Of a DNA stretch of 58,999 nt, positions 1 through 58,999 are shown in pieces. The position numbers and the translations under genes were made by a program. Numbering within the stretch: position 1 is the first letter of the stretch; each line of letters starts with the position of its first letter. This DNA comes from Paracoccaceae bacterium (GTDB lineage: Bacteria > Pseudomonadota > Alphaproteobacteria > Rhodobacterales > Rhodobacteraceae). The notes under the pieces are model-generated. The model did not search any database and had not been told where the DNA came from. It was given only the letters and a program-made list of their open reading frames with translations. The stretch spans positions 1 through 58,999 of the forward strand of contig JABSSA010000011.1 in the NCBI GenBank assembly GCA_013214665.1. The letters run 5' to 3'.

Positions 1-759
1 ATCACCTCGGCCTGTTCGACCTCGCTGCATTGCATCGGCAACGCGGCAGAACAGATCATGCTGGGCAAACAAGACGTGATGTTTGCGGGCGGCGGTGAAG
101 AGCTGGATTGGTCGCTTTCGTGCCTGTTTGACGCGATGGGCGCGATGTCATCGAAATACAATGACACGCCCGAAAAAGCCTCGCGCGCCTTTGACGCCAA
201 CCGCGATGGGTTTGTGATCACCGGCGGCGGCGGCATTGTCGTGCTCGAAGAGATTGAGCGGGCCAAGGCACGTGGGGCCAAGATTTATGCCGAAGTGACG
301 GGCTATGCCGCCACAAGCGACGGCCACGATATGGTCGCCCCGTCGGGCGAAGGCGGCGAACGCGCGATGCGCGGCGCGCTGGCCACGCTGCCCGAAGGGC
401 GCGCGATCAGCTATATCAACGCGCATGGCACTTCGACGCCGGTAGGCGATGTGGGCGAGATCGAAGCGGTCCGTCGCGTCTTTGGCGAAGGCAGCACACC
501 GCCCGTCAGCTCGACCAAATCCATGACAGGCCACGCGCAGGGGGCTGCAGGCGCGTTGGAGGCGATTTTCTGTCTTCTGATGCTCGACAATGACTTTATC
601 ACCCGGTCCATCAACGTAGAAACGCTGGACCCGGCGCTGAACCCCGAAGAGATCGCCACCGAGACCCGCGAAAACGCAGGCCTTGATTCCGTGATGACCA
701 ACTCCTTTGGTTTTGGCGGCACCAACGGGTCGATGATATTATCCAAACTTCAAGACTAG
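1..759 (+). CDS. fabB: Beta-ketoacyl-ACP synthase I, 3' part (5' end outside window)
   Basis: This is the C-terminal part (252 codons plus stop) of a ketoacyl-ACP synthase, which elongates acyl-ACP by condensation with malonyl-ACP in the cytoplasm. The reading frame is open from base 1. It begins within the nucleophile motif [13 protein letters not shown], which holds the active-site cysteine. The two histidines of the Cys-His-His triad lie in [11 protein letters not shown] and [12 protein letters not shown], and the glycine-rich end GFGGTNGS is typical. The fabI start follows 12 bases after the stop, so the two are co-transcribed. In alphaproteobacteria fabA-fabB-fabI is a common order, so fabB rather than fabF is preferred. 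That choice is inference, because the N-terminus is missing. Confidence 0.93.
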
Positions 760-771
760 GTACTTTTTGAC

Positions 772-1563
772 ATGACCGGATTGCTTGCAGGAAAACGCGG
801 TTTGATCATGGGCGTTGCCAACGAACGCTCGATCGCCTGGGGGATTGCCAAAGCGATGGCAGAGGCCGGGGCCGAGCTGGCCTTTACCTATCAGGGCGAA
901 GCCTTTGGCTCCCGCCTGCGGCCCTTGGCGGAAAGCGTCGGGTCGGATTTCATGGTCGATGCGGATGTCACGGATGATGCCGCATTGGATGGGGCCTTTG
1001 CCGAGCTGCAAGAGCGTTGGGGCACGATGGACTTTCTGGTCCATGCCATTGCATTTTCTGACAAATCCGAGCTGACGGGCCGGTTTTTGAACACCAGCCG
1101 CGAGAACTTTAAGCATTCGCTCGACATCAGCGCCTATTCCTTCATCGAGGTCGCGCGGCGGGCCCATCCGATGATGATAGACAATGGCGGCACGCTGATG
1201 ACGTTGACCTATCAGGGCTCCAACCGGGTTGTGCCGAATTACAACGTGATGGGCGTGGCCAAGGCGGCGTTGGAAAGTGCGACGCGCTATTTGGCCAACG
1301 ATCTGGGGCCGGAAGGTATTCGGGTGAATGCCATCTCTCCCGGCCCAATGAAAACGCTGGCCGGGGCCGCAATCGGCGGGGCGCGAAAGACCTATAAGCA
1401 CACCGATCAGAACGCGCCGATGCGCTCAAATGCGACCCTTGAGGCGGTTGGGGCCACGGCGGTGTATCTAGCCTCAGACGGCGGCGCCTGCACCACTGGC
1501 CAGATCATCAACGTGGACGGCGGGTTCCATGTGCTGGGGATGCCGCAGCAAGAGAACCTGTAA
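772..1563 (+). CDS. fabI: Enoyl-ACP reductase (NADH)
   Basis: A 263-residue short-chain dehydrogenase-type enoyl-ACP reductase, which carries out the last step of each fatty-acid elongation cycle. The N-terminus has the FabI form of the cofactor loop (GVANERSIAWGIA). The catalytic Tyr-x6-Lys is seen in YNVMGVAK, the spacing typical of FabI and not of ordinary SDRs (Tyr-x3-Lys). The C-terminal GQIINVDGGFHVLGM is also characteristic. Length matches the family. It is the last gene of the fab operon and is followed by two GC-rich hairpins. Confidence 0.96.
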   Translation: MTGLLAGKRGLIMGVANERSIAWGIAKAMAEAGAELAFTYQGEAFGSRLRPLAESVGSDFMVDADVTDDAALDGAFAELQERWGTMDFLVHAIAFSDKSELTGRFLNTSRENFKHSLDISAYSFIEVARRAHPMMIDNGGTLMTLTYQGSNRVVPNYNVMGVAKAALESATRYLANDLGPEGIRVNAISPGPMKTLAGAAIGGARKTYKHTDQNAPMRSNATLEAVGATAVYLASDGGACTTGQIINVDGGFHVLGMPQQENL

Positions 1564-1876
1564 GGTTTCTCAACCATTCTAAGCACCAGAAGCGTGGAAC
1601 CAGGGCTTTAGCCCGCCACGCACGTGCTGGGCCTCCCCACGGCCCAGCGCGATGTCGACACCCGCGCCTCCATCTGTTCGAAGAGGCAAAGTGGCCGCCA
1701 TAAATCGCACCGACCCAGTGCTGCATCGCTGGCCCGAGGCCCAGCCCGCACGCGGCTCCGACAATCAGAACGAAAAGCGCAAGCCGGGCGCGCGCCGGAC
1801 CGCGGGGCGGCGCTGCTCCGTCAGTTCGGCGGCGCTTTATGGCAGCCAGGTCTTCTTTCGATCTTTTGGCGCGCAT
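1508..1876 (-). CDS. Doubtful small membrane protein, convergent with fabI
   Basis: A 122-codon frame whose N-terminal half looks protein-like: a basic start (MRAKRSKEDLAAIKRRR) followed by one hydrophobic segment (LALFVLIVGAACGLGLG) and a short tail. The second half is arginine- and tryptophan-rich and runs into the 3' end of fabI on the other strand, as expected for noise or a frameshift after about residue 65. No good ribosome-binding site precedes the start. It may be a real single-pass membrane protein, a decayed gene, or chance. Otherwise the stretch 1564-2055 holds only hairpins (for example GCGCCGG/CCGGCGC at 1888-1915) and the leader of the next gene. Confidence 0.25.
   Translation of the reverse strand: MRAKRSKEDLAAIKRRRTDGAAPPRGPARARLALFVLIVGAACGLGLGPAMQHWVGAIYGGHFASSNRWRRGCRHRAGPWGGPARAWRAKALVPRFWCLEWLRNLTGSLAAASPAHGTRRPR
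1592..1646 (+). terminator. Two consecutive hairpins after fabI, possible terminator
   Basis: GCGTGG at 1592 pairs with CCACGC ending at 1621 around an inner GGGC-TTTA-GCCC stem. A second stem, CTGGGCC/GGCCCAG, follows at about 1626-1646. There is no clear T-run, so termination is only suggested by position and folding. Confidence 0.35.
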
Positions 1877-2055
1877 ACGTCAACAAAGCGCCGGCCCTCC
1901 GGGGCGGTCCGGCGCGCGCCCGGCGGCCTGCGGCCATGTTCCGGGCGCAAGACAACCGCAATCTACCACACACGTGCCCCGCACCCCCGCCTAATCCCGC
2001 TTTCCCTTCCCGCAGACCCGTGACAGGGTGCTGTCAAAGCGAAGGGAGATCACCC

Positions 2056-2742
2056 ATGCCCATCACCACCTGCGTCTTTGACGCCTACGGAACCCTGTTT
2101 GACGTCGCCGCTGCCGCGCGCCAGGCTGCCTCGGAACCCGACCACACCGCGCTGGCGGATGTCTGGCCGCAAGTGGCCGAACATTGGCGCACGAAACAGC
2201 TGCAATACACCTGGCTGCGGGCCGTAACTCGCGATCACACGGATTTCTGGCAGGTCACACAAGATGGCCTCGACTGGGCGCTGGAAAAGCTGGGCCTTGC
2301 AGGCGATGCCGCCATGCGCGAACGGCTGCTGGCGCTTTATTGGGAGCTTCAGGCCTACCCCGAAGTGCCCGACATGCTGGCCGCGCTGAAAGCAAATGGC
2401 ATGAACACCGCGATCCTGTCGAACGGCTCGCCGGATATGCTGAACGGCGCGGTGCAATCAGCAGGCATCGAAGAGGTGCTGGACACCACGCTTTCTGTGG
2501 AAAGCGTCGGCATCTTCAAACCGGATGCGCGGGTCTATGACCTCGTGGGCCAGCACTTCGGCTGCGAAAAATCCGAAGTTTTGTTTGTCAGCTCAAACGG
2601 TTGGGATGCCTGCGCCGCAGCGGCCTATGGGTTTGAAACCGCCTGGGTCAACCGCGCAGGCGAGCCGGTGGACCGGCTCGTGGCCGCGCCCAATCACCAC
2701 CTGACCGACCTGACCGGCATTCCAAAGATTGCGAGCGCCTGA
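2056..2742 (+). CDS. Haloacid dehalogenase type II (HAD superfamily)
   Basis: A 228-residue HAD hydrolase resembling L-2-haloacid dehalogenases, which replace a halogen on C2 of a short carboxylic acid with hydroxyl. The nucleophilic Asp is D9 in VFDAYGTLFDV. Motif II is LSNGSPDM, the motif III lysine is in FKPDARVYDL, and the dehalogenase-type SSNGWDACAAAAYGF follows. The start is chosen at 2056 because a strong AGGGAG precedes it and homology begins at once; the frame is open upstream but the upstream peptide is low-complexity. It is the first gene of a tightly packed run, and its stop shares one base with the next start. The true substrate may be another organic acid. Confidence 0.85.
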   Translation: MPITTCVFDAYGTLFDVAAAARQAASEPDHTALADVWPQVAEHWRTKQLQYTWLRAVTRDHTDFWQVTQDGLDWALEKLGLAGDAAMRERLLALYWELQAYPEVPDMLAALKANGMNTAILSNGSPDMLNGAVQSAGIEEVLDTTLSVESVGIFKPDARVYDLVGQHFGCEKSEVLFVSSNGWDACAAAAYGFETAWVNRAGEPVDRLVAAPNHHLTDLTGIPKIASA

Positions 2743-3563
2743 TGCCCACGTTCCAAAGCTTTGATGGCCTGACCCTGTATTACACCGACGAAGGCACTGG
2801 CCTGCCGGTGATCTGCCTGCCCGGTCTCACCCGGACCACGCAGGATTTTGACGAGGTCGCCCCGCATCTGATCGGCTGCCGTGTGATCCGCATGGACATG
2901 CGCGGGCGCGGCCAATCGGAGTGGGACACAAATTGGCAGAACTATACCCTGCCCGTGGAATGCCAGGACATCATAGGGCTGATGGACCAACTGGGCCTCG
3001 AAAAGGCGGCGTTTCTCGGCACCTCGCGCGGTGGAATGCAGGGCATGATGCTGTGCATGGCGGCAAAAGATCGGGTGCTGGGTGTCGCGCTCAATGACAT
3101 CGGCCCGGAACTGGATCTGAGCGGGTTGGCGGCGATCATGACCTATCTGGGGCGGCGTCCGGCCTCCAAAACTTATGAGGAAGCGGCACAAGCGCTGGCC
3201 TATGTGTTTCGCGGCTTTGAAGGCGTCTCGCACGAACGATGGGTGCGTGAAGCGCAGAAGAACTTTACCGAAGACGCCGATGGGCTGAACATCAGCTATG
3301 ATCCGGGCTTGCGCGACGCGACCGAGGCGGCGGGCACTGAGCTGCCGGATCTGTGGCCTATGTTTGACGCGATGGAAGGCCTGCCTATTGCCTGTATTCG
3401 CGGGGCCAACAGCGATTTGTTGACCCAAGACACGCTGACCAAAATGCAGGCGCGCAGGCCCGACATGGTGGCCGCCGTGGTGCCGGGGCGCGGACACGCC
3501 CCGTTTCTGGACGAAATTGAATCGGTGGCCGCGCTCTCTGCGTGGTTGGGGAAAATGCGATGA
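2742..3563 (+). CDS. Alpha/beta-fold hydrolase
   Basis: A 273-residue cytoplasmic alpha/beta hydrolase. The oxyanion region is CLPGLTRTTQDFD, the nucleophile elbow is GTSRGG with Ser95, the acid is probably in ANSDLLT, and the catalytic His is in GRGHAPFLDE. It overlaps the upstream gene by one base and the downstream one by ATGA, so translation is probably coupled. Substrate cannot be told. The setting (dehalogenase, PLP dehydratase) suggests ester or lactone cleavage in a small-molecule catabolic route. Confidence 0.85.
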   Translation: MPTFQSFDGLTLYYTDEGTGLPVICLPGLTRTTQDFDEVAPHLIGCRVIRMDMRGRGQSEWDTNWQNYTLPVECQDIIGLMDQLGLEKAAFLGTSRGGMQGMMLCMAAKDRVLGVALNDIGPELDLSGLAAIMTYLGRRPASKTYEEAAQALAYVFRGFEGVSHERWVREAQKNFTEDADGLNISYDPGLRDATEAAGTELPDLWPMFDAMEGLPIACIRGANSDLLTQDTLTKMQARRPDMVAAVVPGRGHAPFLDEIESVAALSAWLGKMR

Positions 3564-4534
3564 ATATTGACATGATCCGCGCCTCTGCGGCCCGTGCAAA
3601 GGGTGTTGTGCGGCGTACGCCGCTCTTGAACTCCCCCTTTCTCGATGAGATCGCGGGCCGCCGGGTTTGGCTCAAGCCAGAATGCCTGCAACACACCGGC
3701 AGCTTCAAATTTCGCGGCGGATGGTCTGCGGTTTCTGCCTTGCCTGAGGCAGACCGCGCGCGCGGTGTGATCGCCTTTTCCAGCGGCAATCACGCCCAAG
3801 GCGTGGCGCTGGCGGCCAAGATGCATGGCGCACCGGCGGTGATCATCATGCCCTCGGACGCGCCCGCGTTGAAGATCGCGAACACGCGCGCCTATGGGGC
3901 CGAGGTCGTGCTTTATGACCGCGCGGGCGAAAGCCGGGAGGCCATTGGCGCGCGGCTTGCCGAAGACCGCGGGCTGACCTTGATCAAACCCTATGATGAG
4001 CCGCAGGTGATCGCGGGCCAAGGCACCACCGGGCTTGAAATCGCGGAACAGGCCGCCGCGCAAGGCATTGAAACAGCAGATGTTCTTGTCTGTTGTGGCG
4101 GTGGTGGGCTGACGGCGGGCATCGCCTTGGCGCTGGAGGCGGATGCGCCCGGCCTCACCGTGCGCCCGGTGGAGCCGGAAGGCTATGACGACGTGGCCCG
4201 CTCGCTGCGGTCCGGTGGGATTGAACGCAACAACACCACCGCTGGGGGCTTGTGCGACGCAATCCTGACGCCCTGCCCCGGTGATCTCACCTTTCCCATC
4301 ATGCACAGGCTTTGCGGGCCCGGCATTGTCGTGACCGAAGAAGAGGCGCTTCGGGCGATGGGCCATGCCTTCCTGCGCCAGAAACTGGCAGCAGAACCCG
4401 GTGGCGCAGTTGCTTTGGCCGCAGCGCTCTTTCATGCAGATCAAAGCACAGGCGACGATGTGATTGCCGTCATTTCCGGCGGCAATGTCGACGCAGAGAT
4501 TTTTCAGCGCGGTTTGGAGACCATCGCAGCATGA
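3560..4534 (+). CDS. Serine/threonine dehydratase-like PLP enzyme
   Basis: A 324-residue fold-type II PLP enzyme related to threonine dehydratase and serine racemase, enzymes that deaminate or racemise hydroxy-amino acids. The Schiff-base lysine is K50 in GSFKFRGG, the SSGNHAQG substrate loop is present, and the phosphate-binding glycine loop is CCGGGGLTAG. It has no C-terminal ACT domain, so it resembles the catabolic or racemase-like class. The start at 3560 forms an ATGA overlap with the upstream stop; a start 18 bases earlier is less likely. The stop again overlaps the next start by ATGA. Confidence 0.85.
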   Translation: MNIDMIRASAARAKGVVRRTPLLNSPFLDEIAGRRVWLKPECLQHTGSFKFRGGWSAVSALPEADRARGVIAFSSGNHAQGVALAAKMHGAPAVIIMPSDAPALKIANTRAYGAEVVLYDRAGESREAIGARLAEDRGLTLIKPYDEPQVIAGQGTTGLEIAEQAAAQGIETADVLVCCGGGGLTAGIALALEADAPGLTVRPVEPEGYDDVARSLRSGGIERNNTTAGGLCDAILTPCPGDLTFPIMHRLCGPGIVVTEEEALRAMGHAFLRQKLAAEPGGAVALAAALFHADQSTGDDVIAVISGGNVDAEIFQRGLETIAA

Positions 4535-5727
4535 CAGATTTCACGATTGCCTCGTTCAACGTCAAAAACCTGATCGGCCCGGATCAGGAATATTACACGT
4601 TCCAATCCTACACGCCCGAAGAATACGCGTGGAAAGTCGATTGGCTGGCGGAACAGATCCAGACGATGAACGCCGATATTGTGGGCTTTCAGGAAATCTT
4701 TGAAGAAAGCGCGCTGCGCGATGTGATCGCACAGGCCGATGTCGAAGGGATGGCGGGCAACGAAGATCATATTCCGGGGTGCAACAAACGCTATCGCCGC
4801 AAGGCGATTTTCGCCAAGCTGGCCTACCACCCCTATACCGATGCGGCCTTGGCCGTAGCCCCCAACATCAACGATGGCGGCCCCGGCGCGCGGCGTCCGG
4901 GCCTGGCCATCCTGTCGCGACTGGGCTTTGCCGAACCGCCCGTTGTCTTGCAGGATCTCGAAACCCCGGTCGACATCCCCTTTTCCGGCATGGGCGGGGA
5001 TGAGGGCGGCGGATCGTTTCGCATCGAACACCTGTCGCGCCCCATTCTGAAGGCGCGCATTCCCGTGGGCGGGCACATTATCACGGTGTTCAACTGCCAT
5101 CTGAAATCCAAGCTAGGGGAATTCCCCCGCGCCGCAGATGGCGCTGCGCCGCCTGAGGTGGATCTGGTGAACTATGATCCGGTGGGCCGCGCCTTGGGCA
5201 GCCTGCGCGCCGGTCTGCGCCGCATGGCGGAAGCCTGGGTGTTGCGCCGGGAAATTGTGGCCGAGCTTGAGGCGGGCTTTCCCGTGTTGGCGCTGGGGGA
5301 TTTTAACGACGGGATGCATGCCGTCAGCTCAGAGATCATTTCGGGCGAGGTGCCGTTTCGCAACTATGCCTGGATGCTGCGCCATGATGCGGAACACCGC
5401 GCGGACCGCTACAGCGATGCGGAAAACGAGATTATCCAGGAGAAGGTGCAGGCCGCACAGCTGCATTCCGCAGAGACACAATTTGTGCGCCGGTCCAGCC
5501 GCGACATGGTCTATACCACGGCCTTTGGCGGTGTGTACGAGAGCATCGACCAGATCTATATGTCGCGCCAGTTTCTGGCAGAGAGTGCCGACAGCATCGG
5601 TGCGATGGAATATTTCAGCGTGTTCAACGACCATTTGACCGACGGCAGCCACCCCGAAGCGCCCTATAACAAGCTGGCGTCAGACCACGGGCAGATCATG
5701 GCGCATTTCAAGCTGAATGAAGGATGA
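4531..5727 (+). CDS. Endonuclease/exonuclease/phosphatase (EEP) family protein
   Basis: A 398-residue member of the DNase I-like EEP superfamily, metal-dependent phosphoesterases acting on nucleic acids, lipids or small phosphates. Family residues are visible: IASFNVKNL with the first Asn, GFQEIFE with the metal-binding Glu, NCHLKSKLG with the His, ALGDFNDG with the Asp-Asn pair, and the closing SDHGQI. No signal peptide is seen, so it is likely cytoplasmic. Start chosen at the ATGA overlap with the dehydratase gene. The substrate is unknown, and being last in an apparently catabolic operon is unusual for a nuclease. A hairpin follows the stop at once. Confidence 0.85.
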   Translation: MTDFTIASFNVKNLIGPDQEYYTFQSYTPEEYAWKVDWLAEQIQTMNADIVGFQEIFEESALRDVIAQADVEGMAGNEDHIPGCNKRYRRKAIFAKLAYHPYTDAALAVAPNINDGGPGARRPGLAILSRLGFAEPPVVLQDLETPVDIPFSGMGGDEGGGSFRIEHLSRPILKARIPVGGHIITVFNCHLKSKLGEFPRAADGAAPPEVDLVNYDPVGRALGSLRAGLRRMAEAWVLRREIVAELEAGFPVLALGDFNDGMHAVSSEIISGEVPFRNYAWMLRHDAEHRADRYSDAENEIIQEKVQAAQLHSAETQFVRRSSRDMVYTTAFGGVYESIDQIYMSRQFLAESADSIGAMEYFSVFNDHLTDGSHPEAPYNKLASDHGQIMAHFKLNEG

Positions 5728-5748
5728 GCCGCCCAGTTTTTGGGCGGC
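5728..5748 (+). terminator. Hairpin directly after the EEP gene
   Basis: GCCGCCC and GGGCGGC form a perfect 7-bp stem around an AGTTTTT loop, one base after the stop codon. The T-run lies in the loop rather than after the stem, so it is only a probable terminator or 3'-end stabiliser. Confidence 0.45.
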
Positions 5749-5774
5749 AGCGCCCTGTGGCGAGCTTGGGATGT

Positions 5775-5796
5775 GAGTATTTGGATCCAAAAGAAG
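5775..5796 (-). repeat. Copy 1 of a recurring palindromic 22-mer
   Basis: A 22-base element built on TTTGGATCCAAA lies between a hairpin and the pcaD start. Exactly the same 22 bases occur in opposite orientation at 22466-22487, and a copy with one extra G occurs at 7957-7979. Its AAGAAGGAGAG edge also provides the Shine-Dalgarno of pcaD. Strand is given in the CTTCTTTTGG orientation. Confidence 0.8.
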
Positions 5797-5806
5797 GAGA
5801 GACGCG

Positions 5807-6595
5807 ATGCAGATGACAGATGTGGGGACAGCGCGGCTGCATGTGCGCATTGACGGGCCAGATGATGGCGCGCCGGTGGTCTTTGCCAATTCGCTGGGCA
5901 CGGATATGCGGCTGTGGGATCCAATCCTGCCTTTGTTGCCTGCGGGGCTGCGCATCCTGCGCTATGATAAGCGAGGCCATGGGTTAAGCTCTTGTCCGCA
6001 GGGCGATTATTCCATGGGCGCGTTAGTTGCGGACGTCGAAACGTTGATGGAAGCGCATGGCTTCAAGGATGCGCTGTTTGTGGGTCTGTCAATTGGCGGG
6101 ATGATTGCGCAAGGGTTGGCGGCCAAGCGGCTGGATCTGTGCCGGGCAATGGTATTGTCAAACACCGGGGCCAAGATCGGCACGCGCGAGATGTGGGCGG
6201 ACCGGATTGCGGCGGTGCGCACAGGCGGGATCGAGGCGCTGGCGGATGCGGTGATGGAGCGGTGGTTTTCGGCGCCGTTCCGGGCGGGGCCGGGTCTGGA
6301 GCTGTGGCGGAATATGCTGACGCGGCAGGAAGATGCGGGTTATGCGGGCTGCTCTGCGGCGATTGCGGGCACGGATTTCTTTAGCTCTACGGCGGCACTG
6401 CGCCTGCCTGCGCTGGGGATCGCGGGATCGGAGGATGGCTCAACCCCGCCTGATCTAGTGCGGGAGACTGTGGGGCTGATCCCCGGCAGCAAATTTCACC
6501 TGATCCGCGGGGCGGGGCATTTGCCTTGCGTCGAGAACCCGGAGGAGTATGCACAGGTGTTGACGCAGTTCATGCGCGATACCGGGCATATCTGA
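5807..6595 (+). CDS. pcaD: 3-oxoadipate enol-lactonase
   Basis: A 262-residue alpha/beta hydrolase matching PcaD, which hydrolyses beta-ketoadipate enol-lactone in the protocatechuate branch of aromatic breakdown. Typical features are the N-terminal FANSLGTDMRLWDP, YDKRGHGLS, the elbow GLSIGG with Ser95, and the C-terminal GAGHLPCVENPEEY with the catalytic His. A GAAGGAGAG ribosome site precedes the start; ATG at 5813 is an alternative. No other pca gene is seen in the window, so either the pathway is encoded elsewhere or this is a paralogue. Confidence 0.85.
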   Translation: MQMTDVGTARLHVRIDGPDDGAPVVFANSLGTDMRLWDPILPLLPAGLRILRYDKRGHGLSSCPQGDYSMGALVADVETLMEAHGFKDALFVGLSIGGMIAQGLAAKRLDLCRAMVLSNTGAKIGTREMWADRIAAVRTGGIEALADAVMERWFSAPFRAGPGLELWRNMLTRQEDAGYAGCSAAIAGTDFFSSTAALRLPALGIAGSEDGSTPPDLVRETVGLIPGSKFHLIRGAGHLPCVENPEEYAQVLTQFMRDTGHI

Positions 6596-6615
6596 GGCGG
6601 CACAGGAGAGACAGG

Positions 6616-7842
6616 ATGCGGTTACCGGTCGTCTTCATTTTGATGACGGTTTGCATAGATGCGATGGGCATCGGGCTGATCGTGCCGGTGATGCCGAACC
6701 TGTTGCAGGAGGTGAACGGCGGCAGCCTGGGTAACGCCGCGCTGTGGGGCGGTGTTTTGTCGACCACTTTTGCGGTGATGCAGTTTCTTTTTGGCACGGT
6801 GATTGGCGCGCTGTCGGATCGGTTTGGGCGGCGGCCTGTGTTGCTGGTTTCGCTTGTGGTGCTGTGCCTTGATTATCTGGTGATGGCCGTGGCAGGCAGC
6901 ATATGGTTGTTGCTGGCGGGCCGGGTTGTGGGCGGGATCACGGCGGCCACGCAATCCACGGCAAACGCCTATATGGCCGACATCTCGGAGGCCAAGGACA
7001 AGGCGGCGAATTTCGGCCTTGTCGGCGCGGCCTTTGGGTTGGGCTTTGTGCTGGGCCCAATGATGGGGGGCGTTTTGGCCGAATATGGCACGCGCGCCCC
7101 GTTTTATGCCGCCGCCTTTCTGGCCGGGGCCAATGCCGTTTTCGGGTGGTTTGTGCTGCGTGAAACCGTCACTGATGAGATCCGCAGGCCGTTTGACTGG
7201 CGGCGGGCAAACCCGTTTGGGGCCTTTCGGGTTTTGGGCCAATTGCCCGGGATTGCGCCGCTTTTGTGGGTCTATTTCATCTATCAGCTGGCCTTTATCG
7301 TCTATCCGGCGGTGTGGAGCTATTTCACGCTGGAGCGCTTTAACTGGTCCCCGTCGATGATCGGGCTGAGCTTAGGGCTTTTCGGCATCATGATGGCGAT
7401 CATTCAGGGCGGGTTTATCCGCAAAATCATCGGTGTGCTTGGGGAGCGCGGCACGGTGATTTACGGGCATCTTTTTGATGTGGTGGCCTTTATGGCCATC
7501 GCTCTGGTGGCCAATGGCACCATTGTGCTGTGCCTTGTGCCGCTGGCGGCCTTTGCCGGGGTGATCACGCCCGCGTTGCAGGGGATCATGTCAAAAGCGG
7601 TGGCTGATGATCAGCAGGGGGAATTGCAGGGCGCGCTGACAAGCGTGAATGCGATGGGGATGATTATTTCGCCCCTTGTGATGACGTCGATTTTTGCAGC
7701 CTTCACGGCGGAAGCGGCACCGATATACTTGCCTGGGGCACCGTTTATCCTGTCAGCGGCGTTGATGGCGCTTGGGGTGATTGTGTTCATGCGTGCACCG
7801 CTGACGCGACCGCAGGAGGGTGGCCAAAGTGACGCGGGATGA
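6616..7842 (+). CDS. MFS drug-efflux transporter, TetA/TCR type
   Basis: A 408-residue inner-membrane major facilitator with about 12 hydrophobic segments. The loop between helices 2 and 3 carries motif A (GALSDRFGRRPVLL), and the N-terminus (FILMTVCIDAMGIGLIVPVMP) is typical of the tetracycline/H+ antiporter group. The start at 6616 follows AGGAGAGACAGG; the frame is open upstream but overlaps pcaD. It lies 20 bases after pcaD and is probably co-transcribed. The exported compound is unknown, and chromosomal homologues often do not confer tetracycline resistance. Confidence 0.85.
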   Translation: MRLPVVFILMTVCIDAMGIGLIVPVMPNLLQEVNGGSLGNAALWGGVLSTTFAVMQFLFGTVIGALSDRFGRRPVLLVSLVVLCLDYLVMAVAGSIWLLLAGRVVGGITAATQSTANAYMADISEAKDKAANFGLVGAAFGLGFVLGPMMGGVLAEYGTRAPFYAAAFLAGANAVFGWFVLRETVTDEIRRPFDWRRANPFGAFRVLGQLPGIAPLLWVYFIYQLAFIVYPAVWSYFTLERFNWSPSMIGLSLGLFGIMMAIIQGGFIRKIIGVLGERGTVIYGHLFDVVAFMAIALVANGTIVLCLVPLAAFAGVITPALQGIMSKAVADDQQGELQGALTSVNAMGMIISPLVMTSIFAAFTAEAAPIYLPGAPFILSAALMALGVIVFMRAPLTRPQEGGQSDAG

Positions 7843-7917
7843 ACGCGACGGGATTGGTCGCTTTCCCACTTGCATGATCTGCCGATGCACGGTGCACTGC
7901 GGGCGTTAAGCTTCGGT

Positions 7918-7979
7918 TGGGGGCGCTGCCCCCACGCGGCAGGCCGCGTTCCCCCGGAGTATTTGGGATCCAAAAGAAG
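7918..7979 (-). repeat. Compound hairpin element with copy 2 of the palindromic motif
   Basis: Two adjacent perfect hairpins, TGGGGGC-GCT-GCCCCCA (7918-7934) and ACGCGGC-AG-GCCGCGT (7934-7949), are followed by a C-run and then a 23-base copy of the palindromic motif (7957-7979, with one extra G). It sits between the MFS stop and the next start. The same pairing of motif and GGGGGC/GCCCCC hairpin occurs after pyrD, in the opposite orientation. Confidence 0.75.
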
Positions 7980-7988
7980 AGGTGGGCC

Positions 7989-9221
7989 ATGCGGCTTTCG
8001 GAACTCGACATCATTGTGACCGCGCCCCCTGCGCCGGGCTGGGGTGGGCGGTATTGGATTTTGGTGAAGGTGACGACCGATACCGGGATCACCGGATGGG
8101 GGGAGTGTTATGCCTCATCGGTGGGGCCGGAGGCGATGGGCCATGTGATCCGCGACGTCTTTGACCGGCATATGGCGGGTGAGAGCCCGGAAAATATCGA
8201 GCTGATGTTTCGCCGTGCCTATTCTTCGGGCTTTACTCAGCGGCCTGATCTGACGGTGATGGGGGCCTTTGCCGGGCTTGAGATCGCTTGTTGGGACATT
8301 CTGGGCAAGGCGCGCGAGCGGCCGGTTTGGGCGTTGCTTGGCGGGCAGATGAATGATCGTATCCGGGCCTATACCTATCTTTATCCCCTGCCCCAGCATG
8401 ACATGACCGCGTTTTGGACATCGCCGGAGATGGCGGGCGAACCGGCGGCCGATTGTATCGCGCGGGGCTATACGGCGGTGAAGTTTGACCCGGCGGGGCC
8501 TTACACCATGCGCGGCGGGCATATGCCGGGGATGCGCGACATTTCCATGTCGGTGGCGTTTTGCAAAGCGATCCGGGAGGCCGTGGGCGACCGGGCGGAT
8601 CTGCTTTTCGGCACGCATGGGCAGTTCACCACCGCAGGCGCGATCCGGTTGGGGCAAGCTTTGGAGCCTTATAGCCCGCTGTGGTTCGAAGAGCCGATCC
8701 CGCCTGATGCGGTGGGTGAGATGGCCAAGGTGGCGCGCGCGGTGCGCATTCCGGTGGCCACAGGCGAGCGGCTGACCACCAAGGTGGAATTCGCAGAGGT
8801 TCTGCGGCAGGGGGCAGCGGAGATTTTGCAGCCTGCGCTGGGGCGTGCCGGCGGGATTTGGGAGATGAAGAAGGTGGCCGCCATCGCGGAGGTGCATAAT
8901 GCCCAGATGGCGCCGCATCTTTACGCCGGTCCTGTGGAATGGGCGGCGAATGTGCATCTGGCGGCCTCAATCCCCAACATTCTGATGTGTGAAACCATCG
9001 AGACGCCGTTTCATGACGCGCTGATCAAGGGCGGCATTCAGGTGGAGGATGGGTTCATCACGCCGCCGGAAGCGCCGGGCTTGGGCATTGAGGTGGACGA
9101 GGATCTGGCGCGGGCGCATCCCTATACGGGCGACGGGCTGCATTTGCAGATGCAGGACGACCCCTGTGATTATGCCAATGGAAACGCCTTTGAAGGGGGC
9201 GCGCCGTCGATCAAGACGTAG
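7989..9221 (+). CDS. Mandelate racemase/muconate lactonizing enzyme family protein
   Basis: A 410-residue enolase-superfamily enzyme with an N-terminal capping domain and a C-terminal barrel. Members abstract a proton next to a carboxylate, giving racemisation or sugar-acid dehydration. Seen are YTAVKFDPAGP (catalytic Lys region), LFGTHGQFT, WFEEPIPPDAV (metal Glu), ATGERLTTKVEF (metal Glu) and APHLYAGPVEWAANVHL (His). The pattern fits sugar-acid dehydratases better than muconate cycloisomerase, but the substrate is undetermined. The start follows an AAGAAGAGGTG ribosome site. A 301-bp mobile element begins 20 bases after its stop. Confidence 0.87.
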   Translation: MRLSELDIIVTAPPAPGWGGRYWILVKVTTDTGITGWGECYASSVGPEAMGHVIRDVFDRHMAGESPENIELMFRRAYSSGFTQRPDLTVMGAFAGLEIACWDILGKARERPVWALLGGQMNDRIRAYTYLYPLPQHDMTAFWTSPEMAGEPAADCIARGYTAVKFDPAGPYTMRGGHMPGMRDISMSVAFCKAIREAVGDRADLLFGTHGQFTTAGAIRLGQALEPYSPLWFEEPIPPDAVGEMAKVARAVRIPVATGERLTTKVEFAEVLRQGAAEILQPALGRAGGIWEMKKVAAIAEVHNAQMAPHLYAGPVEWAANVHLAASIPNILMCETIETPFHDALIKGGIQVEDGFITPPEAPGLGIEVDEDLARAHPYTGDGLHLQMQDDPCDYANGNAFEGGAPSIKT

Positions 9222-9241
9222 GCGCGCCCGGATATGTGGTA

Positions 9242-9542
9242 GGGTCAGGACCCATTATTTGGCTGTGCTCAGCATGGAAAAATACGCGGTATCAGTGATT
9301 TGGGTTTCGCCGCGAAGGCTGGTTGCCTTTGCAAGAAAGCCGAAGCGCTGAGAACGTGTATTTCTCCATGCCCTTCGGGTTCGCCGGATTTTGCCTCAGC
9401 CTGCGTTATATGCTCTTGAAATAGAACCACCACTGACCGGCAACACATGCTTGCATGTGTGAGAGGGAATTCCTACGAGCATATGCCTAGCCTGATGCAA
9501 AATCTGGCGAACTGAGCATAGCAAATTAATGGATCCTGACCC
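9242..9542. mobile_element. Non-autonomous IS-derived element (MITE-like) with 31-bp inverted ends and TA target duplication
   Basis: Left end 9242-9272 and right end 9512-9542 are inverted repeats matching at 27 of 31 positions; both begin GGGTCAGGA. Each is flanked by TA (9240-9241 and 9543-9544), consistent with a 2-bp target duplication. Inside, 9381-9415 is an imperfect inverted copy of 9477-9510, and 9443-9460 is a perfect 8-bp palindrome (ACACATGC/GCATGTGT). No transposase frame is present at this size. TA duplication is known for IS630 and for the IS427 branch of IS5. The parent family cannot be fixed from the ends alone. Confidence 0.85.
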
Positions 9543-10234
9543 TAGGTCCGCGCGGCCTCAAAGGCGGCCCAGGCGGCTTCGAAATCTTCGAAGGTGATGC
9601 GCTTGCCTTTCACGGCGTCAAAGACGATGCCTTCGGCCCTTTGCATCGCGGAAATCGCTTCAGCGAGGCGCGGCACCACATCTTCGGGGATCACCACCGC
9701 GCCGTGGCGGTCTGCATGGATCAGATCACCAGGAGCAACGGTCAGGCCAAAGACTTGCACGGGCTGGTCAAAATCAACCACATGGACAAAGGCGTGGCTG
9801 GGGCCGATAGAGCCGGCGACCACAGGATACTCGGGCGCCAGATCGCCCAGATCACGCATGACCCCGTTGGTGAGCGTGCCCGACAGGCCAAAGGCCTTGT
9901 GGATGTTGGTGTTGACCTCCCCCCAATAGGCCCCCACGGCGGCCGCGCCGTCCACGTCTTCGACGACACACACACCGGGGCGCGGGCCTTCGGACATGTA
10001 GCGGTAATAGCCCATGCGCCGCGCTTTGATCTCATCTGCGGGCGCTGTGGGCGGGGCCACGGCGGAAATGCGGGCCGTGCGGACATAGCCCACCATCACG
10101 CCGGTTGGGTCCGAAATGAGCGGCGTGCCGCGGGTGAAGCCGTTAAAGCCACGCTGGCCTTGCGCCACTTCGATGGCATTGCAGACCGACGGCGTGTCGA
10201 CCGATTTCAAAAGGGAAAACAGCGCATTATCCAT
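9542..10234 (-). CDS. RraA-like protein (aldolase/decarboxylase family)
   Basis: A 230-residue protein of the RraA/HMG aldolase fold. Relatives act as 4-hydroxy-4-methyl-2-oxoglutarate aldolases or oxaloacetate decarboxylases; RraA itself binds RNase E. Characteristic segments are GTLTNGVMRDL (with the substrate-binding Arg-Asp) and LIHADRHGAVVIP. Length is normal for the metabolic branch. Its start shares one base with the upstream MetE-like stop. The TAG stop is formed by the TA target duplication plus the first base of the adjacent mobile element, so the original C-terminus may have been a little longer. Metabolic role is preferred over RNase control because of its neighbours. Confidence 0.8.
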   Translation of the reverse strand: MDNALFSLLKSVDTPSVCNAIEVAQGQRGFNGFTRGTPLISDPTGVMVGYVRTARISAVAPPTAPADEIKARRMGYYRYMSEGPRPGVCVVEDVDGAAAVGAYWGEVNTNIHKAFGLSGTLTNGVMRDLGDLAPEYPVVAGSIGPSHAFVHVVDFDQPVQVFGLTVAPGDLIHADRHGAVVIPEDVVPRLAEAISAMQRAEGIVFDAVKGKRITFEDFEAAWAAFEAART

Positions 10235-11361
10235 CAGGTTTGACCCACTCTCTCAACACCTTGTTTCAGCATCGCCAGCTTGGCATAGGCGATTTCGGGA
10301 TCCACCGCGCCAAAGCCCGCAAAGGTGCCAAAGCCGCAATCGGAGCCTGCCACCACGCGCTCTGCGCCCACAATGTTCACAAAACGGTCCAGTCGCTGCG
10401 CCACAACATCGGCATGTTCGATGAAATTGGTTGTGCTGTCGATCACGCCGGGCACCAGCACCTTGTCATCGGGAATATCAGCCTTGCGATCACGGAACAC
10501 TGTCCATTCATGGGCGTGGCGTGGATTAGAAGTTTCAAAAAGCAGATATTTCGCCTTCGTGGACATCAATGTATCAAAGACTTTTCCCATACCAATATCA
10601 CAAACGTGCGGTCCCTCGTAATTTCCCCAACAGATATGCACACGCACCTTTTCCGCTGGCACATCCGCCAGCGCGTGGTTCAACGCATCCACATGGGCCT
10701 GCGCGATCTTGACGAATTCATCATCTGAGAGATCAGGAAACAGCATATGGCGGGACAGCGCCAGATCCGGGCAATCCAGCTGCAAATCCAGCCCGGACCC
10801 CACGATTGTTTCATATTCCGCCTTCATCACATCTGCCAAAGCCGCGAGATAAGCCTCTCTGGTTGCGTAATAATCGTTTTGCAGAAAGCGCGAGATCACA
10901 CCGGGCGACGCCGCATTCATGAAACCGCGCGCGACACCGTGTTTTGCCATCGCGGCCTTGAGATTTGCGATGTCTTTTTCCAACTCGCCCTGCCCTTTGG
11001 AGCGCACCTCGCCCGTGCACATCGGGCGCGCATAGGTGGGTGTACCGCCACCCTGCGCCAGCCGGTCCAGAAATGTGGGATAAAGCTTGAGATCGGCAGG
11101 TGCGTTGCGCGGGCTGTCGCCGGAAAAGCCGGTGTAGCGATCTTTCACATACGTGGCATAGCTGATCTTGGAGGTTTCACCGTCGCTGACGATATCAATG
11201 CCGGCCTCCACCTGCCGCGCCACGGTGGCGTCAACGGCGGCGGTCATGGCGGCGTCAAAGGCGGCTTGGTCATAAGGTTCTTCGCGTTCGCGCGCAAAGA
11301 TGAAATCCACGATGTCCTGGGTGCGCGGCAAGCTGCCCACGTGGGTGGTTGCGATGGTCAT
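10234..11361 (-). CDS. Cobalamin-independent methionine synthase-like protein (MetE C-terminal domain type)
   Basis: A 375-residue protein resembling only the catalytic C-terminal half of MetE, a zinc enzyme that transfers a methyl group to a thiol. Zinc-ligand motifs are visible: VHICWGNYEG (His and Cys) and GSDCGFGTF (second Cys). The N-terminus THVGSLPR is family-typical. Stand-alone forms are widespread and mostly uncharacterised; they may demethylate a substrate rather than make methionine. It is co-transcribed with, and overlaps, the RraA-like gene. AGGGACAGAGAG precedes the start. Function in this cluster is unknown. Confidence 0.8.
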   Translation of the reverse strand: MTIATTHVGSLPRTQDIVDFIFAREREEPYDQAAFDAAMTAAVDATVARQVEAGIDIVSDGETSKISYATYVKDRYTGFSGDSPRNAPADLKLYPTFLDRLAQGGGTPTYARPMCTGEVRSKGQGELEKDIANLKAAMAKHGVARGFMNAASPGVISRFLQNDYYATREAYLAALADVMKAEYETIVGSGLDLQLDCPDLALSRHMLFPDLSDDEFVKIAQAHVDALNHALADVPAEKVRVHICWGNYEGPHVCDIGMGKVFDTLMSTKAKYLLFETSNPRHAHEWTVFRDRKADIPDDKVLVPGVIDSTTNFIEHADVVAQRLDRFVNIVGAERVVAGSDCGFGTFAGFGAVDPEIAYAKLAMLKQGVERVGQT

Positions 11362-11380
11362 CTCTCTGTCCCTCCTGATC

Positions 11381-12403
11381 TTAGCCCAACTGGCGCGTGA
11401 GGAAACGCAGCCAGTTTTCGCATGTCAGTTTTTCAATTAATTCAGAGCCATACCCGGCCCTGCTCATCGCTTCAACAAGAACGGGCAAATCTGCGGCCGA
11501 CGCGATCCCCTGAGGCAATGGCGCGCCATCAAAGTCCGATCCCAGGCCGACGTGATCTTCGCCGGCCATCTGCATCATGTGATCCAGATGGCGGATCATG
11601 TCATCTGTCGTGGCCTCCAGATCGAACCAGCCCGATTTGCTCAGAAACAGCGTGCCAAAATTCAGACCAACCATCCCACCGGTCTCGCCCACGGCGCGCA
11701 ATTGCGCGTCGGTCAGGTTGCGGGTGGTGTTGGTGATGGCGCAGGCGTTGGAATGCGTGGCCACCAGCGGCGCGCCCAGATCTCCGATGTCCCAAAAGCC
11801 GCGTTCGGTGATGTGGCTGGTGTCGATCACCATGTTCAACGCCATGCAGCGGGCAACAAGTGCCCGGCCTAGATCGGTCAGACCGCCGCCCGTGTCAGGC
11901 CCTTGACCAAAGACAAACGGCACGCCTTCGCCAAAATCGGTGTTGCGCGACCAGACCGGGCCAAGCGAGCGCAACCCGGCGGCATAAAGCAGGTCCAACA
12001 CCAAAAGCTCGTGGTCGATACAATCCGCCCCTTCAAGATGGAGCAGGCAAGCCATCTGGCCTGCTGCCATCGTCTCGCGCAGTTCGGTACCCGTCAGGCA
12101 TATCCGCAGCGCGCCTGCCTCGTGTAATCGGCGGGCGACACCGGCCTGTTCGCTCGCATCGCGCAGCGCAAGGGTTTGATCCATCGGCGCGGCAAAAGGC
12201 ATACTGTCACCATCGGGTTTTAGAGCAGAGAAATCGAACATCTGTCGTGAACCCGATGAAAACATAGCGAAAAAGCCGCCACCAAGCCCGCCCGCCTTGG
12301 CTGCTTTGATCGAGACATGCCCGCCCGATGCAAAAGCCTCCACAGGATCGCCGCCGGTTTTCCAAAGACGCGACAGCGCGTCGTTATGGCCGTCAAATAT
12401 CAT
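11381..12403 (-). CDS. Membrane dipeptidase-like amidohydrolase (peptidase family M19)
   Basis: A 340-residue metallo-dipeptidase of the renal dipeptidase family. Metal-site motifs are DGHND at the N-terminus, LHLEGAD (bridging Glu), IDTSH, ATHSNA and GLGSDFDG. No signal peptide is present, so it is likely cytoplasmic. M19 enzymes cleave dipeptides and also some N-acyl or D-amino-acid amides. It lies between the MetE-like and flavin-protein genes on the same strand with short gaps (19 and 4 bases), implying one operon. Confidence 0.85.
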   Translation of the reverse strand: MIFDGHNDALSRLWKTGGDPVEAFASGGHVSIKAAKAGGLGGGFFAMFSSGSRQMFDFSALKPDGDSMPFAAPMDQTLALRDASEQAGVARRLHEAGALRICLTGTELRETMAAGQMACLLHLEGADCIDHELLVLDLLYAAGLRSLGPVWSRNTDFGEGVPFVFGQGPDTGGGLTDLGRALVARCMALNMVIDTSHITERGFWDIGDLGAPLVATHSNACAITNTTRNLTDAQLRAVGETGGMVGLNFGTLFLSKSGWFDLEATTDDMIRHLDHMMQMAGEDHVGLGSDFDGAPLPQGIASAADLPVLVEAMSRAGYGSELIEKLTCENWLRFLTRQLG

Positions 12404-12407
12404 CTAT

Positions 12408-13046
12408 TCATCCTTTCGCATTTCGCAGCGCTGCGTTTTCCGCCTCCAACGCGCGGATGCGCGCCTCCAACGCGCGGATGCGCGCCTCCAGTCGGTCAAA
12501 CTCGGGGCCAACCACGGCGGCAAGCTCGGCCTGATCCATGCGCAATGTGATGAATTGCGGGCAGTTCCAGTCAAACGCCTCAACATCCACAAGGACCAGC
12601 CGTTCTACGCGCCCCTGCCCCTCTGTGTGGAGTTTTTCAGCCAATTCAGGATTGGAATCGGCTGGCATCATGCGCGCATGACCTTGCAGCTTTAGCCGCG
12701 CTTTTTGCGGATAATCCATTGCAAAGAATGACGTTTTCGCATTCCCAACCAGATGCCCTTGCGAGACAAGCTGCCGATTGCCGCGATAATCGGCAAAGCC
12801 GAATTGCGTAGGCGATACCACTTTAAGAAAGCCGCGCGGCCCGCCGCGGTGCTGAATATAAGGCCAGCCGGTTTCGCTAATGGTCGACATGTAAACCGAA
12901 GTGCGGCTTTGCAAAAAGGCAATCTCATCCGGCCCCAACCCATCAGGAGCTTTGGCGTAGCGGGTGCCAAAGGCCTCTGCGCTGCCTTCCGCTTCCTGAC
13001 CTGCACGCACATTGGGCGTGAACATGAGATCGCCATAGCTTTGCAT
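12408..13046 (-). CDS. Pyridoxamine 5'-phosphate oxidase-like flavoprotein with repeated coiled-coil tail
   Basis: A 212-residue protein with a split-barrel flavin-binding core at about residues 30-180, of the group that includes PNPOx-related reductases (YMSTISETGWPYIQHRGGP). After about residue 180 the tail is a short coiled coil with the heptad LEARIRA repeated. The tail is encoded by a 21-bp tandem repeat. Cofactor (FMN, F420 or haem) and substrate are unknown. It lies 4 bases upstream of the dipeptidase gene in the same operon. Confidence 0.75.
   Translation of the reverse strand: MQSYGDLMFTPNVRAGQEAEGSAEAFGTRYAKAPDGLGPDEIAFLQSRTSVYMSTISETGWPYIQHRGGPRGFLKVVSPTQFGFADYRGNRQLVSQGHLVGNAKTSFFAMDYPQKARLKLQGHARMMPADSNPELAEKLHTEGQGRVERLVLVDVEAFDWNCPQFITLRMDQAELAAVVGPEFDRLEARIRALEARIRALEAENAALRNAKG
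12441..12490. repeat. 21-bp tandem repeat inside the flavoprotein gene
   Basis: The unit beginning CGCCTCCAACGCGCGGATGC occurs twice in full (12441-12461, 12462-12482) and starts a third time for 8 bases. Being a multiple of 3, a change in copy number would add or remove one coiled-coil heptad without breaking the frame. Confidence 0.9.
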
Positions 13047-13072
13047 GGAATGCCGTGCCTTTCTGCGCCGCG

Positions 13073-14149
13073 CTACTGCAGACGCCCGCCGGGTGGTTTT
13101 TGCTTGATCACCGTCTGCGGTTTCTCGGCACGTACACGCCGCGTGGGTTTACGGCCCGCGCCCTGCAAGCCGGTTTGCATCAGGATCTGCTTCCAAACCG
13201 CTGTTTCATCAAAAAGCGCATATTCCCGGCGGATCTTGGCGGTTTCGGTGCCGACCTGGCCAAATTCAACGTGGTTGAGGCCCAACACGTAAACCTCTGC
13301 CCCTGTGGGTGCCCCGAAGTAGCCCCAGCCGTCGTGGCGGCCATAAAGCGACCAGCGGATCGCAGCGCGGGGCGGCATGTGGGGATCTTCTCGGCCAATC
13401 TGGTGCTCGATAGTGAATTCTGCGCTGGGGAAAGAGGCGCGCAGCCCCATCCAGAACCGATCGACCGCATCCCAGCCGTGACCGGTGATACCGCCAGGAT
13501 ATTCGGATTGAATTGCGCGATCGTATTCCGCTGGCACAACACCCAGGTTTGCGCTCATGAGCCGTTTGAGCACATCCGCATAGTTTTGCCCCCAAACATT
13601 ATCATTGCCGCGTCCCGTATACGGGCCGCGTTTGTTGGTTTCCGGGGTCAGCGGTTTGACACATGTTTCAATCCCGCCTTCGCGCTGGATCAAATCGCGG
13701 GCGTAGTCCTGTGGGTCCCAGTTGAGCTGGCGCACAATCGCAGTTTGATCGCGGATCAACCATTCGTCATTGATTTGATCGTTGATCGCATGGCAATCCG
13801 CGATAATCCGATAGGCCAGCTTTCGACCTGTGGCTTTGCCGTACACACCGTCCGCCAGATGCGTGGCGGTTGACAAAATCCGGTGCGAACTCAGCATGCC
13901 CTCCTCTGGGGTGCCGGACCAGATCACATCTTCGCCCAAGAGCTGACGATCAGGAAACTCTGCCAACGTCGCCATCGTGGCGCCAATCACGCTTTGGTTG
14001 CCCACCACGACGCTGGCGGGCGAGCGCACAACAATGTCAGGCGCGTAATAATGGTGCAGCGTGTGCAGGCCCCGCTCTTCCCAAATTTCTTTGGTGATCC
14101 CGATAATGTAATCGGGAAAGTCACGCCAACGGTTTGAAAAACCTTTCAT
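13073..14149 (-). CDS. Double SnoaL/NTF2-like domain protein
   Basis: A 358-residue protein that appears to hold two NTF2-like (SnoaL-type) alpha+beta cone domains, at about residues 1-150 and 185-315. Both have the pattern of a helix, HHYYAPDIVVRSP or similar, and a tryptophan-rich strand (IRWSLYGRHDGWGYFG). Single-domain relatives are polyketide cyclases, isomerases or binding proteins. The tail is basic. The start is set at the second ATG (14149): GGGAGG lies 9 bases before it, whereas it abuts the ATG at 14158. First gene of the minus-strand cluster. Function unknown. Confidence 0.7.
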   Translation of the reverse strand: MKGFSNRWRDFPDYIIGITKEIWEERGLHTLHHYYAPDIVVRSPASVVVGNQSVIGATMATLAEFPDRQLLGEDVIWSGTPEEGMLSSHRILSTATHLADGVYGKATGRKLAYRIIADCHAINDQINDEWLIRDQTAIVRQLNWDPQDYARDLIQREGGIETCVKPLTPETNKRGPYTGRGNDNVWGQNYADVLKRLMSANLGVVPAEYDRAIQSEYPGGITGHGWDAVDRFWMGLRASFPSAEFTIEHQIGREDPHMPPRAAIRWSLYGRHDGWGYFGAPTGAEVYVLGLNHVEFGQVGTETAKIRREYALFDETAVWKQILMQTGLQGAGRKPTRRVRAEKPQTVIKQKPPGGRLQ

Positions 14150-14158
14150 ATATTCCAT

Positions 14159-14565
14159 CCTCCCGGGACGCGGGTCACGCCACCCACATCAAATTCGCAG
14201 GTCAAAAAAAACGACCAATTCCGCATGTCCTGTTGCGTCCTCCCCCATGCTGCACATTTGTTCCTCAACTTTGGCCATCAGACGGCGAAATGGCGCCTGT
14301 GATCAAGCGGAGGCCTAACGCGCCGCGCGGACCAGCATTTGTGGCATGTTAGGCCAACCGATCACAAAGACGTAAGGCCCGTAGCAAAAGATTTTCTGGA
14401 GGGAAGCGACAACCAAGTGCGGGCGGTCGGACCTTGCCGACGAACGGGGAACTTGGGGCTGAAAGAGAAGACTTGCGAAAACCGCACCACTCAGCGGGTT
14501 TGCAATATATTGCCCAGATGTCAGGGGCCAGAGGGGCGCGCCGCCCCCCTGCCCAAACAAATGGC
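14159..14565. other. Non-coding gap upstream of the 9.5-14.2 kb cluster
   Basis: No convincing gene is visible. It should hold the promoter of the minus-strand cluster and the 3' end of gcdH. Seen are an inverted repeat GGCCTAAC (14312-14319) / GTTAGGCC (14348-14355) and a GGGGCG-CGC-CGCCCC hairpin at 14533-14547 just past the gcdH stop, which may act as its terminator. Confidence 0.5.
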
Positions 14566-15789
14566 TTAGAAGAATGCCTGCAAGCCGGTCTGCGCGCGGC
14601 CCAGGATCAAGGCGTGCACGTCGTGCGTACCTTCGTAGGTGTTGACCGTTTCCAGGTTCATCATGTGGCGCATCACCTGGAATTCGCCGGAAATCCCGTT
14701 GCCGCCGTGCATGTCGCGGGCATTACGCGCAATTTCCAACGCTTTGCCGCAATTGTTGCGTTTGACGATCGAGATCATCTCGGGCGCGGCTTCGGCTTTG
14801 TCGAGCAGTCGGCCCACCTGCAATGAGGCCTGCAGGCCCAGCGTGATTTCCGTCATCATGTCAGCCAGCTTTTTCTGGAATAGCTGGGTTTGCGCGAGCG
14901 GCTTGTTGAATTGTTTGCGGTCCAGGCCGTATTGAAGCGCAGCGTGCCAGCAGAACTCAGCCGCCCCCATAGCCCCCCAAGAGATGCCATAACGGGCGCG
15001 GTTCAAACAGCCGAACGGGCCTTTCAACCCTTCGACGTCTGGCAACAACGCATCTTCGCCAACTTCGACGTTCTCCATCACGATCTCACCCGTGATAGAG
15101 GCCCGCAGCGACAGCTTGTTTTGAATTTTCGGGGCGCTCAGACCCGCCATGCCTTTTTCTAGCACAAAGCCGCGGATACGACCGCCATGTGCGTCGGATT
15201 TGGCCCAAATAACAAAGACATCCGCAATCGGCGCGTTGGAGATCCACATTTTCGCGCCGTTCAGCACATAACCACTGTCAGTCTTTTTGGCAGTGGTTTT
15301 CATGCCCGCCGGGTCAGAGCCCGCATCCGGTTCGGTCAAACCAAAGCAGCCGATGTATTCGCCAGAGGCCAGTTTCGGCAGGTATTTCACACGCTGTTCT
15401 TCGGAGCCGTACGCATAGATCGGGTACATCACTAGCGAGGATTGCACAGACATCATTGAGCGATAGCCGCTGTCGATCCGCTCCACCTCGCGGGCGACAA
15501 GACCGTAAGCCACGTAAGAGCCGCCCAAACCGCCGTATTGCTCTGGTACGGTGACACCCAAAAGGCCCATCTCGCCCATTTCGCGGAAGATGCTTGGGTC
15601 GGTTTCTTCGTCTGCAAAGGCTTTGATCACGCGCGGCGCCAGCTTTTCTTCGGCATAGGCGCGCGCGCTTTCCTGAATCATGCGCTCGTCTTCGGACAGC
15701 TGATCCGCGAGACGCAGCGGATCTGACCAATCAAAACTCCCTAGATCCGGGGCATCTTTCGCTTTCAGAACTTTGGCCTGCACGTTCAT
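14566..15789 (-). CDS. gcdH: Glutaryl-CoA dehydrogenase
   Basis: A 407-residue FAD-dependent acyl-CoA dehydrogenase. GcdH oxidises and decarboxylates glutaryl-CoA to crotonyl-CoA in lysine and tryptophan degradation. The segment [19 protein letters not shown] near the C-terminus, with the catalytic Glu, is diagnostic for GcdH, as is [20 protein letters not shown]/substrate loop [16 protein letters not shown] is present. The start at 15789 follows GAGGAGAGCGAC; the longer reading adds 32 residues not typical of the family. It is monocistronic as far as can be seen. Confidence 0.93.
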
Positions 15790-16063
15790 GTCGCTCTCCT
15801 CGTCCGCGAATCCGATTTGCGCAGAGTATGACAAACTCTTGACCCGAGTGCCAATCCTTGCATTTGGCGGCATACGCGCTAGCACGGCGATCCGACATTG
15901 GGGCGTTTTGTTGCGATCACTGCGCTAATTAACGTTGGTTATGCCTCCTGTTCTTGACCAAGAAACACTGACCCGAACTGGTCGAGCACACGCCGCAATT
16001 TGGCCTTAATCTCCCCCTAGCCGCGAAGGGTATTGTTAAGAAATGGGACAGGAGGTCCTTGGC

Positions 16064-16423
16064 ATGACATTTTTTACTTCGAGCGCGGCCTGCCTGTGCG
16101 GCGCAGCGGCTCTGGCGCTGACCACCACTGCGGCGATGGCCCAAGAACATCTGGTTCTGGTCCTGTCTGACGCATATTTCCCTGACATCACACATGTGAA
16201 AGCCGGCGACACTGTGACCTTTATCAACGCGTCAGAAACCACCCAAAACGTGGTGTCCGAATCTGAAGCGTGGAGCGTTGGCCCGATCCCGGTCCAGGGT
16301 CAGCTCAGCATGATCATCACCGCAGGCCAGGAAACAACCTTTTTCAACGCCGCAACACTTGATGGCGACGCCGACGAAGGCGTCAGCGGCTATCTGAGCT
16401 TCGAGCCAGCCCCAACAAACTGA
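16064..16423 (+). CDS. Secreted cupredoxin-like protein without obvious copper ligands
   Basis: A 119-residue precursor with a signal peptide ending AAMA before QEHLVLVLSD. The mature part of about 95 residues resembles a plastocyanin-type fold (ITHVKAGDTVTFINAS, ending in VSGYLSFEP). It has no cysteine and no His near the usual ligand positions, so a type-1 copper site is not apparent. The start at 16064 has AGGAGG 8 bases upstream; ATG at 16043 lies before that site and is rejected. A strong terminator follows. Its role, perhaps periplasmic binding or structural, is unknown. Confidence 0.7.
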   Translation: MTFFTSSAACLCGAAALALTTTAAMAQEHLVLVLSDAYFPDITHVKAGDTVTFINASETTQNVVSESEAWSVGPIPVQGQLSMIITAGQETTFFNAATLDGDADEGVSGYLSFEPAPTN

Positions 16424-16446
16424 TTGCTGTCCCCTGCGCGATCAGG

Positions 16447-16477
16447 CCGCGTTCACCTTTGGTGGGCGCGGTTTTTT
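16447..16477 (+). terminator. Rho-independent terminator of the cupredoxin-like gene
   Basis: CCGCGTTCACC and GGTGGGCGCGG can form an 11-bp RNA stem with two G-U pairs around a UUU loop, directly followed by six T. It lies 24 bases after the stop codon. Confidence 0.9.
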
Positions 16478-16484
16478 GCGTTTG

Positions 16485-17156
16485 CTAGAGCGGTTCGATC
16501 AACGCAGGACCAGAGGCGCGGTTTGAGTTAACCGCCGGGTCCACCCGATGCCAGCGCAACGCGTCATCCGCAGCCGCACGCATCAATGGGGCCGCGCCTT
16601 TGCCCTCTTCCCCCAACCACAAGGCCCAATCCTTTGGCTCAAGCACCACGGGCATACGGTGGTGGATCTCTGACATGGGTTCATTGGCCGCTGTCGTCAC
16701 GATCGCGCATGTGCGCGTTTGATCGGCGGCATCATCTGCGCCCTTTGGCTTCCACGATTGCCAGACAGCGGCAAAGGCCAGAGGCGCGCCATCGCTGCGG
16801 GTGATATACCACGGCAGACGCGCCTCTTTAGTGCGGGTCCATTCATAAAACCCACTGGCCACCAGGATGCAGCGTCGTTCCCGGCACGCGGCCCGAAAGG
16901 CGGGCTTTTCCGCAATCGTTTCCCCCCGCGCATTGATCAGCAGCGGGCCATCGGTGGGCGTCTTGTACCAATGTGGCAAGAACCCCCAACGCATCGCGCC
17001 CAGCGCGCGCCCGGTTTCGCCGCTGGTGACCACATGCACCTGCGTGGTCGGACATACGTTGAAATTCGGCACATCCGGCAGATCATTTGCAGGCGCCGCA
17101 TCAAAAAGCTGCGCCATGGCGTCATTGGGAAGGGTGATGGCAAATCGTCCGCACAT
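16485..17156 (-). CDS. SRAP domain protein (abasic-site DNA crosslinking, YedK/HMCES family)
   Basis: A 223-residue SOS-response-associated peptidase family protein. Family members shield abasic sites in single-stranded DNA by forming a thiazolidine with the N-terminal Cys. Cys2 follows the initiator Met (MCGRFAI), so the start at 17156 is set by the need to expose it. The conserved NARGET, CLVPASGFYEW-like (CILVASGFYEWTR) and IHHRMPVVL (active-site His) segments are present. It is divergent from the racemase-like gene with a gap of about 90 bases. Confidence 0.9.
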   Translation of the reverse strand: MCGRFAITLPNDAMAQLFDAAPANDLPDVPNFNVCPTTQVHVVTSGETGRALGAMRWGFLPHWYKTPTDGPLLINARGETIAEKPAFRAACRERRCILVASGFYEWTRTKEARLPWYITRSDGAPLAFAAVWQSWKPKGADDAADQTRTCAIVTTAANEPMSEIHHRMPVVLEPKDWALWLGEEGKGAAPLMRAAADDALRWHRVDPAVNSNRASGPALIEPL

Positions 17157-17248
17157 GTGGGCAGTTTCCGACACTTTGCATGTCGTGTCACGCTGAGATC
17201 GCAGCGCAGGTCTGTGATATCCGGCGCACATCAAACAGGAGACTGCCC

Positions 17249-18076
17249 ATGCTGATGCCCGAGACGTGGCGCCCCGAGCACAAGCTTTTCACCCACCAGG
17301 TCGGGTTTACCTGCCCCCCATTTGATTATGACGCAGCGCCCTCAGACTTCCTGCGCATGGCCCCGGAAAACGTGGGCGTGCACGGGTGGATGCTGCATGT
17401 GCCTGACTATGTGCACGGGCTGGACCAGCGCAAAGCCAACTTTGGCATGATGGAGGATTTTGTGCATTGCATGGCGCGCAACGGCGCGGATGTCTGTGGG
17501 CAAGTCGGCTCAAACTGGGTCCATGCTTCGGGTTTAGGGGTTGAGGGCATCCGCCAGCATTGCGCGGATCTGTCGGACAAATACGGCGTGCCGTTTCACA
17601 TGGCGGGGTACGCAATGGTGGAGGCGTTGCGCGAACTGGGGGCCGAAAAGGTGGCGCTCAACGCCGCCTATCATTGGCCAACCTGGTGGCAAGGCACGGT
17701 TGGGTTTTTGAAAGAGGCTGGATTTGACGTGATCTGGGCCGGGAATTTTCACGATCAGGGGTGGTTTGACAGTCAAGACGCAGTGAACGACTGCCGCTGG
17801 GTCTTTGACGGCGATCTGGCAGAGAAAAGCTTTGCCTATGTGGCCGAACAGGCCCCCGATGCAGATGTCTATCTGATAAATGGGATGTGCAATTTCCGCT
17901 CTGGCCCGGAGGGTTTGCCGGAACGCCCGCTGCATTTGACAAAGCGGCTGGAAGCCATGTTGGACAAGCCCGTCGTCGGTCATGACACCGCGCTTTACTG
18001 GCGCATTTTCAAGACACTGGGGATCGCGCCCACCCTGCCCCGTGGTCGTTTGCTAGAAGGATTGAGCCATGCATAA
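17249..18076 (+). CDS. Asp/Glu racemase or maleate isomerase-like protein
   Basis: A 275-residue protein resembling the maleate isomerase/arylmalonate decarboxylase branch of the aspartate/glutamate racemase superfamily, which uses cysteines to move protons next to carboxylates. Visible similarity: GVHGWMLHV near the start, ADVCGQVGSNWVHA around residue 75 with a candidate catalytic Cys, and ELGAEKVALNAAYHWPTWWQGTVGFLKEAGFDV. The usual second Cys is not clearly placed. AGGAGACTG precedes the start. It overlaps the sulfotransferase gene by 8 bases. The assignment is by overall pattern and is moderate. Confidence 0.55.
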   Translation: MLMPETWRPEHKLFTHQVGFTCPPFDYDAAPSDFLRMAPENVGVHGWMLHVPDYVHGLDQRKANFGMMEDFVHCMARNGADVCGQVGSNWVHASGLGVEGIRQHCADLSDKYGVPFHMAGYAMVEALRELGAEKVALNAAYHWPTWWQGTVGFLKEAGFDVIWAGNFHDQGWFDSQDAVNDCRWVFDGDLAEKSFAYVAEQAPDADVYLINGMCNFRSGPEGLPERPLHLTKRLEAMLDKPVVGHDTALYWRIFKTLGIAPTLPRGRLLEGLSHA

Positions 18077-18809
18077 GATCGTCGCCCTTTGGGCTGTGCC
18101 CCGTTCGACCTCAACCGCGTTTGAATGGATGATGCGCCAGCGTGGTGATCTGGATTGCCTGCACGAACCCTTTGGCGAGGCCTGGTATCAAGGCGAAGCG
18201 CCGCTGTGGCATCGGTTTCAACCCGGTGACGTGACCACGCCCGGCCTGACGCTGGAAAGCGTTTGGGCCGACATCCAAGCGCGCGCAGAACGCGGGCCGG
18301 TGTTTCTCAAGGATTTTCCGCATTATATCAATCACATGTGGACGCCGGAGTTCTTGGCGCATTTCACCCATGCCTTCCTGATCCGCGATCCAGCGAAAAC
18401 GATCACGTCGATGCACGACAAATGGCCGGACTTTCACGAAGGCGAAGTGGGCTTTCCCGAACAGCGCGCGCTCTTTGATCTGCTCTGGGCGCTGAACGGC
18501 ACACCGCCGCCGGTGATTGACAGCGATGATTTGCTGGAAAACCCCGAGGCGGTGACAGAGGCGTTTTGTGATGCAGTCGGCATTCCGTTTTTGCCAGAGG
18601 CCCTGACATGGGAGGCCGGTGGCGACCCGTCTGAGCACAGTTGGTGGGACGGTGGGTCGTTCCATGCCAATCTGGCAAAGTCGACAGGGTTAACCCGGCA
18701 GGCGCGAAAATATGTGGAGCTGAGCGAAACGCCCGAGCGCGTACAGCAGGTGCACCGCCGGATGATCCCGCACTACAACCGCATGTATGCGCATCGGATT
18801 GGGCTATAG
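18069..18809 (+). CDS. Sulfotransferase family protein
   Basis: A 246-residue cytoplasmic sulfotransferase, an enzyme class that transfers sulfonate from PAPS to a hydroxyl or amine. The 5'-phosphosulfate loop is VPRSTSTAFEWM near the N-terminus, and the 3'-phosphate site is FLIRDPAKTITSM. It overlaps the racemase-like gene by 8 bases, so the two are likely made together. The acceptor is unknown. A CGCGCCA/TGGCGCG hairpin lies downstream at about 18854-18878. Confidence 0.78.
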   Translation: MHKIVALWAVPRSTSTAFEWMMRQRGDLDCLHEPFGEAWYQGEAPLWHRFQPGDVTTPGLTLESVWADIQARAERGPVFLKDFPHYINHMWTPEFLAHFTHAFLIRDPAKTITSMHDKWPDFHEGEVGFPEQRALFDLLWALNGTPPPVIDSDDLLENPEAVTEAFCDAVGIPFLPEALTWEAGGDPSEHSWWDGGSFHANLAKSTGLTRQARKYVELSETPERVQQVHRRMIPHYNRMYAHRIGL

Positions 18810-18887
18810 GGCATTCCGTATGAAAGGCGAGGCAACGCGCCCCGCCTGTTCATCGCGCCACGGCCCATCGATGGCGCGGCGCTCCAC

Positions 18888-18917
18888 AAAATGCGCTGCC
18901 CCCTTAAGGGCAGCGCA
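18888..18917 (-). terminator. Rho-independent terminator of the 5'-nucleotidase gene
   Basis: Perfect 10-bp inverted repeat TGCGCTGCCC/GGGCAGCGCA with a 6-base loop; on the minus strand the stem is followed by TTTT. It lies just past the stop at 18925. Confidence 0.85.
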
Positions 18918-18924
18918 TCAGCAC

Positions 18925-20502
18925 TTACTTCATCGTGATGCGGCCATCGGTGTATGGCGTCACCGGACCCGTGGACGCCATATGCTCGGCCAGAACATCG
19001 GCAAGGTCCGGGCCAAAGTCATACGCGTTGGACGCGTTGCGGAACATCTTGTAACCGTCACCGCCATTGCGCACGTAGTTGTTGGACACAAGCTTGTACA
19101 TCCGCGCCTCATCCAGCGCGGCACCACCCACCATCACATTGGAAATGCGGCTGCCGGGCGCGGCAGAGGCATCCACGGTAAAGCTCATGCCAGCCACCTG
19201 TGGGAACCGGCCTGCGCCGTCCTCAATCTGGCCCACACCGTTTTCAAGAGCGGCCAGAATATCAGCCCCGCTTGATTCAAAGGTCGACAGCGTGTTCTGG
19301 AACGGCAGCACGGTCAGCACCTCGCCCATGGTCACTTCGCCCGCGTCGATGGAGGCGCGGATACCGCCGCCATTCTGCAGCGCGATCTCGACGCCCTGAT
19401 CCTTGACCCGCTCCAGCATCGCATCCGCGATCAGCGATCCCATCGCGCATTCCATCGCACGGCAAACGGAGCGATCCCCTTCGATGGCAGCTGTGGATTG
19501 CGCCACAACGCGCGTCTTCATCTCTTCGATCGGTCCAGCCAACTCGGCCACACGCGCCACGATCGCCGGATCTTCGGCCACGGAGGCATCCAGCACGATG
19601 GTGTCACCTTCAGCATAAGACAGCGTGCCGTCGTCGTTGAAGGTAAGCTTCAGATGCCCCACGTATTTCGAATAGGCATAGGCCTGTACCACCGGCACCA
19701 GCGTACCATCGTCTTGGCTGACCCATGTTGGGTAAGCGCCTTTGCGCTTGGGATCAGAGGCCGACAGGTATGTGTGGCTGTGGCCCCCCACAACCGCATC
19801 GATGCCCGACACGGCACCGGCGATTTCCATGTCGCGTGGCAGACCCACGTGGGTCAGCGCGATGATTTTATTCACACCCTCGCCTTCGAGGGCAGCGACA
19901 TCAGCGGCCAGGCTGTCGACCTCATCTTGGAAAATCACGTTCTCGCCGGGGGACGAGGTTTCCACCGTGTCCGTAGCCAGCGCAGAGATGATCCCCACCT
20001 TTTCGCCGCCCACATCCAGAACAACATGGTTTTGAAGCTTGCCCGCAAGAAGATTGGATTGGCTCACGTCGAGATTGCCAGAGATGACAGGAAAACTGAC
20101 GTTGTCGATCAGCTTGGCCAAGCCTTCGGGGCCATCGTCAAATTCGTGGTTGCCCACGGCCATCGCGTCAAAGCCGATGGCCTCCATGAACTCGGCTTCC
20201 ACATCACCCTTGTAGGTCGTGTACATCAGCGAGCCCTGGTACTGATCGCCCGCATCCAGCACGATCACGTTTTCGCCCGCCAAATCCGCGCGCAGCTGAT
20301 CAATCATCGTCTTGACCCGCGCCACACCGCCAAAGCATTTCCCTTCGGCATTGTCCTCTGGCTTACAGGTGGAATCGAACCGGTTGATCGGCTCAATCCG
20401 GCTGTGCAAATCGTTGATGTGTATGACGTGCAGCGTAAAGTCGGCCTGCGCAATCCCGGCGCTGAGCGCGAGCGTGGCGGCGGTGGCAAATAGGCGGGTC
20501 AT
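18925..20502 (-). CDS. Periplasmic 5'-nucleotidase / 2',3'-cyclic phosphodiesterase family
   Basis: A 525-residue UshA-like enzyme that removes phosphate from extracellular nucleotides. The signal peptide MTRLFATAATLALSAGIAQA precedes the metallophosphoesterase domain: INDLHSR (D-x-H), LDAGDQYQGS, GNHEFDDG and GGHSHTY. The C-terminal nucleotide-binding domain starts at about residue 340 (GSLIADAML, LQNGGGIRAS, LPFQNTLSTF). The start is at 20502 because it gives a clean signal peptide; the open frame further upstream lacks one. It probably serves phosphate and nucleoside scavenging. Confidence 0.9.
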   Translation of the reverse strand: MTRLFATAATLALSAGIAQADFTLHVIHINDLHSRIEPINRFDSTCKPEDNAEGKCFGGVARVKTMIDQLRADLAGENVIVLDAGDQYQGSLMYTTYKGDVEAEFMEAIGFDAMAVGNHEFDDGPEGLAKLIDNVSFPVISGNLDVSQSNLLAGKLQNHVVLDVGGEKVGIISALATDTVETSSPGENVIFQDEVDSLAADVAALEGEGVNKIIALTHVGLPRDMEIAGAVSGIDAVVGGHSHTYLSASDPKRKGAYPTWVSQDDGTLVPVVQAYAYSKYVGHLKLTFNDDGTLSYAEGDTIVLDASVAEDPAIVARVAELAGPIEEMKTRVVAQSTAAIEGDRSVCRAMECAMGSLIADAMLERVKDQGVEIALQNGGGIRASIDAGEVTMGEVLTVLPFQNTLSTFESSGADILAALENGVGQIEDGAGRFPQVAGMSFTVDASAAPGSRISNVMVGGAALDEARMYKLVSNNYVRNGGDGYKMFRNASNAYDFGPDLADVLAEHMASTGPVTPYTDGRITMK

Positions 20503-20650
20503 GAAAATCTCCCCAGACGGTTGTGATTGGTTTGTGAACGCAGTGTGAGCGCAACGCAGGCCCAGAGTCAAAGCGTGTTGTGCAAAAATGACGTCGGATA
20601 AACGCGCCAAGTGCCTTGACCCGAATATTTACGCAGCGCATCACGGGGCC

Positions 20651-20989
20651 ATGCTGATTTACAAAATTTTTCGCGCGCCCGAATGGGCAGATCTACAGAC
20701 AAACGGGGTCACATCCGGGGCGCCGATTGATCTGAGCGATGGGTACATTCATTTCTCGACCGCCACTCAAGCCGCCGAAACAGCCGCAAAACACTTTGCA
20801 GGCGTGGAAGGGCTGGTGCTTGCCGCCATCGACACCGACGCAGTTGCAGATGCGCTGAAGTGGGAAGAATCCCGAGGCGGGGCACTCTTTCCGCATCTCT
20901 ATCGCGATCTGAACCTCAGCGAGGTTGTTTGGCACAGGCCTCTACCTTTGCAAGACGGGGCACATGTGTTCCCACAGGAGATGACATGA
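20651..20989 (+). CDS. DUF952 domain protein
   Basis: A 112-residue protein matching the DUF952 family over its full length: MLIYKIFRAPEW at the start, the SDGYIHFSTATQ segment, GALFPHLYRDL and VVWHRPLPL. The start at 20651 is chosen because family homology begins there, although its ribosome site is weak; the frame is open 63 bases further upstream. Its stop overlaps the next start by ATGA. Function is unknown; some relatives are annotated as glutathione S-transferase-like without proof. Confidence 0.85.
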   Translation: MLIYKIFRAPEWADLQTNGVTSGAPIDLSDGYIHFSTATQAAETAAKHFAGVEGLVLAAIDTDAVADALKWEESRGGALFPHLYRDLNLSEVVWHRPLPLQDGAHVFPQEMT

Positions 20990-21420
20990 GCGACAGCCAT
21001 ATCGACCCGACCCGCGCGCAATTCGAGGCGTTCAAAGATCTCGACCGTGATCGACCGATCAACATGCTCAACCTCGTCCGGTTCCGCGATAAGGCCGCGT
21101 ATCCTGATGGACATGCGTTGGCGGGCAAAGGGCTCAGCGGGGCGGAGGCATACGCCAATTACGGGCGCACATCGGCACCCGTTTTTCAAAAACTGGGGGG
21201 CAGCATTCTGTGGCGCGGCCGCTTTGAAACCACGTTGATCGGTCCGGATGGTGAGTATTGGGATGCCGCCTTTGTCGCGCGCTATCCCACTGGGCACGCC
21301 TTTCTGGCGATGGTCTCTGACCCGGAGTATCAGATCGCCGTGGCCCACCGGCAGGCCGCGGTTCTGACGTCCCGTCTGATCCGCCACGCGGAAATCGACG
21401 GAGACAACGCCTTCGGATGA
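20986..21420 (+). CDS. DUF1330-like dimeric alpha/beta-barrel protein
   Basis: A 144-residue small protein with the ferredoxin-like pattern of DUF1330: [36 protein letters not shown] and [23 protein letters not shown]. It starts in an ATGA overlap with the DUF952 gene, with AGGAG upstream, and itself overlaps pyrD by ATGA. The three genes form one coupled unit. Function unknown. Confidence 0.8.
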
Positions 21421-22460
21421 AACACTGGGCCGAACAAACCGCGCTGAAAATTCTGTGCCGGATTGATCCCGAAGGCGCGCATGGGCTGGCGCTAAAGGCG
21501 CTGCACACGCCCTTTGCCGATCTGCCGGGGCCGGTGACATCTGACCGGCTGCGCACCGAAGTGGCCGGGCTGGCGATGCCCAACCCGGTGGGCCTTGCCG
21601 CAGGCTTTGACAAAAACGCCACCGCCGTAGCCCCGCTGATGCAGGCGGGCTTCGGATTTCTCGAAATCGGCGCGGCAACGCCCTTGCCCCAGCCTGGCAA
21701 TCCGCAACCTCGTCTCTTCCGGCTGAGCGAAGATCAGGCGGCCATCAACCGCTTCGGCTTTAACAACGAGGGCAGCACGGCGATTACCGCCCGGCTGGCC
21801 AAACGCCCCAACGGCATCCCCGTTGGCCTCAACCTCGGCGCCAACAAAACCAGCACCGACCGCGCCGCCGATTTCGCCCAGGTGATGGCCGAAGCCGAAC
21901 CGCATGTGGATTTCGCCACGGTCAACGTCTCCTCCCCCAACACCGAACGCCTGCGCGATCTGCAAGGGCCCGCCGCTCTCGCCGCATTGCTCGATGGCGT
22001 GATGCAGGCGCGCGGCACCACGCCAGTTTTTCTGAAAATCGCCCCGGATCTGGAAATCGAAGAGCTGCCCGATATCGTCGCCGTCAGTGAAAACGCAGGT
22101 GTCGCAGGCATCATCGCCACCAACACAACACTCGACCGCACCGGGCTGCAAAGCCGCCACGCCCCCGAAAAAGGCGGGCTCTCCGGCCAGCCGCTGTTCG
22201 AAAAATCCACCCACGTCCTGGCCCACCTCTCGGGCCTCACCGACTTGCCACTCATCGGCGTGGGCGGCGTGGCCAGCGCCGAACAGGCACTCGCCAAGAT
22301 CAAGGCAGGCGCCCACGCGGTCCAACTTTACACCGGCCTCGTCTACGGTGGCCTGTCGCTTGCTGCGCGCATTGCCCGCGACCTCGACGCGCGCCTCGCC
22401 GCTGACGGCGTCACCTCGTTGCGCGACATTATTGGCACCGAACGGGCCCGCTGGACCTGA
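21417..22460 (+). CDS. pyrD: Dihydroorotate dehydrogenase (quinone), class 2
   Basis: A 347-residue membrane-associated FMN enzyme that oxidises dihydroorotate to orotate in pyrimidine synthesis. The N-terminal amphipathic extension ([27 protein letters not shown]) marks class 2. NRFGFNNEG, the catalytic Ser region [28 protein letters not shown] and [12 protein letters not shown] (FMN phosphate) are all present. It is translationally coupled to the DUF1330 gene and followed at once by a motif-plus-hairpin element. Confidence 0.95.
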
Positions 22461-22465
22461 GCCTG

Positions 22466-22517
22466 CTTCTTTTGGATCCAAATACTCTCAGGGGGTTTGG
22501 GGGCAGAATGCCCCCAA
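22466..22517 (+). repeat. Copy 3 of the palindromic motif followed by a GGGGGC hairpin
   Basis: The 22-base motif lies at 22466-22487, starting 6 bases after the pyrD stop, and is the exact reverse complement of copy 1. After a short G-rich stretch the hairpin TTGGGGGC-AGAAT-GCCCCCAA (22497-22517) follows. Position suggests termination of pyrD, but there is no clean T-tract. Confidence 0.8.
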
Positions 22518-22613
22518 TTGTACCAAAAACCTCTAATGGATTACGGTGCGAAACACTGGTAACTTCCGGCCTCCATCGGTATCAGCTGACACGCTTTAGC
22601 AGAGGATCACGCC

Positions 22614-23738
22614 ATGAGCTTCACAACACCCGGACCGGTCGAACGCGATTTGGCGGACGCGATCTCGCCCATCGAAGAGATCATCGACGCCGCGCGTCAG
22701 GGCAAGATGTTCATCCTGGTCGATCACGAAGACCGCGAAAACGAAGGTGATCTGGTGATCCCTGCCGATTTTGCGACGCCTGAGGCGATCAATTTCATGG
22801 CCACCCACGGGCGCGGGCTGATCTGTCTGACGTTGCCTGCGGACCGTGTCGAAGCACTTGGCCTGCCGATGATGGCCACGCACAATTCCTCGCGCAATGA
22901 AACCGCCTTTACGATTTCGATCGAGGCGCGCGAAGGCGTGAGCACCGGGATCTCGGCTGCTGACCGCGCCTTGACGATCCGCACCGCGATCAATCCGCAA
23001 TGCACCAGCGCCGATCTGGCCACACCCGGCCATGTTTTCCCTCTGCGCGCGCGCAAAGGTGGCGTGTTGGTACGCGCAGGCCACACAGAGGCAGGCTGCG
23101 ATGTGGCGCGGCTGGCGGGCCATTATCCGGCGTCAGTCATCTGCGAGATCATGAACGAAGACGGCACCATGGCGCGCCTGCCTGATCTGATCGACTATGC
23201 GGCCAAGCATGATCTCAAGATCGGCACCATCTCGGATCTGATCGCCTATCGCCGCCGGTTCGACAATCTGGTGGTCAAAACCGATGAACGGACCGTTCAA
23301 TCGCAGCATGGCGGCGCATGGCAGCTGTCGATCTGGACCGATCAGACCTATGGGATCGAACATGTCACCATGTCCAAAGGCGATCTGAGCGATGGTGCGC
23401 CTGTGTTGGTGCGCACCCATGCCATTCAGGCTGTCAGCGATCTGTTGGGCATCGGCGATGCGCCGGTGGGTGAATTGCCCCGCGCGATGAACATCATCGC
23501 AGAAGAAGGGCGCGGTGTTGTCTGCCTCTTCCGCCAGCCGAAAAAAGCGCTCTTTAATGACGACGAAGACGAAGACGGGCCGCGCGTGGTCAAGAACACC
23601 GGCCTTGGGGCCCAGATGCTGGCGGCCATGGGGCTCAGCAAGCTGATCTTGCTGACTGACAACCCACAGACCACCTATGTCGGCCTTGATGCCTATGGCC
23701 TCGATATCGTCGACACCCGCCCGATCTTGAAAGGATAG
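22614..23738 (+). CDS. ribB: 3,4-dihydroxy-2-butanone-4-phosphate synthase with degenerate GTP cyclohydrolase II domain
   Basis: A 374-residue RibBA-type protein. The N-terminal domain (to about residue 215) converts ribulose 5-phosphate to the C4 unit of riboflavin; [36 protein letters not shown] and [12 protein letters not shown] are intact. The C-terminal half keeps the GTP cyclohydrolase II outline ([20 protein letters not shown]) but lacks the zinc cysteines normally in the ECLTGDVFG and CDCGEQL segments, so it is unlikely to be an active RibA. A separate ribA is expected elsewhere. It is followed by ribH after 4 bases. Confidence 0.92.
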
Positions 23739-23742
23739 GCAG

Positions 23743-24264
23743 ATGGCAAGCGTTGAACACCATATTCTGGATCGGCCCAGCTTTGACAAACCGGTCAAGG
23801 TGCTGATCGTGACGGCACCTTACTACAAGGCCATTGCCGACAACATGCTGCAAGGGGCCGTGGCGGAGCTTGAAGCCGCGGGTGCCAGCCACGAGGTGGT
23901 TGAGGTGCCCGGCGCGCTGGAAGTGCCCACCGCCATTGGCATTGCAGAACGGATGTCAGACTTTGACGGCTATGTCGCTCTGGGCTGTGTGGTGCGGGGT
24001 GAGACTACGCATTATGAGACCGTCTGTAATGACAGCTCGCGCGCCCTATCTCTGCTGGGTTTGCAGGGGCTATGTATTGGCAATGGCATCCTGACGGTTG
24101 AGACCATGAAACAGGCAGAAGTGCGCGCCGATCCAGCGGATCAAAACAAAGGTGGCGGAGCGGCTGCAGCGGCGTTGCATCTGATCGCGCTCAGCCGTAA
24201 GTGGGGCGCCACAACAAAGGGCGTTGGATTCCTGCCAAGCTCTGACCCCATTCAAATTGCCTGA
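23743..24264 (+). CDS. ribH: 6,7-dimethyl-8-ribityllumazine synthase
   Basis: A 173-residue lumazine synthase, joining the C4 unit to the pyrimidine in the penultimate step of riboflavin synthesis; members form icosahedral or pentameric shells. VPGALEVPTAI, GCVVRGETTHYETVCND (catalytic His) and GNGILTVETMKQAEVRAD are typical. It sits between ribB and nusB with 4- and 3-base gaps, a conserved ribH-nusB arrangement. Confidence 0.95.
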   Translation: MASVEHHILDRPSFDKPVKVLIVTAPYYKAIADNMLQGAVAELEAAGASHEVVEVPGALEVPTAIGIAERMSDFDGYVALGCVVRGETTHYETVCNDSSRALSLLGLQGLCIGNGILTVETMKQAEVRADPADQNKGGGAAAAALHLIALSRKWGATTKGVGFLPSSDPIQIA

Positions 24265-24267
24265 GAC

Positions 24268-24735
24268 ATGACACTTTCCGGAAACCAGAAACGCAAGATG
24301 CGCTCCGCAGCACGGCTTTATGCTGTGCAAGCCCTGTTCCAGATGGAGCATTCATCGCAAACCGTCGATCAAGTGCGGCGCGAGTTTCTGGATCACCGGT
24401 TTGGGGCCACCTATGACGGTGTGGAGCTTATGGATGGTGATCTGGAGCATTTCGCCCGCGTGATCGATTCCGCCGTGAATTATCAGGCTCCGATTGACCA
24501 GGCGACGGACCGGGCGCTGGTGGCCAAATGGCCCATTGCGCGGCTTGATCCCACGTTGCGCGCGCTTTTCCGCGCGGCTGGCGCAGAGTTGCGCGACAGC
24601 TCCACGCCGCCAAAGGTTGTGATCGTGGAATACGTAGACGTAGCACAGGCCTTTTTTCCCGACGGCAAAGAGACAAAGTTCGTCAATGCTGTGCTGGACC
24701 ACATGGCCCGCGAAGCGCGGCCTGACGCGTTCTGA
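24268..24735 (+). CDS. nusB: Transcription antitermination factor NusB
   Basis: A 155-residue all-helical protein that, with NusE, binds boxA RNA for antitermination of rRNA operons. RSAARLYAVQALFQME at the start, VAKWPIARLDPTLRALFRAAGAEL and PPKVVIVEYVDVAQAFFPDGKETKFVNAVLD at the end are clear NusB features. Last gene of the ribB-ribH-nusB run. Confidence 0.95.
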   Translation: MTLSGNQKRKMRSAARLYAVQALFQMEHSSQTVDQVRREFLDHRFGATYDGVELMDGDLEHFARVIDSAVNYQAPIDQATDRALVAKWPIARLDPTLRALFRAAGAELRDSSTPPKVVIVEYVDVAQAFFPDGKETKFVNAVLDHMAREARPDAF

Positions 24736-24758
24736 TTTTCAAAAAGGGTGTGACCATC

Positions 24759-25718
24759 ATGAAGGCCATGCAACTCATCGAACGAGGGTCTCCGCTGGAG
24801 CTGCGCGAGGTTGCTATGGCAGACCCCGGCCCCGGTCAGATCAGGATGCGGGTTGCGACCTGCGGGCTGAACTTTGGCGATCTCTTGATCATCAAAGGCA
24901 CTTATCAGGAAAAACCGGAATTGCCCGCGACCATTGGCATGGAATTTGCCGGGACAATCGACGCCGTGGGCGAAGGTGTGACCCATTTGGCCGTCGGCCA
25001 GCGGGTCGCGGCTTATGCTGGATTTGGCGGTTTGGCAGAATACGCCGTGATTGACGCGGCCATTGCGGTGCCGATCCCGGATGGGATGCCTTTTGACGAC
25101 GCCGCCGCCTTTCTGGTGGCTTACGGCACGTCGCATGTGGCGCTGGATTACAAAGCCAGGATGCAGCCGGGCGAGCGCCTTTTGGTGCTTGGGGCCTCTG
25201 GCGGTGTCGGCCTGACGGCTGTTGAGCTGGGCAAGCTCATGGGGGCCGAGGTCATTGCCTGTGCGCGCGGGCCAGAAAAGTTGAAAATCGCAGCTGGCGC
25301 CGGGGCCGATCACCTGATCGACAGCGAAGGCGCAGATTTGCGGGGCCAGGTCAAAGCCCTGGGTGGCGCCGATGTGGTCTATGACCCGGTTGGCGGCCGC
25401 CTGTTTGACGAAGCATTGCGGGCAACAAACCCGAACGGACGTTTGTTGCCGCTGGGTTTTGCCAGCGGGGACGTGCCGCAAATCCCGGCAAACATCCTGC
25501 TGGTCAAGAACCTGACCGTGATCGGGTATTACTGGGGCGGCTATATGCGTGTGGACCCCAGCGTGTTGACCGACAGCTTCAAAGTGCTTTTGGGCTGGTA
25601 TGCGGAAGGCAAGCTGCGCCCCCACATCTCGAACCGGCTGGCGCTGGAGGATGTGAATGACGGGCTGGAGCTGCTGAAAACGCGCAAGGCCACGGGTAAG
25701 GTCATTATCGAAATTTGA
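24759..25718 (+). CDS. NADPH:quinone oxidoreductase-like zinc-free alcohol dehydrogenase
   Basis: A 319-residue medium-chain reductase of the quinone oxidoreductase (QOR) group. N-terminal GroES-like part with CGLNFGDLLIIKGTYQ and GMEFAGTIDAVGEGV; Rossmann part with LVLGASGGVGLTAVELGKLMGA. The catalytic zinc ligands of alcohol dehydrogenases are lacking, as in QORs. The start is taken at ATG 24759 rather than GTG 24750, because AAAGGG then lies at good distance. It lies 23 bases after nusB and may be co-transcribed. Confidence 0.85.
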   Translation: MKAMQLIERGSPLELREVAMADPGPGQIRMRVATCGLNFGDLLIIKGTYQEKPELPATIGMEFAGTIDAVGEGVTHLAVGQRVAAYAGFGGLAEYAVIDAAIAVPIPDGMPFDDAAAFLVAYGTSHVALDYKARMQPGERLLVLGASGGVGLTAVELGKLMGAEVIACARGPEKLKIAAGAGADHLIDSEGADLRGQVKALGGADVVYDPVGGRLFDEALRATNPNGRLLPLGFASGDVPQIPANILLVKNLTVIGYYWGGYMRVDPSVLTDSFKVLLGWYAEGKLRPHISNRLALEDVNDGLELLKTRKATGKVIIEI

Positions 25719-25722
25719 GGGC

Positions 25723-26709
25723 CTAGGCGCCGGGGCGAACCTCACCGCGCACTTTCGCGCGGGCCTTTTGCCGTTCGCGGATGAAGACAAAGACCCCGCT
25801 GGCCAGGATCAGGGCAATACCGATCCAGACCTCTAGCACCGGCAGGTCAGCGAAAATGATGAATCCCCAAAACACTGAAAGCGGCAGGCCGACATATTCG
25901 AAAGGCGCAATCGTCGCGGCATCCGCGACGCGGTAGGCTTGGCTGAGGCAGTAGCCAATGGCGGCCGAATTCACGCCCAGCAAAAAGAACACCCATTGAT
26001 CCTGCGGCGCTGGCCAAACCCAAGCGCGGAGCAAAAAGGTCATCGAGTCAGAGCTGTTGGCATCCACAAAGCGCCCATCCCCCGCCACAAAGAAAAACCC
26101 AAGCGAGACGATAACAAACATGCCTTGGATATAGACCGCGAGGGCGCTGGCCTTGCTTTCTACGCCCAATTTGCGGGTCAGCAATTGGTTCAGCGCATAG
26201 GTCAACGCTGAGAGCACCGGCAAGAGCAGGATCAGGCGGTTGACGGTCAATTCCTCTGATCCGGCCCAAGGGCGCTGCATGATCAACACACCCACAAAGC
26301 CGATTGCAACAGCGCTCAGGCGCAGCGGACCGACCTTTTCGCCCAATATCGGGATCGACAGAACGGTGATAAAGAGCGGTGCCGCAAAGAAAAGCGCGGT
26401 GGCATCCGCCAGGGGCAAAACGGCCAACGCCAGAAAAAAGGTCATGTTGGCGATCACAATCAGGAGACCGCGCAGCATATGAAGACCGGGCCGACGGGTT
26501 TTGAGAATGCCCCATCCGCCTTCCATCTGCACCAGAACCAGGCTGAACATGATGCCAATGCCAGAGCGCGCAAATACGATCTGGTGTAAAGGGTAATCGC
26601 CCGAGAATTCTTTGATCATCACGTCGTTGAGCGAAATGCAAAACATGCCCAGCACGACAAACAGAATGCCCAGGCCCGCGCGATTTTCGGGGGTGGTGGT
26701 CATACGCAT
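25723..26709 (-). CDS. DMT superfamily (EamA) transporter
   Basis: A 328-residue inner-membrane protein with ten predicted helices in two EamA repeats. GVLIMQRPW separates the halves, and the second has the typical APFEYVGLPLSVFWGFIIFADLP. Such proteins export metabolites, often amino acids or related compounds. ATG at 26703 is an alternative start. It converges with the quinone-reductase-like gene with a 4-base gap. Confidence 0.87.
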   Translation of the reverse strand: MRMTTTPENRAGLGILFVVLGMFCISLNDVMIKEFSGDYPLHQIVFARSGIGIMFSLVLVQMEGGWGILKTRRPGLHMLRGLLIVIANMTFFLALAVLPLADATALFFAAPLFITVLSIPILGEKVGPLRLSAVAIGFVGVLIMQRPWAGSEELTVNRLILLLPVLSALTYALNQLLTRKLGVESKASALAVYIQGMFVIVSLGFFFVAGDGRFVDANSSDSMTFLLRAWVWPAPQDQWVFFLLGVNSAAIGYCLSQAYRVADAATIAPFEYVGLPLSVFWGFIIFADLPVLEVWIGIALILASGVFVFIRERQKARAKVRGEVRPGA

Positions 26710-26858
26710 TGCCTATCATACTCGCGCCATGCGTCTAGGTGCATAACCGACCAATCGACGTCGGATTGTCACCACTGGTGCCCGCCCATGATCCGCGATA
26801 TGGCTCATGACCTATTCAAAGACGTGCAATTTTAGGCCACACGACAGGGAGAAACGCC

Positions 26859-27374
26859 ATGCAAATGTCAGATACGCGACGGATCGAAGCCAGCCCCGAG
26901 GACGTTTACGCAGCCCTGTTGAACCCTGAGGTGCTCAAAGAATGCGTACCGGGGGCCCAGGAGGTTTCGGGAACACCTGAGGCCGGCTTTGAAGCCACTG
27001 TCATGCAAAAGGTTGGACCGGTGAAAGCCACGTTCAAAGGGGCAGTGGTGCTTTCCGAGATGGTCGAGAACCAAAGCCTGAAGATTAGCGGCGAAGGTAA
27101 AGGCGGCGCGGCAGGCTTTGCCAAAGGCGGCGCTGACGTGCGGTTGGCTGCGGTCGAGGGCGGCACCGAATTGAGCTATGATGTGGAAGCCAAGGTCGGC
27201 GGCAAGCTGGCGCAATTGGGCAGCCGCATCATCGACGGGTTTGCCAAGAAGATGGCAGATCAGTTTTTCACCAACCTGCAAGAAACGCTGGAAGGCCCCA
27301 AAGAGGCCGATGGCGATGCAGAGAGCAGTGGCGAAAAGAAAGGGTGGCTGGGCCGGTTGACTGGCGGCGCCTAA
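26859..27374 (+). CDS. CoxG-like SRPBCC family protein
   Basis: A 171-residue protein similar to carbon-monoxide dehydrogenase accessory protein CoxG. The SRPBCC core covers about residues 1-145 (ASPEDVYAALLNPEVLKECVPGAQEV, VGPVKATFKGAV, YDVEAKVGGKLAQLGSRIIDGFAKKMADQFF). A short acidic linker then leads to a hydrophilic tail. No cox structural genes are nearby, so a CO-related role cannot be claimed; CoxG-like proteins also accompany other molybdenum hydroxylases. An ABC exporter gene starts 46 bases later. Confidence 0.82.
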   Translation: MQMSDTRRIEASPEDVYAALLNPEVLKECVPGAQEVSGTPEAGFEATVMQKVGPVKATFKGAVVLSEMVENQSLKISGEGKGGAAGFAKGGADVRLAAVEGGTELSYDVEAKVGGKLAQLGSRIIDGFAKKMADQFFTNLQETLEGPKEADGDAESSGEKKGWLGRLTGGA

Positions 27375-27420
27375 CCCCCACCTGAAACACCGCGGCATGG
27401 GATCAGAAGGAACCGGGCCA

Positions 27421-28350
27421 GTGACGACGATTTTGGATGTGCAGAACCTGCGCAAAACCTACGCGGGCGGCTTTGAAGCGCTCAAAAACATCAATTTGCA
27501 GATCGAAGAGGGCGAAATTCTTGCCCTTCTTGGCCCCAACGGCGCCGGGAAAACGACTTTGATCTCAGCGATCTGTGGGATCACGACACCAAGCGCGGGG
27601 TCGATATCCGTGGCCGGGCATGACATCGTGACCGATTTCCGCGCCGCGAGAAAAGCCATTGGCCTCGTGCCGCAGGAAATCGCGCTGGAGCCGTTTGAAA
27701 AGGTGATCAACACCGTGCGGTTTTCGCGCGGGTTGTTCGGCAAAGGACGCCGGGACGATTTCGTTGAAAACCTGCTGCGGCGGCTGTCGCTTTGGGACAA
27801 GCGCGACAATCGTATTCGCGAATTGTCAGGCGGGATGAAGCGGCGCGTGCTGATCGCAAAGGCGCTGGCGCATGAGCCGCGGGTCTTGTTTCTCGATGAG
27901 CCCACCGCCGGTGTGGATGTCGAGCTGCGCAAAGACATGTGGGATATTGTTGCCGATCTGAAGAAAGAGGGTGTGACGATCATTTTGACCACCCACTACA
28001 TCGAAGAGGCCGAAGCCATCGCCGACCGGGTGGGCGTGATCAGCAAGGGCGAAATCCTGTTGGTTCAGGAAAAAGCCAAGCTGATGGAGCAGATGGGCAA
28101 AAAGGAACTTGAGGTGCAATTGGCTGCCCCGATCAGCGACGTGCCTGAAAGCCTGCGCTCTCATGCTCTGCGTGTCGGGGAAGATGGGCATAGCCTGATC
28201 TATACCTACGACACCACGCGCGAACGCACGGGCATCACCAAGCTGTTGAACGATGTCGCCGCAGAAGGTCTGTCACTGCGCGATGTGATGACGCGGCAAT
28301 CGAGCCTTGAGGACATTTTTGTTTCTCTCCTGAAGGAGGACGCGGCATGA
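27421..28350 (+). CDS. ABC-2 type exporter, ATP-binding subunit
   Basis: A 309-residue ATPase. Walker [14 protein letters not shown], signature [16 protein letters not shown], Walker [14 protein letters not shown] and the switch His in [11 protein letters not shown] are intact. A C-terminal extension of about 80 residues follows, as in the YadG/CcmA-like group. The start is taken as GTG 27421, with AAGGA 8 bases upstream; ATG 27397 lies before that site. It overlaps the permease gene by ATGA. Substrate unknown. Confidence 0.9.
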
Positions 28351-29108
28351 ACTGGAGCGCGGTAAAATCCATCTACGTGTACGAGATGACGCGGTTTTTC
28401 AGAACGATCGCGCAAAGCCTCATCTCACCCGTGGTCTCAACATCCCTGTATTTTGTGGTGTTCGGCGCGGCCATTGGCAGCCGGATGCAAGAGATCGAAG
28501 GTGTGTCTTATGGCGCGTTCATCGTGCCGGGGCTGATCATGCTGACGGTCATGACCCAATCCATCTCGAACGCCTCGTTTGGCATCTATTTCCCGAAATT
28601 CATCGGCACCTTTTATGAACTGTTGTCTGCGCCAGTGAATTTCATCGAGATCGTGATGGGCTATGCTGGTGCGGCGGCAACCAAAGCGTTTTTGATCGGG
28701 CTGATTATCCTGGGCACGTCGTTCCTCTTTGTAGACATCACCATCGCCCATCCGCTGGCTATGTTGGCCTTTTTGGTGCTGACTTGTCTCAGTTTTGCGC
28801 TTTTTGGCTTTATCCTTGGTATCTGGGCCGACAATTTCGAACAGCTGCAGCTGATCCCGCTTTTGGTAATCACGCCGCTGATCTTTCTGGGTGGGTCGTT
28901 CTATTCGATCACCATGTTGCCGCCCGTGTGGCAGACCATCTCGCTCTTTAATCCCGTTGTGTACCTGATTTCCGGGTTCCGCTGGGCGTTCTTTGGAATG
29001 TCTGACGTGCCGGTTGTGACATCCCTGTTCGCAATTGCGGTGTTCTTTGCGATTTGCCTTGGATTTGTGGGTTGGATTTTCCGCACTGGCTGGCGCATCA
29101 GACAATAA
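28347..29108 (+). CDS. ABC-2 type exporter, permease subunit
   Basis: A 253-residue integral membrane protein with six hydrophobic segments. It has the YadH-like pattern [33 protein letters not shown] and [38 protein letters not shown]. It pairs with the preceding ATPase through an ATGA overlap. It may export lipid, polysaccharide or drug-like compounds; the sequence does not say which. Confidence 0.9.
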
Positions 29109-29189
29109 TGCGTGTCATCAGCGCCAAAGGTCGTTTTCCTTTGGCGCTGGGCCTTGTTTGACCCCTCTGACGTCTCTACATGCCAATTT

Positions 29190-29987
29190 ATGAGACGCTG
29201 GTTCCCATTTTTTAACTCCGCGCCACTAATTTCGGTGGTGCGCCTTCAAGGCGTGATCACGAGCGGTGGTCGCGGGGGGCTGTCTGATCGTGGTTTGGCC
29301 GCGACGTTGGAGCGGGCGTTTTCCAAGGGAAAACCTGCTGCCGTCGCTTTGGAAATCAACTCGCCCGGTGGTAGCCCGGTGCAATCTTCTTTGATCGGCG
29401 CACGCATTCGCCGGCTGGCCGAAGACAAAGGCATCCCGGTTTTCGCATTCGTCGAAGATGTGGCCGCCTCGGGCGGGTATTGGCTGGCTGCGAGCGCGGA
29501 TGAGATTTATGCAGATCCCAGTTCGGTTGTCGGCTCCATCGGCGTGATTTCGGCCAGCTTTGGCGCCCATGATCTGATTGCGCGCTATGGGGTTGAACGG
29601 CGGGTCTATACGGCGGGCACGTCGAAAAGCCAGTTGGATCCGTTCCGCCCCGAAAACGAAGAGGATGTTGCGCGGCTGAAAAGCCTGTTGAACGACATTC
29701 ATGGGAATTTCATCGACCACGTGAAGGCGCGCCGGGGCAGCAAGCTGTCAACCGAGGCTGATCTCTTTAATGGCGAAGTTTGGTTGGGCGAAAAAGCTAA
29801 GGCGCTCGGCCTGATCGACGGGATCGACCATGTGAAACCGTTCATGCAACAGCGTTTCGGCAAAAAGGTTAAGTTCCGCAGATACGGTATGCGCCGCCCC
29901 CTGCTGTCACGCATCGGTGGTCAGTTGATGGGAGACGCCGTCGCCCAGATCGAAGAACGCGCGGCATTTGCGCAATACGGGTTGTGA
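29190..29987 (+). CDS. Signal-peptide-peptidase-like serine protease (family S49)
   Basis: A 265-residue S49 protease, a membrane-linked serine peptidase with a Ser-Lys dyad. Ser94 lies in VAASGGYWLAASAD and Lys146 in GTSKSQLDPF; the spacing of 52 matches the SppA family. SPGGSPVQS and PSSVVGSIGVI form the oxyanion and cleft region. The start at 29190 is inferred from where the typical short N-terminus (MRRWFPFF) begins; the frame is open 78 bases further up. Single-domain length, not the double-length E. coli SppA. The small zinc-ribbon gene follows after 4 bases. Confidence 0.87.
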   Translation: MRRWFPFFNSAPLISVVRLQGVITSGGRGGLSDRGLAATLERAFSKGKPAAVALEINSPGGSPVQSSLIGARIRRLAEDKGIPVFAFVEDVAASGGYWLAASADEIYADPSSVVGSIGVISASFGAHDLIARYGVERRVYTAGTSKSQLDPFRPENEEDVARLKSLLNDIHGNFIDHVKARRGSKLSTEADLFNGEVWLGEKAKALGLIDGIDHVKPFMQQRFGKKVKFRRYGMRRPLLSRIGGQLMGDAVAQIEERAAFAQYGL

Positions 29988-29991
29988 CGGC

Positions 29992-30159
29992 GTGCTAAGC
30001 AAGATTGTCCTCCTGTTCTTGGCGTTTATCGCTGTGCTCGCCATCTTTGGTAAGTTGCACTGGATTGGTGGAAAAAGACTGGCTTCGGCCAAATGCCCCA
30101 AATGTGGGCGCTATCGTATCGGGCGTGGGCCCTGTGGCTGTGGGCATAGGAGCCGGTGA
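29992..30159 (+). CDS. 55-residue zinc-ribbon membrane protein
   Basis: A small protein starting at GTG 29992. One transmembrane segment (IVLLFLAFIAVLAIFG) is followed by a cysteine cluster with the pattern CPKC-x9-C-x-C, which could bind one zinc. It lies 4 bases after the S49 protease gene and overlaps the antiporter start, so it is part of the same transcript. The conserved-looking cluster and tight spacing argue that it is real. Function unknown; perhaps a partner or regulator of the protease. Confidence 0.62.
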   Translation: MLSKIVLLFLAFIAVLAIFGKLHWIGGKRLASAKCPKCGRYRIGRGPCGCGHRSR

Positions 30160-31118
30160 TGCATGACGTGATGCCTTGGGCGCTTTCCGGGTTGGGATTG
30201 ATCATTCTTTTGCTTGCCGGTGACGCGCTGGTGAAGGGGGCGGTCAACCTGTCGCTGAGGCTGGGCGTGCCTGCGTTGATCGTCAGTCTGACGATCGTGG
30301 CCTTTGGCACGTCGGCGCCGGAATTGCTGATCTCTGTTTCGGCCATTCTGGATGACGCACCGGGGCTTGCCCTGGGCAATGTGGTCGGCTCGAACACAGC
30401 TAATATTCTGTTGGTGCTGGGCATTCCGGCCATTATGGCGACGATGTTCACCTCGGAATGCGATAGCCGCAAAACCTATAACATCATGATTGCGTCGACA
30501 GTGTTGTTCATCGCGTTGGCGTTCCGTGGTGTGTTTGATTGGATTGCGGGCATTGTCCTCTTGGCGGTGCTTGCTGGTGTGCTGGGCAGCGCTTTTATGG
30601 AAGCACGCGCGCATCATAAGGCGGGAAAAGAGGCCACTGAAGAAGAAGAGGTGGAAGGTGCGGACCCAGACCTGCCTGGCTGGCGCATTGCGCTCTTCAT
30701 GGTTCTGGGCCTGATTGGCTTGCCCTTGGGGGCCGATCTGCTTGTTGACAACGCAACAATCATCGCGCGCCAATATGGCGTGACCGAAACGGTGATCGGC
30801 CTGACCCTGGTGGCGCTGGGCACCTCTCTGCCCGAGTTGGCAACCACCGTCATGGCGGCGTTGCGGCGGCAGGCGGATGTGGCGCTGGGCAATGTGATCG
30901 GGTCGAACATGTTCAACCTGCTTGCCATCATCGGCGTGGCCACCTTGGTTGGCCCCATTCCTGTCGAAGACAAATTCCTGACCTTTGATCTTTGGGTGAT
31001 GCTGGGCGCTTCGGTGCTGATCCTGCCATTTGTTTACAGTGGGTGGAACATCACAAGACCGTGGGGCATTGCCTTGACCTTGCTCTACGTGACTTATGTT
31101 GCCGTGGTACTGCACTGA
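30159..31118 (+). CDS. Cation/Ca2+ antiporter (CaCA family, YrbG-like)
   Basis: A 319-residue inner-membrane exchanger with two inverted halves of about five helices. Each half carries the alpha-repeat: SLTIVAFGTSAPELLIS with LALGNVVGSNTANI, and GLTLVALGTSLPELATT with VALGNVIGSNMFNL. An acidic loop (EATEEEEVEGADPD) lies between them. ATG 30159 is preferred over GTG 30156, since AGGAG then lies 6 bases upstream. Confidence 0.92.
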   Translation: MHDVMPWALSGLGLIILLLAGDALVKGAVNLSLRLGVPALIVSLTIVAFGTSAPELLISVSAILDDAPGLALGNVVGSNTANILLVLGIPAIMATMFTSECDSRKTYNIMIASTVLFIALAFRGVFDWIAGIVLLAVLAGVLGSAFMEARAHHKAGKEATEEEEVEGADPDLPGWRIALFMVLGLIGLPLGADLLVDNATIIARQYGVTETVIGLTLVALGTSLPELATTVMAALRRQADVALGNVIGSNMFNLLAIIGVATLVGPIPVEDKFLTFDLWVMLGASVLILPFVYSGWNITRPWGIALTLLYVTYVAVVLH

Positions 31119-31135
31119 CCAAAAAGGCGAAACAC

Positions 31136-31915
31136 ATGGCGCGAGCATTGGTGACCGGCGCGGGCGGGCGCATCGGGCAAGGTATGGCAATCTATCTGGC
31201 GAGCCGGGGCTATGACGTGGCCGTGCATTACGCCTCATCTCGTGATGGCGCAGATGCCACAGCAAAAGCCATCGAATCCCACGGGCAAAAGGCCGTGTGT
31301 CTGAAAGCAGATCTGCTGGATGACACCGCAACCAAAGCGTTGTTTTCCGACAGCGTTGACGCGTTGGGCGGCCCAATCACCTGTTTGATCAACAACGCCT
31401 CCATCTTTGAATATGACACTATTCACACCGCGACCGACGCAAGCTGGGACCGCCACATTGGCAGCAACCTGCGTGCGCCTTTTTTGCTGACGCAGGCGAT
31501 GGCGCATCAAAATCTGGCCGCAGAGACGGATGCTCAGGGGGAACCCATTGCCACCGGTCTGGTCATCAACATGGTCGACCAACGGGTGCGCAAGCTGACG
31601 CCTGAATTCATGACCTATACGATTGCCAAGATGGGTCTTTGGGCAATGACACAGACCACTGCGCAGGCCTTGGCACCAGCCATTCGGGTCAATGCCATTG
31701 GCCCCGGTCCCACGCTGCAAGGCTTGCGCCAATCAGAGGAACATTTTGCCAGCCAGCGTGCCGCGACTGTGCTGGGCCGTGGTGCCAACCTCAGCGACAT
31801 GACCGGCGCGCTTGGGTATTTCCTCGATTCGCCGGGAATCACCGGGCAATTGCTATGTGTCGACGGGGGGCAGCATTTGGCCTGGGAAACGCCAGACGTG
31901 TTGGGTGTGGAATAA
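31136..31915 (+). CDS. Short-chain dehydrogenase/reductase, possibly pteridine reductase-like
   Basis: A 259-residue SDR. Cofactor motif VTGAGGRIGQGMA, NNAS motif in LINNASIFEYDTI, catalytic Tyr-x3-Lys in YTIAK, and C-terminal QLLCVDGGQHLAW. The asparagine-serine pattern NNASIFEYD and INMVDQRVRKLTPEF resemble FolM/PTR1-type dihydropteridine reductases, which is an inference only. It lies 17 bases after the antiporter gene. An AT-rich gap follows. Confidence 0.8.
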   Translation: MARALVTGAGGRIGQGMAIYLASRGYDVAVHYASSRDGADATAKAIESHGQKAVCLKADLLDDTATKALFSDSVDALGGPITCLINNASIFEYDTIHTATDASWDRHIGSNLRAPFLLTQAMAHQNLAAETDAQGEPIATGLVINMVDQRVRKLTPEFMTYTIAKMGLWAMTQTTAQALAPAIRVNAIGPGPTLQGLRQSEEHFASQRAATVLGRGANLSDMTGALGYFLDSPGITGQLLCVDGGQHLAWETPDVLGVE

Positions 31916-32036
31916 CGCCCATACTTAGTTGTGCACCGTTCACGTCCGCTTCACACAAATGTCATAAAATTGTCTTTGTTTTCAGTGTTTTGCCAGGGCA
32001 TCAAATTATTATCTTTTAGATTCAATGCGTTAAAAT

Positions 32037-32057
32037 TGTGCCTAATTTTTAGGCACA
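32037..32057. promoter_or_regulatory. Perfect palindrome, operator-like
   Basis: TGTGCCTAA and TTAGGCACA form a perfect 9-bp inverted repeat around TTT. It lies directly before the possible gene fragment below. From memory, not checked, similar GTGCCTAA palindromes precede AbiEi-type antitoxin genes; it could equally be a hairpin in RNA. Confidence 0.5.
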
Positions 32058-32188
32058 TTGATGAAGCCCCAATAAAACAAGGAAAAATCCCACGTCTCAA
32101 GAAGTTACTCTCAGACTTACCCACAGGTTTCGTGGATGCCTCTTTGCTTGATATCTCAAGCATCTCGGTGCAGCCGCGTGTGGCTTGA
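32057..32188 (+). pseudogene. Possible remnant of an AbiEi-like winged-helix antitoxin N-terminus
   Basis: The frame after the palindrome encodes KIPRLKKLLSDLPTGFVD, then ASLLDISSISVQPRVA and a stop. The pattern (helix, LP-x-GF-V-D, helix, I-S) recalls the N-terminal DNA-binding domain of AbiEi/type IV antitoxins, which normally goes on for over 100 residues. It has no ATG start in frame and no toxin gene follows. If the resemblance is real this is a truncated relic; chance is also possible. Confidence 0.3.
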
Positions 32189-32218
32189 GCACCGAATCAA
32201 TAATATCCTCTTAACGTG

Positions 32219-34090
32219 ATGACGACGCCCGACTCAGCTCCAGATACCCGCCCCGGTCACAAAGTGATCGCCGATTATGTGAAGACCCTCGACAATTCGC
32301 CGGGGGTGTACCGCATGCTCGATCACGAAAGCCGCGTGCTTTACGTCGGCAAGGCCCGCAACCTCAAAGCACGGGTATCAAACTACACGCGCCCCACCGG
32401 GCATAGTGGCCGGATCGCCAAGATGATTTCGCTCACGGCTTCGATGATGTTTCTGACCACGCGGACCGAAACAGAGGCCTTGTTGCTGGAACAGAACCTG
32501 ATCAAGCAGCTGAAACCCAAGTTCAACGTTCTGCTGAGAGACGATAAATCCTTTCCCAATGTGCTGGTGACACGGGATCATGATTTCCCGATGATCAAGA
32601 AACATCGCGGGGCGAAAACGCAGAAAGGCGCGTATTATGGCCCCTTTGCGAGTGCCGGTGCGGTCAATCGCAGCCTAAACCAGCTGCAAAAGGTGTTCTT
32701 GCTGCGCAATTGCACAGACAGCCAGTTTGAGAGCCGCACGCGCCCCTGCCTGCAATACCAGATCAAGCGCTGCTCGGGGCCTTGCGTGGGTCTGATCTCA
32801 AAACAGGATTATGCGGCCTCCGTGCGGGATGCAGAAGCGTTTTTGAGCGGTAAGTCCACCGACGTTCAGGCAAAGCTGGCTGAAGATATGCAAGCCGCCT
32901 CAGAGGCGATGGAGTTTGAACGGGCGGCGGCCCTGCGCGACCGTATCCGCGCGATGACATCGGTGCAGACAGCCCAGGGTATCAACCCACAAACCGTGAC
33001 TGAGGCGGATATTATCGCGCTGTACCTGGATCGTGGGCAGGCCTGTGTTCAGGTGTTTTTCATCCGCGCCGGCCAAAACTGGGGCAACAAGGATTACTAT
33101 CCGCGCGTTGGAGCCGATATTGACGCCGCCGAAGTGCTGGAGGCCTTTCTGGGCCAGTTCTATGACACCAAGGAACCACCGCGTCAGGTGATCCTGTCCA
33201 ATGCGATCGACAACATGCCGCTGATGGCCGATGCGCTTACCCAAAAGCTGGGCCGCAAGGTTGAGCTATTGGTCCCGCAGCGGGGCGAGAAAGCCGAGCT
33301 GATTGACGGCGCGATGCGCAACGCCCGTGAAAGCCTGGCGCGTAAGATGGCCGAAAGTGCCACACAGGCCAAGTTGCTCAAAGGTTTGGCAGAGGCATTC
33401 GAGTTGCCTGACGCGCCTGCGCGGGTCGAGGTGTATGACAACTCGCACATTCAAGGCACAAATGCGGTTGGCGCCATGATTGTTGTCGGCCCAGAAGGGT
33501 TCGCCAAAAACAGCTATCGCAAGTTCAACATCAAAGGTGATGATCTGACGCCGGGTGATGACTTTGGCATGATGAAAGAAGTGCTGACCCGACGTTTCAA
33601 ACGGCTGAAAAAGGACGACCCAGACCGCAGCCTTGGGCATTGGCCTGATCTGTTGCTGATCGATGGTGGCGCCGGACAGGTGAGTGCGGTGGACGAGATC
33701 ATGCGCGAACACGGGGTCGAAGACATTCCAATGATTGGCGTCGCCAAGGGCGTGGATCGCGACGCGGGCAAGGAAGAGTTTCACCGCACGGGCAAACGCC
33801 CCTTCGCTTTGCGCCACAACGACCCGGTTTTGTATTTCGTGCAGCGGATGCGCGATGAAGCACACCGGTTTGCCAACGGCACGCACCGCGCCAAGCGCGC
33901 AAAGGCGATGAGCGCCAATCCGTTGGATGATGTGCCCGGCGTAGGTGCTGCGCGCAAACGCGCGCTGTTGGCGCATTTCGGATCGGCCAAGGCGGTGTCG
34001 CGGGCCAATTTGGCGGATTTGAAGGCTGTTGACGGGGTGTCAGAGAGCCTGGCGCAGAAGGTGTACGACTTTTTTCATGAACGCGGGTGA
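32219..34090 (+). CDS. uvrC: Excinuclease ABC subunit C
   Basis: A 623-residue nucleotide-excision-repair endonuclease that cuts both sides of a lesion with UvrB. The GIY-YIG nuclease domain lies near the N-terminus ([20 protein letters not shown]). The UVR helical pair follows ([23 protein letters not shown]), then the RNase H-like C-terminal nuclease ([33 protein letters not shown]), and finally a double helix-hairpin-helix ([20 protein letters not shown]). ATG 32219 is taken over GTG 32216. It heads the uvrC-pgsA-moaD-moaE series. Confidence 0.96.
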
Positions 34091-34194
34091 CAGTCCGGTT
34101 CACCTTCACGCGCCAAACCCGCGTTACTTGATTTACATTTTTCCCCAGCGTGCAGTAGCTTGCCCATCAACGCCACGCGGACAGGATCAGACAC

Positions 34195-35364
34195 ATGGCA
34201 GTGATGCAAGGGTTCCCCCCAGCCGAAACAGATCGCGCAACGCTCGCCAATTGGCGCACGCGCCCTTATTCCGCCTGGGCCTTTCATCACGTGCGCGAGG
34301 TTATTCCCACGGCCCCGATCCCACATGATCCTTCTGCAATCTGGGCCTTGGAACAGGGTGCGCCGATCCTGCCGGACGAAGAGATCAATGCGCTGTTGGC
34401 GGACACGAAAAACGATGCGCTTGTGATCCTGCACAAAGGCAAGATCGTGCATGAAAGCTATCGCCACGGGATGACGGCGCAGGATCCGCATATCTTGATG
34501 TCTGTGTCGAAATCCATGCTGGGGCTGTTGTCGGGTATTTTGGCCGACAAAGGTCTTTTGGATGTTGATGCGCTGCTGACCCATTATGTCCCCGAGTTGG
34601 CTGGTACGGCTTATGCCGGGGCCACGGTGCGGCAAGCGCTTGATATGCGCGTGGGTGTGGATTTTGTCGAAGATTACTTTGTCACCTCCGGGCCGATCAT
34701 CGAATATCGTAAAGCCGCAAATTGGAACCCGCTTGGGGCGGGTGAAGACGCTATGGATTTGCGGTCATTCCAATCGCTGTTGACCGAGCCGGATGGCCCA
34801 CATGGCGGGCGGTTTCACTATGCCTCTCCTGTCACGGATCTCTTGGGTTGGGTGATCGAGCGGGCCACAGGCAAACGCTATGCGGATGTGATGGCCCAGC
34901 ATCTGTGGCAACCGCTGGGCGCGGAAACCGCCGGGTACATCACTGTCGACCGGATCGGAGGCGCACGCACGGCGGGGGGCATGTGTGTGACCGCGCGGGA
35001 TCTGGCGCGGGTCGCGCAGTTGATCGTACAAAACGGTGCGCGGGATGGGGCACAAGTTTTGCCCGCCGCGTGGCTTGATGACATCTGGAACGGCGGCGAT
35101 ACGGAGGCTTGGGACCAGGGTGATTTTGCCGACAAATTTCCGGGCATAACAATGCACTATCGTTCCAAGTGTTACGTGCGCCACGAGGCCACCAAGCTGA
35201 TGCACGGTCTGGGTATTCACGGACAGTACTTCTTTGCTGATCCCGCGCGGCAGTTGGCGATTGCGTGGATGTCATCGGAGCATGACCCGATCAACGAAGA
35301 GGCCCCACGTCGGGTGATGGGTGTTCTCGAACGCGTACGGCAGGCGGCGGAGGCGGCAGGCTGA
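34195..35364 (+). CDS. Serine hydrolase of the beta-lactamase/esterase (class C-like) family
   Basis: A 389-residue enzyme with the S-x-x-K motif SVSK (Ser103, Lys106), a Tyr motif in RFHYASPVTD, and the C-terminal GIHGQYFFADPARQLAIAWMSS, where the third motif usually lies. It resembles the 6-aminohexanoate-dimer hydrolase/EstB group more than true beta-lactamases. No signal peptide is seen, so it is likely cytoplasmic. It sits between uvrC and pgsA, and pgsA starts at the very next base after its stop. Substrate unknown. Confidence 0.85.
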   Translation: MAVMQGFPPAETDRATLANWRTRPYSAWAFHHVREVIPTAPIPHDPSAIWALEQGAPILPDEEINALLADTKNDALVILHKGKIVHESYRHGMTAQDPHILMSVSKSMLGLLSGILADKGLLDVDALLTHYVPELAGTAYAGATVRQALDMRVGVDFVEDYFVTSGPIIEYRKAANWNPLGAGEDAMDLRSFQSLLTEPDGPHGGRFHYASPVTDLLGWVIERATGKRYADVMAQHLWQPLGAETAGYITVDRIGGARTAGGMCVTARDLARVAQLIVQNGARDGAQVLPAAWLDDIWNGGDTEAWDQGDFADKFPGITMHYRSKCYVRHEATKLMHGLGIHGQYFFADPARQLAIAWMSSEHDPINEEAPRRVMGVLERVRQAAEAAG

Positions 35365-36030
35365 ATGACCTGGACTATTCCCAATATCCTAACGTTTCTG
35401 CGGCTCTTGGCGGCACCCCTTGTTGCGGTGATGTTTCTATACTTCACAAGGCCTTACGCCGACTGGATCGCGCTTTTCCTGTTCGTGGCGGCAGCGATCA
35501 CGGATTATTTTGATGGCTATCTCGCCCGCGCCTGGGGACAACAATCCAAGCTCGGCACGATGCTCGATCCGATTGCCGACAAGGCGATGGTGTTGATCGC
35601 ACTGATGGTTATCGTGGGCTTTTCCAGTTGGTCGCCCTGGTTGGTGTTACCCGCCACATTGATCGTGTTCCGCGAGGTGTTTGTGTCTGGCTTGCGGGAA
35701 TATCTGGGGGATGTGTCGGGCACGTTGAAGGTAACGCAACTGGCCAAGTGGAAAACCACGGTGCAAATGATCGCCATTGCCACGCTTTTTGCGCAAGGCG
35801 TCTTTGAACACTACTTTGGCATGTCCATCTGGGGCATGGATCAGGCGATGGTGCAGGCCATCCTGAACGGTACGGAAGAAGATGTGTTGGGCCTTGGCTG
35901 GAAATTGGCGGGGGCAGAGTTTACAGGCACGGCGGGGCTGGTTCTGTTGTGGGTGGCAGCCCTTTTGACATTCATTTCGGGCGTTGACTATTTCCGGAAA
36001 GCCATGCCCCACCTAAGAGAGGATACGTGA
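35365..36030 (+). CDS. pgsA: CDP-diacylglycerol--glycerol-3-phosphate 3-phosphatidyltransferase
   Basis: A 221-residue inner-membrane enzyme that makes phosphatidylglycerol phosphate. The CDP-alcohol phosphotransferase motif is complete: DYFDGYLARAWGQQSKLGTM then LDPIADK. Several hydrophobic helices follow, and the N-terminus IPNILTFLRLLAAP is characteristic. It directly abuts the serine hydrolase gene, and its stop is one base from the moaD start, so all are translated in series. Confidence 0.93.
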   Translation: MTWTIPNILTFLRLLAAPLVAVMFLYFTRPYADWIALFLFVAAAITDYFDGYLARAWGQQSKLGTMLDPIADKAMVLIALMVIVGFSSWSPWLVLPATLIVFREVFVSGLREYLGDVSGTLKVTQLAKWKTTVQMIAIATLFAQGVFEHYFGMSIWGMDQAMVQAILNGTEEDVLGLGWKLAGAEFTGTAGLVLLWVAALLTFISGVDYFRKAMPHLREDT

Positions 36031-36275
36031 TGCAGGTGCTCTATTTTGCCTGGGTCCGGGAACGGATTGGCGTGCCGCGCGAAGAAGTTGAAACCAGCGC
36101 AGCCACGGTTGCCGATTTGGTCGAAGAACTCAGCGCGCGCGAAGAGCGCTATGCCGTGGCTTTTGCCGACCGGGCCGCATTGCGCGTGGCGGTGGATCAG
36201 ACGTTGACCGATTTTGATGCCTCTTTGGACGGCGCGCGCGAAGTGGCGTTTTTCCCGCCCATGACAGGCGGCTAA
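36030..36275 (+). CDS. moaD: Molybdopterin synthase small subunit
   Basis: An 81-residue ubiquitin-like sulfur carrier ending in the required Gly-Gly (FFPPMTGG), which is thiocarboxylated and donates sulfur to form molybdopterin. ATG 36030 is chosen over GTG 36027 because the AGAGAGGA site then has proper spacing. It precedes moaE by 3 bases. Confidence 0.93.
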   Translation: MQVLYFAWVRERIGVPREEVETSAATVADLVEELSAREERYAVAFADRAALRVAVDQTLTDFDASLDGAREVAFFPPMTGG

Positions 36276-36278
36276 CCC

Positions 36279-36722
36279 ATGCGGATCGTCGTGCAAGACG
36301 CGCCCTTTGATCTGGGCGAAGAGGCCGGGCGCTTTGCGCAAGCAGACGCAGGTGTGGGCGCGGTTGTGACCTTTACGGGCATCGTGCGCAACACGGCGGC
36401 AGGTGATCTGAAAGCCATGGAGATTGAGCATTATCCAGGCATGACCGAGGCGGCGCTGACCGAGATTGCAGAGCGTGCGCAAACCCGGTGGAGCCTGAGC
36501 GATGTATTGGTCATTCACCGCCACGGGCACCTGACCCCCGGCGAGATGATCATGATGGTCGCCACAGCCGCGCCGCATCGTGCAGATGCCTTTGCCGCGG
36601 CTGAGTATCTGATGGACTACCTCAAGTCTCGTGCGCCGTTCTGGAAGCGCGAGATCACGGCGGATGGAGCTGCGTGGGTCGACGCCAAAGACGAAGACGA
36701 AGCGGCACTCGATCGGTGGTAA
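36279..36722 (+). CDS. moaE: Molybdopterin synthase catalytic subunit
   Basis: A 147-residue protein that pairs with MoaD. VTFTGIVRNTAAGDLKAMEIEHYPGM, VIHRHGHLTPGEMIMMVATAAPHR and the catalytic lysine region APFWKREI are typical. Last gene of the uvrC-moaE series; a perfect GGCGGGG/CCCCGCC hairpin follows. Confidence 0.95.
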   Translation: MRIVVQDAPFDLGEEAGRFAQADAGVGAVVTFTGIVRNTAAGDLKAMEIEHYPGMTEAALTEIAERAQTRWSLSDVLVIHRHGHLTPGEMIMMVATAAPHRADAFAAAEYLMDYLKSRAPFWKREITADGAAWVDAKDEDEAALDRW

Positions 36723-36736
36723 GGGCCGTGACGCGT

Positions 36737-36754
36737 GGCGGGGTGACCCCCGCC
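36737..36754. terminator. Bidirectional hairpin between convergent moaE and ASCH gene
   Basis: GGCGGGG-TGAC-CCCCGCC, a perfect 7-bp stem, lies in the 38-base gap between the two convergent stops. There is no long T-run, so factor-independent stopping is uncertain. Confidence 0.5.
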
Positions 36755-36760
36755 CTACGG

Positions 36761-37285
36761 TCAGAATGGGCGTTTTGGCGGGGATTTGAAACCGAGCGGC
36801 AGGTCGTCAAAGAGATCGCCGGTGCGGCCGTCATCATCGGCCCGGCCCCATCGCGTCATCCACGGCAGAGGCGTGGCAATCTCGCCTTCCTGTTCCCATT
36901 CGAAATACCCCAACTCCCCTGCACAGGGGATCGGCGCGACCGGAACCGGATTTTGCAACAAAAGCCCCACCTTGCCGCCATACCAAGGGCTGTCAGATCG
37001 CGTCACGAAATCAACCACCTCAACCGTGCCGATGATGGCGCGGCGCACCAGTTGGTCTGGCGGTGGAGTGGTCACGCCATTCTGCGCCATGCGGTAGACC
37101 AGATAATCGTATTCAGCGGCCTTCAAGCCAATGGCCGCGTGGATACAAATCCGGCCTGTGGTCATGCGGCCCGCGCGCACGGAACCTTCGCTGCGGTTTT
37201 CGATGTCTTTTCCGCCATGAATGATCGCCCAAGCCGAAGGCTGGCGCACCGAAAGTGCAAGGCGGGGAAGATCAGCGGCGGACAT
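36761..37285 (-). CDS. ASCH domain protein
   Basis: A 174-residue protein with an ASCH (PUA-like, RNA- or nucleoside-binding) fold: LALSVRQPSAWAIIHGGKDIENRS at the N-terminus, GRICIHAAIG, and ALIGTVEVVDFV-like RRAIIGTVEVVDFVTR. Relatives bind RNA or hydrolyse N4-acetylcytidine; no role can be fixed here. It stands alone, converging with moaE. Confidence 0.75.
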   Translation of the reverse strand: MSAADLPRLALSVRQPSAWAIIHGGKDIENRSEGSVRAGRMTTGRICIHAAIGLKAAEYDYLVYRMAQNGVTTPPPDQLVRRAIIGTVEVVDFVTRSDSPWYGGKVGLLLQNPVPVAPIPCAGELGYFEWEQEGEIATPLPWMTRWGRADDDGRTGDLFDDLPLGFKSPPKRPF

Positions 37286-37329
37286 GTGCGAAAGGTAAGC
37301 CCGAGGCCCGGCCTGTCAAAAGACGTGGC

Positions 37330-37896
37330 CTAAGTGCCGAAATAGCGCTCTGCCGAAACGTAGCCTGCGGCGCGAGCGGCGGTGGTCCATTCCGCCTCAA
37401 GAGCCGTATCGCCCACGATCACCACCTGATCACCGACAAGATGCCGATCCCGCACAAAGGCGCCAAGATGCGCCCGCACGCCAGACCACGGCATACGCAG
37501 GTCGGGGGCACGGGTCGCTGCGTCGATCACCTCCTCTGCTGCCGCGACCGCCGTAGGGTCATGGGGCAGATAGACCAGCGCCAATCGCCCTGCCCCTTTC
37601 AGGCCCGCTAGCTTATCAGCGCGGGGTTCCGGGATGCGCGGTTGCCCCGGCCCGATGATCCCCAAGGCGTTGGATGAAAAGAGAAAAGCACAGATATCAC
37701 GGCCCGTCGCCTGCCGAATGGCGGCATAGGTCTTGTAATCCATCCCCAGCTCGGTCGCCCGCCGAAGCCGCATTTTGACGATGGCCAGAGGGATTGTTTT
37801 TGGCATCAACGCCTTTTGCGCCTGGCGCCACTGATACGCCAGCCAACGTTGGCCCCTCTCGATGGTGGGGCCTCCGTTATGACCGATGCCGCTCAC
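37330..37896 (-). CDS. Conserved hypothetical protein beginning MSGIGHNGG
   Basis: A 188-residue protein of unknown function. The opening MSGIGHNGGPTIERG is common among alphaproteobacterial proteins, including some phage-related ones. The first 70 residues are basic and helical (LAYQWRQAQKALMPKTIPLAIVKMRLRRATELGMDYKTYAAIRQATGRD in general character), the rest a mixed alpha/beta pattern (VVIVGDTALEAEW). It starts with GTG in a GTGA overlap with the ribE stop, so it is coupled to riboflavin synthase. Confidence 0.75.
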   Translation of the reverse strand: MSGIGHNGGPTIERGQRWLAYQWRQAQKALMPKTIPLAIVKMRLRRATELGMDYKTYAAIRQATGRDICAFLFSSNALGIIGPGQPRIPEPRADKLAGLKGAGRLALVYLPHDPTAVAAAEEVIDAATRAPDLRMPWSGVRAHLGAFVRDRHLVGDQVVIVGDTALEAEWTTAARAAGYVSAERYFGT

Positions 37897-38483
37897 CCCT
37901 GCGCCTCAGCCAGCCGCGCGACATAGCGCGCCAGCGTGTCAATTTCGAGGTTTACGTGATCGCCTACGGCAACATCGCCCCAGGTTGTCACCTCTTTGGT
38001 GTGCGGGATAAAGTTGATGCCAAAGACATCTCCCTCCACCTCATTCACCGTGAGCGACGTCCCGTTGAGGGCAACCGATCCTTTGGGCGCAATAAAACGC
38101 GACAACTCGGATGGCGCGCGCAGCTGTACGCGCGTGCTGTCGCCTTCGTCGGTCACGGCCACCACTTCGGCCACGCCATCCACATGGCCTGACACGATAT
38201 GACCGCCCAGCTCATCGCCCACCTTGAGCGCACGCTCCAGATTGACGCGCTTGCCATCGACCCAAGCGGCGATGTTGGTTTTGGAGACGGTTTCCGCGCT
38301 GATCTGTACGTCGTACCAATCCGGCCCCAGATCAATCACGGTCAGGCAAACCCCATCAGAGGCAATGGACGCCCCCATATCAATGCCGCTAGTGTCATAG
38401 CCCGTGGTGATGCGCGCGCGCAGATCGCCTTGCTGTTCAAGCGACTGGATGGTGCCAACATCAGTGATAATTCCGGTAAACAT
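37893..38483 (-). CDS. ribE: Riboflavin synthase, alpha chain
   Basis: A 196-residue enzyme that dismutates two lumazines to riboflavin. It has two lumazine-binding repeats: MFTGIITDVGTI with GASIASDGVCLTVI, then GGHIVSGHVDGVAEV with KGSVALNGTSLTVNEV. Length is normal. It is separated by thousands of bases from ribB-ribH and ribD. No FMN riboswitch is evident upstream. Confidence 0.95.
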   Translation of the reverse strand: MFTGIITDVGTIQSLEQQGDLRARITTGYDTSGIDMGASIASDGVCLTVIDLGPDWYDVQISAETVSKTNIAAWVDGKRVNLERALKVGDELGGHIVSGHVDGVAEVVAVTDEGDSTRVQLRAPSELSRFIAPKGSVALNGTSLTVNEVEGDVFGINFIPHTKEVTTWGDVAVGDHVNLEIDTLARYVARLAEAQG

Positions 38484-38552
38484 ACGGCCCTCAAACTTCT
38501 TTTGGTTTCCAGAACGAGGTAGCGGCCCTAAGGTAGCTCAACAAGGCACAGC

Positions 38553-38583
38553 TTGAGTGATGAGGTAAATTTCGCCATATAAT
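38553..38583 (+). promoter_or_regulatory. Sigma-70-type promoter of the capsule genes
   Basis: TTGAGT (38553-38558) and a perfect TATAAT (38578-38583) with a 19-base spacer, in an AT-rich stretch before kpsS. The spacer is slightly long; the -10 box is the stronger evidence. Confidence 0.55.
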
Positions 38584-38589
38584 CACCAA

Positions 38590-38612
38590 ATTTGCACTCT
38601 ATACGTGCAAAT
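38590..38612. promoter_or_regulatory. Inverted repeat at the likely kpsS transcription start
   Basis: ATTTGCAC and GTGCAAAT, perfect 8-bp arms with a 7-base centre, begin about 7 bases after the TATAAT box. A protein bound here would cover the start point, so a repressor site is likely. The binding protein is unknown. Confidence 0.6.
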
Positions 38613-38639
38613 AACATAATACGAGTGAGCAGGTTTCGC

Positions 38640-39932
38640 ATGTCAGGTCTGTCTTCTGACGAACGGGTTTTTCTTTTTCTGCAAGGTCCACATGGGCCTT
38701 TCTTTCATCGTCTTGGCGCAATGTTGCGCAAAGCGGGCAGCACGGTGTGGCGTGTGGGGTTCAATGCGGGCGACCGAGCGTTCTGGTTCCACAAGGCCTC
38801 TTACATTCCTTACCGCGATCAGGCGGAGGCATGGCCCGCATACTTTGCAAAGCTCTGCACAGACCGGGGTGTAACCGACATCGTGCTTTACGGAGACACG
38901 CGGCCAGTGCACGCAGAGGCGGTTGCCATCGCCAAGGCGCGCGGCATCGAGGTGCATGTGTTCGAAGAAGGCTACATGCGCCCCTATTGGGTGACGTATG
39001 AACGGGGCGGTACCAACGGCAATTCCCGCCTGATGGATATGACCATCCCTGAAATGCAGGACGCGTTGGCGCAATCTGATCTCGATGCGCCTTTGCCGCC
39101 CGGATACTGGGGCGATATGCGCGCCCACGTCTTTTATGGCGCGCTTTATCATTGGTTCGTGATGTTCTGGAACCGCCGCTATCGAAACTTTAAAGCGCAT
39201 CGGGATCTGCCGGTGTCCAAGGAATTCCAGCTCTATCTTGTGCGGCTTTTGCTGGGGCCTTTGCACGCGTTGGACCGGATGCAGGCCACAATGCGCATTC
39301 GTTATGGTGGCTTTCCCTACCATCTTGCGCTGTTGCAACTGGAACATGACAGCGCGTTTCAATGCCATTCACCTTTCAGCAAAATGACCGACTTTCTGGA
39401 GGTTGTGATCAAAGGCTTTACCGAAGGCGCGCCCAAGCACCATCACCTCGTGTTCAAGGCCCATCCCTTGGAAGACGGGCGCGCACCCATCCGCCGCGCC
39501 ATTCGCGCGTTGGCGCGCACCCACGGGCTGCAAGGGCGCGTGCATTTCGTGCGCGGCGGCAAGTTGGCCCGGCTGTTGAATGACACGCGCACGGCGGTCA
39601 CGGTAAATTCCACCGCAGCACAGCAGGTGTTGTGGCGCGGCATCCCTTTGAAGACATACGGCAAGGCGGTGTTTGAAAAACCTGAGTTCATTTCAGACCA
39701 GCCGTTGGCCGAATTCTTTCAGGCGGCAACGCGGCCTGACAACCGCGCCTACAAAGACTATCGCCGCTATCTTTTGGAGACCAGTCAGGTGCCCGGTGGG
39801 TTCTATTCCGCACGGGGCCGCAGACAGCTCTTGCGGCAGGTGGTTGATATGATGCTGTCACCTGAAGATCCGTACGACACATTCGCCTCGGGCACAGCGG
39901 CGCCGAGGCAACAGTTGCGTATAGTGACTTGA
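38640..39932 (+). CDS. kpsS: Capsule polysaccharide Kdo transferase / export protein KpsS
   Basis: A 430-residue cytoplasmic protein of the KpsS/LipB family, which adds beta-Kdo to the lipid anchor of group 2-type capsules. RVFLFLQGPHGPFFHRLGAMLRKAG at the start, VFEEGYMRPYWVTYERGG, LVFKAHPLEDGR and TVNSTAAQQVLWRGIPLKTYGKAV are typical. ATG 38640 is chosen because homology begins there; the AT-rich sequence upstream contains the promoter. First gene of a three-gene capsule set. Confidence 0.9.
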   Translation: MSGLSSDERVFLFLQGPHGPFFHRLGAMLRKAGSTVWRVGFNAGDRAFWFHKASYIPYRDQAEAWPAYFAKLCTDRGVTDIVLYGDTRPVHAEAVAIAKARGIEVHVFEEGYMRPYWVTYERGGTNGNSRLMDMTIPEMQDALAQSDLDAPLPPGYWGDMRAHVFYGALYHWFVMFWNRRYRNFKAHRDLPVSKEFQLYLVRLLLGPLHALDRMQATMRIRYGGFPYHLALLQLEHDSAFQCHSPFSKMTDFLEVVIKGFTEGAPKHHHLVFKAHPLEDGRAPIRRAIRALARTHGLQGRVHFVRGGKLARLLNDTRTAVTVNSTAAQQVLWRGIPLKTYGKAVFEKPEFISDQPLAEFFQAATRPDNRAYKDYRRYLLETSQVPGGFYSARGRRQLLRQVVDMMLSPEDPYDTFASGTAAPRQQLRIVT

Positions 39933-40044
39933 CCACCCACTACCCCTAGTCTGGATTTTTTCGCCAAAGCGCTGTAAATTGAACATGATAACCGCACAAA
40001 AAACCGCGGATCAGAGGCAGATTTCAGGTCGAGGAGACCACGCA

Positions 40045-41178
40045 GTGACACATCCAGGACACCGCTGGGCGCGCCGCGCCCTTTCCGTTGTGGCAATTTC
40101 GGCGCTTGCGTCGTGTAATATCCTTCCTCAGGCCGGGCCGACCAAGCGGCAGATCTATTCCGGGTCCGTGCAGAAACAGGGCGATTCCTTTATCGTGTCT
40201 GTGAACGACCGCGTGACACGTGCCACAGCCGTGACACCGGCACTGGGCTTTTCGGACGCATTCAAGAACGCGGGCATTCTGCCGTCGGACATCATTCAAA
40301 ACGGTGACACGCTGTCTTTGCGGGTTTGGGAAAACGTCGAAGACGGTCTTTTGGCGGTTGAGGGTGCGACGCAGACAGAACTGGCACAGATCGTGGTCGA
40401 CGGCACAGGCTTTATCTTTGTACCCTACGCCGGGCGCATCAAAGCCGCCGGAAACACAACCGAAGCCATTCGCCGCATCATCACTGAGCGTCTGCAAGAC
40501 CAGACGCCCGACCCACAAGTTGAAGTGGTCCGCGAAGCGGGCGATGGCGCAACCGTCACCATCGCAGGCGAGGCCGCAGGCGCCGGGATTTATCCGATTG
40601 AACGCCCGACACGCACATTGGCGGCCATGATCGCCCAATCGGGTGGCGCGACAGTCAACCAAGAGATCGCCCGGATCACCGTTGTACGCGGGCACATGAC
40701 CGGCACGATCTGGTATGAAGATCTGTTTGAAAATCCATCGCTCGATATTCCGTTGCGCCCAGGCGACAAGATCCTGATCGAAGGCAACGAACGGTTCTTC
40801 ACCACGCTTGGTGCCACGGCGCAAACGCGGGTGCCATTTGAAACCCAAAACCTTTCGGCCCTCGAAGCGATTGCGCAAGTGGGCGGGCTTCAGGCCAACG
40901 CAGCCGACCCAACTGGTGTCTTTGTCTTGCGCAACGAGTCTGACGTTGTGTCGAACTCGGTTCTGGGCCGCAGCGATTTGGTGGGCCCACAGCGTTTGAT
41001 TTACGTGCTGGACCTGACGCAACCCAACGGGCTGTTCCTGGCGCGAGATTTTGTGATCCGCGACGGCGATACGATCTATGTGACAGAAGCGCCTTATACG
41101 CAATTCACCAAGATCATCAGCTCACTTACGGGCGCGGCTGGTTCGGTTAACTCGCTGGCAAGCGTCACTGGCAACTGA
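40045..41178 (+). CDS. Outer-membrane polysaccharide export lipoprotein (Wza/KpsD-like)
   Basis: A 377-residue OPX protein forming the outer-membrane exit for capsule. The start is GTG 40045, with GAGGAG 7 bases before; it gives a lipoprotein signal ending ALASC. The polysaccharide export domain follows (GDTLSLRVWENV, VDGTGFIFVPYAGRIKAAGNT), then two SLBB-type beta-grasp domains (VTIAGEAAGAGIYPI, LSALEAIAQVGGL). No tyrosine kinase Wzc is nearby. It lies between kpsS and kpsC. Confidence 0.87.
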   Translation: MTHPGHRWARRALSVVAISALASCNILPQAGPTKRQIYSGSVQKQGDSFIVSVNDRVTRATAVTPALGFSDAFKNAGILPSDIIQNGDTLSLRVWENVEDGLLAVEGATQTELAQIVVDGTGFIFVPYAGRIKAAGNTTEAIRRIITERLQDQTPDPQVEVVREAGDGATVTIAGEAAGAGIYPIERPTRTLAAMIAQSGGATVNQEIARITVVRGHMTGTIWYEDLFENPSLDIPLRPGDKILIEGNERFFTTLGATAQTRVPFETQNLSALEAIAQVGGLQANAADPTGVFVLRNESDVVSNSVLGRSDLVGPQRLIYVLDLTQPNGLFLARDFVIRDGDTIYVTEAPYTQFTKIISSLTGAAGSVNSLASVTGN

Positions 41179-41184
41179 TCTGCG

Positions 41185-43197
41185 ATGTCAGAGACATGGC
41201 GTGATCCGTCGGACCCCGAACCGGTTCGGCGGTTGCGCATTTTTAACGGTGGTTTTTTAACGCAACCGCGCGTGCGGCGCATTCTTGCGCTGCGCGGCTG
41301 GCAAACCGGATTTGGCCGCGTGCAAGACGGCGATCATATCGGCGTATGGGGGCAATCGCCCACCGCACATCGGGGCGAAGCCGTTGCCGCACTAAAAAAT
41401 ACACCCATTGTGCGTGTCGAAGACGCGTTTTTGCGGTCGTTGTTTCCGGGTCGCGTAGAAAGCGCGCCGCCGCTTGGGCTTTTGATCGACACATCCGGCG
41501 TTCATTTTGACCCAAGCCAGCCTTCCGATTTGGAAAAACTACTGGCAACCGACCCTTTGGATGACGCCGCGATCCTTAGCGCCGCGCGGGACGCGATCGC
41601 CGCCCTGCAAGCGGAGCATCTGACCAAATACACCGCATTTGATCCGCTCGCCCCTGCGCCAGAGCCCGGTTACGTGCTGGTTGTCGATCAAACAAAGGGC
41701 GATGCCTCCGTCACCGCCAGCGGCGCGGATCGGAACCGGTTTCTCGAAATGCTCTTTGTCGCGCGGGAAGACCATCCGAACGCGCGCATCCTGATCAAGA
41801 CCCACCCAGAAACCCAAGGCGGGCACCGCCCTGGGCATTTCACCGACGCAGACATCGGTGGCAACGTCGCGTTTTTCAGCGATCCGGTCAGCCCCTATGC
41901 CCTGTTGGAAGGTGCGATTGCGGTGTATTGCGTCAGCTCGCAATTTGGGTTCGAAGCGATCCTTGCAGGCCATAAACCCCATCTGTTCGGGCAGCCGTTT
42001 TACGCGGGCTGGGGTCTGACACAGGATGCCTTTCCCATCGATCTTCGCCAGCGCAAGCTCACCCGGGCACAGCTATTTGCGGGTGCTATGATGCTGTATC
42101 CGGCGTGGTATGACCCCTATCGCGATGCCCTGACAGATCTCAGCGGCGCAATGCAGGCGCTGGCCGCCGAGACGCGGGCCTGGCGGGAAGATCATCACGG
42201 ATGGTCTGCCGCCGGTATCCGCATGTGGAAGCGCCAGCATATGCAGCGGTTTTTCGGGCGGCATCAGCCGATGAAGTTTGACGCGCCCCCAAAACCAGAC
42301 CAACCGCAGCGCCGGCATATGGTCTGGGCCAGCACTGCAGATGTGACCATGCCCGGCGTGTGCCGCGTTGAGGACGGGTTTCTACGTTCAAAAGGTCTTG
42401 GCGCTGAATTGGTGCCGCCAATGTCGCTCGTGGTGGATGATCTTGGGATTTACTATGACCCAACTCAAGCCTCGCGGCTTGAGACTTTGATCCGCAAACG
42501 GGCTACCTTGCGCCAAGATGAAAGACGGCGGGCTGAGGCATTGGTCAAACGCTTCGTGTGCATGGCGCTGTCCAAATACAACGTGGGCGGCGCGGCGCCC
42601 ACGCTTCCAGAAGGGCGGAAGGTATTGGTCGTGGGTCAAGTGGAAGATGACGCATCGATCCGGCTGGGCACGAGTGACGTCACCACCAATGCCGGTCTGT
42701 TGGCCGCAGCACGCGCCGCGCGCCCCGATGACGTGATCCTATACAAGCCACATCCAGACGTGGAGGCGGGATTGCGCATCGGCACGGTCGAAGACACCAG
42801 TGCCGCCGATCTGGTTTTGGAAAACACCGACATTGCGCCACTGCTGAGCGCGGTAGATGAGGTGTGGACCATGACATCGCTCACCGGGTTTGAAGCGCTG
42901 TTGCGGGGGGTGCATGTGGTCACGCTGGGCGCCCCGTTTTATGCCGGTTGGGGACTGACCGAAGATCGCGGCGATGTACCGCCCAGACGGCGCGAGGATA
43001 TCTCGCTTGCCGGTTTGGTTCATGCCACGTTGATCGACTATCCCCGCTATCTGGATCCGGTGACAGGTGCCCCCTGCCCCGTTGAGGTTGTGGTAGACCG
43101 ATTGGCAACAGGCGCCGTCGCCCGGCCCGGCGCCGGGAACAGGATTTTGTCAAAGCTACAGGGCGTGTTTGCCAGCCAGGCACATCTTTGGCGCTAA
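41185..43197 (+). CDS. kpsC: Capsule polysaccharide Kdo transferase KpsC
   Basis: A 670-residue protein made of two similar halves, as in KpsC, which adds alternating Kdo residues to the phosphatidylglycerol anchor. The halves align at VRVEDAFLRSLFPGRVESAPPLGLLIDTSGVHFDP-type and CRVEDGFLRSKGLGAELVPPMSLVVDDLGIYYDP-type segments, and again at FGFEAILAGHKPHLFGQPFYAGWGLT and TGFEALLRGVHVVTLGAPFYAGWGLT in general outline. It starts 6 bases after the export gene. It converges with the anti-sigma gene, 4 bases apart. Confidence 0.92.
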   Translation: MSETWRDPSDPEPVRRLRIFNGGFLTQPRVRRILALRGWQTGFGRVQDGDHIGVWGQSPTAHRGEAVAALKNTPIVRVEDAFLRSLFPGRVESAPPLGLLIDTSGVHFDPSQPSDLEKLLATDPLDDAAILSAARDAIAALQAEHLTKYTAFDPLAPAPEPGYVLVVDQTKGDASVTASGADRNRFLEMLFVAREDHPNARILIKTHPETQGGHRPGHFTDADIGGNVAFFSDPVSPYALLEGAIAVYCVSSQFGFEAILAGHKPHLFGQPFYAGWGLTQDAFPIDLRQRKLTRAQLFAGAMMLYPAWYDPYRDALTDLSGAMQALAAETRAWREDHHGWSAAGIRMWKRQHMQRFFGRHQPMKFDAPPKPDQPQRRHMVWASTADVTMPGVCRVEDGFLRSKGLGAELVPPMSLVVDDLGIYYDPTQASRLETLIRKRATLRQDERRRAEALVKRFVCMALSKYNVGGAAPTLPEGRKVLVVGQVEDDASIRLGTSDVTTNAGLLAAARAARPDDVILYKPHPDVEAGLRIGTVEDTSAADLVLENTDIAPLLSAVDEVWTMTSLTGFEALLRGVHVVTLGAPFYAGWGLTEDRGDVPPRRREDISLAGLVHATLIDYPRYLDPVTGAPCPVEVVVDRLATGAVARPGAGNRILSKLQGVFASQAHLWR

Positions 43198-43201
43198 AGC
43201 G

Positions 43202-43963
43202 TTAGAGCTGTTCCACCAGCAGGCCCGCGACATCGGTGACAAAGGCATCGTCTTGCCCGCCGATCAGCATGTAGCCAAATTCCCCTTGCGACCAACTTGC
43301 CGTCGACAGCCCCGCCAAGACCTCGCTGTTGACTGGTCCATCCGGCTTCCCCTCACCACGCAGGAAAATGCACAAGGCAAATGGCGTACCGTCAGATTTG
43401 GCATAAGCCAGCTGGATCAAGGGCTTGCCTTTGAACGCAAGAATTTGCGCCCGCTTCAACTCAAGATCAGGCAGGTCTGACAAGGAGTCCTGCGGCAACG
43501 CGCGGTTCAAAGCGGCTTCGGCAGAGGCAAGTTGCGCCGAGACGGCAGCGCTGTCTGCGGGAATGGCCGCAACCGTTTCTGGGACATAGAGCGCCTGATA
43601 AAGCGCGGCCTGCAATTTCCAACCGATGGGTGCGGGCTCTGGTGTGGGGCCCGGCGGTGAAATCACATACCCCACGACACCGGCAACCAACATAGCCGCA
43701 ACCGTGCCAACGAGCCGCAAGCCACCAAAGCGCGCAGGCGCAACAACCGGCTCGGCGGCAGGGATCGAAATCGCCGCGATGTCAGCGTCGCGCGGCACAC
43801 TTTCGAACGCCTGCCCCACCATGGCGGCAAGCGGATCAAGCCCCATGAGGCGCTGTTCCAGCTCTGGATCTTCGCCCACAGCCTGCTCAAGCGATTGGGC
43901 GGCGTCCTCGTCAAAGTCGCCGTTCAGATAGGTCAGCAAGTCTTCGTCTGTATAACGTGTCAC
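43202..43963 (-). CDS. Transmembrane anti-sigma factor
   Basis: A 253-residue single-pass protein. The cytoplasmic N-terminus (TDEDLLTYLNGDFDEDAAQSLEQAV) resembles the sigma-binding helices of anti-sigma factors but has no HxxxCxxC zinc motif. A membrane segment lies at about residues 83-103 (LVGTVAAMLVAGVVGYVISP). The C-terminal part, probably periplasmic, looks like the anti-sigma-K type domain. It lies directly after the ECF sigma gene with a one-base gap, so the pair is co-expressed. Confidence 0.8.
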   Translation of the reverse strand: MTRYTDEDLLTYLNGDFDEDAAQSLEQAVGEDPELEQRLMGLDPLAAMVGQAFESVPRDADIAAISIPAAEPVVAPARFGGLRLVGTVAAMLVAGVVGYVISPPGPTPEPAPIGWKLQAALYQALYVPETVAAIPADSAAVSAQLASAEAALNRALPQDSLSDLPDLELKRAQILAFKGKPLIQLAYAKSDGTPFALCIFLRGEGKPDGPVNSEVLAGLSTASWSQGEFGYMLIGGQDDAFVTDVAGLLVEQL

Positions 43964-43964
43964 C

Positions 43965-44489
43965 TTACTCTCCCGCCGCTGTGTTCGCGTCGTTCATCAA
44001 ATGTTTCAGCTTGCCGCGCGCCGCAGACAATCTGGACATCACCGTGCCGATCGGCACATCCAGAATGTCGGCCGCCTCGCGATAGGCATAGCCTTGCACA
44101 AATACCAACATCACCGTCGCCCGTTGCGCTTCGGGCAACTGCATCACCTTTGTAAACACCTCAGATGCGAAAAAATTCGTTTCCGTATCTGCACGCGGGT
44201 CCAATAGTGCGGCATCTGGCGCGTGGGACAAAGATTGGGTCTGGCGAATGCGCTGTGCGCGCAGGTCATTGAGCCAAATAGAGCGGCAGATGGTCATAAG
44301 CCAGGCATCAAGCCGATGATCTGACGTCACTTGGTGGCTGCGTTCCAACGCCCGCACGCACGTCGCCTGAACCAGATCATTGGCTGTTTCCGGGTTCCCG
44401 CTTAGCGAAAAAGCAAAGCGCCAGATCCCCTTGAGGTTCTGGGTCAACGCCTCTCGCACGAGCGCGTCTAATGAATTTGAAGACACCAT
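43965..44489 (-). CDS. ECF-type RNA polymerase sigma factor
   Basis: A 174-residue sigma-70 family protein of group 4. Region 2 runs from LVREALTQNLKGIWRFAFSLSGNPETANDLVQATCVRAL to WLMTICRSIWLND. Region 4 is LPEAQRATVMLVFVQGYAYREAADILDVPIGTVMSRLSAARGKL in outline. The start at 44489 is preferred to 44540 because family homology begins soon after. It is divergent from the YceI-type gene. Direct repeats CACCACGT at 44505 and 44535 lie in between. Confidence 0.9.
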   Translation of the reverse strand: MVSSNSLDALVREALTQNLKGIWRFAFSLSGNPETANDLVQATCVRALERSHQVTSDHRLDAWLMTICRSIWLNDLRAQRIRQTQSLSHAPDAALLDPRADTETNFFASEVFTKVMQLPEAQRATVMLVFVQGYAYREAADILDVPIGTVMSRLSAARGKLKHLMNDANTAAGE

Positions 44490-44504
44490 CGAATAATTCG
44501 CCGC

Positions 44505-44542
44505 CACCACGTGTTTACGGTTTGACAATAACGTCACCACGT
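44505..44542. promoter_or_regulatory. Direct repeat CACCACGT, 30 bp apart, between sigma factor and YceI genes
   Basis: CACCACGT occurs at 44505-44512 and 44535-44542, three helical turns apart, in the 81-base divergent region. It could be a protein binding site or part of ECF-dependent promoters. No promoter consensus for this ECF group is known to me. Confidence 0.4.
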
Positions 44543-44570
44543 TTGTTCGGAAATAGATTGGGAGGCAATC

Positions 44571-45149
44571 ATGAAAACGTTACTGAGCACCTCAGCTTTG
44601 ATTTTGGGCCTGACAGCCGCACCACTGCTCGCCGCAGATTGGACTTTGAACGCCGATGCGTCGCGTTTGGCATTTGGGTCCATCAAAAAGAATATCATCG
44701 GCGAAGTGCATAATTTTGACGGGTTGAGCGGATCGGTGAACGCCGATGGTGTCGCGGCGATCGAAATTGATCTGGCCTCTGTCGAGACCAACATCGACAT
44801 CCGCAACGAACGTATGGCGGAACATGTGTTCAAATTCGCCCCCAAAGCGATGATCACCGCGCAGCTGGATATGGAAGCGCTTTCGGCAATGGAAGTAGGC
44901 CAGTCTGAGGTGATGGATGTGGAAGCCGTCCTTAGCCTTTTGGGTGTCGAAACGGAGTTTTACACTGAGGTTTTCGTCATGCGCACCAGCGAAAAAAGCG
45001 TTCTGGTGACCTCGAATGACATGATCTTTCTGACCACCGAAGATCTGGAAATCGATGAGGGTGTCAGCAAATTGCAAGAGCTGGCCGAACTGCCTGGGAT
45101 CACCCGCGCCGCCCCCGTGACCCTGCGTTTTGTGTTTGAGCAAAGCTGA
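44571..45149 (+). CDS. Secreted YceI family protein
   Basis: A 192-residue precursor with signal peptide MKTLLSTSALILGLTAAPLLA. The YceI/lipocalin-like beta-barrel (ADWTLNADASRLAFGSIKKNIIGEVHNFDGLSGSVN in outline, ASVETNIDIRNERMAEHVF) binds polyisoprenoid-type lipids in relatives. GGGAGG precedes the start. Its divergent position next to an ECF sigma/anti-sigma pair suggests that it belongs to that regulon, perhaps an envelope or oxidative stress response; this is inference. Confidence 0.87.
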   Translation: MKTLLSTSALILGLTAAPLLAADWTLNADASRLAFGSIKKNIIGEVHNFDGLSGSVNADGVAAIEIDLASVETNIDIRNERMAEHVFKFAPKAMITAQLDMEALSAMEVGQSEVMDVEAVLSLLGVETEFYTEVFVMRTSEKSVLVTSNDMIFLTTEDLEIDEGVSKLQELAELPGITRAAPVTLRFVFEQS

Positions 45150-45251
45150 CGCGCAAGCCCCTTTGCAGCGATGTCAGCCTGCCACGCTGGTCTTATGTGC
45201 CCCCAACACCGCACAGACCGGCGTGGTTTTACAAAGTGCTGGACTTCTTCT

Positions 45252-46355
45252 TTAGCTGCCTCTCGCGACCCAGTGATGCAAAACATCACCACCGACCTGG
45301 CGCACATCGCGCAGTTCAAACCGGGCGGCTTCGCGCAGTTTGCCAATCCCCAAGGCACCGATATTTGGCAAGCCTTCGGCTCCGATGGTCACCCCGGCGG
45401 TAAAGCCAACGAGGTGGTCCACCAATTGCGCTTCGATCAATGACGCCGCGAGCGTGCTGCCGCCTTCACAAAAAACGCGGGTCAGACCGTGCGTGCCAAG
45501 CTGGGTCAGGATATCACGCGGATCCAACTGGCTGCCGGTGACTTTGCATTCGATCAGGGTTGCCCCCAAATCCGACCAGGTTTGCTTGAGCGTTTTGTCC
45601 GCGTCACTGCCGTGGCACAGCAGCACTGGGATCTCTTGCGCTGTGCGAGCGAGTGCGCCCATTAAAGGCAGGTCGAGACGGCGCGAGATCACCACGCGGG
45701 TCGGTTGTTGCACCGCGCCCAGATCGCGCACCGTGAGCGATGGATCGTCCACCCGTGCCGTCCCACCGCCAACCATCACAGCGTCGTGGCGCATCCGCAT
45801 CGCATGAACGGCGCGGCGCGCGGTGGGCCCGGTGATCCACTGGCTTTCGCCCGTACCGGTGGCGATCCGGCCATCAAAGCTGGAGGCCAGCTTGAGCGTG
45901 ACCAGTGGGCGCCCTTCAACGATGCGATTGAAAAATCCGGCGTTATCCGCGTCGGCCTCGGCCTCCATGCGGCCCAAAACCACTTCGACGCTTGCATCCT
46001 TGAGGCGGGCGATCCCCTGCCCTGCTGTGCGAGGGTCCGGGTCTGTCGTGGCGATGTGCACCCGCCCCACGCGCGCCTCAATGAGCGCATCACAGCACGG
46101 CGGGGTTTTGCCGTGATGCGCGCACGGCTCCAACGTCACAAAGACATCAGCTCCGATGGCCGCATCACCCGCCTGGCGCAGCGCCATCACCTCGGCATGC
46201 GGCCTGCCGCCCGGCTGCGTCCAGCCACGCCCAACGACGCGACCGGCTTTGACAATCACACAGCCGACAGCAGGGTTCGGCCATGTGTTGCCTTGCCCCC
46301 GGCGCCCCAGAGACAATGCCATCGCCATGAACCGATTGAGCTGATCCTCGGTCAC
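45252..46355 (-). CDS. ribD: Bifunctional riboflavin deaminase/reductase
   Basis: A 367-residue enzyme catalysing deamination then reduction of the pyrimidine intermediate. The deaminase zinc site is HAE (His53, Glu55), Cys78 in [13 protein letters not shown], and Cys87. The reductase domain starts at about residue 150 ([41 protein letters not shown] in outline, [11 protein letters not shown]). It overlaps nrdR by ATGA, the usual nrdR-ribD order. Confidence 0.95.
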
Positions 46356-46819
46356 TCGTCAGGTTGGACTTGAGGGCGCAGCTCGCTGACAAATTTGTCA
46401 AAGTCGTCTGCCGCCTGGAAATTCTTGTAGACGCTCGCAAACCGCACATAAGCAACGGTGTCGATCCGGGCCAAAGATTCCATGACGATTTCGCCGATCG
46501 TCTTGGACTGAATATCCGTTTCGCCCATCGATTCAAGCCGCCGGACAATGCCCGAAATCATCTGATCGATACGCTCCGGCTCAATCGGGCGTTTCTGCAT
46601 GGAGATGCGGATCGACCGTTCAAGCTTGTCGCGGTCAAAGTCTTCGCGTTTGCCATTGGTTTTGACCACGACCAGATCGCGCAGCTGCACCCGCTCATAC
46701 GTGGTGAAACGCCCACCACATGCCGGGCAGAACCTGCGCCGGCGGATGGAGACGTGATCTTCTGCCGGACGGCTGTCTTTGACTTGGGTGTCGATGTTGC
46801 CACAAAATGGACAGCGCAT
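46352..46819 (-). CDS. nrdR: Transcriptional repressor NrdR
   Basis: A 155-residue repressor of ribonucleotide reductase genes. The N-terminal zinc ribbon has Cys3, Cys6, Cys31 and Cys34 ([16 protein letters not shown]), followed by the nucleotide-sensing ATP-cone ([38 protein letters not shown]). Full length. It heads the nrdR-ribD pair. Confidence 0.96.
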
Positions 46820-46932
46820 TCTTTGCCCCTTTTTCTGCCTGTAGTGGAGGTGGTCCCCTTTTGATCAAGGATTATAGGGGTACGGGCAGGTTTTGGGTAG
46901 GGGGAAGTTGCAAACCCCAAGTTTAGTCTCAC

Positions 46933-47352
46933 CTAGGCGTGCTGAAGATGGGCAACAATGCGCCGTGTGTGCGGATGATCGCGATGTTCGAAGACGTAGA
47001 TGCCTTGCCAGGTGCCAAGCCGGAGCCGCCCATCGGTCACGGGGATTTGCAGAGAAACGGGTAACAGAGAGGCTTTGATATGCGCAGGCATGTCATCCGG
47101 CCCTTCGGCACGGTGGCGCAGGTATTGCATATCCGGATGCGTCAAAGGTGGCACGAGTTTGGAAAGCCATGCGCGCAAATCGCTTTGAACGCTTGGATCC
47201 GCGTTTTCCTGGATCAGCAGGGAGGCTGACGTGTGTTGGATGAGCAAGGTCAAAAGGCCGTCGCCACCTTGCGTGTGAACCCAGCGCGCGATGTCTTCGG
47301 TGATTTCATAAAGGCCTTGGCCGTGGGTCTTGATCACAAAGTCGGTCTGCAT
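46933..47352 (-). CDS. YjbQ family protein (secondary thiamine-phosphate synthase type)
   Basis: A 139-residue UPF0047/YjbQ protein. Conserved LLTLLIQHTSASLLIQENADP, HRAEGPDDMPAHIKASLLPVSLQIPV and GTWQGIYVFEHRDHPHTRRI are present, with the family histidines. Some members show weak thiamine-phosphate synthase activity; the true role is unclear. The start at 47352 matches family length; the open frame continues upstream without homology. Confidence 0.92.
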   Translation of the reverse strand: MQTDFVIKTHGQGLYEITEDIARWVHTQGGDGLLTLLIQHTSASLLIQENADPSVQSDLRAWLSKLVPPLTHPDMQYLRHRAEGPDDMPAHIKASLLPVSLQIPVTDGRLRLGTWQGIYVFEHRDHPHTRRIVAHLQHA

Positions 47353-47372
47353 AGACGCAACTGTGCCAAGCA

Positions 47373-47402
47373 AGGGCGGCACGCACAAGGCTGTGCCGCC
47401 CT
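47373..47402 (-). terminator. Hairpin after the secreted protein gene
   Basis: Perfect 10-bp inverted repeat AGGGCGGCAC/GTGCCGCCCT with a 10-base loop, between yjbQ and the upstream minus-strand gene. The T-run is weak. Confidence 0.55.
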
Positions 47403-47458
47403 CTTGGTCACTCAGACCACGCGGGTGTGCGGGGCCAGAGCAAAGAGGACTTGCCCTT

Positions 47459-47896
47459 TCAGGAGTCTGGGCCAAAGACCTCGCGGTAATCGAGGCAGAA
47501 CTGCTGTGCGTGAGAGACAGACAGATTTGCACCCGGCGTTTTCAGTGCAGCCCCTGTCGAAACGACTTGCACAGGGCTCACGCCTGCAGGTGGTTTCAGG
47601 CCAAACACAACACCGCGCCGGTTTGATCCGGTCACGCTACGGCCGATTGGCGATTGTACATAAATGCGCGTGGTGCTCGACACACCGAGTTCGCGCAGAG
47701 CGTATTCCGATGCGGCACACCAAACGCCGCGGTTTCCAAAAAAGCTGTCTTCGATGGCTTCAAATTTGCCGCCAGCAACCGGATTTACGGTTTGATTGTA
47801 TACGGTGCGATACGCTTGAGCTTCACCAATTGAGACAGCAAGCGTTGCAGCTGTAGCCAAAGCCGTCAGTGTCGTCTTCGTCAGTGATTTGATCAT
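47459..47896 (-). CDS. Secreted hypothetical protein with two cysteines
   Basis: A 145-residue protein with a signal peptide (basic MIKSLTK, hydrophobic core, cleavage after GEAQA) and a mature part of about 117 residues. Two cysteines (VWCAASEYAL and QQFCLDYREV) could form a disulfide in the periplasm. No known domain is recognised. A CRP-like palindrome lies about 150 bases upstream of the start, and a hairpin follows the stop. Confidence 0.65.
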   Translation of the reverse strand: MIKSLTKTTLTALATAATLAVSIGEAQAYRTVYNQTVNPVAGGKFEAIEDSFFGNRGVWCAASEYALRELGVSSTTRIYVQSPIGRSVTGSNRRGVVFGLKPPAGVSPVQVVSTGAALKTPGANLSVSHAQQFCLDYREVFGPDS

Positions 47897-48041
47897 TTTG
47901 TTTCTCCGAAATTACAATATGTCTACGTGTCGAAACGGAAATTGGTTGCATCTCTGGCGTGATTTCGGCGCTTAACCAGATAACATATGCGTGTACGTCT
48001 TCCGCTCCTCTTCATGTTAGGCAGACATAGGAGGCAGCCTC

Positions 48042-48057
48042 TGTGGTCAAAGTCACA
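48042..48057. promoter_or_regulatory. CRP/FNR-type palindrome
   Basis: TGTGGTCAAAGTCACA fits TGTGA-N6-TCACA at 9 of 10 positions and lies within a longer CTCTGTG/CACAGAG inverted repeat (48039-48060). It is between the secreted-protein gene and the rpoD terminator, upstream of the former. Alphaproteobacterial CRP sites vary, so this is tentative. Confidence 0.4.
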
Positions 48058-48154
48058 GAGCCGTGCTTCGTGCCGGCCTTACTCTGAAAACACGCAAAAC
48101 CGGCCCATTATTCAGGGGTTTGGCAGGTGTCACCATTTGTTGAGGCGCTGAAAC

Positions 48155-48182
48155 AAAAACCCCGCCGAGAGGGCGGGGTTTT
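48155..48182 (-). terminator. Rho-independent terminator of rpoD
   Basis: AAAACCCCGCC and GGCGGGGTTTT form a perfect 11-bp inverted repeat with a GAGAG loop, 6 bases past the rpoD stop. A- and T-runs on either side would allow it to act in both directions. Confidence 0.92.
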
Positions 48183-48187
48183 GAATT

Positions 48188-50176
48188 TTACTGATCCAGG
48201 AAGCTGCGCAGCTTGCGGCTGCGGCTTGGGTGTTTGAGTTTTCGTAGCGCTTTCGCTTCGATCTGACGAATACGTTCGCGCGTCACGCTGAACTGCTGAC
48301 CCACTTCTTCGAGGGTGTGGTCGGTGTTCATGCCGATGCCAAAGCGCATCCGCAAAACGCGTTCTTCGCGTGGTGTGAGCGAGGCCAGAACCCGCGTAGT
48401 GGTTTCCTTGAGGTTTTCCTGAATGGCACTGTCCAGAGGCAGCACGGCATTCTTGTCCTCGATGAAATCACCCAGCTGGCTGTCTTCTTCATCGCCAATC
48501 GGCGTTTCCAGAGAGATCGGCTCCTTGGCGATTTTCATCACCTTGCGCACCTTCTCAAGCGGCATCTGCAGCTTGTCTGCCAATTCTTCGGGCGTTGGTT
48601 CGCGGCCAATCTCGTGCAGCATCTGGCGGCCTGTGCGCACCAGCTTGTTGATCGTTTCGATCATATGCACCGGAATACGGATGGTCCGCGCCTGATCCGC
48701 GATGGAGCGCGTGATCGCCTGACGGATCCACCACGTGGCATAGGTGGAGAACTTGTAACCGCGGCGGTATTCGAATTTGTCCACCGCTTTCATCAGGCCG
48801 ATGTTGCCTTCCTGAATGAGGTCGAGGAACTGGAGACCACGGTTGGTGTATTTCTTCGCGATGGAAATCACGAGACGCAGGTTCGCCTCCACCATTTCCT
48901 TTTTCGCCTGACGGGCTTCTTTTTCGCCCTTTTGCACTTGGTTCACGATGCGGCGGAATTCGCTGATATCGAGGCCGACGTATTGACCCACCTGCGCCAT
49001 GTCCGCGCGCAGATCTTCGACCTTACCGGTGGAGCGTTCGATGAACATTTGCCAGCCGCGACCGGCCTTTTCACCCATCTCGGTCAGCCAGTTCGGGTCC
49101 AGCTCGCGCCCGCGATAGGCGTCAATGAATTCACGGCGGTTGATGCGGGCCTGATCCGCCAGCTTCACCATGGCGCTGTCAATCTGCATGATCCGGCGGT
49201 TGATGCCATAAAGCTGGTCAATCAACGCTTCGACACGGTTGTTGTGCAAGTGAAGCGAGTTCACCAGATCCACAATCTCCGCGCGCAGCGCCTGATAGGT
49301 GGCTTCCTGCGCATCCGAAAACGATCCGTCTTCGTTCAGCGTGGCCGAAATACGGCTGTCCTGCATGTCGGAGAGGTTGGCGTAGTCGTCGGCAATGCGA
49401 TCCAGCGTTTCCAGAACCTGCGGCTTCAGCGCTGCTTCCATTGCGGCGAGCGACATGTTGGCCTGCTCGTCGTCATCATCATCGTCATCTTTGGCAATCG
49501 GATTGCCATCGGCGTCCAGCTCTTGTTCAGCCGGTTTGGCAGCTTCGGGCGCCGCAGCGCCGCCAGCGGTCGGAGCCACCACAGGCTCTTCTATCTCGCC
49601 GTCTTCGTCCATCTGGTTGCCAAAGGTGGCTTCCAGATCAATCACGTCGCGTAGCAGAATATCTTCAGAAAGAAGTTCGTCACGCCAGATGGTGATCGCT
49701 TGGAATGTCAGCGGGCTTTCGCACAAACCAAGGATCATCGTGTTGCGGCCCGCTTCGATCCGCTTGGCGATGGCAATTTCGCCCTCACGGCTCAGCAGTT
49801 CGACAGAGCCCATTTCGCGCAGATACATGCGCACCGGGTCATCGGTGCGGTCCAGCTTTTCCTGACCGGTTGCGCCCAGCGTCAGATCGCGAGTGCCTTC
49901 GGTGGTGGCAACCTCGGTTGAGCCTTTGTCTTCTTCTTCGGCTTCTTCGTCTTCGATGATATTGATGCCCATTTCGGACAACATCGACATCACATCTTCG
50001 ATTTGCTCAGAGCTTACCTGATCTGGTGGCAAGACTGTGTTGAGCTGATCATAGGTGATGTAGCCCTTTTCGCGGGCTTCGCCGATCATCTTTTTGACGG
50101 CGGCCTGGCTCATATCGAGCGAAAGTTCCTGATCTTGGTCTTCGGTCTTCGCGTCTTCGTTGTCTTTAGCTGCCAT
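48188..50176 (-). CDS. rpoD: RNA polymerase primary sigma factor
   Basis: A 662-residue housekeeping sigma-70. Region 1.1 is near the start ([23 protein letters not shown]). A non-conserved insert at about residues 190-350 includes an acidic run ([10 protein letters not shown]). Regions 2.1-2.4 are at about 425-500 ([39 protein letters not shown]), and the helix-turn-helix of region 4.2 is at the end ([20 protein letters not shown]). The start at 50176 follows AAGGGAG. It lies 130 bases downstream of dnaG, in the usual dnaG-rpoD order. Confidence 0.97.
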
Positions 50177-50306
50177 GCGCGAGCTCCCTTGCCTGGGCCT
50201 GAACGGCCGATTCGTAAGTACGAATCGTTTCCGAATCATTTAACGTTCCCGGATGATTCGACCACCCGTACTGTGTTGATTTCCGAATGACTATGGCCAA
50301 ATGGCT

Positions 50307-52247
50307 TCAGCGCCTTGGTTTGGCGAATTGAATTTGATCCATGAGGGCTGCAAAGCTGTCCCTTTCTTTGCGACTGATGGGTGCACCATTTTCGGCGACG
50401 TCATATTCGGCGGTGTCTTCCTGACCGGATCTTTGCGCATTGCTGGCCACCCGCGCCGCTTCTTTCAGGCGCCAGGTCGTTCCCTCATCTGCCGTGCCGG
50501 CCATGTCTTCCTCTGCATCCGCAATCTCTGCGGCCAACCCTTGCGCGGCGTCCAGTTTGGCCAGTTCTTCGGCCATGGTCATGCGCGCCATCTCTTTATC
50601 GCCGGGGTTGCGAACACAAGGCACGATGGACACATGGCGTTCCCGCAGCAGATTTTCAACCGTTTCCGGCCCCAGCGCGCTGATTATCTTTTCGCGCAAC
50701 ACCTCGGCCCCGTCCAGCGCATGGCGCAATATCAAATCACGCAAGCGGGCGTGCAACTCACTGCGGCAGGGCATGTTTTCGATCTGGTGTTCTAACCCGT
50801 CCACGCAGTCTGGCGTGGTGATCGCCACAGCAAAGATCACAGCTTCGCGCAGTGTATCTGTCACCTGCGGATCAGCGCTGCCCGCCAGCGCGGAGCTTTT
50901 GGTAGTGGACAGTGACGCCTGCCGCTGTGGCGCCCGGCGGCCAGGCGTATTCCCGCGTTTGGGCGCAAAGAGCTGCCAGCGCAGATCTTTGATCTCGGTG
51001 CCATAGTGCTGGCGGATAGACGGGTCTTTGATCAGCTTGATCTTTTCGCGCAACGCCTTGTCCAGCGCCGCCTTGCGTTCGGGGCTGTCAAAAACCTGTC
51101 CATCGGTTTCGCGCTGCCACAACAAACGCACCATCGGCAACGCCGCATCGAGAACCTTTTGCAGACCGGTGGCCCCGGCCGCTTTCAACAGGTCATCCGG
51201 GTCTTGCCCATCTGGCATCAAGGCAAAGCGCAAGGATTGGCCCGCCTCCAGCAAAGGCAGCGCATTGTCGATCACCCGCATCGCCGCGCGCAGGCCTGCC
51301 GTGTCCCCGTCCAGAGCCATGATCGGTTCAGGTGCAATGCGCCAGAGCATCTGTAGCTGGGTTTCCGTCACAGCTGTACCCAAAGGCGCCACCGCCGCCT
51401 CAAACCCGTGTTCGGCCAGGGCAATCACGTCCATATACCCTTCGGCCACGATCAAAGGTTGGCCTTTTCCCGCAGCCGTCCGCGCGGGACCGTGGTTAAA
51501 GAGCGTCCGGCTTTTGTCGAACAGCAAGGTTTCCGGCGAGTTCAGGTATTTCGCACCATCGTTGGGATCCATCGCGCGACCGCCAAACGCGATACAGCGC
51601 CCGCGTGGATCGCGAATGGGAAACATAATGCGGTCGCGAAAGGTATCGTAGGGCCTGCCACCTTTCTGGCTTGGCTTGGCAAGACCTGCATCCAGGATGA
51701 GCTGGTCTGCGATGCCTTTGCCCTTGAGGTGAGCCCACAAGGCTTGCCAGGCGTTCGGCGCAAAGCCCAACTCCCACCGATCCTGTGCCGCTTGCCCCAG
51801 ACCACGACGATGTTCGAGATAATCCCGCGCCAAGCCAGCAGCACCTGTGCGCAATTGCAGGCGGAAAAACTTGACCGCCTCTTCCATCACATCTGCAAGC
51901 TCTGTGCGCTTGTCGGCCTTTTCCTGCGCCTTTGGATCGCGCGCAGGCATCGTCATCCCCGCTTCGCGCGCTAGGATTTCCACGGCTTCCATGAAATTGA
52001 CGTTCTCAGTTTCGCGCACAAAGGTAATTGCATCACCTTTGGCGTGGCACCCAAAGCAATAGTAATACCCTTTGCGATCATCGACGTGAAAGCTGGCCGT
52101 TTTTTCCTGATGGAAGGGGCACGGCGACCACATATCACCTTTGGCTTGATTGGATTTGCGGGCATCCCACACAACCTTGCGCCCCGCCACCTGGCTCAGG
52201 CTCAGGCGGGACCGCAGTTCATCCAAAAATCCGGGTGGCAGACTCAT
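50307..52247 (-). CDS. dnaG: DNA primase
   Basis: A 646-residue primase that makes RNA primers at the replication fork. The CHC2 zinc domain is at about residues 40-65 (CPFHQEKTASFHV, YYCFGCHAKGD). The catalytic core has the TOPRIM motif (PLIVAEGYMDVIAL, MALDGDTAG). The C-terminal helicase-binding part is poorly conserved. Full length. rpoD follows. Confidence 0.96.
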   Translation of the reverse strand: MSLPPGFLDELRSRLSLSQVAGRKVVWDARKSNQAKGDMWSPCPFHQEKTASFHVDDRKGYYYCFGCHAKGDAITFVRETENVNFMEAVEILAREAGMTMPARDPKAQEKADKRTELADVMEEAVKFFRLQLRTGAAGLARDYLEHRRGLGQAAQDRWELGFAPNAWQALWAHLKGKGIADQLILDAGLAKPSQKGGRPYDTFRDRIMFPIRDPRGRCIAFGGRAMDPNDGAKYLNSPETLLFDKSRTLFNHGPARTAAGKGQPLIVAEGYMDVIALAEHGFEAAVAPLGTAVTETQLQMLWRIAPEPIMALDGDTAGLRAAMRVIDNALPLLEAGQSLRFALMPDGQDPDDLLKAAGATGLQKVLDAALPMVRLLWQRETDGQVFDSPERKAALDKALREKIKLIKDPSIRQHYGTEIKDLRWQLFAPKRGNTPGRRAPQRQASLSTTKSSALAGSADPQVTDTLREAVIFAVAITTPDCVDGLEHQIENMPCRSELHARLRDLILRHALDGAEVLREKIISALGPETVENLLRERHVSIVPCVRNPGDKEMARMTMAEELAKLDAAQGLAAEIADAEEDMAGTADEGTTWRLKEAARVASNAQRSGQEDTAEYDVAENGAPISRKERDSFAALMDQIQFAKPRR

Positions 52248-52297
52248 GCCATATCATAGCGCAAGGCGCCCCAGAGGAACCAGCCCCCTTGCAAGGC

Positions 52298-52630
52298 TCA
52301 GGAACCGGACAGCTGTTTGATCTGGTCCCAATTGTCGAGGCACTGCTGCTGAACCGCAGGGCCCAGTGCGACGTTGCGCAGATCACGGCGGCGCTGTTCA
52401 TAGATCCAGTTGACCAGACCGGGCATGGCTGTTTCCACTGACGCAGGCCAGCTTGGATTTGCCGCCATCAGCTTGGGAACAACCTTGGCCTTGGAGACGC
52501 GATCCAGGCGTGCCTGCTGGATCTGGGCCACCATATCCCCCTGCAACGCACAGGCGGTTTCTTTCTCTTGGTTCGCAAAGGCAGCCGTCGGCAGAAGCAG
52601 GGCCAAGGCAAGGGCAAATCGGGTCAACAT
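52298..52630 (-). CDS. Small secreted hypothetical protein
   Basis: A 110-residue precursor with a signal peptide (MLTRFALALALLLPTAAFA) and a helical mature part of about 90 residues (QEKETACALQGDMVAQIQQARLDRV in outline, VNWIYEQRRRDLRN). Two cysteines (TACALQG, QQQCLDNW) may pair. The start at 52630 is set by the signal peptide and a GGAGG-type site just upstream. No family recognised. It lies about 50 bases upstream of dnaG. Confidence 0.7.
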   Translation of the reverse strand: MLTRFALALALLLPTAAFANQEKETACALQGDMVAQIQQARLDRVSKAKVVPKLMAANPSWPASVETAMPGLVNWIYEQRRRDLRNVALGPAVQQQCLDNWDQIKQLSGS

Positions 52631-52661
52631 GGAGCCTCCATCGGATTCGATTTCGTTGATC

Positions 52662-53207
52662 TTATCGCCGTGCCGCAATGCTTTCCATGGCCGTTTCCAG
52701 ATCGTGCATCAGCGTATCGGCCATGGACCGGAATACCATGATCAAAAAGCGATCCGGCCCGACACGCGTGATCGACCCCGTCATGTGCTGGATCATCGTG
52801 CGCGCCGTGTGGCCGCGCTTGAACGTGGCCGCGCGCAGATCAATGGGTATCATCCGCGCAAGAACCTCTACGGTATCCGCACCAGACACCGACACAACCG
52901 TCCAGGCATCGCTTTGATCGGTCACCGCAGCATACGACGCCAGCTTTGCGTCGGGCTCTGGACCACAAAGAAGCGCCATACCGCGGCCAAACCAGATGGC
53001 CCGCGCCCCTTCTTTGCCTGTGGCCCGGTTCGGTGCGGGCAGCGCCATGCCATGCGCGGCTTTCATCAGGTCGGAACAGGCTTTGTCTTGCCCTTTGAAA
53101 GGCGCGACCGAAGTCAGTGCACCCAAATCCACCTCTTCTACCGTCACGGACCCAACAGTTTTTGCACCATGCCCGGCCAACGGGGATTTTGCGATCAATC
53201 TAGCCAC
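52662..53207 (-). CDS. soxG: Sarcosine oxidase, gamma subunit
   Basis: A 181-residue subunit of heterotetrameric sarcosine oxidase. The GcvT-like C-terminal part (ADTVEVLARMIPIDLRAATFKRG in outline, RVGPDRFLIMVFRSMADTL) is typical. The start is GTG 53207, overlapping the soxA stop by 8 bases. The longer upstream frame is antisense to nothing but lies within soxA and is rejected. Last gene of soxBDAG. Confidence 0.85.
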   Translation of the reverse strand: MARLIAKSPLAGHGAKTVGSVTVEEVDLGALTSVAPFKGQDKACSDLMKAAHGMALPAPNRATGKEGARAIWFGRGMALLCGPEPDAKLASYAAVTDQSDAWTVVSVSGADTVEVLARMIPIDLRAATFKRGHTARTMIQHMTGSITRVGPDRFLIMVFRSMADTLMHDLETAMESIAARR

Positions 53208-56142
53208 GGACTTTCTCCCCATCCGGGTCAAAGAACACCGGATCACAAATCTCAACCTGCGCCTCGACGCCCCGCAAATGATCCACCATCTTCATGACTT
53301 CACCTTCTCGGCTTGCGCCACCTTCAACAAAGCCAAGCCCGACATAATGCCCGAGCGTGGGCGAATAGCCCACCGATGTGATATAGCCCTTGCTGTTCTC
53401 CGCAGTCGCAAATGCACCATCAAGAAAGATATGGGCCCCAGCGGTCAATTGCTTAACCTCGCCAACCGGCTTGATCCCGACAAAGCGCTGTCGGTCACGC
53501 TCAACCAAACCGGGTCGGGCCGCCATGGTTTTGCCGATGCAATCCTTCTTGGCTGAGATCATACGCTCCATGCCCAGATCAAAGGCGGTGACACGCCCGT
53601 CAATTTCGGAATGCGTGATAAACCCTTTCTCAATGCGCAGCACATTGAGCGCTTCCATCCCGTAAGCCCCGCCGCCCAGCGCCTCGGCGCGCGCGACCAG
53701 CAAGCGGAAAAGACTGTCGCCATAGCGCGACGGCACCGCCAGTTCATAGGCGTGTTCGCCTGAAAAGGAGATGCGGAACAGACGCGCGGGAATGCCATGC
53801 ACCTGCACCGGCCCACAGGCTATGAAGGGAAATGCGCCTTCGGCCAATGGGGCATCCAGCAGGTCATTCAGCAACGCTCGTGACTGCGGCCCTGCGACGG
53901 CAAATTGCGCCCATTGTTCTGTCACTGACATGATGCGCACATCCCATTCGGGATGCAGGGCTTGCGTGACAAACTCCAGATGGCGCATGACCGGTCCGGC
54001 AGCGGCGGTCGTTGTTGTCATCACATAATGGGTCTCGCCCAGCCGTGCGGTTGTGCCATCGTCCATTATGTTGCCGTCTTCGCGCAACATGAGGCCGTAA
54101 CGCACGCGCCCAACCTTCAGGGTGGAGAACATGTTGGTATAGACAAAATCCAACAGCTTGCTCGCATCCGGGCCTTGAATGTCGATCTTGCCCAGCGTCG
54201 AGACATCGCAAACGCCCACCGCCTCGCGGACATAGCCAACCTCACGGTCACAGGATTGCCGCCACGTGCGTTCGCCTGATTTCGGGAAATAGCTTGGCCG
54301 GTACCACAGACCCGCTTCGATCATCGGCGCATCCATATCCTGTGTGGAGGCCGCATGGCTGGTTGTTTTGCGTTCGGGCGCAAACCCTTTGCCTTTGGCG
54401 CCTGCCCCTAGCGCCGCCAAGGCCACCGGGCTGTAAGGCGGTCGGAAGGTGGTTGTGCCGGTCTCGGGAATGCCCCGGCCCGTCGCATCCGCCAATACGG
54501 CGAGTGCGGCCACGTTAGAGGATTTGCCTTGATCTGTGGCCATGCCTTGCGTTGTGTAACGTTTCATATGTTCGACAGAGCGGAAATTTTCGCGCGCGGC
54601 CTGTTTGACATCTTTCACGGTCACATCGTTCTGGAAATCCAGCCAAGCCCGGCCCTTACCTTCAACCGCCCACAAGGCGGAGACGCGGGTGGCGCTGTCT
54701 TCTGCATCAGGCAACACCATGTCGGGCGCGGTCAGGCCCAGCTCTTTCAAAGCATCCTTTGCGGCCGCATAGCCTTCGGCAAAACAAGCGGCCGTAGAAA
54801 AGGTGCCGTTGCACGCCCCAACGGTCGCCATGCCGGGAATGGCCCCGGGTGTGGGTACAAAGCTCGCGATGGCGCTGTTCCATGTCGGCCTGCCGTTCAT
54901 GTGGCACGTCAAATGAACGGACGGGTTCCAGCCACCCGAAACCGCAAGGCAATCGGTTTTGATCGCCATTTCACCTTTTGGCGTGCGCACCGTGATCGCC
55001 TCCAGCGCTTTGCGCCCTGACGCGCCGCACACCTGTGCGCCATGGATCAGGCGATAGTCCCCTTGCGCCTTTGCATCTGTGCGGCTGTCGATCACGGCAA
55101 CCACGTCTGCGCCCGCATCTTGCAGATCCACGGCCGTTCTGTGGGCATCGTCATTATTGGCAAAAAGCGTGATCGCCCCGCCCGGCGCCACGCCATAGCG
55201 GTTGAGATAGGTGCGCACGGCGCTCGCCATCATGATGCCGGGTCGGTCGTTGTTCTGGAACGCAATCGGCCGTTCGATAGACCCAGCCGCCAGAACCGAC
55301 CGCTTGGCCACGATCCGCCAGAATGTTTCGCGCGCACATGCGTGATCAACCGGAACGTTCTGGTGATGGGTGACCCGCTCCAACGCCCCAAAGGTGCCTT
55401 GATCATAGGCCCCAGTCACCGTGGTGCGGGGCATCAGGCGCACATTGTCCATTTTAGACAATCGCGCGATCGTATCCGCCGCCCAATCAGCGCTGGCTTG
55501 GCCCGCCACCTCATGTGTTTCAGCGTTCAATCGCCCGCCCATCACGTGATCTTCGTCGGCCAGGATAACATCTGCCCCGGCTTCTGCAGCGGTCAGCGCG
55601 GCCATCAATCCAGCGGGGCCGGAGCCGATCACAAGCAGATCGCAAAAGGCATAGGCCTTTTCATAAGGGTCTTCGTCCCTTTCGCCGCTTAGCGCCCCAA
55701 GACCCGCAGCGCGGCGGATCACAGGCTCGTAAAGCTTTTCCCAAAAGGCGCGCGGCCACATGAAGGTTTTGTAGTAAAAGCCCGCCCCCAAGAAAGGCGC
55801 CGCCAGATCGTTGATCGCCATCGCGTCAAACGACAAGGACGGCCAGGCGTTCTGACTGCGCGCGGTCAACCCGTCATAAACTTCCTGAACGGTCGCGCGA
55901 ACGTTTGGATCAATTGCACCGCGCCGGCGCACGACCGAAACCAGCGCATTGGGTTCTTCGCTGCCAGCCGTCAGAATGCCCCGTGGGCGGTGATATTTGA
56001 ACGAGCGGCCCACCAAATGAATGTCGTTGGCCAAAAGCGCCGAGGCCAAAGTGTCACCGGGATGCGCCCGGTAAGTGTGGCCATCAAACTGAAACGACAG
56101 GTTTTGCGAGCGATCAATGAGGCCTTTGCCAGACAGTCTCAT
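53200..56142 (-). CDS. soxA: Sarcosine oxidase, alpha subunit
   Basis: A 980-residue subunit of the enzyme that oxidises sarcosine to glycine, passing the methyl group to tetrahydrofolate. The N-terminus is ferredoxin-like (FDGHTYRAHPGDTLASALLAND). An NAD-binding Rossmann core starts at about residue 168 (DLLVIGSGPAGLMAALTAAEAGA). The aminomethyltransferase-like folate domain covers about residue 600 onward (VGVCDVSTLGKIDIQGPDASKLLDFVYTN in outline). It overlaps soxD by ATGA. Confidence 0.95.
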   Translation of the reverse strand: MRLSGKGLIDRSQNLSFQFDGHTYRAHPGDTLASALLANDIHLVGRSFKYHRPRGILTAGSEEPNALVSVVRRRGAIDPNVRATVQEVYDGLTARSQNAWPSLSFDAMAINDLAAPFLGAGFYYKTFMWPRAFWEKLYEPVIRRAAGLGALSGERDEDPYEKAYAFCDLLVIGSGPAGLMAALTAAEAGADVILADEDHVMGGRLNAETHEVAGQASADWAADTIARLSKMDNVRLMPRTTVTGAYDQGTFGALERVTHHQNVPVDHACARETFWRIVAKRSVLAAGSIERPIAFQNNDRPGIMMASAVRTYLNRYGVAPGGAITLFANNDDAHRTAVDLQDAGADVVAVIDSRTDAKAQGDYRLIHGAQVCGASGRKALEAITVRTPKGEMAIKTDCLAVSGGWNPSVHLTCHMNGRPTWNSAIASFVPTPGAIPGMATVGACNGTFSTAACFAEGYAAAKDALKELGLTAPDMVLPDAEDSATRVSALWAVEGKGRAWLDFQNDVTVKDVKQAARENFRSVEHMKRYTTQGMATDQGKSSNVAALAVLADATGRGIPETGTTTFRPPYSPVALAALGAGAKGKGFAPERKTTSHAASTQDMDAPMIEAGLWYRPSYFPKSGERTWRQSCDREVGYVREAVGVCDVSTLGKIDIQGPDASKLLDFVYTNMFSTLKVGRVRYGLMLREDGNIMDDGTTARLGETHYVMTTTTAAAGPVMRHLEFVTQALHPEWDVRIMSVTEQWAQFAVAGPQSRALLNDLLDAPLAEGAFPFIACGPVQVHGIPARLFRISFSGEHAYELAVPSRYGDSLFRLLVARAEALGGGAYGMEALNVLRIEKGFITHSEIDGRVTAFDLGMERMISAKKDCIGKTMAARPGLVERDRQRFVGIKPVGEVKQLTAGAHIFLDGAFATAENSKGYITSVGYSPTLGHYVGLGFVEGGASREGEVMKMVDHLRGVEAQVEICDPVFFDPDGEKVRG

Positions 56143-56411
56143 GCGCTGGCCTCCTTCACGTCAGACGCCAGCCGCACGGCTTTGATCTCGTGGGTCGACA
56201 CGTTGCGCGTCACCACCAGCCAAGCTCCACAGCCACCGTCATGGCTCCACAATTCATCGACGTCGCCAGCCGAATTTTCGCGCAGGTGCAGATAGTCATC
56301 CCAAGCCGCCTCGCCCGCGTCTGGGGCGGGACGGTCCAGCATGACAGCCGCCCCCTGGTAATAGAACTCGCGCCGATCACGGCTTCCGCAAATGGGGCAT
56401 CTCAGTCGCAT
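56139..56411 (-). CDS. soxD: Sarcosine oxidase, delta subunit
   Basis: A 90-residue zinc-binding subunit. MRLRCPICGSRDRREFYYQG with the Cys-x2-Cys and HDGGCGAWLVVTRN are characteristic. It lies between soxB (42 bases) and soxA (ATGA overlap), the standard soxBDAG order. Confidence 0.95.
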   Translation of the reverse strand: MRLRCPICGSRDRREFYYQGAAVMLDRPAPDAGEAAWDDYLHLRENSAGDVDELWSHDGGCGAWLVVTRNVSTHEIKAVRLASDVKEASA

Positions 56412-56453
56412 TGCGTGGCTCCAACTTTGGTTCCAAACTTGATCATGATCATC

Positions 56454-57707
56454 TCAGTGCAGATTGTGCTGCGACCCGGTCGCTTCTTCGTCCATCACGC
56501 CGCGACCTGTTCTGAAACGGTCAAGTCTGTGGCGTATCGTCGTTGGGTGGGGCTGATCGGTCGCCAACAGATGGGCAAACGTGTGTCCCGAGGCGGGCGT
56601 GGCCTTGAAGCCGCCGTAACACCAGCCACAGTTGATGTAGAGGCCGTCAATCGGGGACTTGTCCATGATGAACGACCCATCAGGCGACATGTCCATAATG
56701 CCACCCCAACTGCGTAGCATTTTGGCTTTGCCGATCACCGGCATCAGCGTCATCGCGGCTTCGCTCACATGCTCCACAATTGGGAGATTGCCGCGCGCGG
56801 CATAGCTTGCGTACATGTCAAGATCGCCACCGAACACCAGACCGCCTTTGTCGGACTGACTGATATAGAAATGGCCCATCCCATAGGTGACAACGTGGTC
56901 AATCACAGGCTTCAACCCTTCGGTCACAAACGCCTGTAAGACATGACTTTCAATCGGGACACGGAAACCGGCCATTTCAGCCACCTGAGAGGTGCGCCCA
57001 GCGACGGCCATGCCGATCTTTTTGGCGCGGATCGGTCCGCGAGACGTCTGCACACCACGCACGACACCATCGACAATATCAAAGCCGGTCACTTCGCAAT
57101 TCTGGATCAGGTCTACACCCCGCTGCGACGCAGAGCGCGCAAAACCCCACGCAACCGCATCGTGCCGCGCAGAACCGCCGCGGGGATGATAAAGGCCGCC
57201 ATAGATTGGAAAACGGGTTTGTTTGAAATCGAGATACGGCAGATGCTGACGCACACCATCTGTGTCGAGCAAGATCGCATCGTCGCCTTGGTTGATCATC
57301 TGATTGCCACGGCGCGCAAATGCATCCCGCTGACCATCAGAGTGGAATAGATTGATGATCCCACGTTGGGAATGCATCACGTTGTAATTCAGGTCTTCTT
57401 CCAGACCTTCCCAAAGCTTTAGCGAATGGCTGTAGAATTCCGAATTACCGGGCAACATATAGTTTGCGCGCACAATCGTGGTGTTCCGCCCGACATTACC
57501 GCCACCCAGATACCCACGCTCCAGCACGGCAACATTGGTCAGCCCATGCTCTTTGGCAAGGTAATGCGCCGTCGCCAGCCCGTGGCCTCCGCCGCCGATG
57601 ATGATAATATCGTATTCCGACTTGGGCTCTGGATCCCGCCAATGCGGGCCCCACCCTTTGTTGCCGGTCAGCCCCTCTTTCAAAACCTGTAAGCCAGAAA
57701 AGCGCAT
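56454..57707 (-). CDS. soxB: Sarcosine oxidase, beta subunit
   Basis: A 417-residue flavoprotein subunit carrying non-covalent FAD and covalent FMN. The FAD motif is IIIGGGGHGLATAHYLAKEHG. The segment FVTEGLKPVIDHVVTYGMGHFYISQSDKGGLVFGGDLD (in outline) and the closing NCGWCYGGFKATPASGH fit the family. First gene of the sarcosine oxidase operon; its promoter must lie in 57708-57874. Confidence 0.95.
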   Translation of the reverse strand: MRFSGLQVLKEGLTGNKGWGPHWRDPEPKSEYDIIIIGGGGHGLATAHYLAKEHGLTNVAVLERGYLGGGNVGRNTTIVRANYMLPGNSEFYSHSLKLWEGLEEDLNYNVMHSQRGIINLFHSDGQRDAFARRGNQMINQGDDAILLDTDGVRQHLPYLDFKQTRFPIYGGLYHPRGGSARHDAVAWGFARSASQRGVDLIQNCEVTGFDIVDGVVRGVQTSRGPIRAKKIGMAVAGRTSQVAEMAGFRVPIESHVLQAFVTEGLKPVIDHVVTYGMGHFYISQSDKGGLVFGGDLDMYASYAARGNLPIVEHVSEAAMTLMPVIGKAKMLRSWGGIMDMSPDGSFIMDKSPIDGLYINCGWCYGGFKATPASGHTFAHLLATDQPHPTTIRHRLDRFRTGRGVMDEEATGSQHNLH

Positions 57708-57832
57708 ATGCCTACCTCATGTCCTGCGGCGCTAGTGTGTGCATCCGGGCAGGAGTATCAATAGGTCAAAGTGCGGTAGATAAGCTTTTCGTCATTGAGA
57801 GGTCTGGGAGCGACCCTCTTGCGCAATTCGAA

Positions 57833-57855
57833 GGCGCGCGATCTCGTCGCGCGCC
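57833..57855 (-). terminator. Hairpin downstream of glutamate dehydrogenase
   Basis: GGCGCGCGA-TCTCG-TCGCGCGCC, a perfect 9-bp stem, lies 19 bases past the gdh stop on the minus strand. No T-run follows. The same bases also read as a short open frame, so the hairpin could be incidental. Confidence 0.4.
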
Positions 57856-57874
57856 GTCTTGATATCAAAATTGG

Positions 57875-58999
57875 TCAGAGACCCTTGGCCCGATAACTTG
57901 CCGCCACACGGTCAATCGAGACAAGATACGCGGCCGTACGCAAATCCGTCACGTCATCGCGCGAATGCCAAACCGTTGCCATCGACTGATACGCCGCGCG
58001 CATCGTGTCATCTAGGCCCGAGCGCACCAGCTCAAGCTCGCCCGCGCCGCGCAGGTATTTGTCTTTGAACGCAGGATCGAGTGACCACTTTAGCTCTGAA
58101 TCAGCGCTCAGACGCTCAAGCTCATCCACTACCAGCTGGTGGCGCGCCTCTTCCTGACGGCGCTGCATCCGGCCAAAGCGAATGTGGCTCAGGTTTTTGA
58201 CCCATTCGAAATACGACACAGTCACACCGCCCGCGTTGGCATACATGTCAGGAATGATGACCGTACCCTTTGCACGCAGGATTTCATCCGCCCCCGCCGT
58301 GACCGGGCCGTTCGCAGCTTCGATGATCAGCGGCGCCTTGATGTTTTCCGCATTGGAAAGGTTGATCACCCCTTCCAAAGCCGCGGGCACAAGGATGTCA
58401 CACGCCTCTTCCAGAACCTTGGCGCCGTCTTCGACAAAGGTGGCGTCGGCAAATCCTTTGATCGTGCCATTGTCGACGATCCATTGCCGCACGGCTTCGA
58501 TTTCGAGCCCGCTGTGATTGATCAGCGCACCGTCGCGTTCGATAACGGCGATAACCTTGCACCCGTCTTCTTCCGACAGGAATTTCGCCGCGTGGTAGCC
58601 CACGTTGCCCAAGCCCTGCACCACAACGGTCTTGCCATCCAGCGTGCCATCCATGCCCGCTTTCTTGACGCCCTCGCGATCCCGGAAAAATTCACGCAGC
58701 GCATATTGCACGCCACGCCCGGTTGCCTCAACGCGCCCCGCGATACCACCCGCGTTCAGCGGCTTGCCCGTCACACAGGCCTTGCCGTTAATATCGATGG
58801 TATTCATCCGCATGTACTGGTCCGCCATCCAGGCCATCTCACGCTCACCCGTGCCCATGTCAGGCGCTGGCACGTTCTGTGCCGGGTTGATCAAATCGCG
58901 TTTGACGAGCTCATATGCGAAACGGCGTGTGATCGCCTCAAGCTCGTGCTCATCGTACTCCCGCGGATCAATGCACAAGCCGCCTTTGGACCCGCCAAA
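57875..58999 (-). CDS. Glutamate dehydrogenase (Glu/Leu/Phe/Val dehydrogenase family), N-terminus outside window
   Basis: The last 374 codons of a family member that is usually near 470 residues. The frame is open to base 58999 and begins inside the motif FGGSKGGLCIDPRE, which holds a catalytic lysine. The NAD(P)-binding domain follows (TVVVQGLGNVGYHAAKFL), then IIEAANGPVTAGADEILR and MYANAGGVTVSYFEWVKNL. It interconverts glutamate and 2-oxoglutarate plus ammonia. It reads in the same direction as soxB with a 167-base gap. Confidence 0.93.
   Translation of the reverse strand, partial: FGGSKGGLCIDPREYDEHELEAITRRFAYELVKRDLINPAQNVPAPDMGTGEREMAWMADQYMRMNTIDINGKACVTGKPLNAGGIAGRVEATGRGVQYALREFFRDREGVKKAGMDGTLDGKTVVVQGLGNVGYHAAKFLSEEDGCKVIAVIERDGALINHSGLEIEAVRQWIVDNGTIKGFADATFVEDGAKVLEEACDILVPAALEGVINLSNAENIKAPLIIEAANGPVTAGADEILRAKGTVIIPDMYANAGGVTVSYFEWVKNLSHIRFGRMQRRQEEARHQLVVDELERLSADSELKWSLDPAFKDKYLRGAGELELVRSGLDDTMRAAYQSMATVWHSRDDVTDLRTAAYLVSIDRVAASYRAKGL

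Follow-up and report, generated by a model that had tools for sequence, protein, structure and literature searches.

The stretch of DNA considered here (the window, 58,999 nucleotides from a Paracoccaceae bacterium) carries a 301-bp element with inverted ends, the parts of which are listed in Table 1. The two ends match at 27 of 31 positions, or at 29 of 33 when the TA on each side is included. On its right, the element meets an RraA-like gene on the minus strand (open reading frame 9542..10234), whose TAG stop is made up of the last base of the element and the TA duplication. The 3' end of this gene seems to have been set by the insertion. A search for an empty orthologous locus found none, and RraA-like homologues showed no conserved pairing with the dehydratase gene. 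Further along the window, a minus-strand gene at 12408-13046 bears a repeated heptad-like tail (RLEARIRALEARIRALEAENAAL) at its end.

The first-pass annotation described the element as a set of nested palindromes lacking a transposase. Its 31-bp ends and TA flanks were re-found as given, no transposase lies inside the 301 bp, and both its second inverted repeat (9381-9415 with 9477-9510) and its perfect inner palindrome are real, the repeat being the stem of the right arm of a larger fold. The symmetry was therefore correctly seen, although a second, equally long arm on the left had been overlooked.

Table 1. Parts of the 301-bp element and its borders, in window positions.
Feature	Position	Strand	Remarks
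Left TA target duplication	9240..9241		TA flanks are common to the seven listed MITE copies and the 832-bp IS
Left terminal inverted repeat, 31 bp (stem of the Y)	9242..9272	+	27/31 complementary to 9512-9542
Left arm, long imperfect hairpin	9273..9370	+	DNA folds; helices 2-5 of the covariation analysis
Small hairpin CCCTTCGGG at the arm junction	9371..9379	+	Helix 6 of the covariation analysis
Right arm, long imperfect hairpin, apical loop split by the 37-bp insert	9380..9511	+	Folds; helices 7-9
Inserted 37-bp hairpin element CACTGACCGGCAACACATGCTTGCATGTGTGAGAGGG	9431..9467	+	Follows C9430; about one boundary base ambiguous on each side
Perfect palindrome ACACATGC-TT-GCATGTGT	9443..9460	+	Conserved covarying hairpin of the 37-bp family
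Right terminal inverted repeat, 31 bp	9512..9542	+	Pairs with the left end
Right TA target duplication	9543..9544		With C9542, forms the TAG stop of the minus-strand RraA-like gene

Probable parentage and fold of the outer element

The window genome contains four full copies of the outer element, namely the window copy of 301 bp and three copies of 264 bp (on contigs C410, C9 and C312). The closest sister, on C410, is identical to the window copy at 257 of 264 positions outside the insert. Three copies of 263 bp with about 75% identity occur in one other genus of the same family (G053), and more distant copies in three further genomes (G082, G003 and G324). The flanks differ from one copy to the next, and TA stands on both sides of each of the seven listed copies. 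A search with the end sequence also retrieved a resident 832-bp element (C197) with MITE-like ends, TA flanks and a two-frame transposase. The two parts of this transposase match NF033580 of the IS5 family (E 3.6e-28 and 9.5e-46), with DUF4096 and DDE_Tnp_1 as Pfam matches. The right end of the MITE agrees with the left end of the IS at 18 of 20 positions, and the remaining end pairings agree at 15 of 20. The first-pass annotation had regarded the absence of both a second copy and an IS with these ends as grounds against its reading; further copies and such an IS both exist.

These comparisons show that the outer element is a MITE of IS5 (IS427-like) type with a normal form of 264 bp. The 832-bp parent IS, with its two-frame transposase, may belong to the IS427 subgroup. 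In MITEs generally, the IS that shares their ends is the likely source of transposase. Movement in trans, which the first-pass annotation had assumed, is accordingly probable here, the enzyme presumably being that of the 832-bp IS5-family element or of a relative with the same ends and TA flanks. Since the IS with matching ends belongs to the IS5 family, this family is favoured over IS630, and an IS630 origin is unnecessary. Like other bacterial MITEs with IS5-family (IS427-like) ends, the element lacks a transposase, shares the ends of a resident IS5-family element, is bordered by TA duplications and is present in several copies per genome.

Unlike IS5-family MITEs in which merely the ends are paired, all 264 bp of this one take part in a fold that is kept by compensatory changes across genera. 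The whole MITE forms a Y, composed of a terminal stem and two long arms. Single-strand folding, proposed as a check in the first-pass annotation, lies far beyond chance as DNA when compared with dinucleotide shuffles (z = -14.0 for a 264-bp sister and -10.5 for the window copy). Covariation was analysed in seven copies from five genera over 101 predicted base pairs, 45 of which showed changes on both sides that keep the pair. The terminal stem and both arms contribute to this signal, the terminal stem with compensatory change in 16 of its 31 pairs. Paired cells reach 94.7%; shuffles give 82.1%, with none of 500 attaining the real value, and sliding the partners gives 31-41%. Because compensatory changes are found across genera, what has been kept during sequence change is the folded form, be it of DNA or of RNA; the Y-fold itself is conserved. 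In effect, the outer MITE is a known kind of element that is unusual for its conserved fold.

Such covariation along the whole element would also suit a structured non-coding RNA gene or regulatory element with inverted ends arisen by chance, yet this is most improbable, given that each listed copy is flanked by TA and has ends common to an IS of the same genome, that the copies occupy unrelated positions with their own flanks, and that an Rfam search gave no relevant match to the MITE or hairpin sequences.

The 37-bp insert and its hairpin family

Alignment of the window copy with its sisters reveals a single extra block, which occupies the apical loop of the right arm and measures 37 bp; it is this element that makes the window copy 301 bp long and not 264 bp. 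The first-pass annotation had weighed a structured MITE against an insertion combined with rearrangement of an IS end. The MITE and the insertion both hold, whereas the rearrangement falls away, since the outer two levels of symmetry belong to the conserved Y-fold and the innermost one is a foreign 37-bp hairpin element. The insert is missing from all three 264-bp copies of the window genome and from the copies of G053 and G003. It is either a recent arrival in the window copy or has been lost precisely from the others, and it is the only member of its family in the window genome. In a distant MITE copy of G324 (L032), the corresponding loop position is likewise filled by a member of this hairpin family. 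Taken with the empty, near-identical sister of the window copy, L032 points to two independent insertions in the same MITE loop.

Another MITE-like repeat, in G489 (L030, L051, L122 and L123), shares the CTTGAAATAGATCACTATTCC loop with the window MITE. Each of its copies holds one hairpin element, located elsewhere than in this loop.

Members of the hairpin family follow the plan CRYTGCCCGGCAR-variable covarying hairpin-GAGAGGG and measure about 34-45 bp, mostly 37 or 41 bp. Among 52 distinct 37-mers, which share the end sequences CNYTG and GAGAGG, the hairpin is 97% paired, against 85% in shuffled sequences (maximum 88%), and different pair types replace one another at the same positions. A search with the 37-bp sequence alone found it in 23 genomes out of 390 sampled from the order. 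A strict 31-base pattern matched 35 stretches in 84,980 species genomes, with titles nearly all from Rhodobacterales, and 19 plasmid records from the same group. The same pattern had zero matches in phage records and viral contigs, and a phage or viral source was rejected for this reason. Strict family counts range from 1 to 96 per genome in 12 genomes, with 0-1 for a reversed-pattern control; the copy-rich genomes are G260 (96), G338 (89), G452 (60) and G355 (45). In a class-wide sample of 240 genomes, several hairpin-bearing matches outside the bacterial family were seen only in G666 and G588, the remaining matches being isolated, devoid of a hairpin and about as frequent as in the control. 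No published description of the hairpin family was found among open-licence papers; an earlier description elsewhere is possible, and the family is seemingly undescribed.

The two outlying genomes, G666 (L231-L233) and G588 (L235 and L236), belong to other alphaproteobacterial families and contain small numbers of hairpin elements whose ends are those of the hairpin family. By reading, those of G666 lie in transposase genes.

Host genes and insertion sites

The flanks of 82 distinct contexts fall into 32 unrelated groups. Pfam matches in the flanking frames include rve and HTH_21 (IS3 type), DDE_Tnp_1_5, DUF4096 and DDE_Tnp_1_2 (IS5 type), TnpB_IS66 and DDE_Tnp_IS66 (IS66 type), IstB_IS21 (IS21), Zn_Tnp_IS91 (IS91), Transposase_20 (IS110), Transposase_mut (IS256), and Phage_integrase for tyrosine integrases. 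The hosts of nearly every examined copy are transposase or recombinase genes or MITEs, in both orientations, many of the IS assignments being made by homology or motif reading and not by a separate Pfam match for each copy. Transposase genes also predominated among the 45 distinct contexts examined in two copy-rich genomes. MITE-like hosts are represented by the window copy and the G489 copies. Outside ISs, a 34-bp GC-rich type (for instance TGCCCGGCAGGCGGCTTTGCCGCCGAGAGGG) is found between genes in G355 (L167, L173 and L174) and could be an extragenic form or source of the family; one further exception (L010) lies, by reading, in an RHS-type gene. The concentration in transposase genes, expressed in raw counts that are not scaled to the share of ISs, is hard to obtain from random insertion.

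Comparison of empty and filled alleles shows a net gain equal to the length of the element. For instance, L087 differs from a 95% identical Phaeobacter plasmid (CP104102) in that CACTCC/AGCGC (the slash marking the insertion point) has become CACTCC-element-GGCGC. At most one base of target duplication is visible. The base to the right of the insert often differs from that of the empty site (A to G, T to A), and the true inserted unit may be 38-39 bp long, replacing 1-2 bp. Among 78 distinct sites, 85% have C immediately to the left of the element, and none has A there. By eye, not as a statistic, junctions often abut conserved catalytic motifs, such as I/DATYLKAH, LLI/DSTGIK, NR/IEIMFGRLK, LLII/DELGY and TN/IEALNSKFR. 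The two orientations relative to the host gene are represented by 45 and 48 copies. The frame is shifted at 51 of the 64 scored 37-bp sites, with host frames estimated from codon-position GC content.

The elements also recur at the same sites. At one IS5-family site, parsimony requires six changes for the filled state, at least three of them forced by well-supported branches, and the filled copies formed a single clade in 0 of 200 bootstraps. Part of this recurrence could stem from the element being lost more than once, or from exchange among related ISs. Gene conversion as the sole route fails to explain the unrelated IS families and the non-homologous places.

In G355, an IS3 element of about 1.3 kb has eight dispersed copies, 99-100% identical, with the hairpin element at the same place in all of them. 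These eight near-identical filled copies indicate that ISs broken by the element can still spread, presumably in trans. Two other arrangements were observed. An IS5-like remnant in G452 (L192, L194 and L195) contains three hairpin elements at fixed spacing and has about eight copies in that genome. In an IS3 copy of G338 (L056 and L103-L106), 'CADITYLP' is followed at once by 'MDGKGRF', a hairpin element lying where they meet. It looks as though recombination between two such elements of a single IS has deleted the stretch that separated them.

What may move the hairpin elements

The whole is probably best explained as a Y-folded IS5-type MITE carrying an inserted 37-bp element, which would itself be a non-autonomous hyper-parasite of ISs. 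The alleles and copies compared above show insertion into pre-existing sequence, recurrence at the same sites, and conserved ends around a base-paired middle. To judge from its distribution and from the empty sites, the 37-bp element is likely to be mobile. An enzyme responsible for its movement was not found; a putative one acting in trans would recognise the hairpin, possibly in single-stranded form, and would prefer short targets that have C to the left. Once inserted, the element would ride on its host ISs, gaining in copy number and passing between species with them. The restriction to ISs may reflect active targeting, survival bias or passenger spread.

A bolder proposal, which we put forward tentatively and with less than even confidence, is that the 34-45-bp hairpins are devoted to insertion into the transposase genes of ISs, either as a site-selective mobile element of a new class or as a device actively used by the host. 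Here a non-Y1 enzyme would read the folded strand and select conserved transposase motifs.

That the host itself inserts the hairpins to break transposase genes, as an IS-silencing device, would fit their near-exclusive and mostly frame-shifting placement in unrelated transposase families, often with junctions beside catalytic motifs. The broken ISs nevertheless go on multiplying, a candidate system or gene was not found, and selective loss elsewhere together with passenger spread could yield much of the pattern, which makes such a device unlikely. We consider it similarly improbable that the 37 bp were left behind by a larger mobile element with the same ends, as an excision scar or in the form of a minimal remnant. 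Two conserved ends around a variable middle and slightly altered junction bases would agree with such an origin, but the middles are covarying hairpins of many types and lengths, unlike random scars, and a larger element with these ends was not seen in the loci examined.

The family also resembles ordinary REP/REPIN sequences moved by a RAYT (Y1, IS200/IS605-like) transposase. These are also short hairpin repeats of comparable size (34-45 bp in the hairpin family) with one conserved, tag-like end, reach up to about 100 copies without clear target duplication, and are probably non-autonomous (PMC3733652, PMC3116915). REPs are furthermore known to recur at the same site of recB (PMC3733652). However, Y1_Tnp (PF01797) is absent from G338, from G452 and from the window genome (G000). 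Since genomes with 89 and 60 copies lack it, a Y1 transposase is not required, and a REP/RAYT origin was rejected on the evidence of these two copy-rich genomes. In addition, neither the GTAG nor the CGTC end tag occurs in the 52 distinct 37-mers, and the hairpin copies lie within transposase genes, whereas REPs are mostly extragenic (PMC3116915). An ordinary REP/REPIN family is thus quite unlikely.

Rickettsia palindromic elements and CGTC repeats are likewise small palindromes in protein-coding genes, for which a dedicated transposase is not known; the reported hosts are genes of ordinary cellular function, to whose products the inserts add amino acids (PMC3733652). The hairpin family resembles the Rickettsia elements in being small palindromes inside genes and differs from them in that its hosts are transposases and the reading frame is usually shifted. 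The inner family behaves as REPs and Rickettsia palindromic elements do, but lacks those of their defining features that were tested. PMC3116915 also cites work by Elhai and colleagues (2008) on small dispersed repeats of cyanobacteria. Such repeats are reportedly very small, apparently mobile and sometimes nested in other repeats, and the hairpin family is like them in these respects.

Tolerance of the inserts at the RNA or protein level, by intron-like removal, translational bypass or an added peptide of the kind seen with Rickettsia palindromic elements, might be read from the ISs that are filled at a fixed place and still multi-copy, and from the several frames that are open through the element. 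This is very unlikely, as a strand-specific RNA mechanism would not give the observed balance of orientations, neither 37 nor 41 is divisible by three, and frame-shifting copies are in the majority; bypass or an intron was rejected for lack of orientation bias.

The Y-shaped MITE, whose compensatory changes are genus-wide, clearly exemplifies selection on the folded form of a bacterial miniature transposon. If the location bias of the hairpin family holds, some Rhodobacterales carry tens of tiny elements living inside other jumping genes, a parasitism one level below the MITE. Such elements would then offer a test case for the movement of very short sequences without a Y1 transposase, as well as an easy way to recognise insertion sequences that are dead or tamed. 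Should the more tentative proposal of a site-selective element or device prove true, the hairpins would constitute a natural brake on, or a parasite of, insertion sequences in Rhodobacterales.
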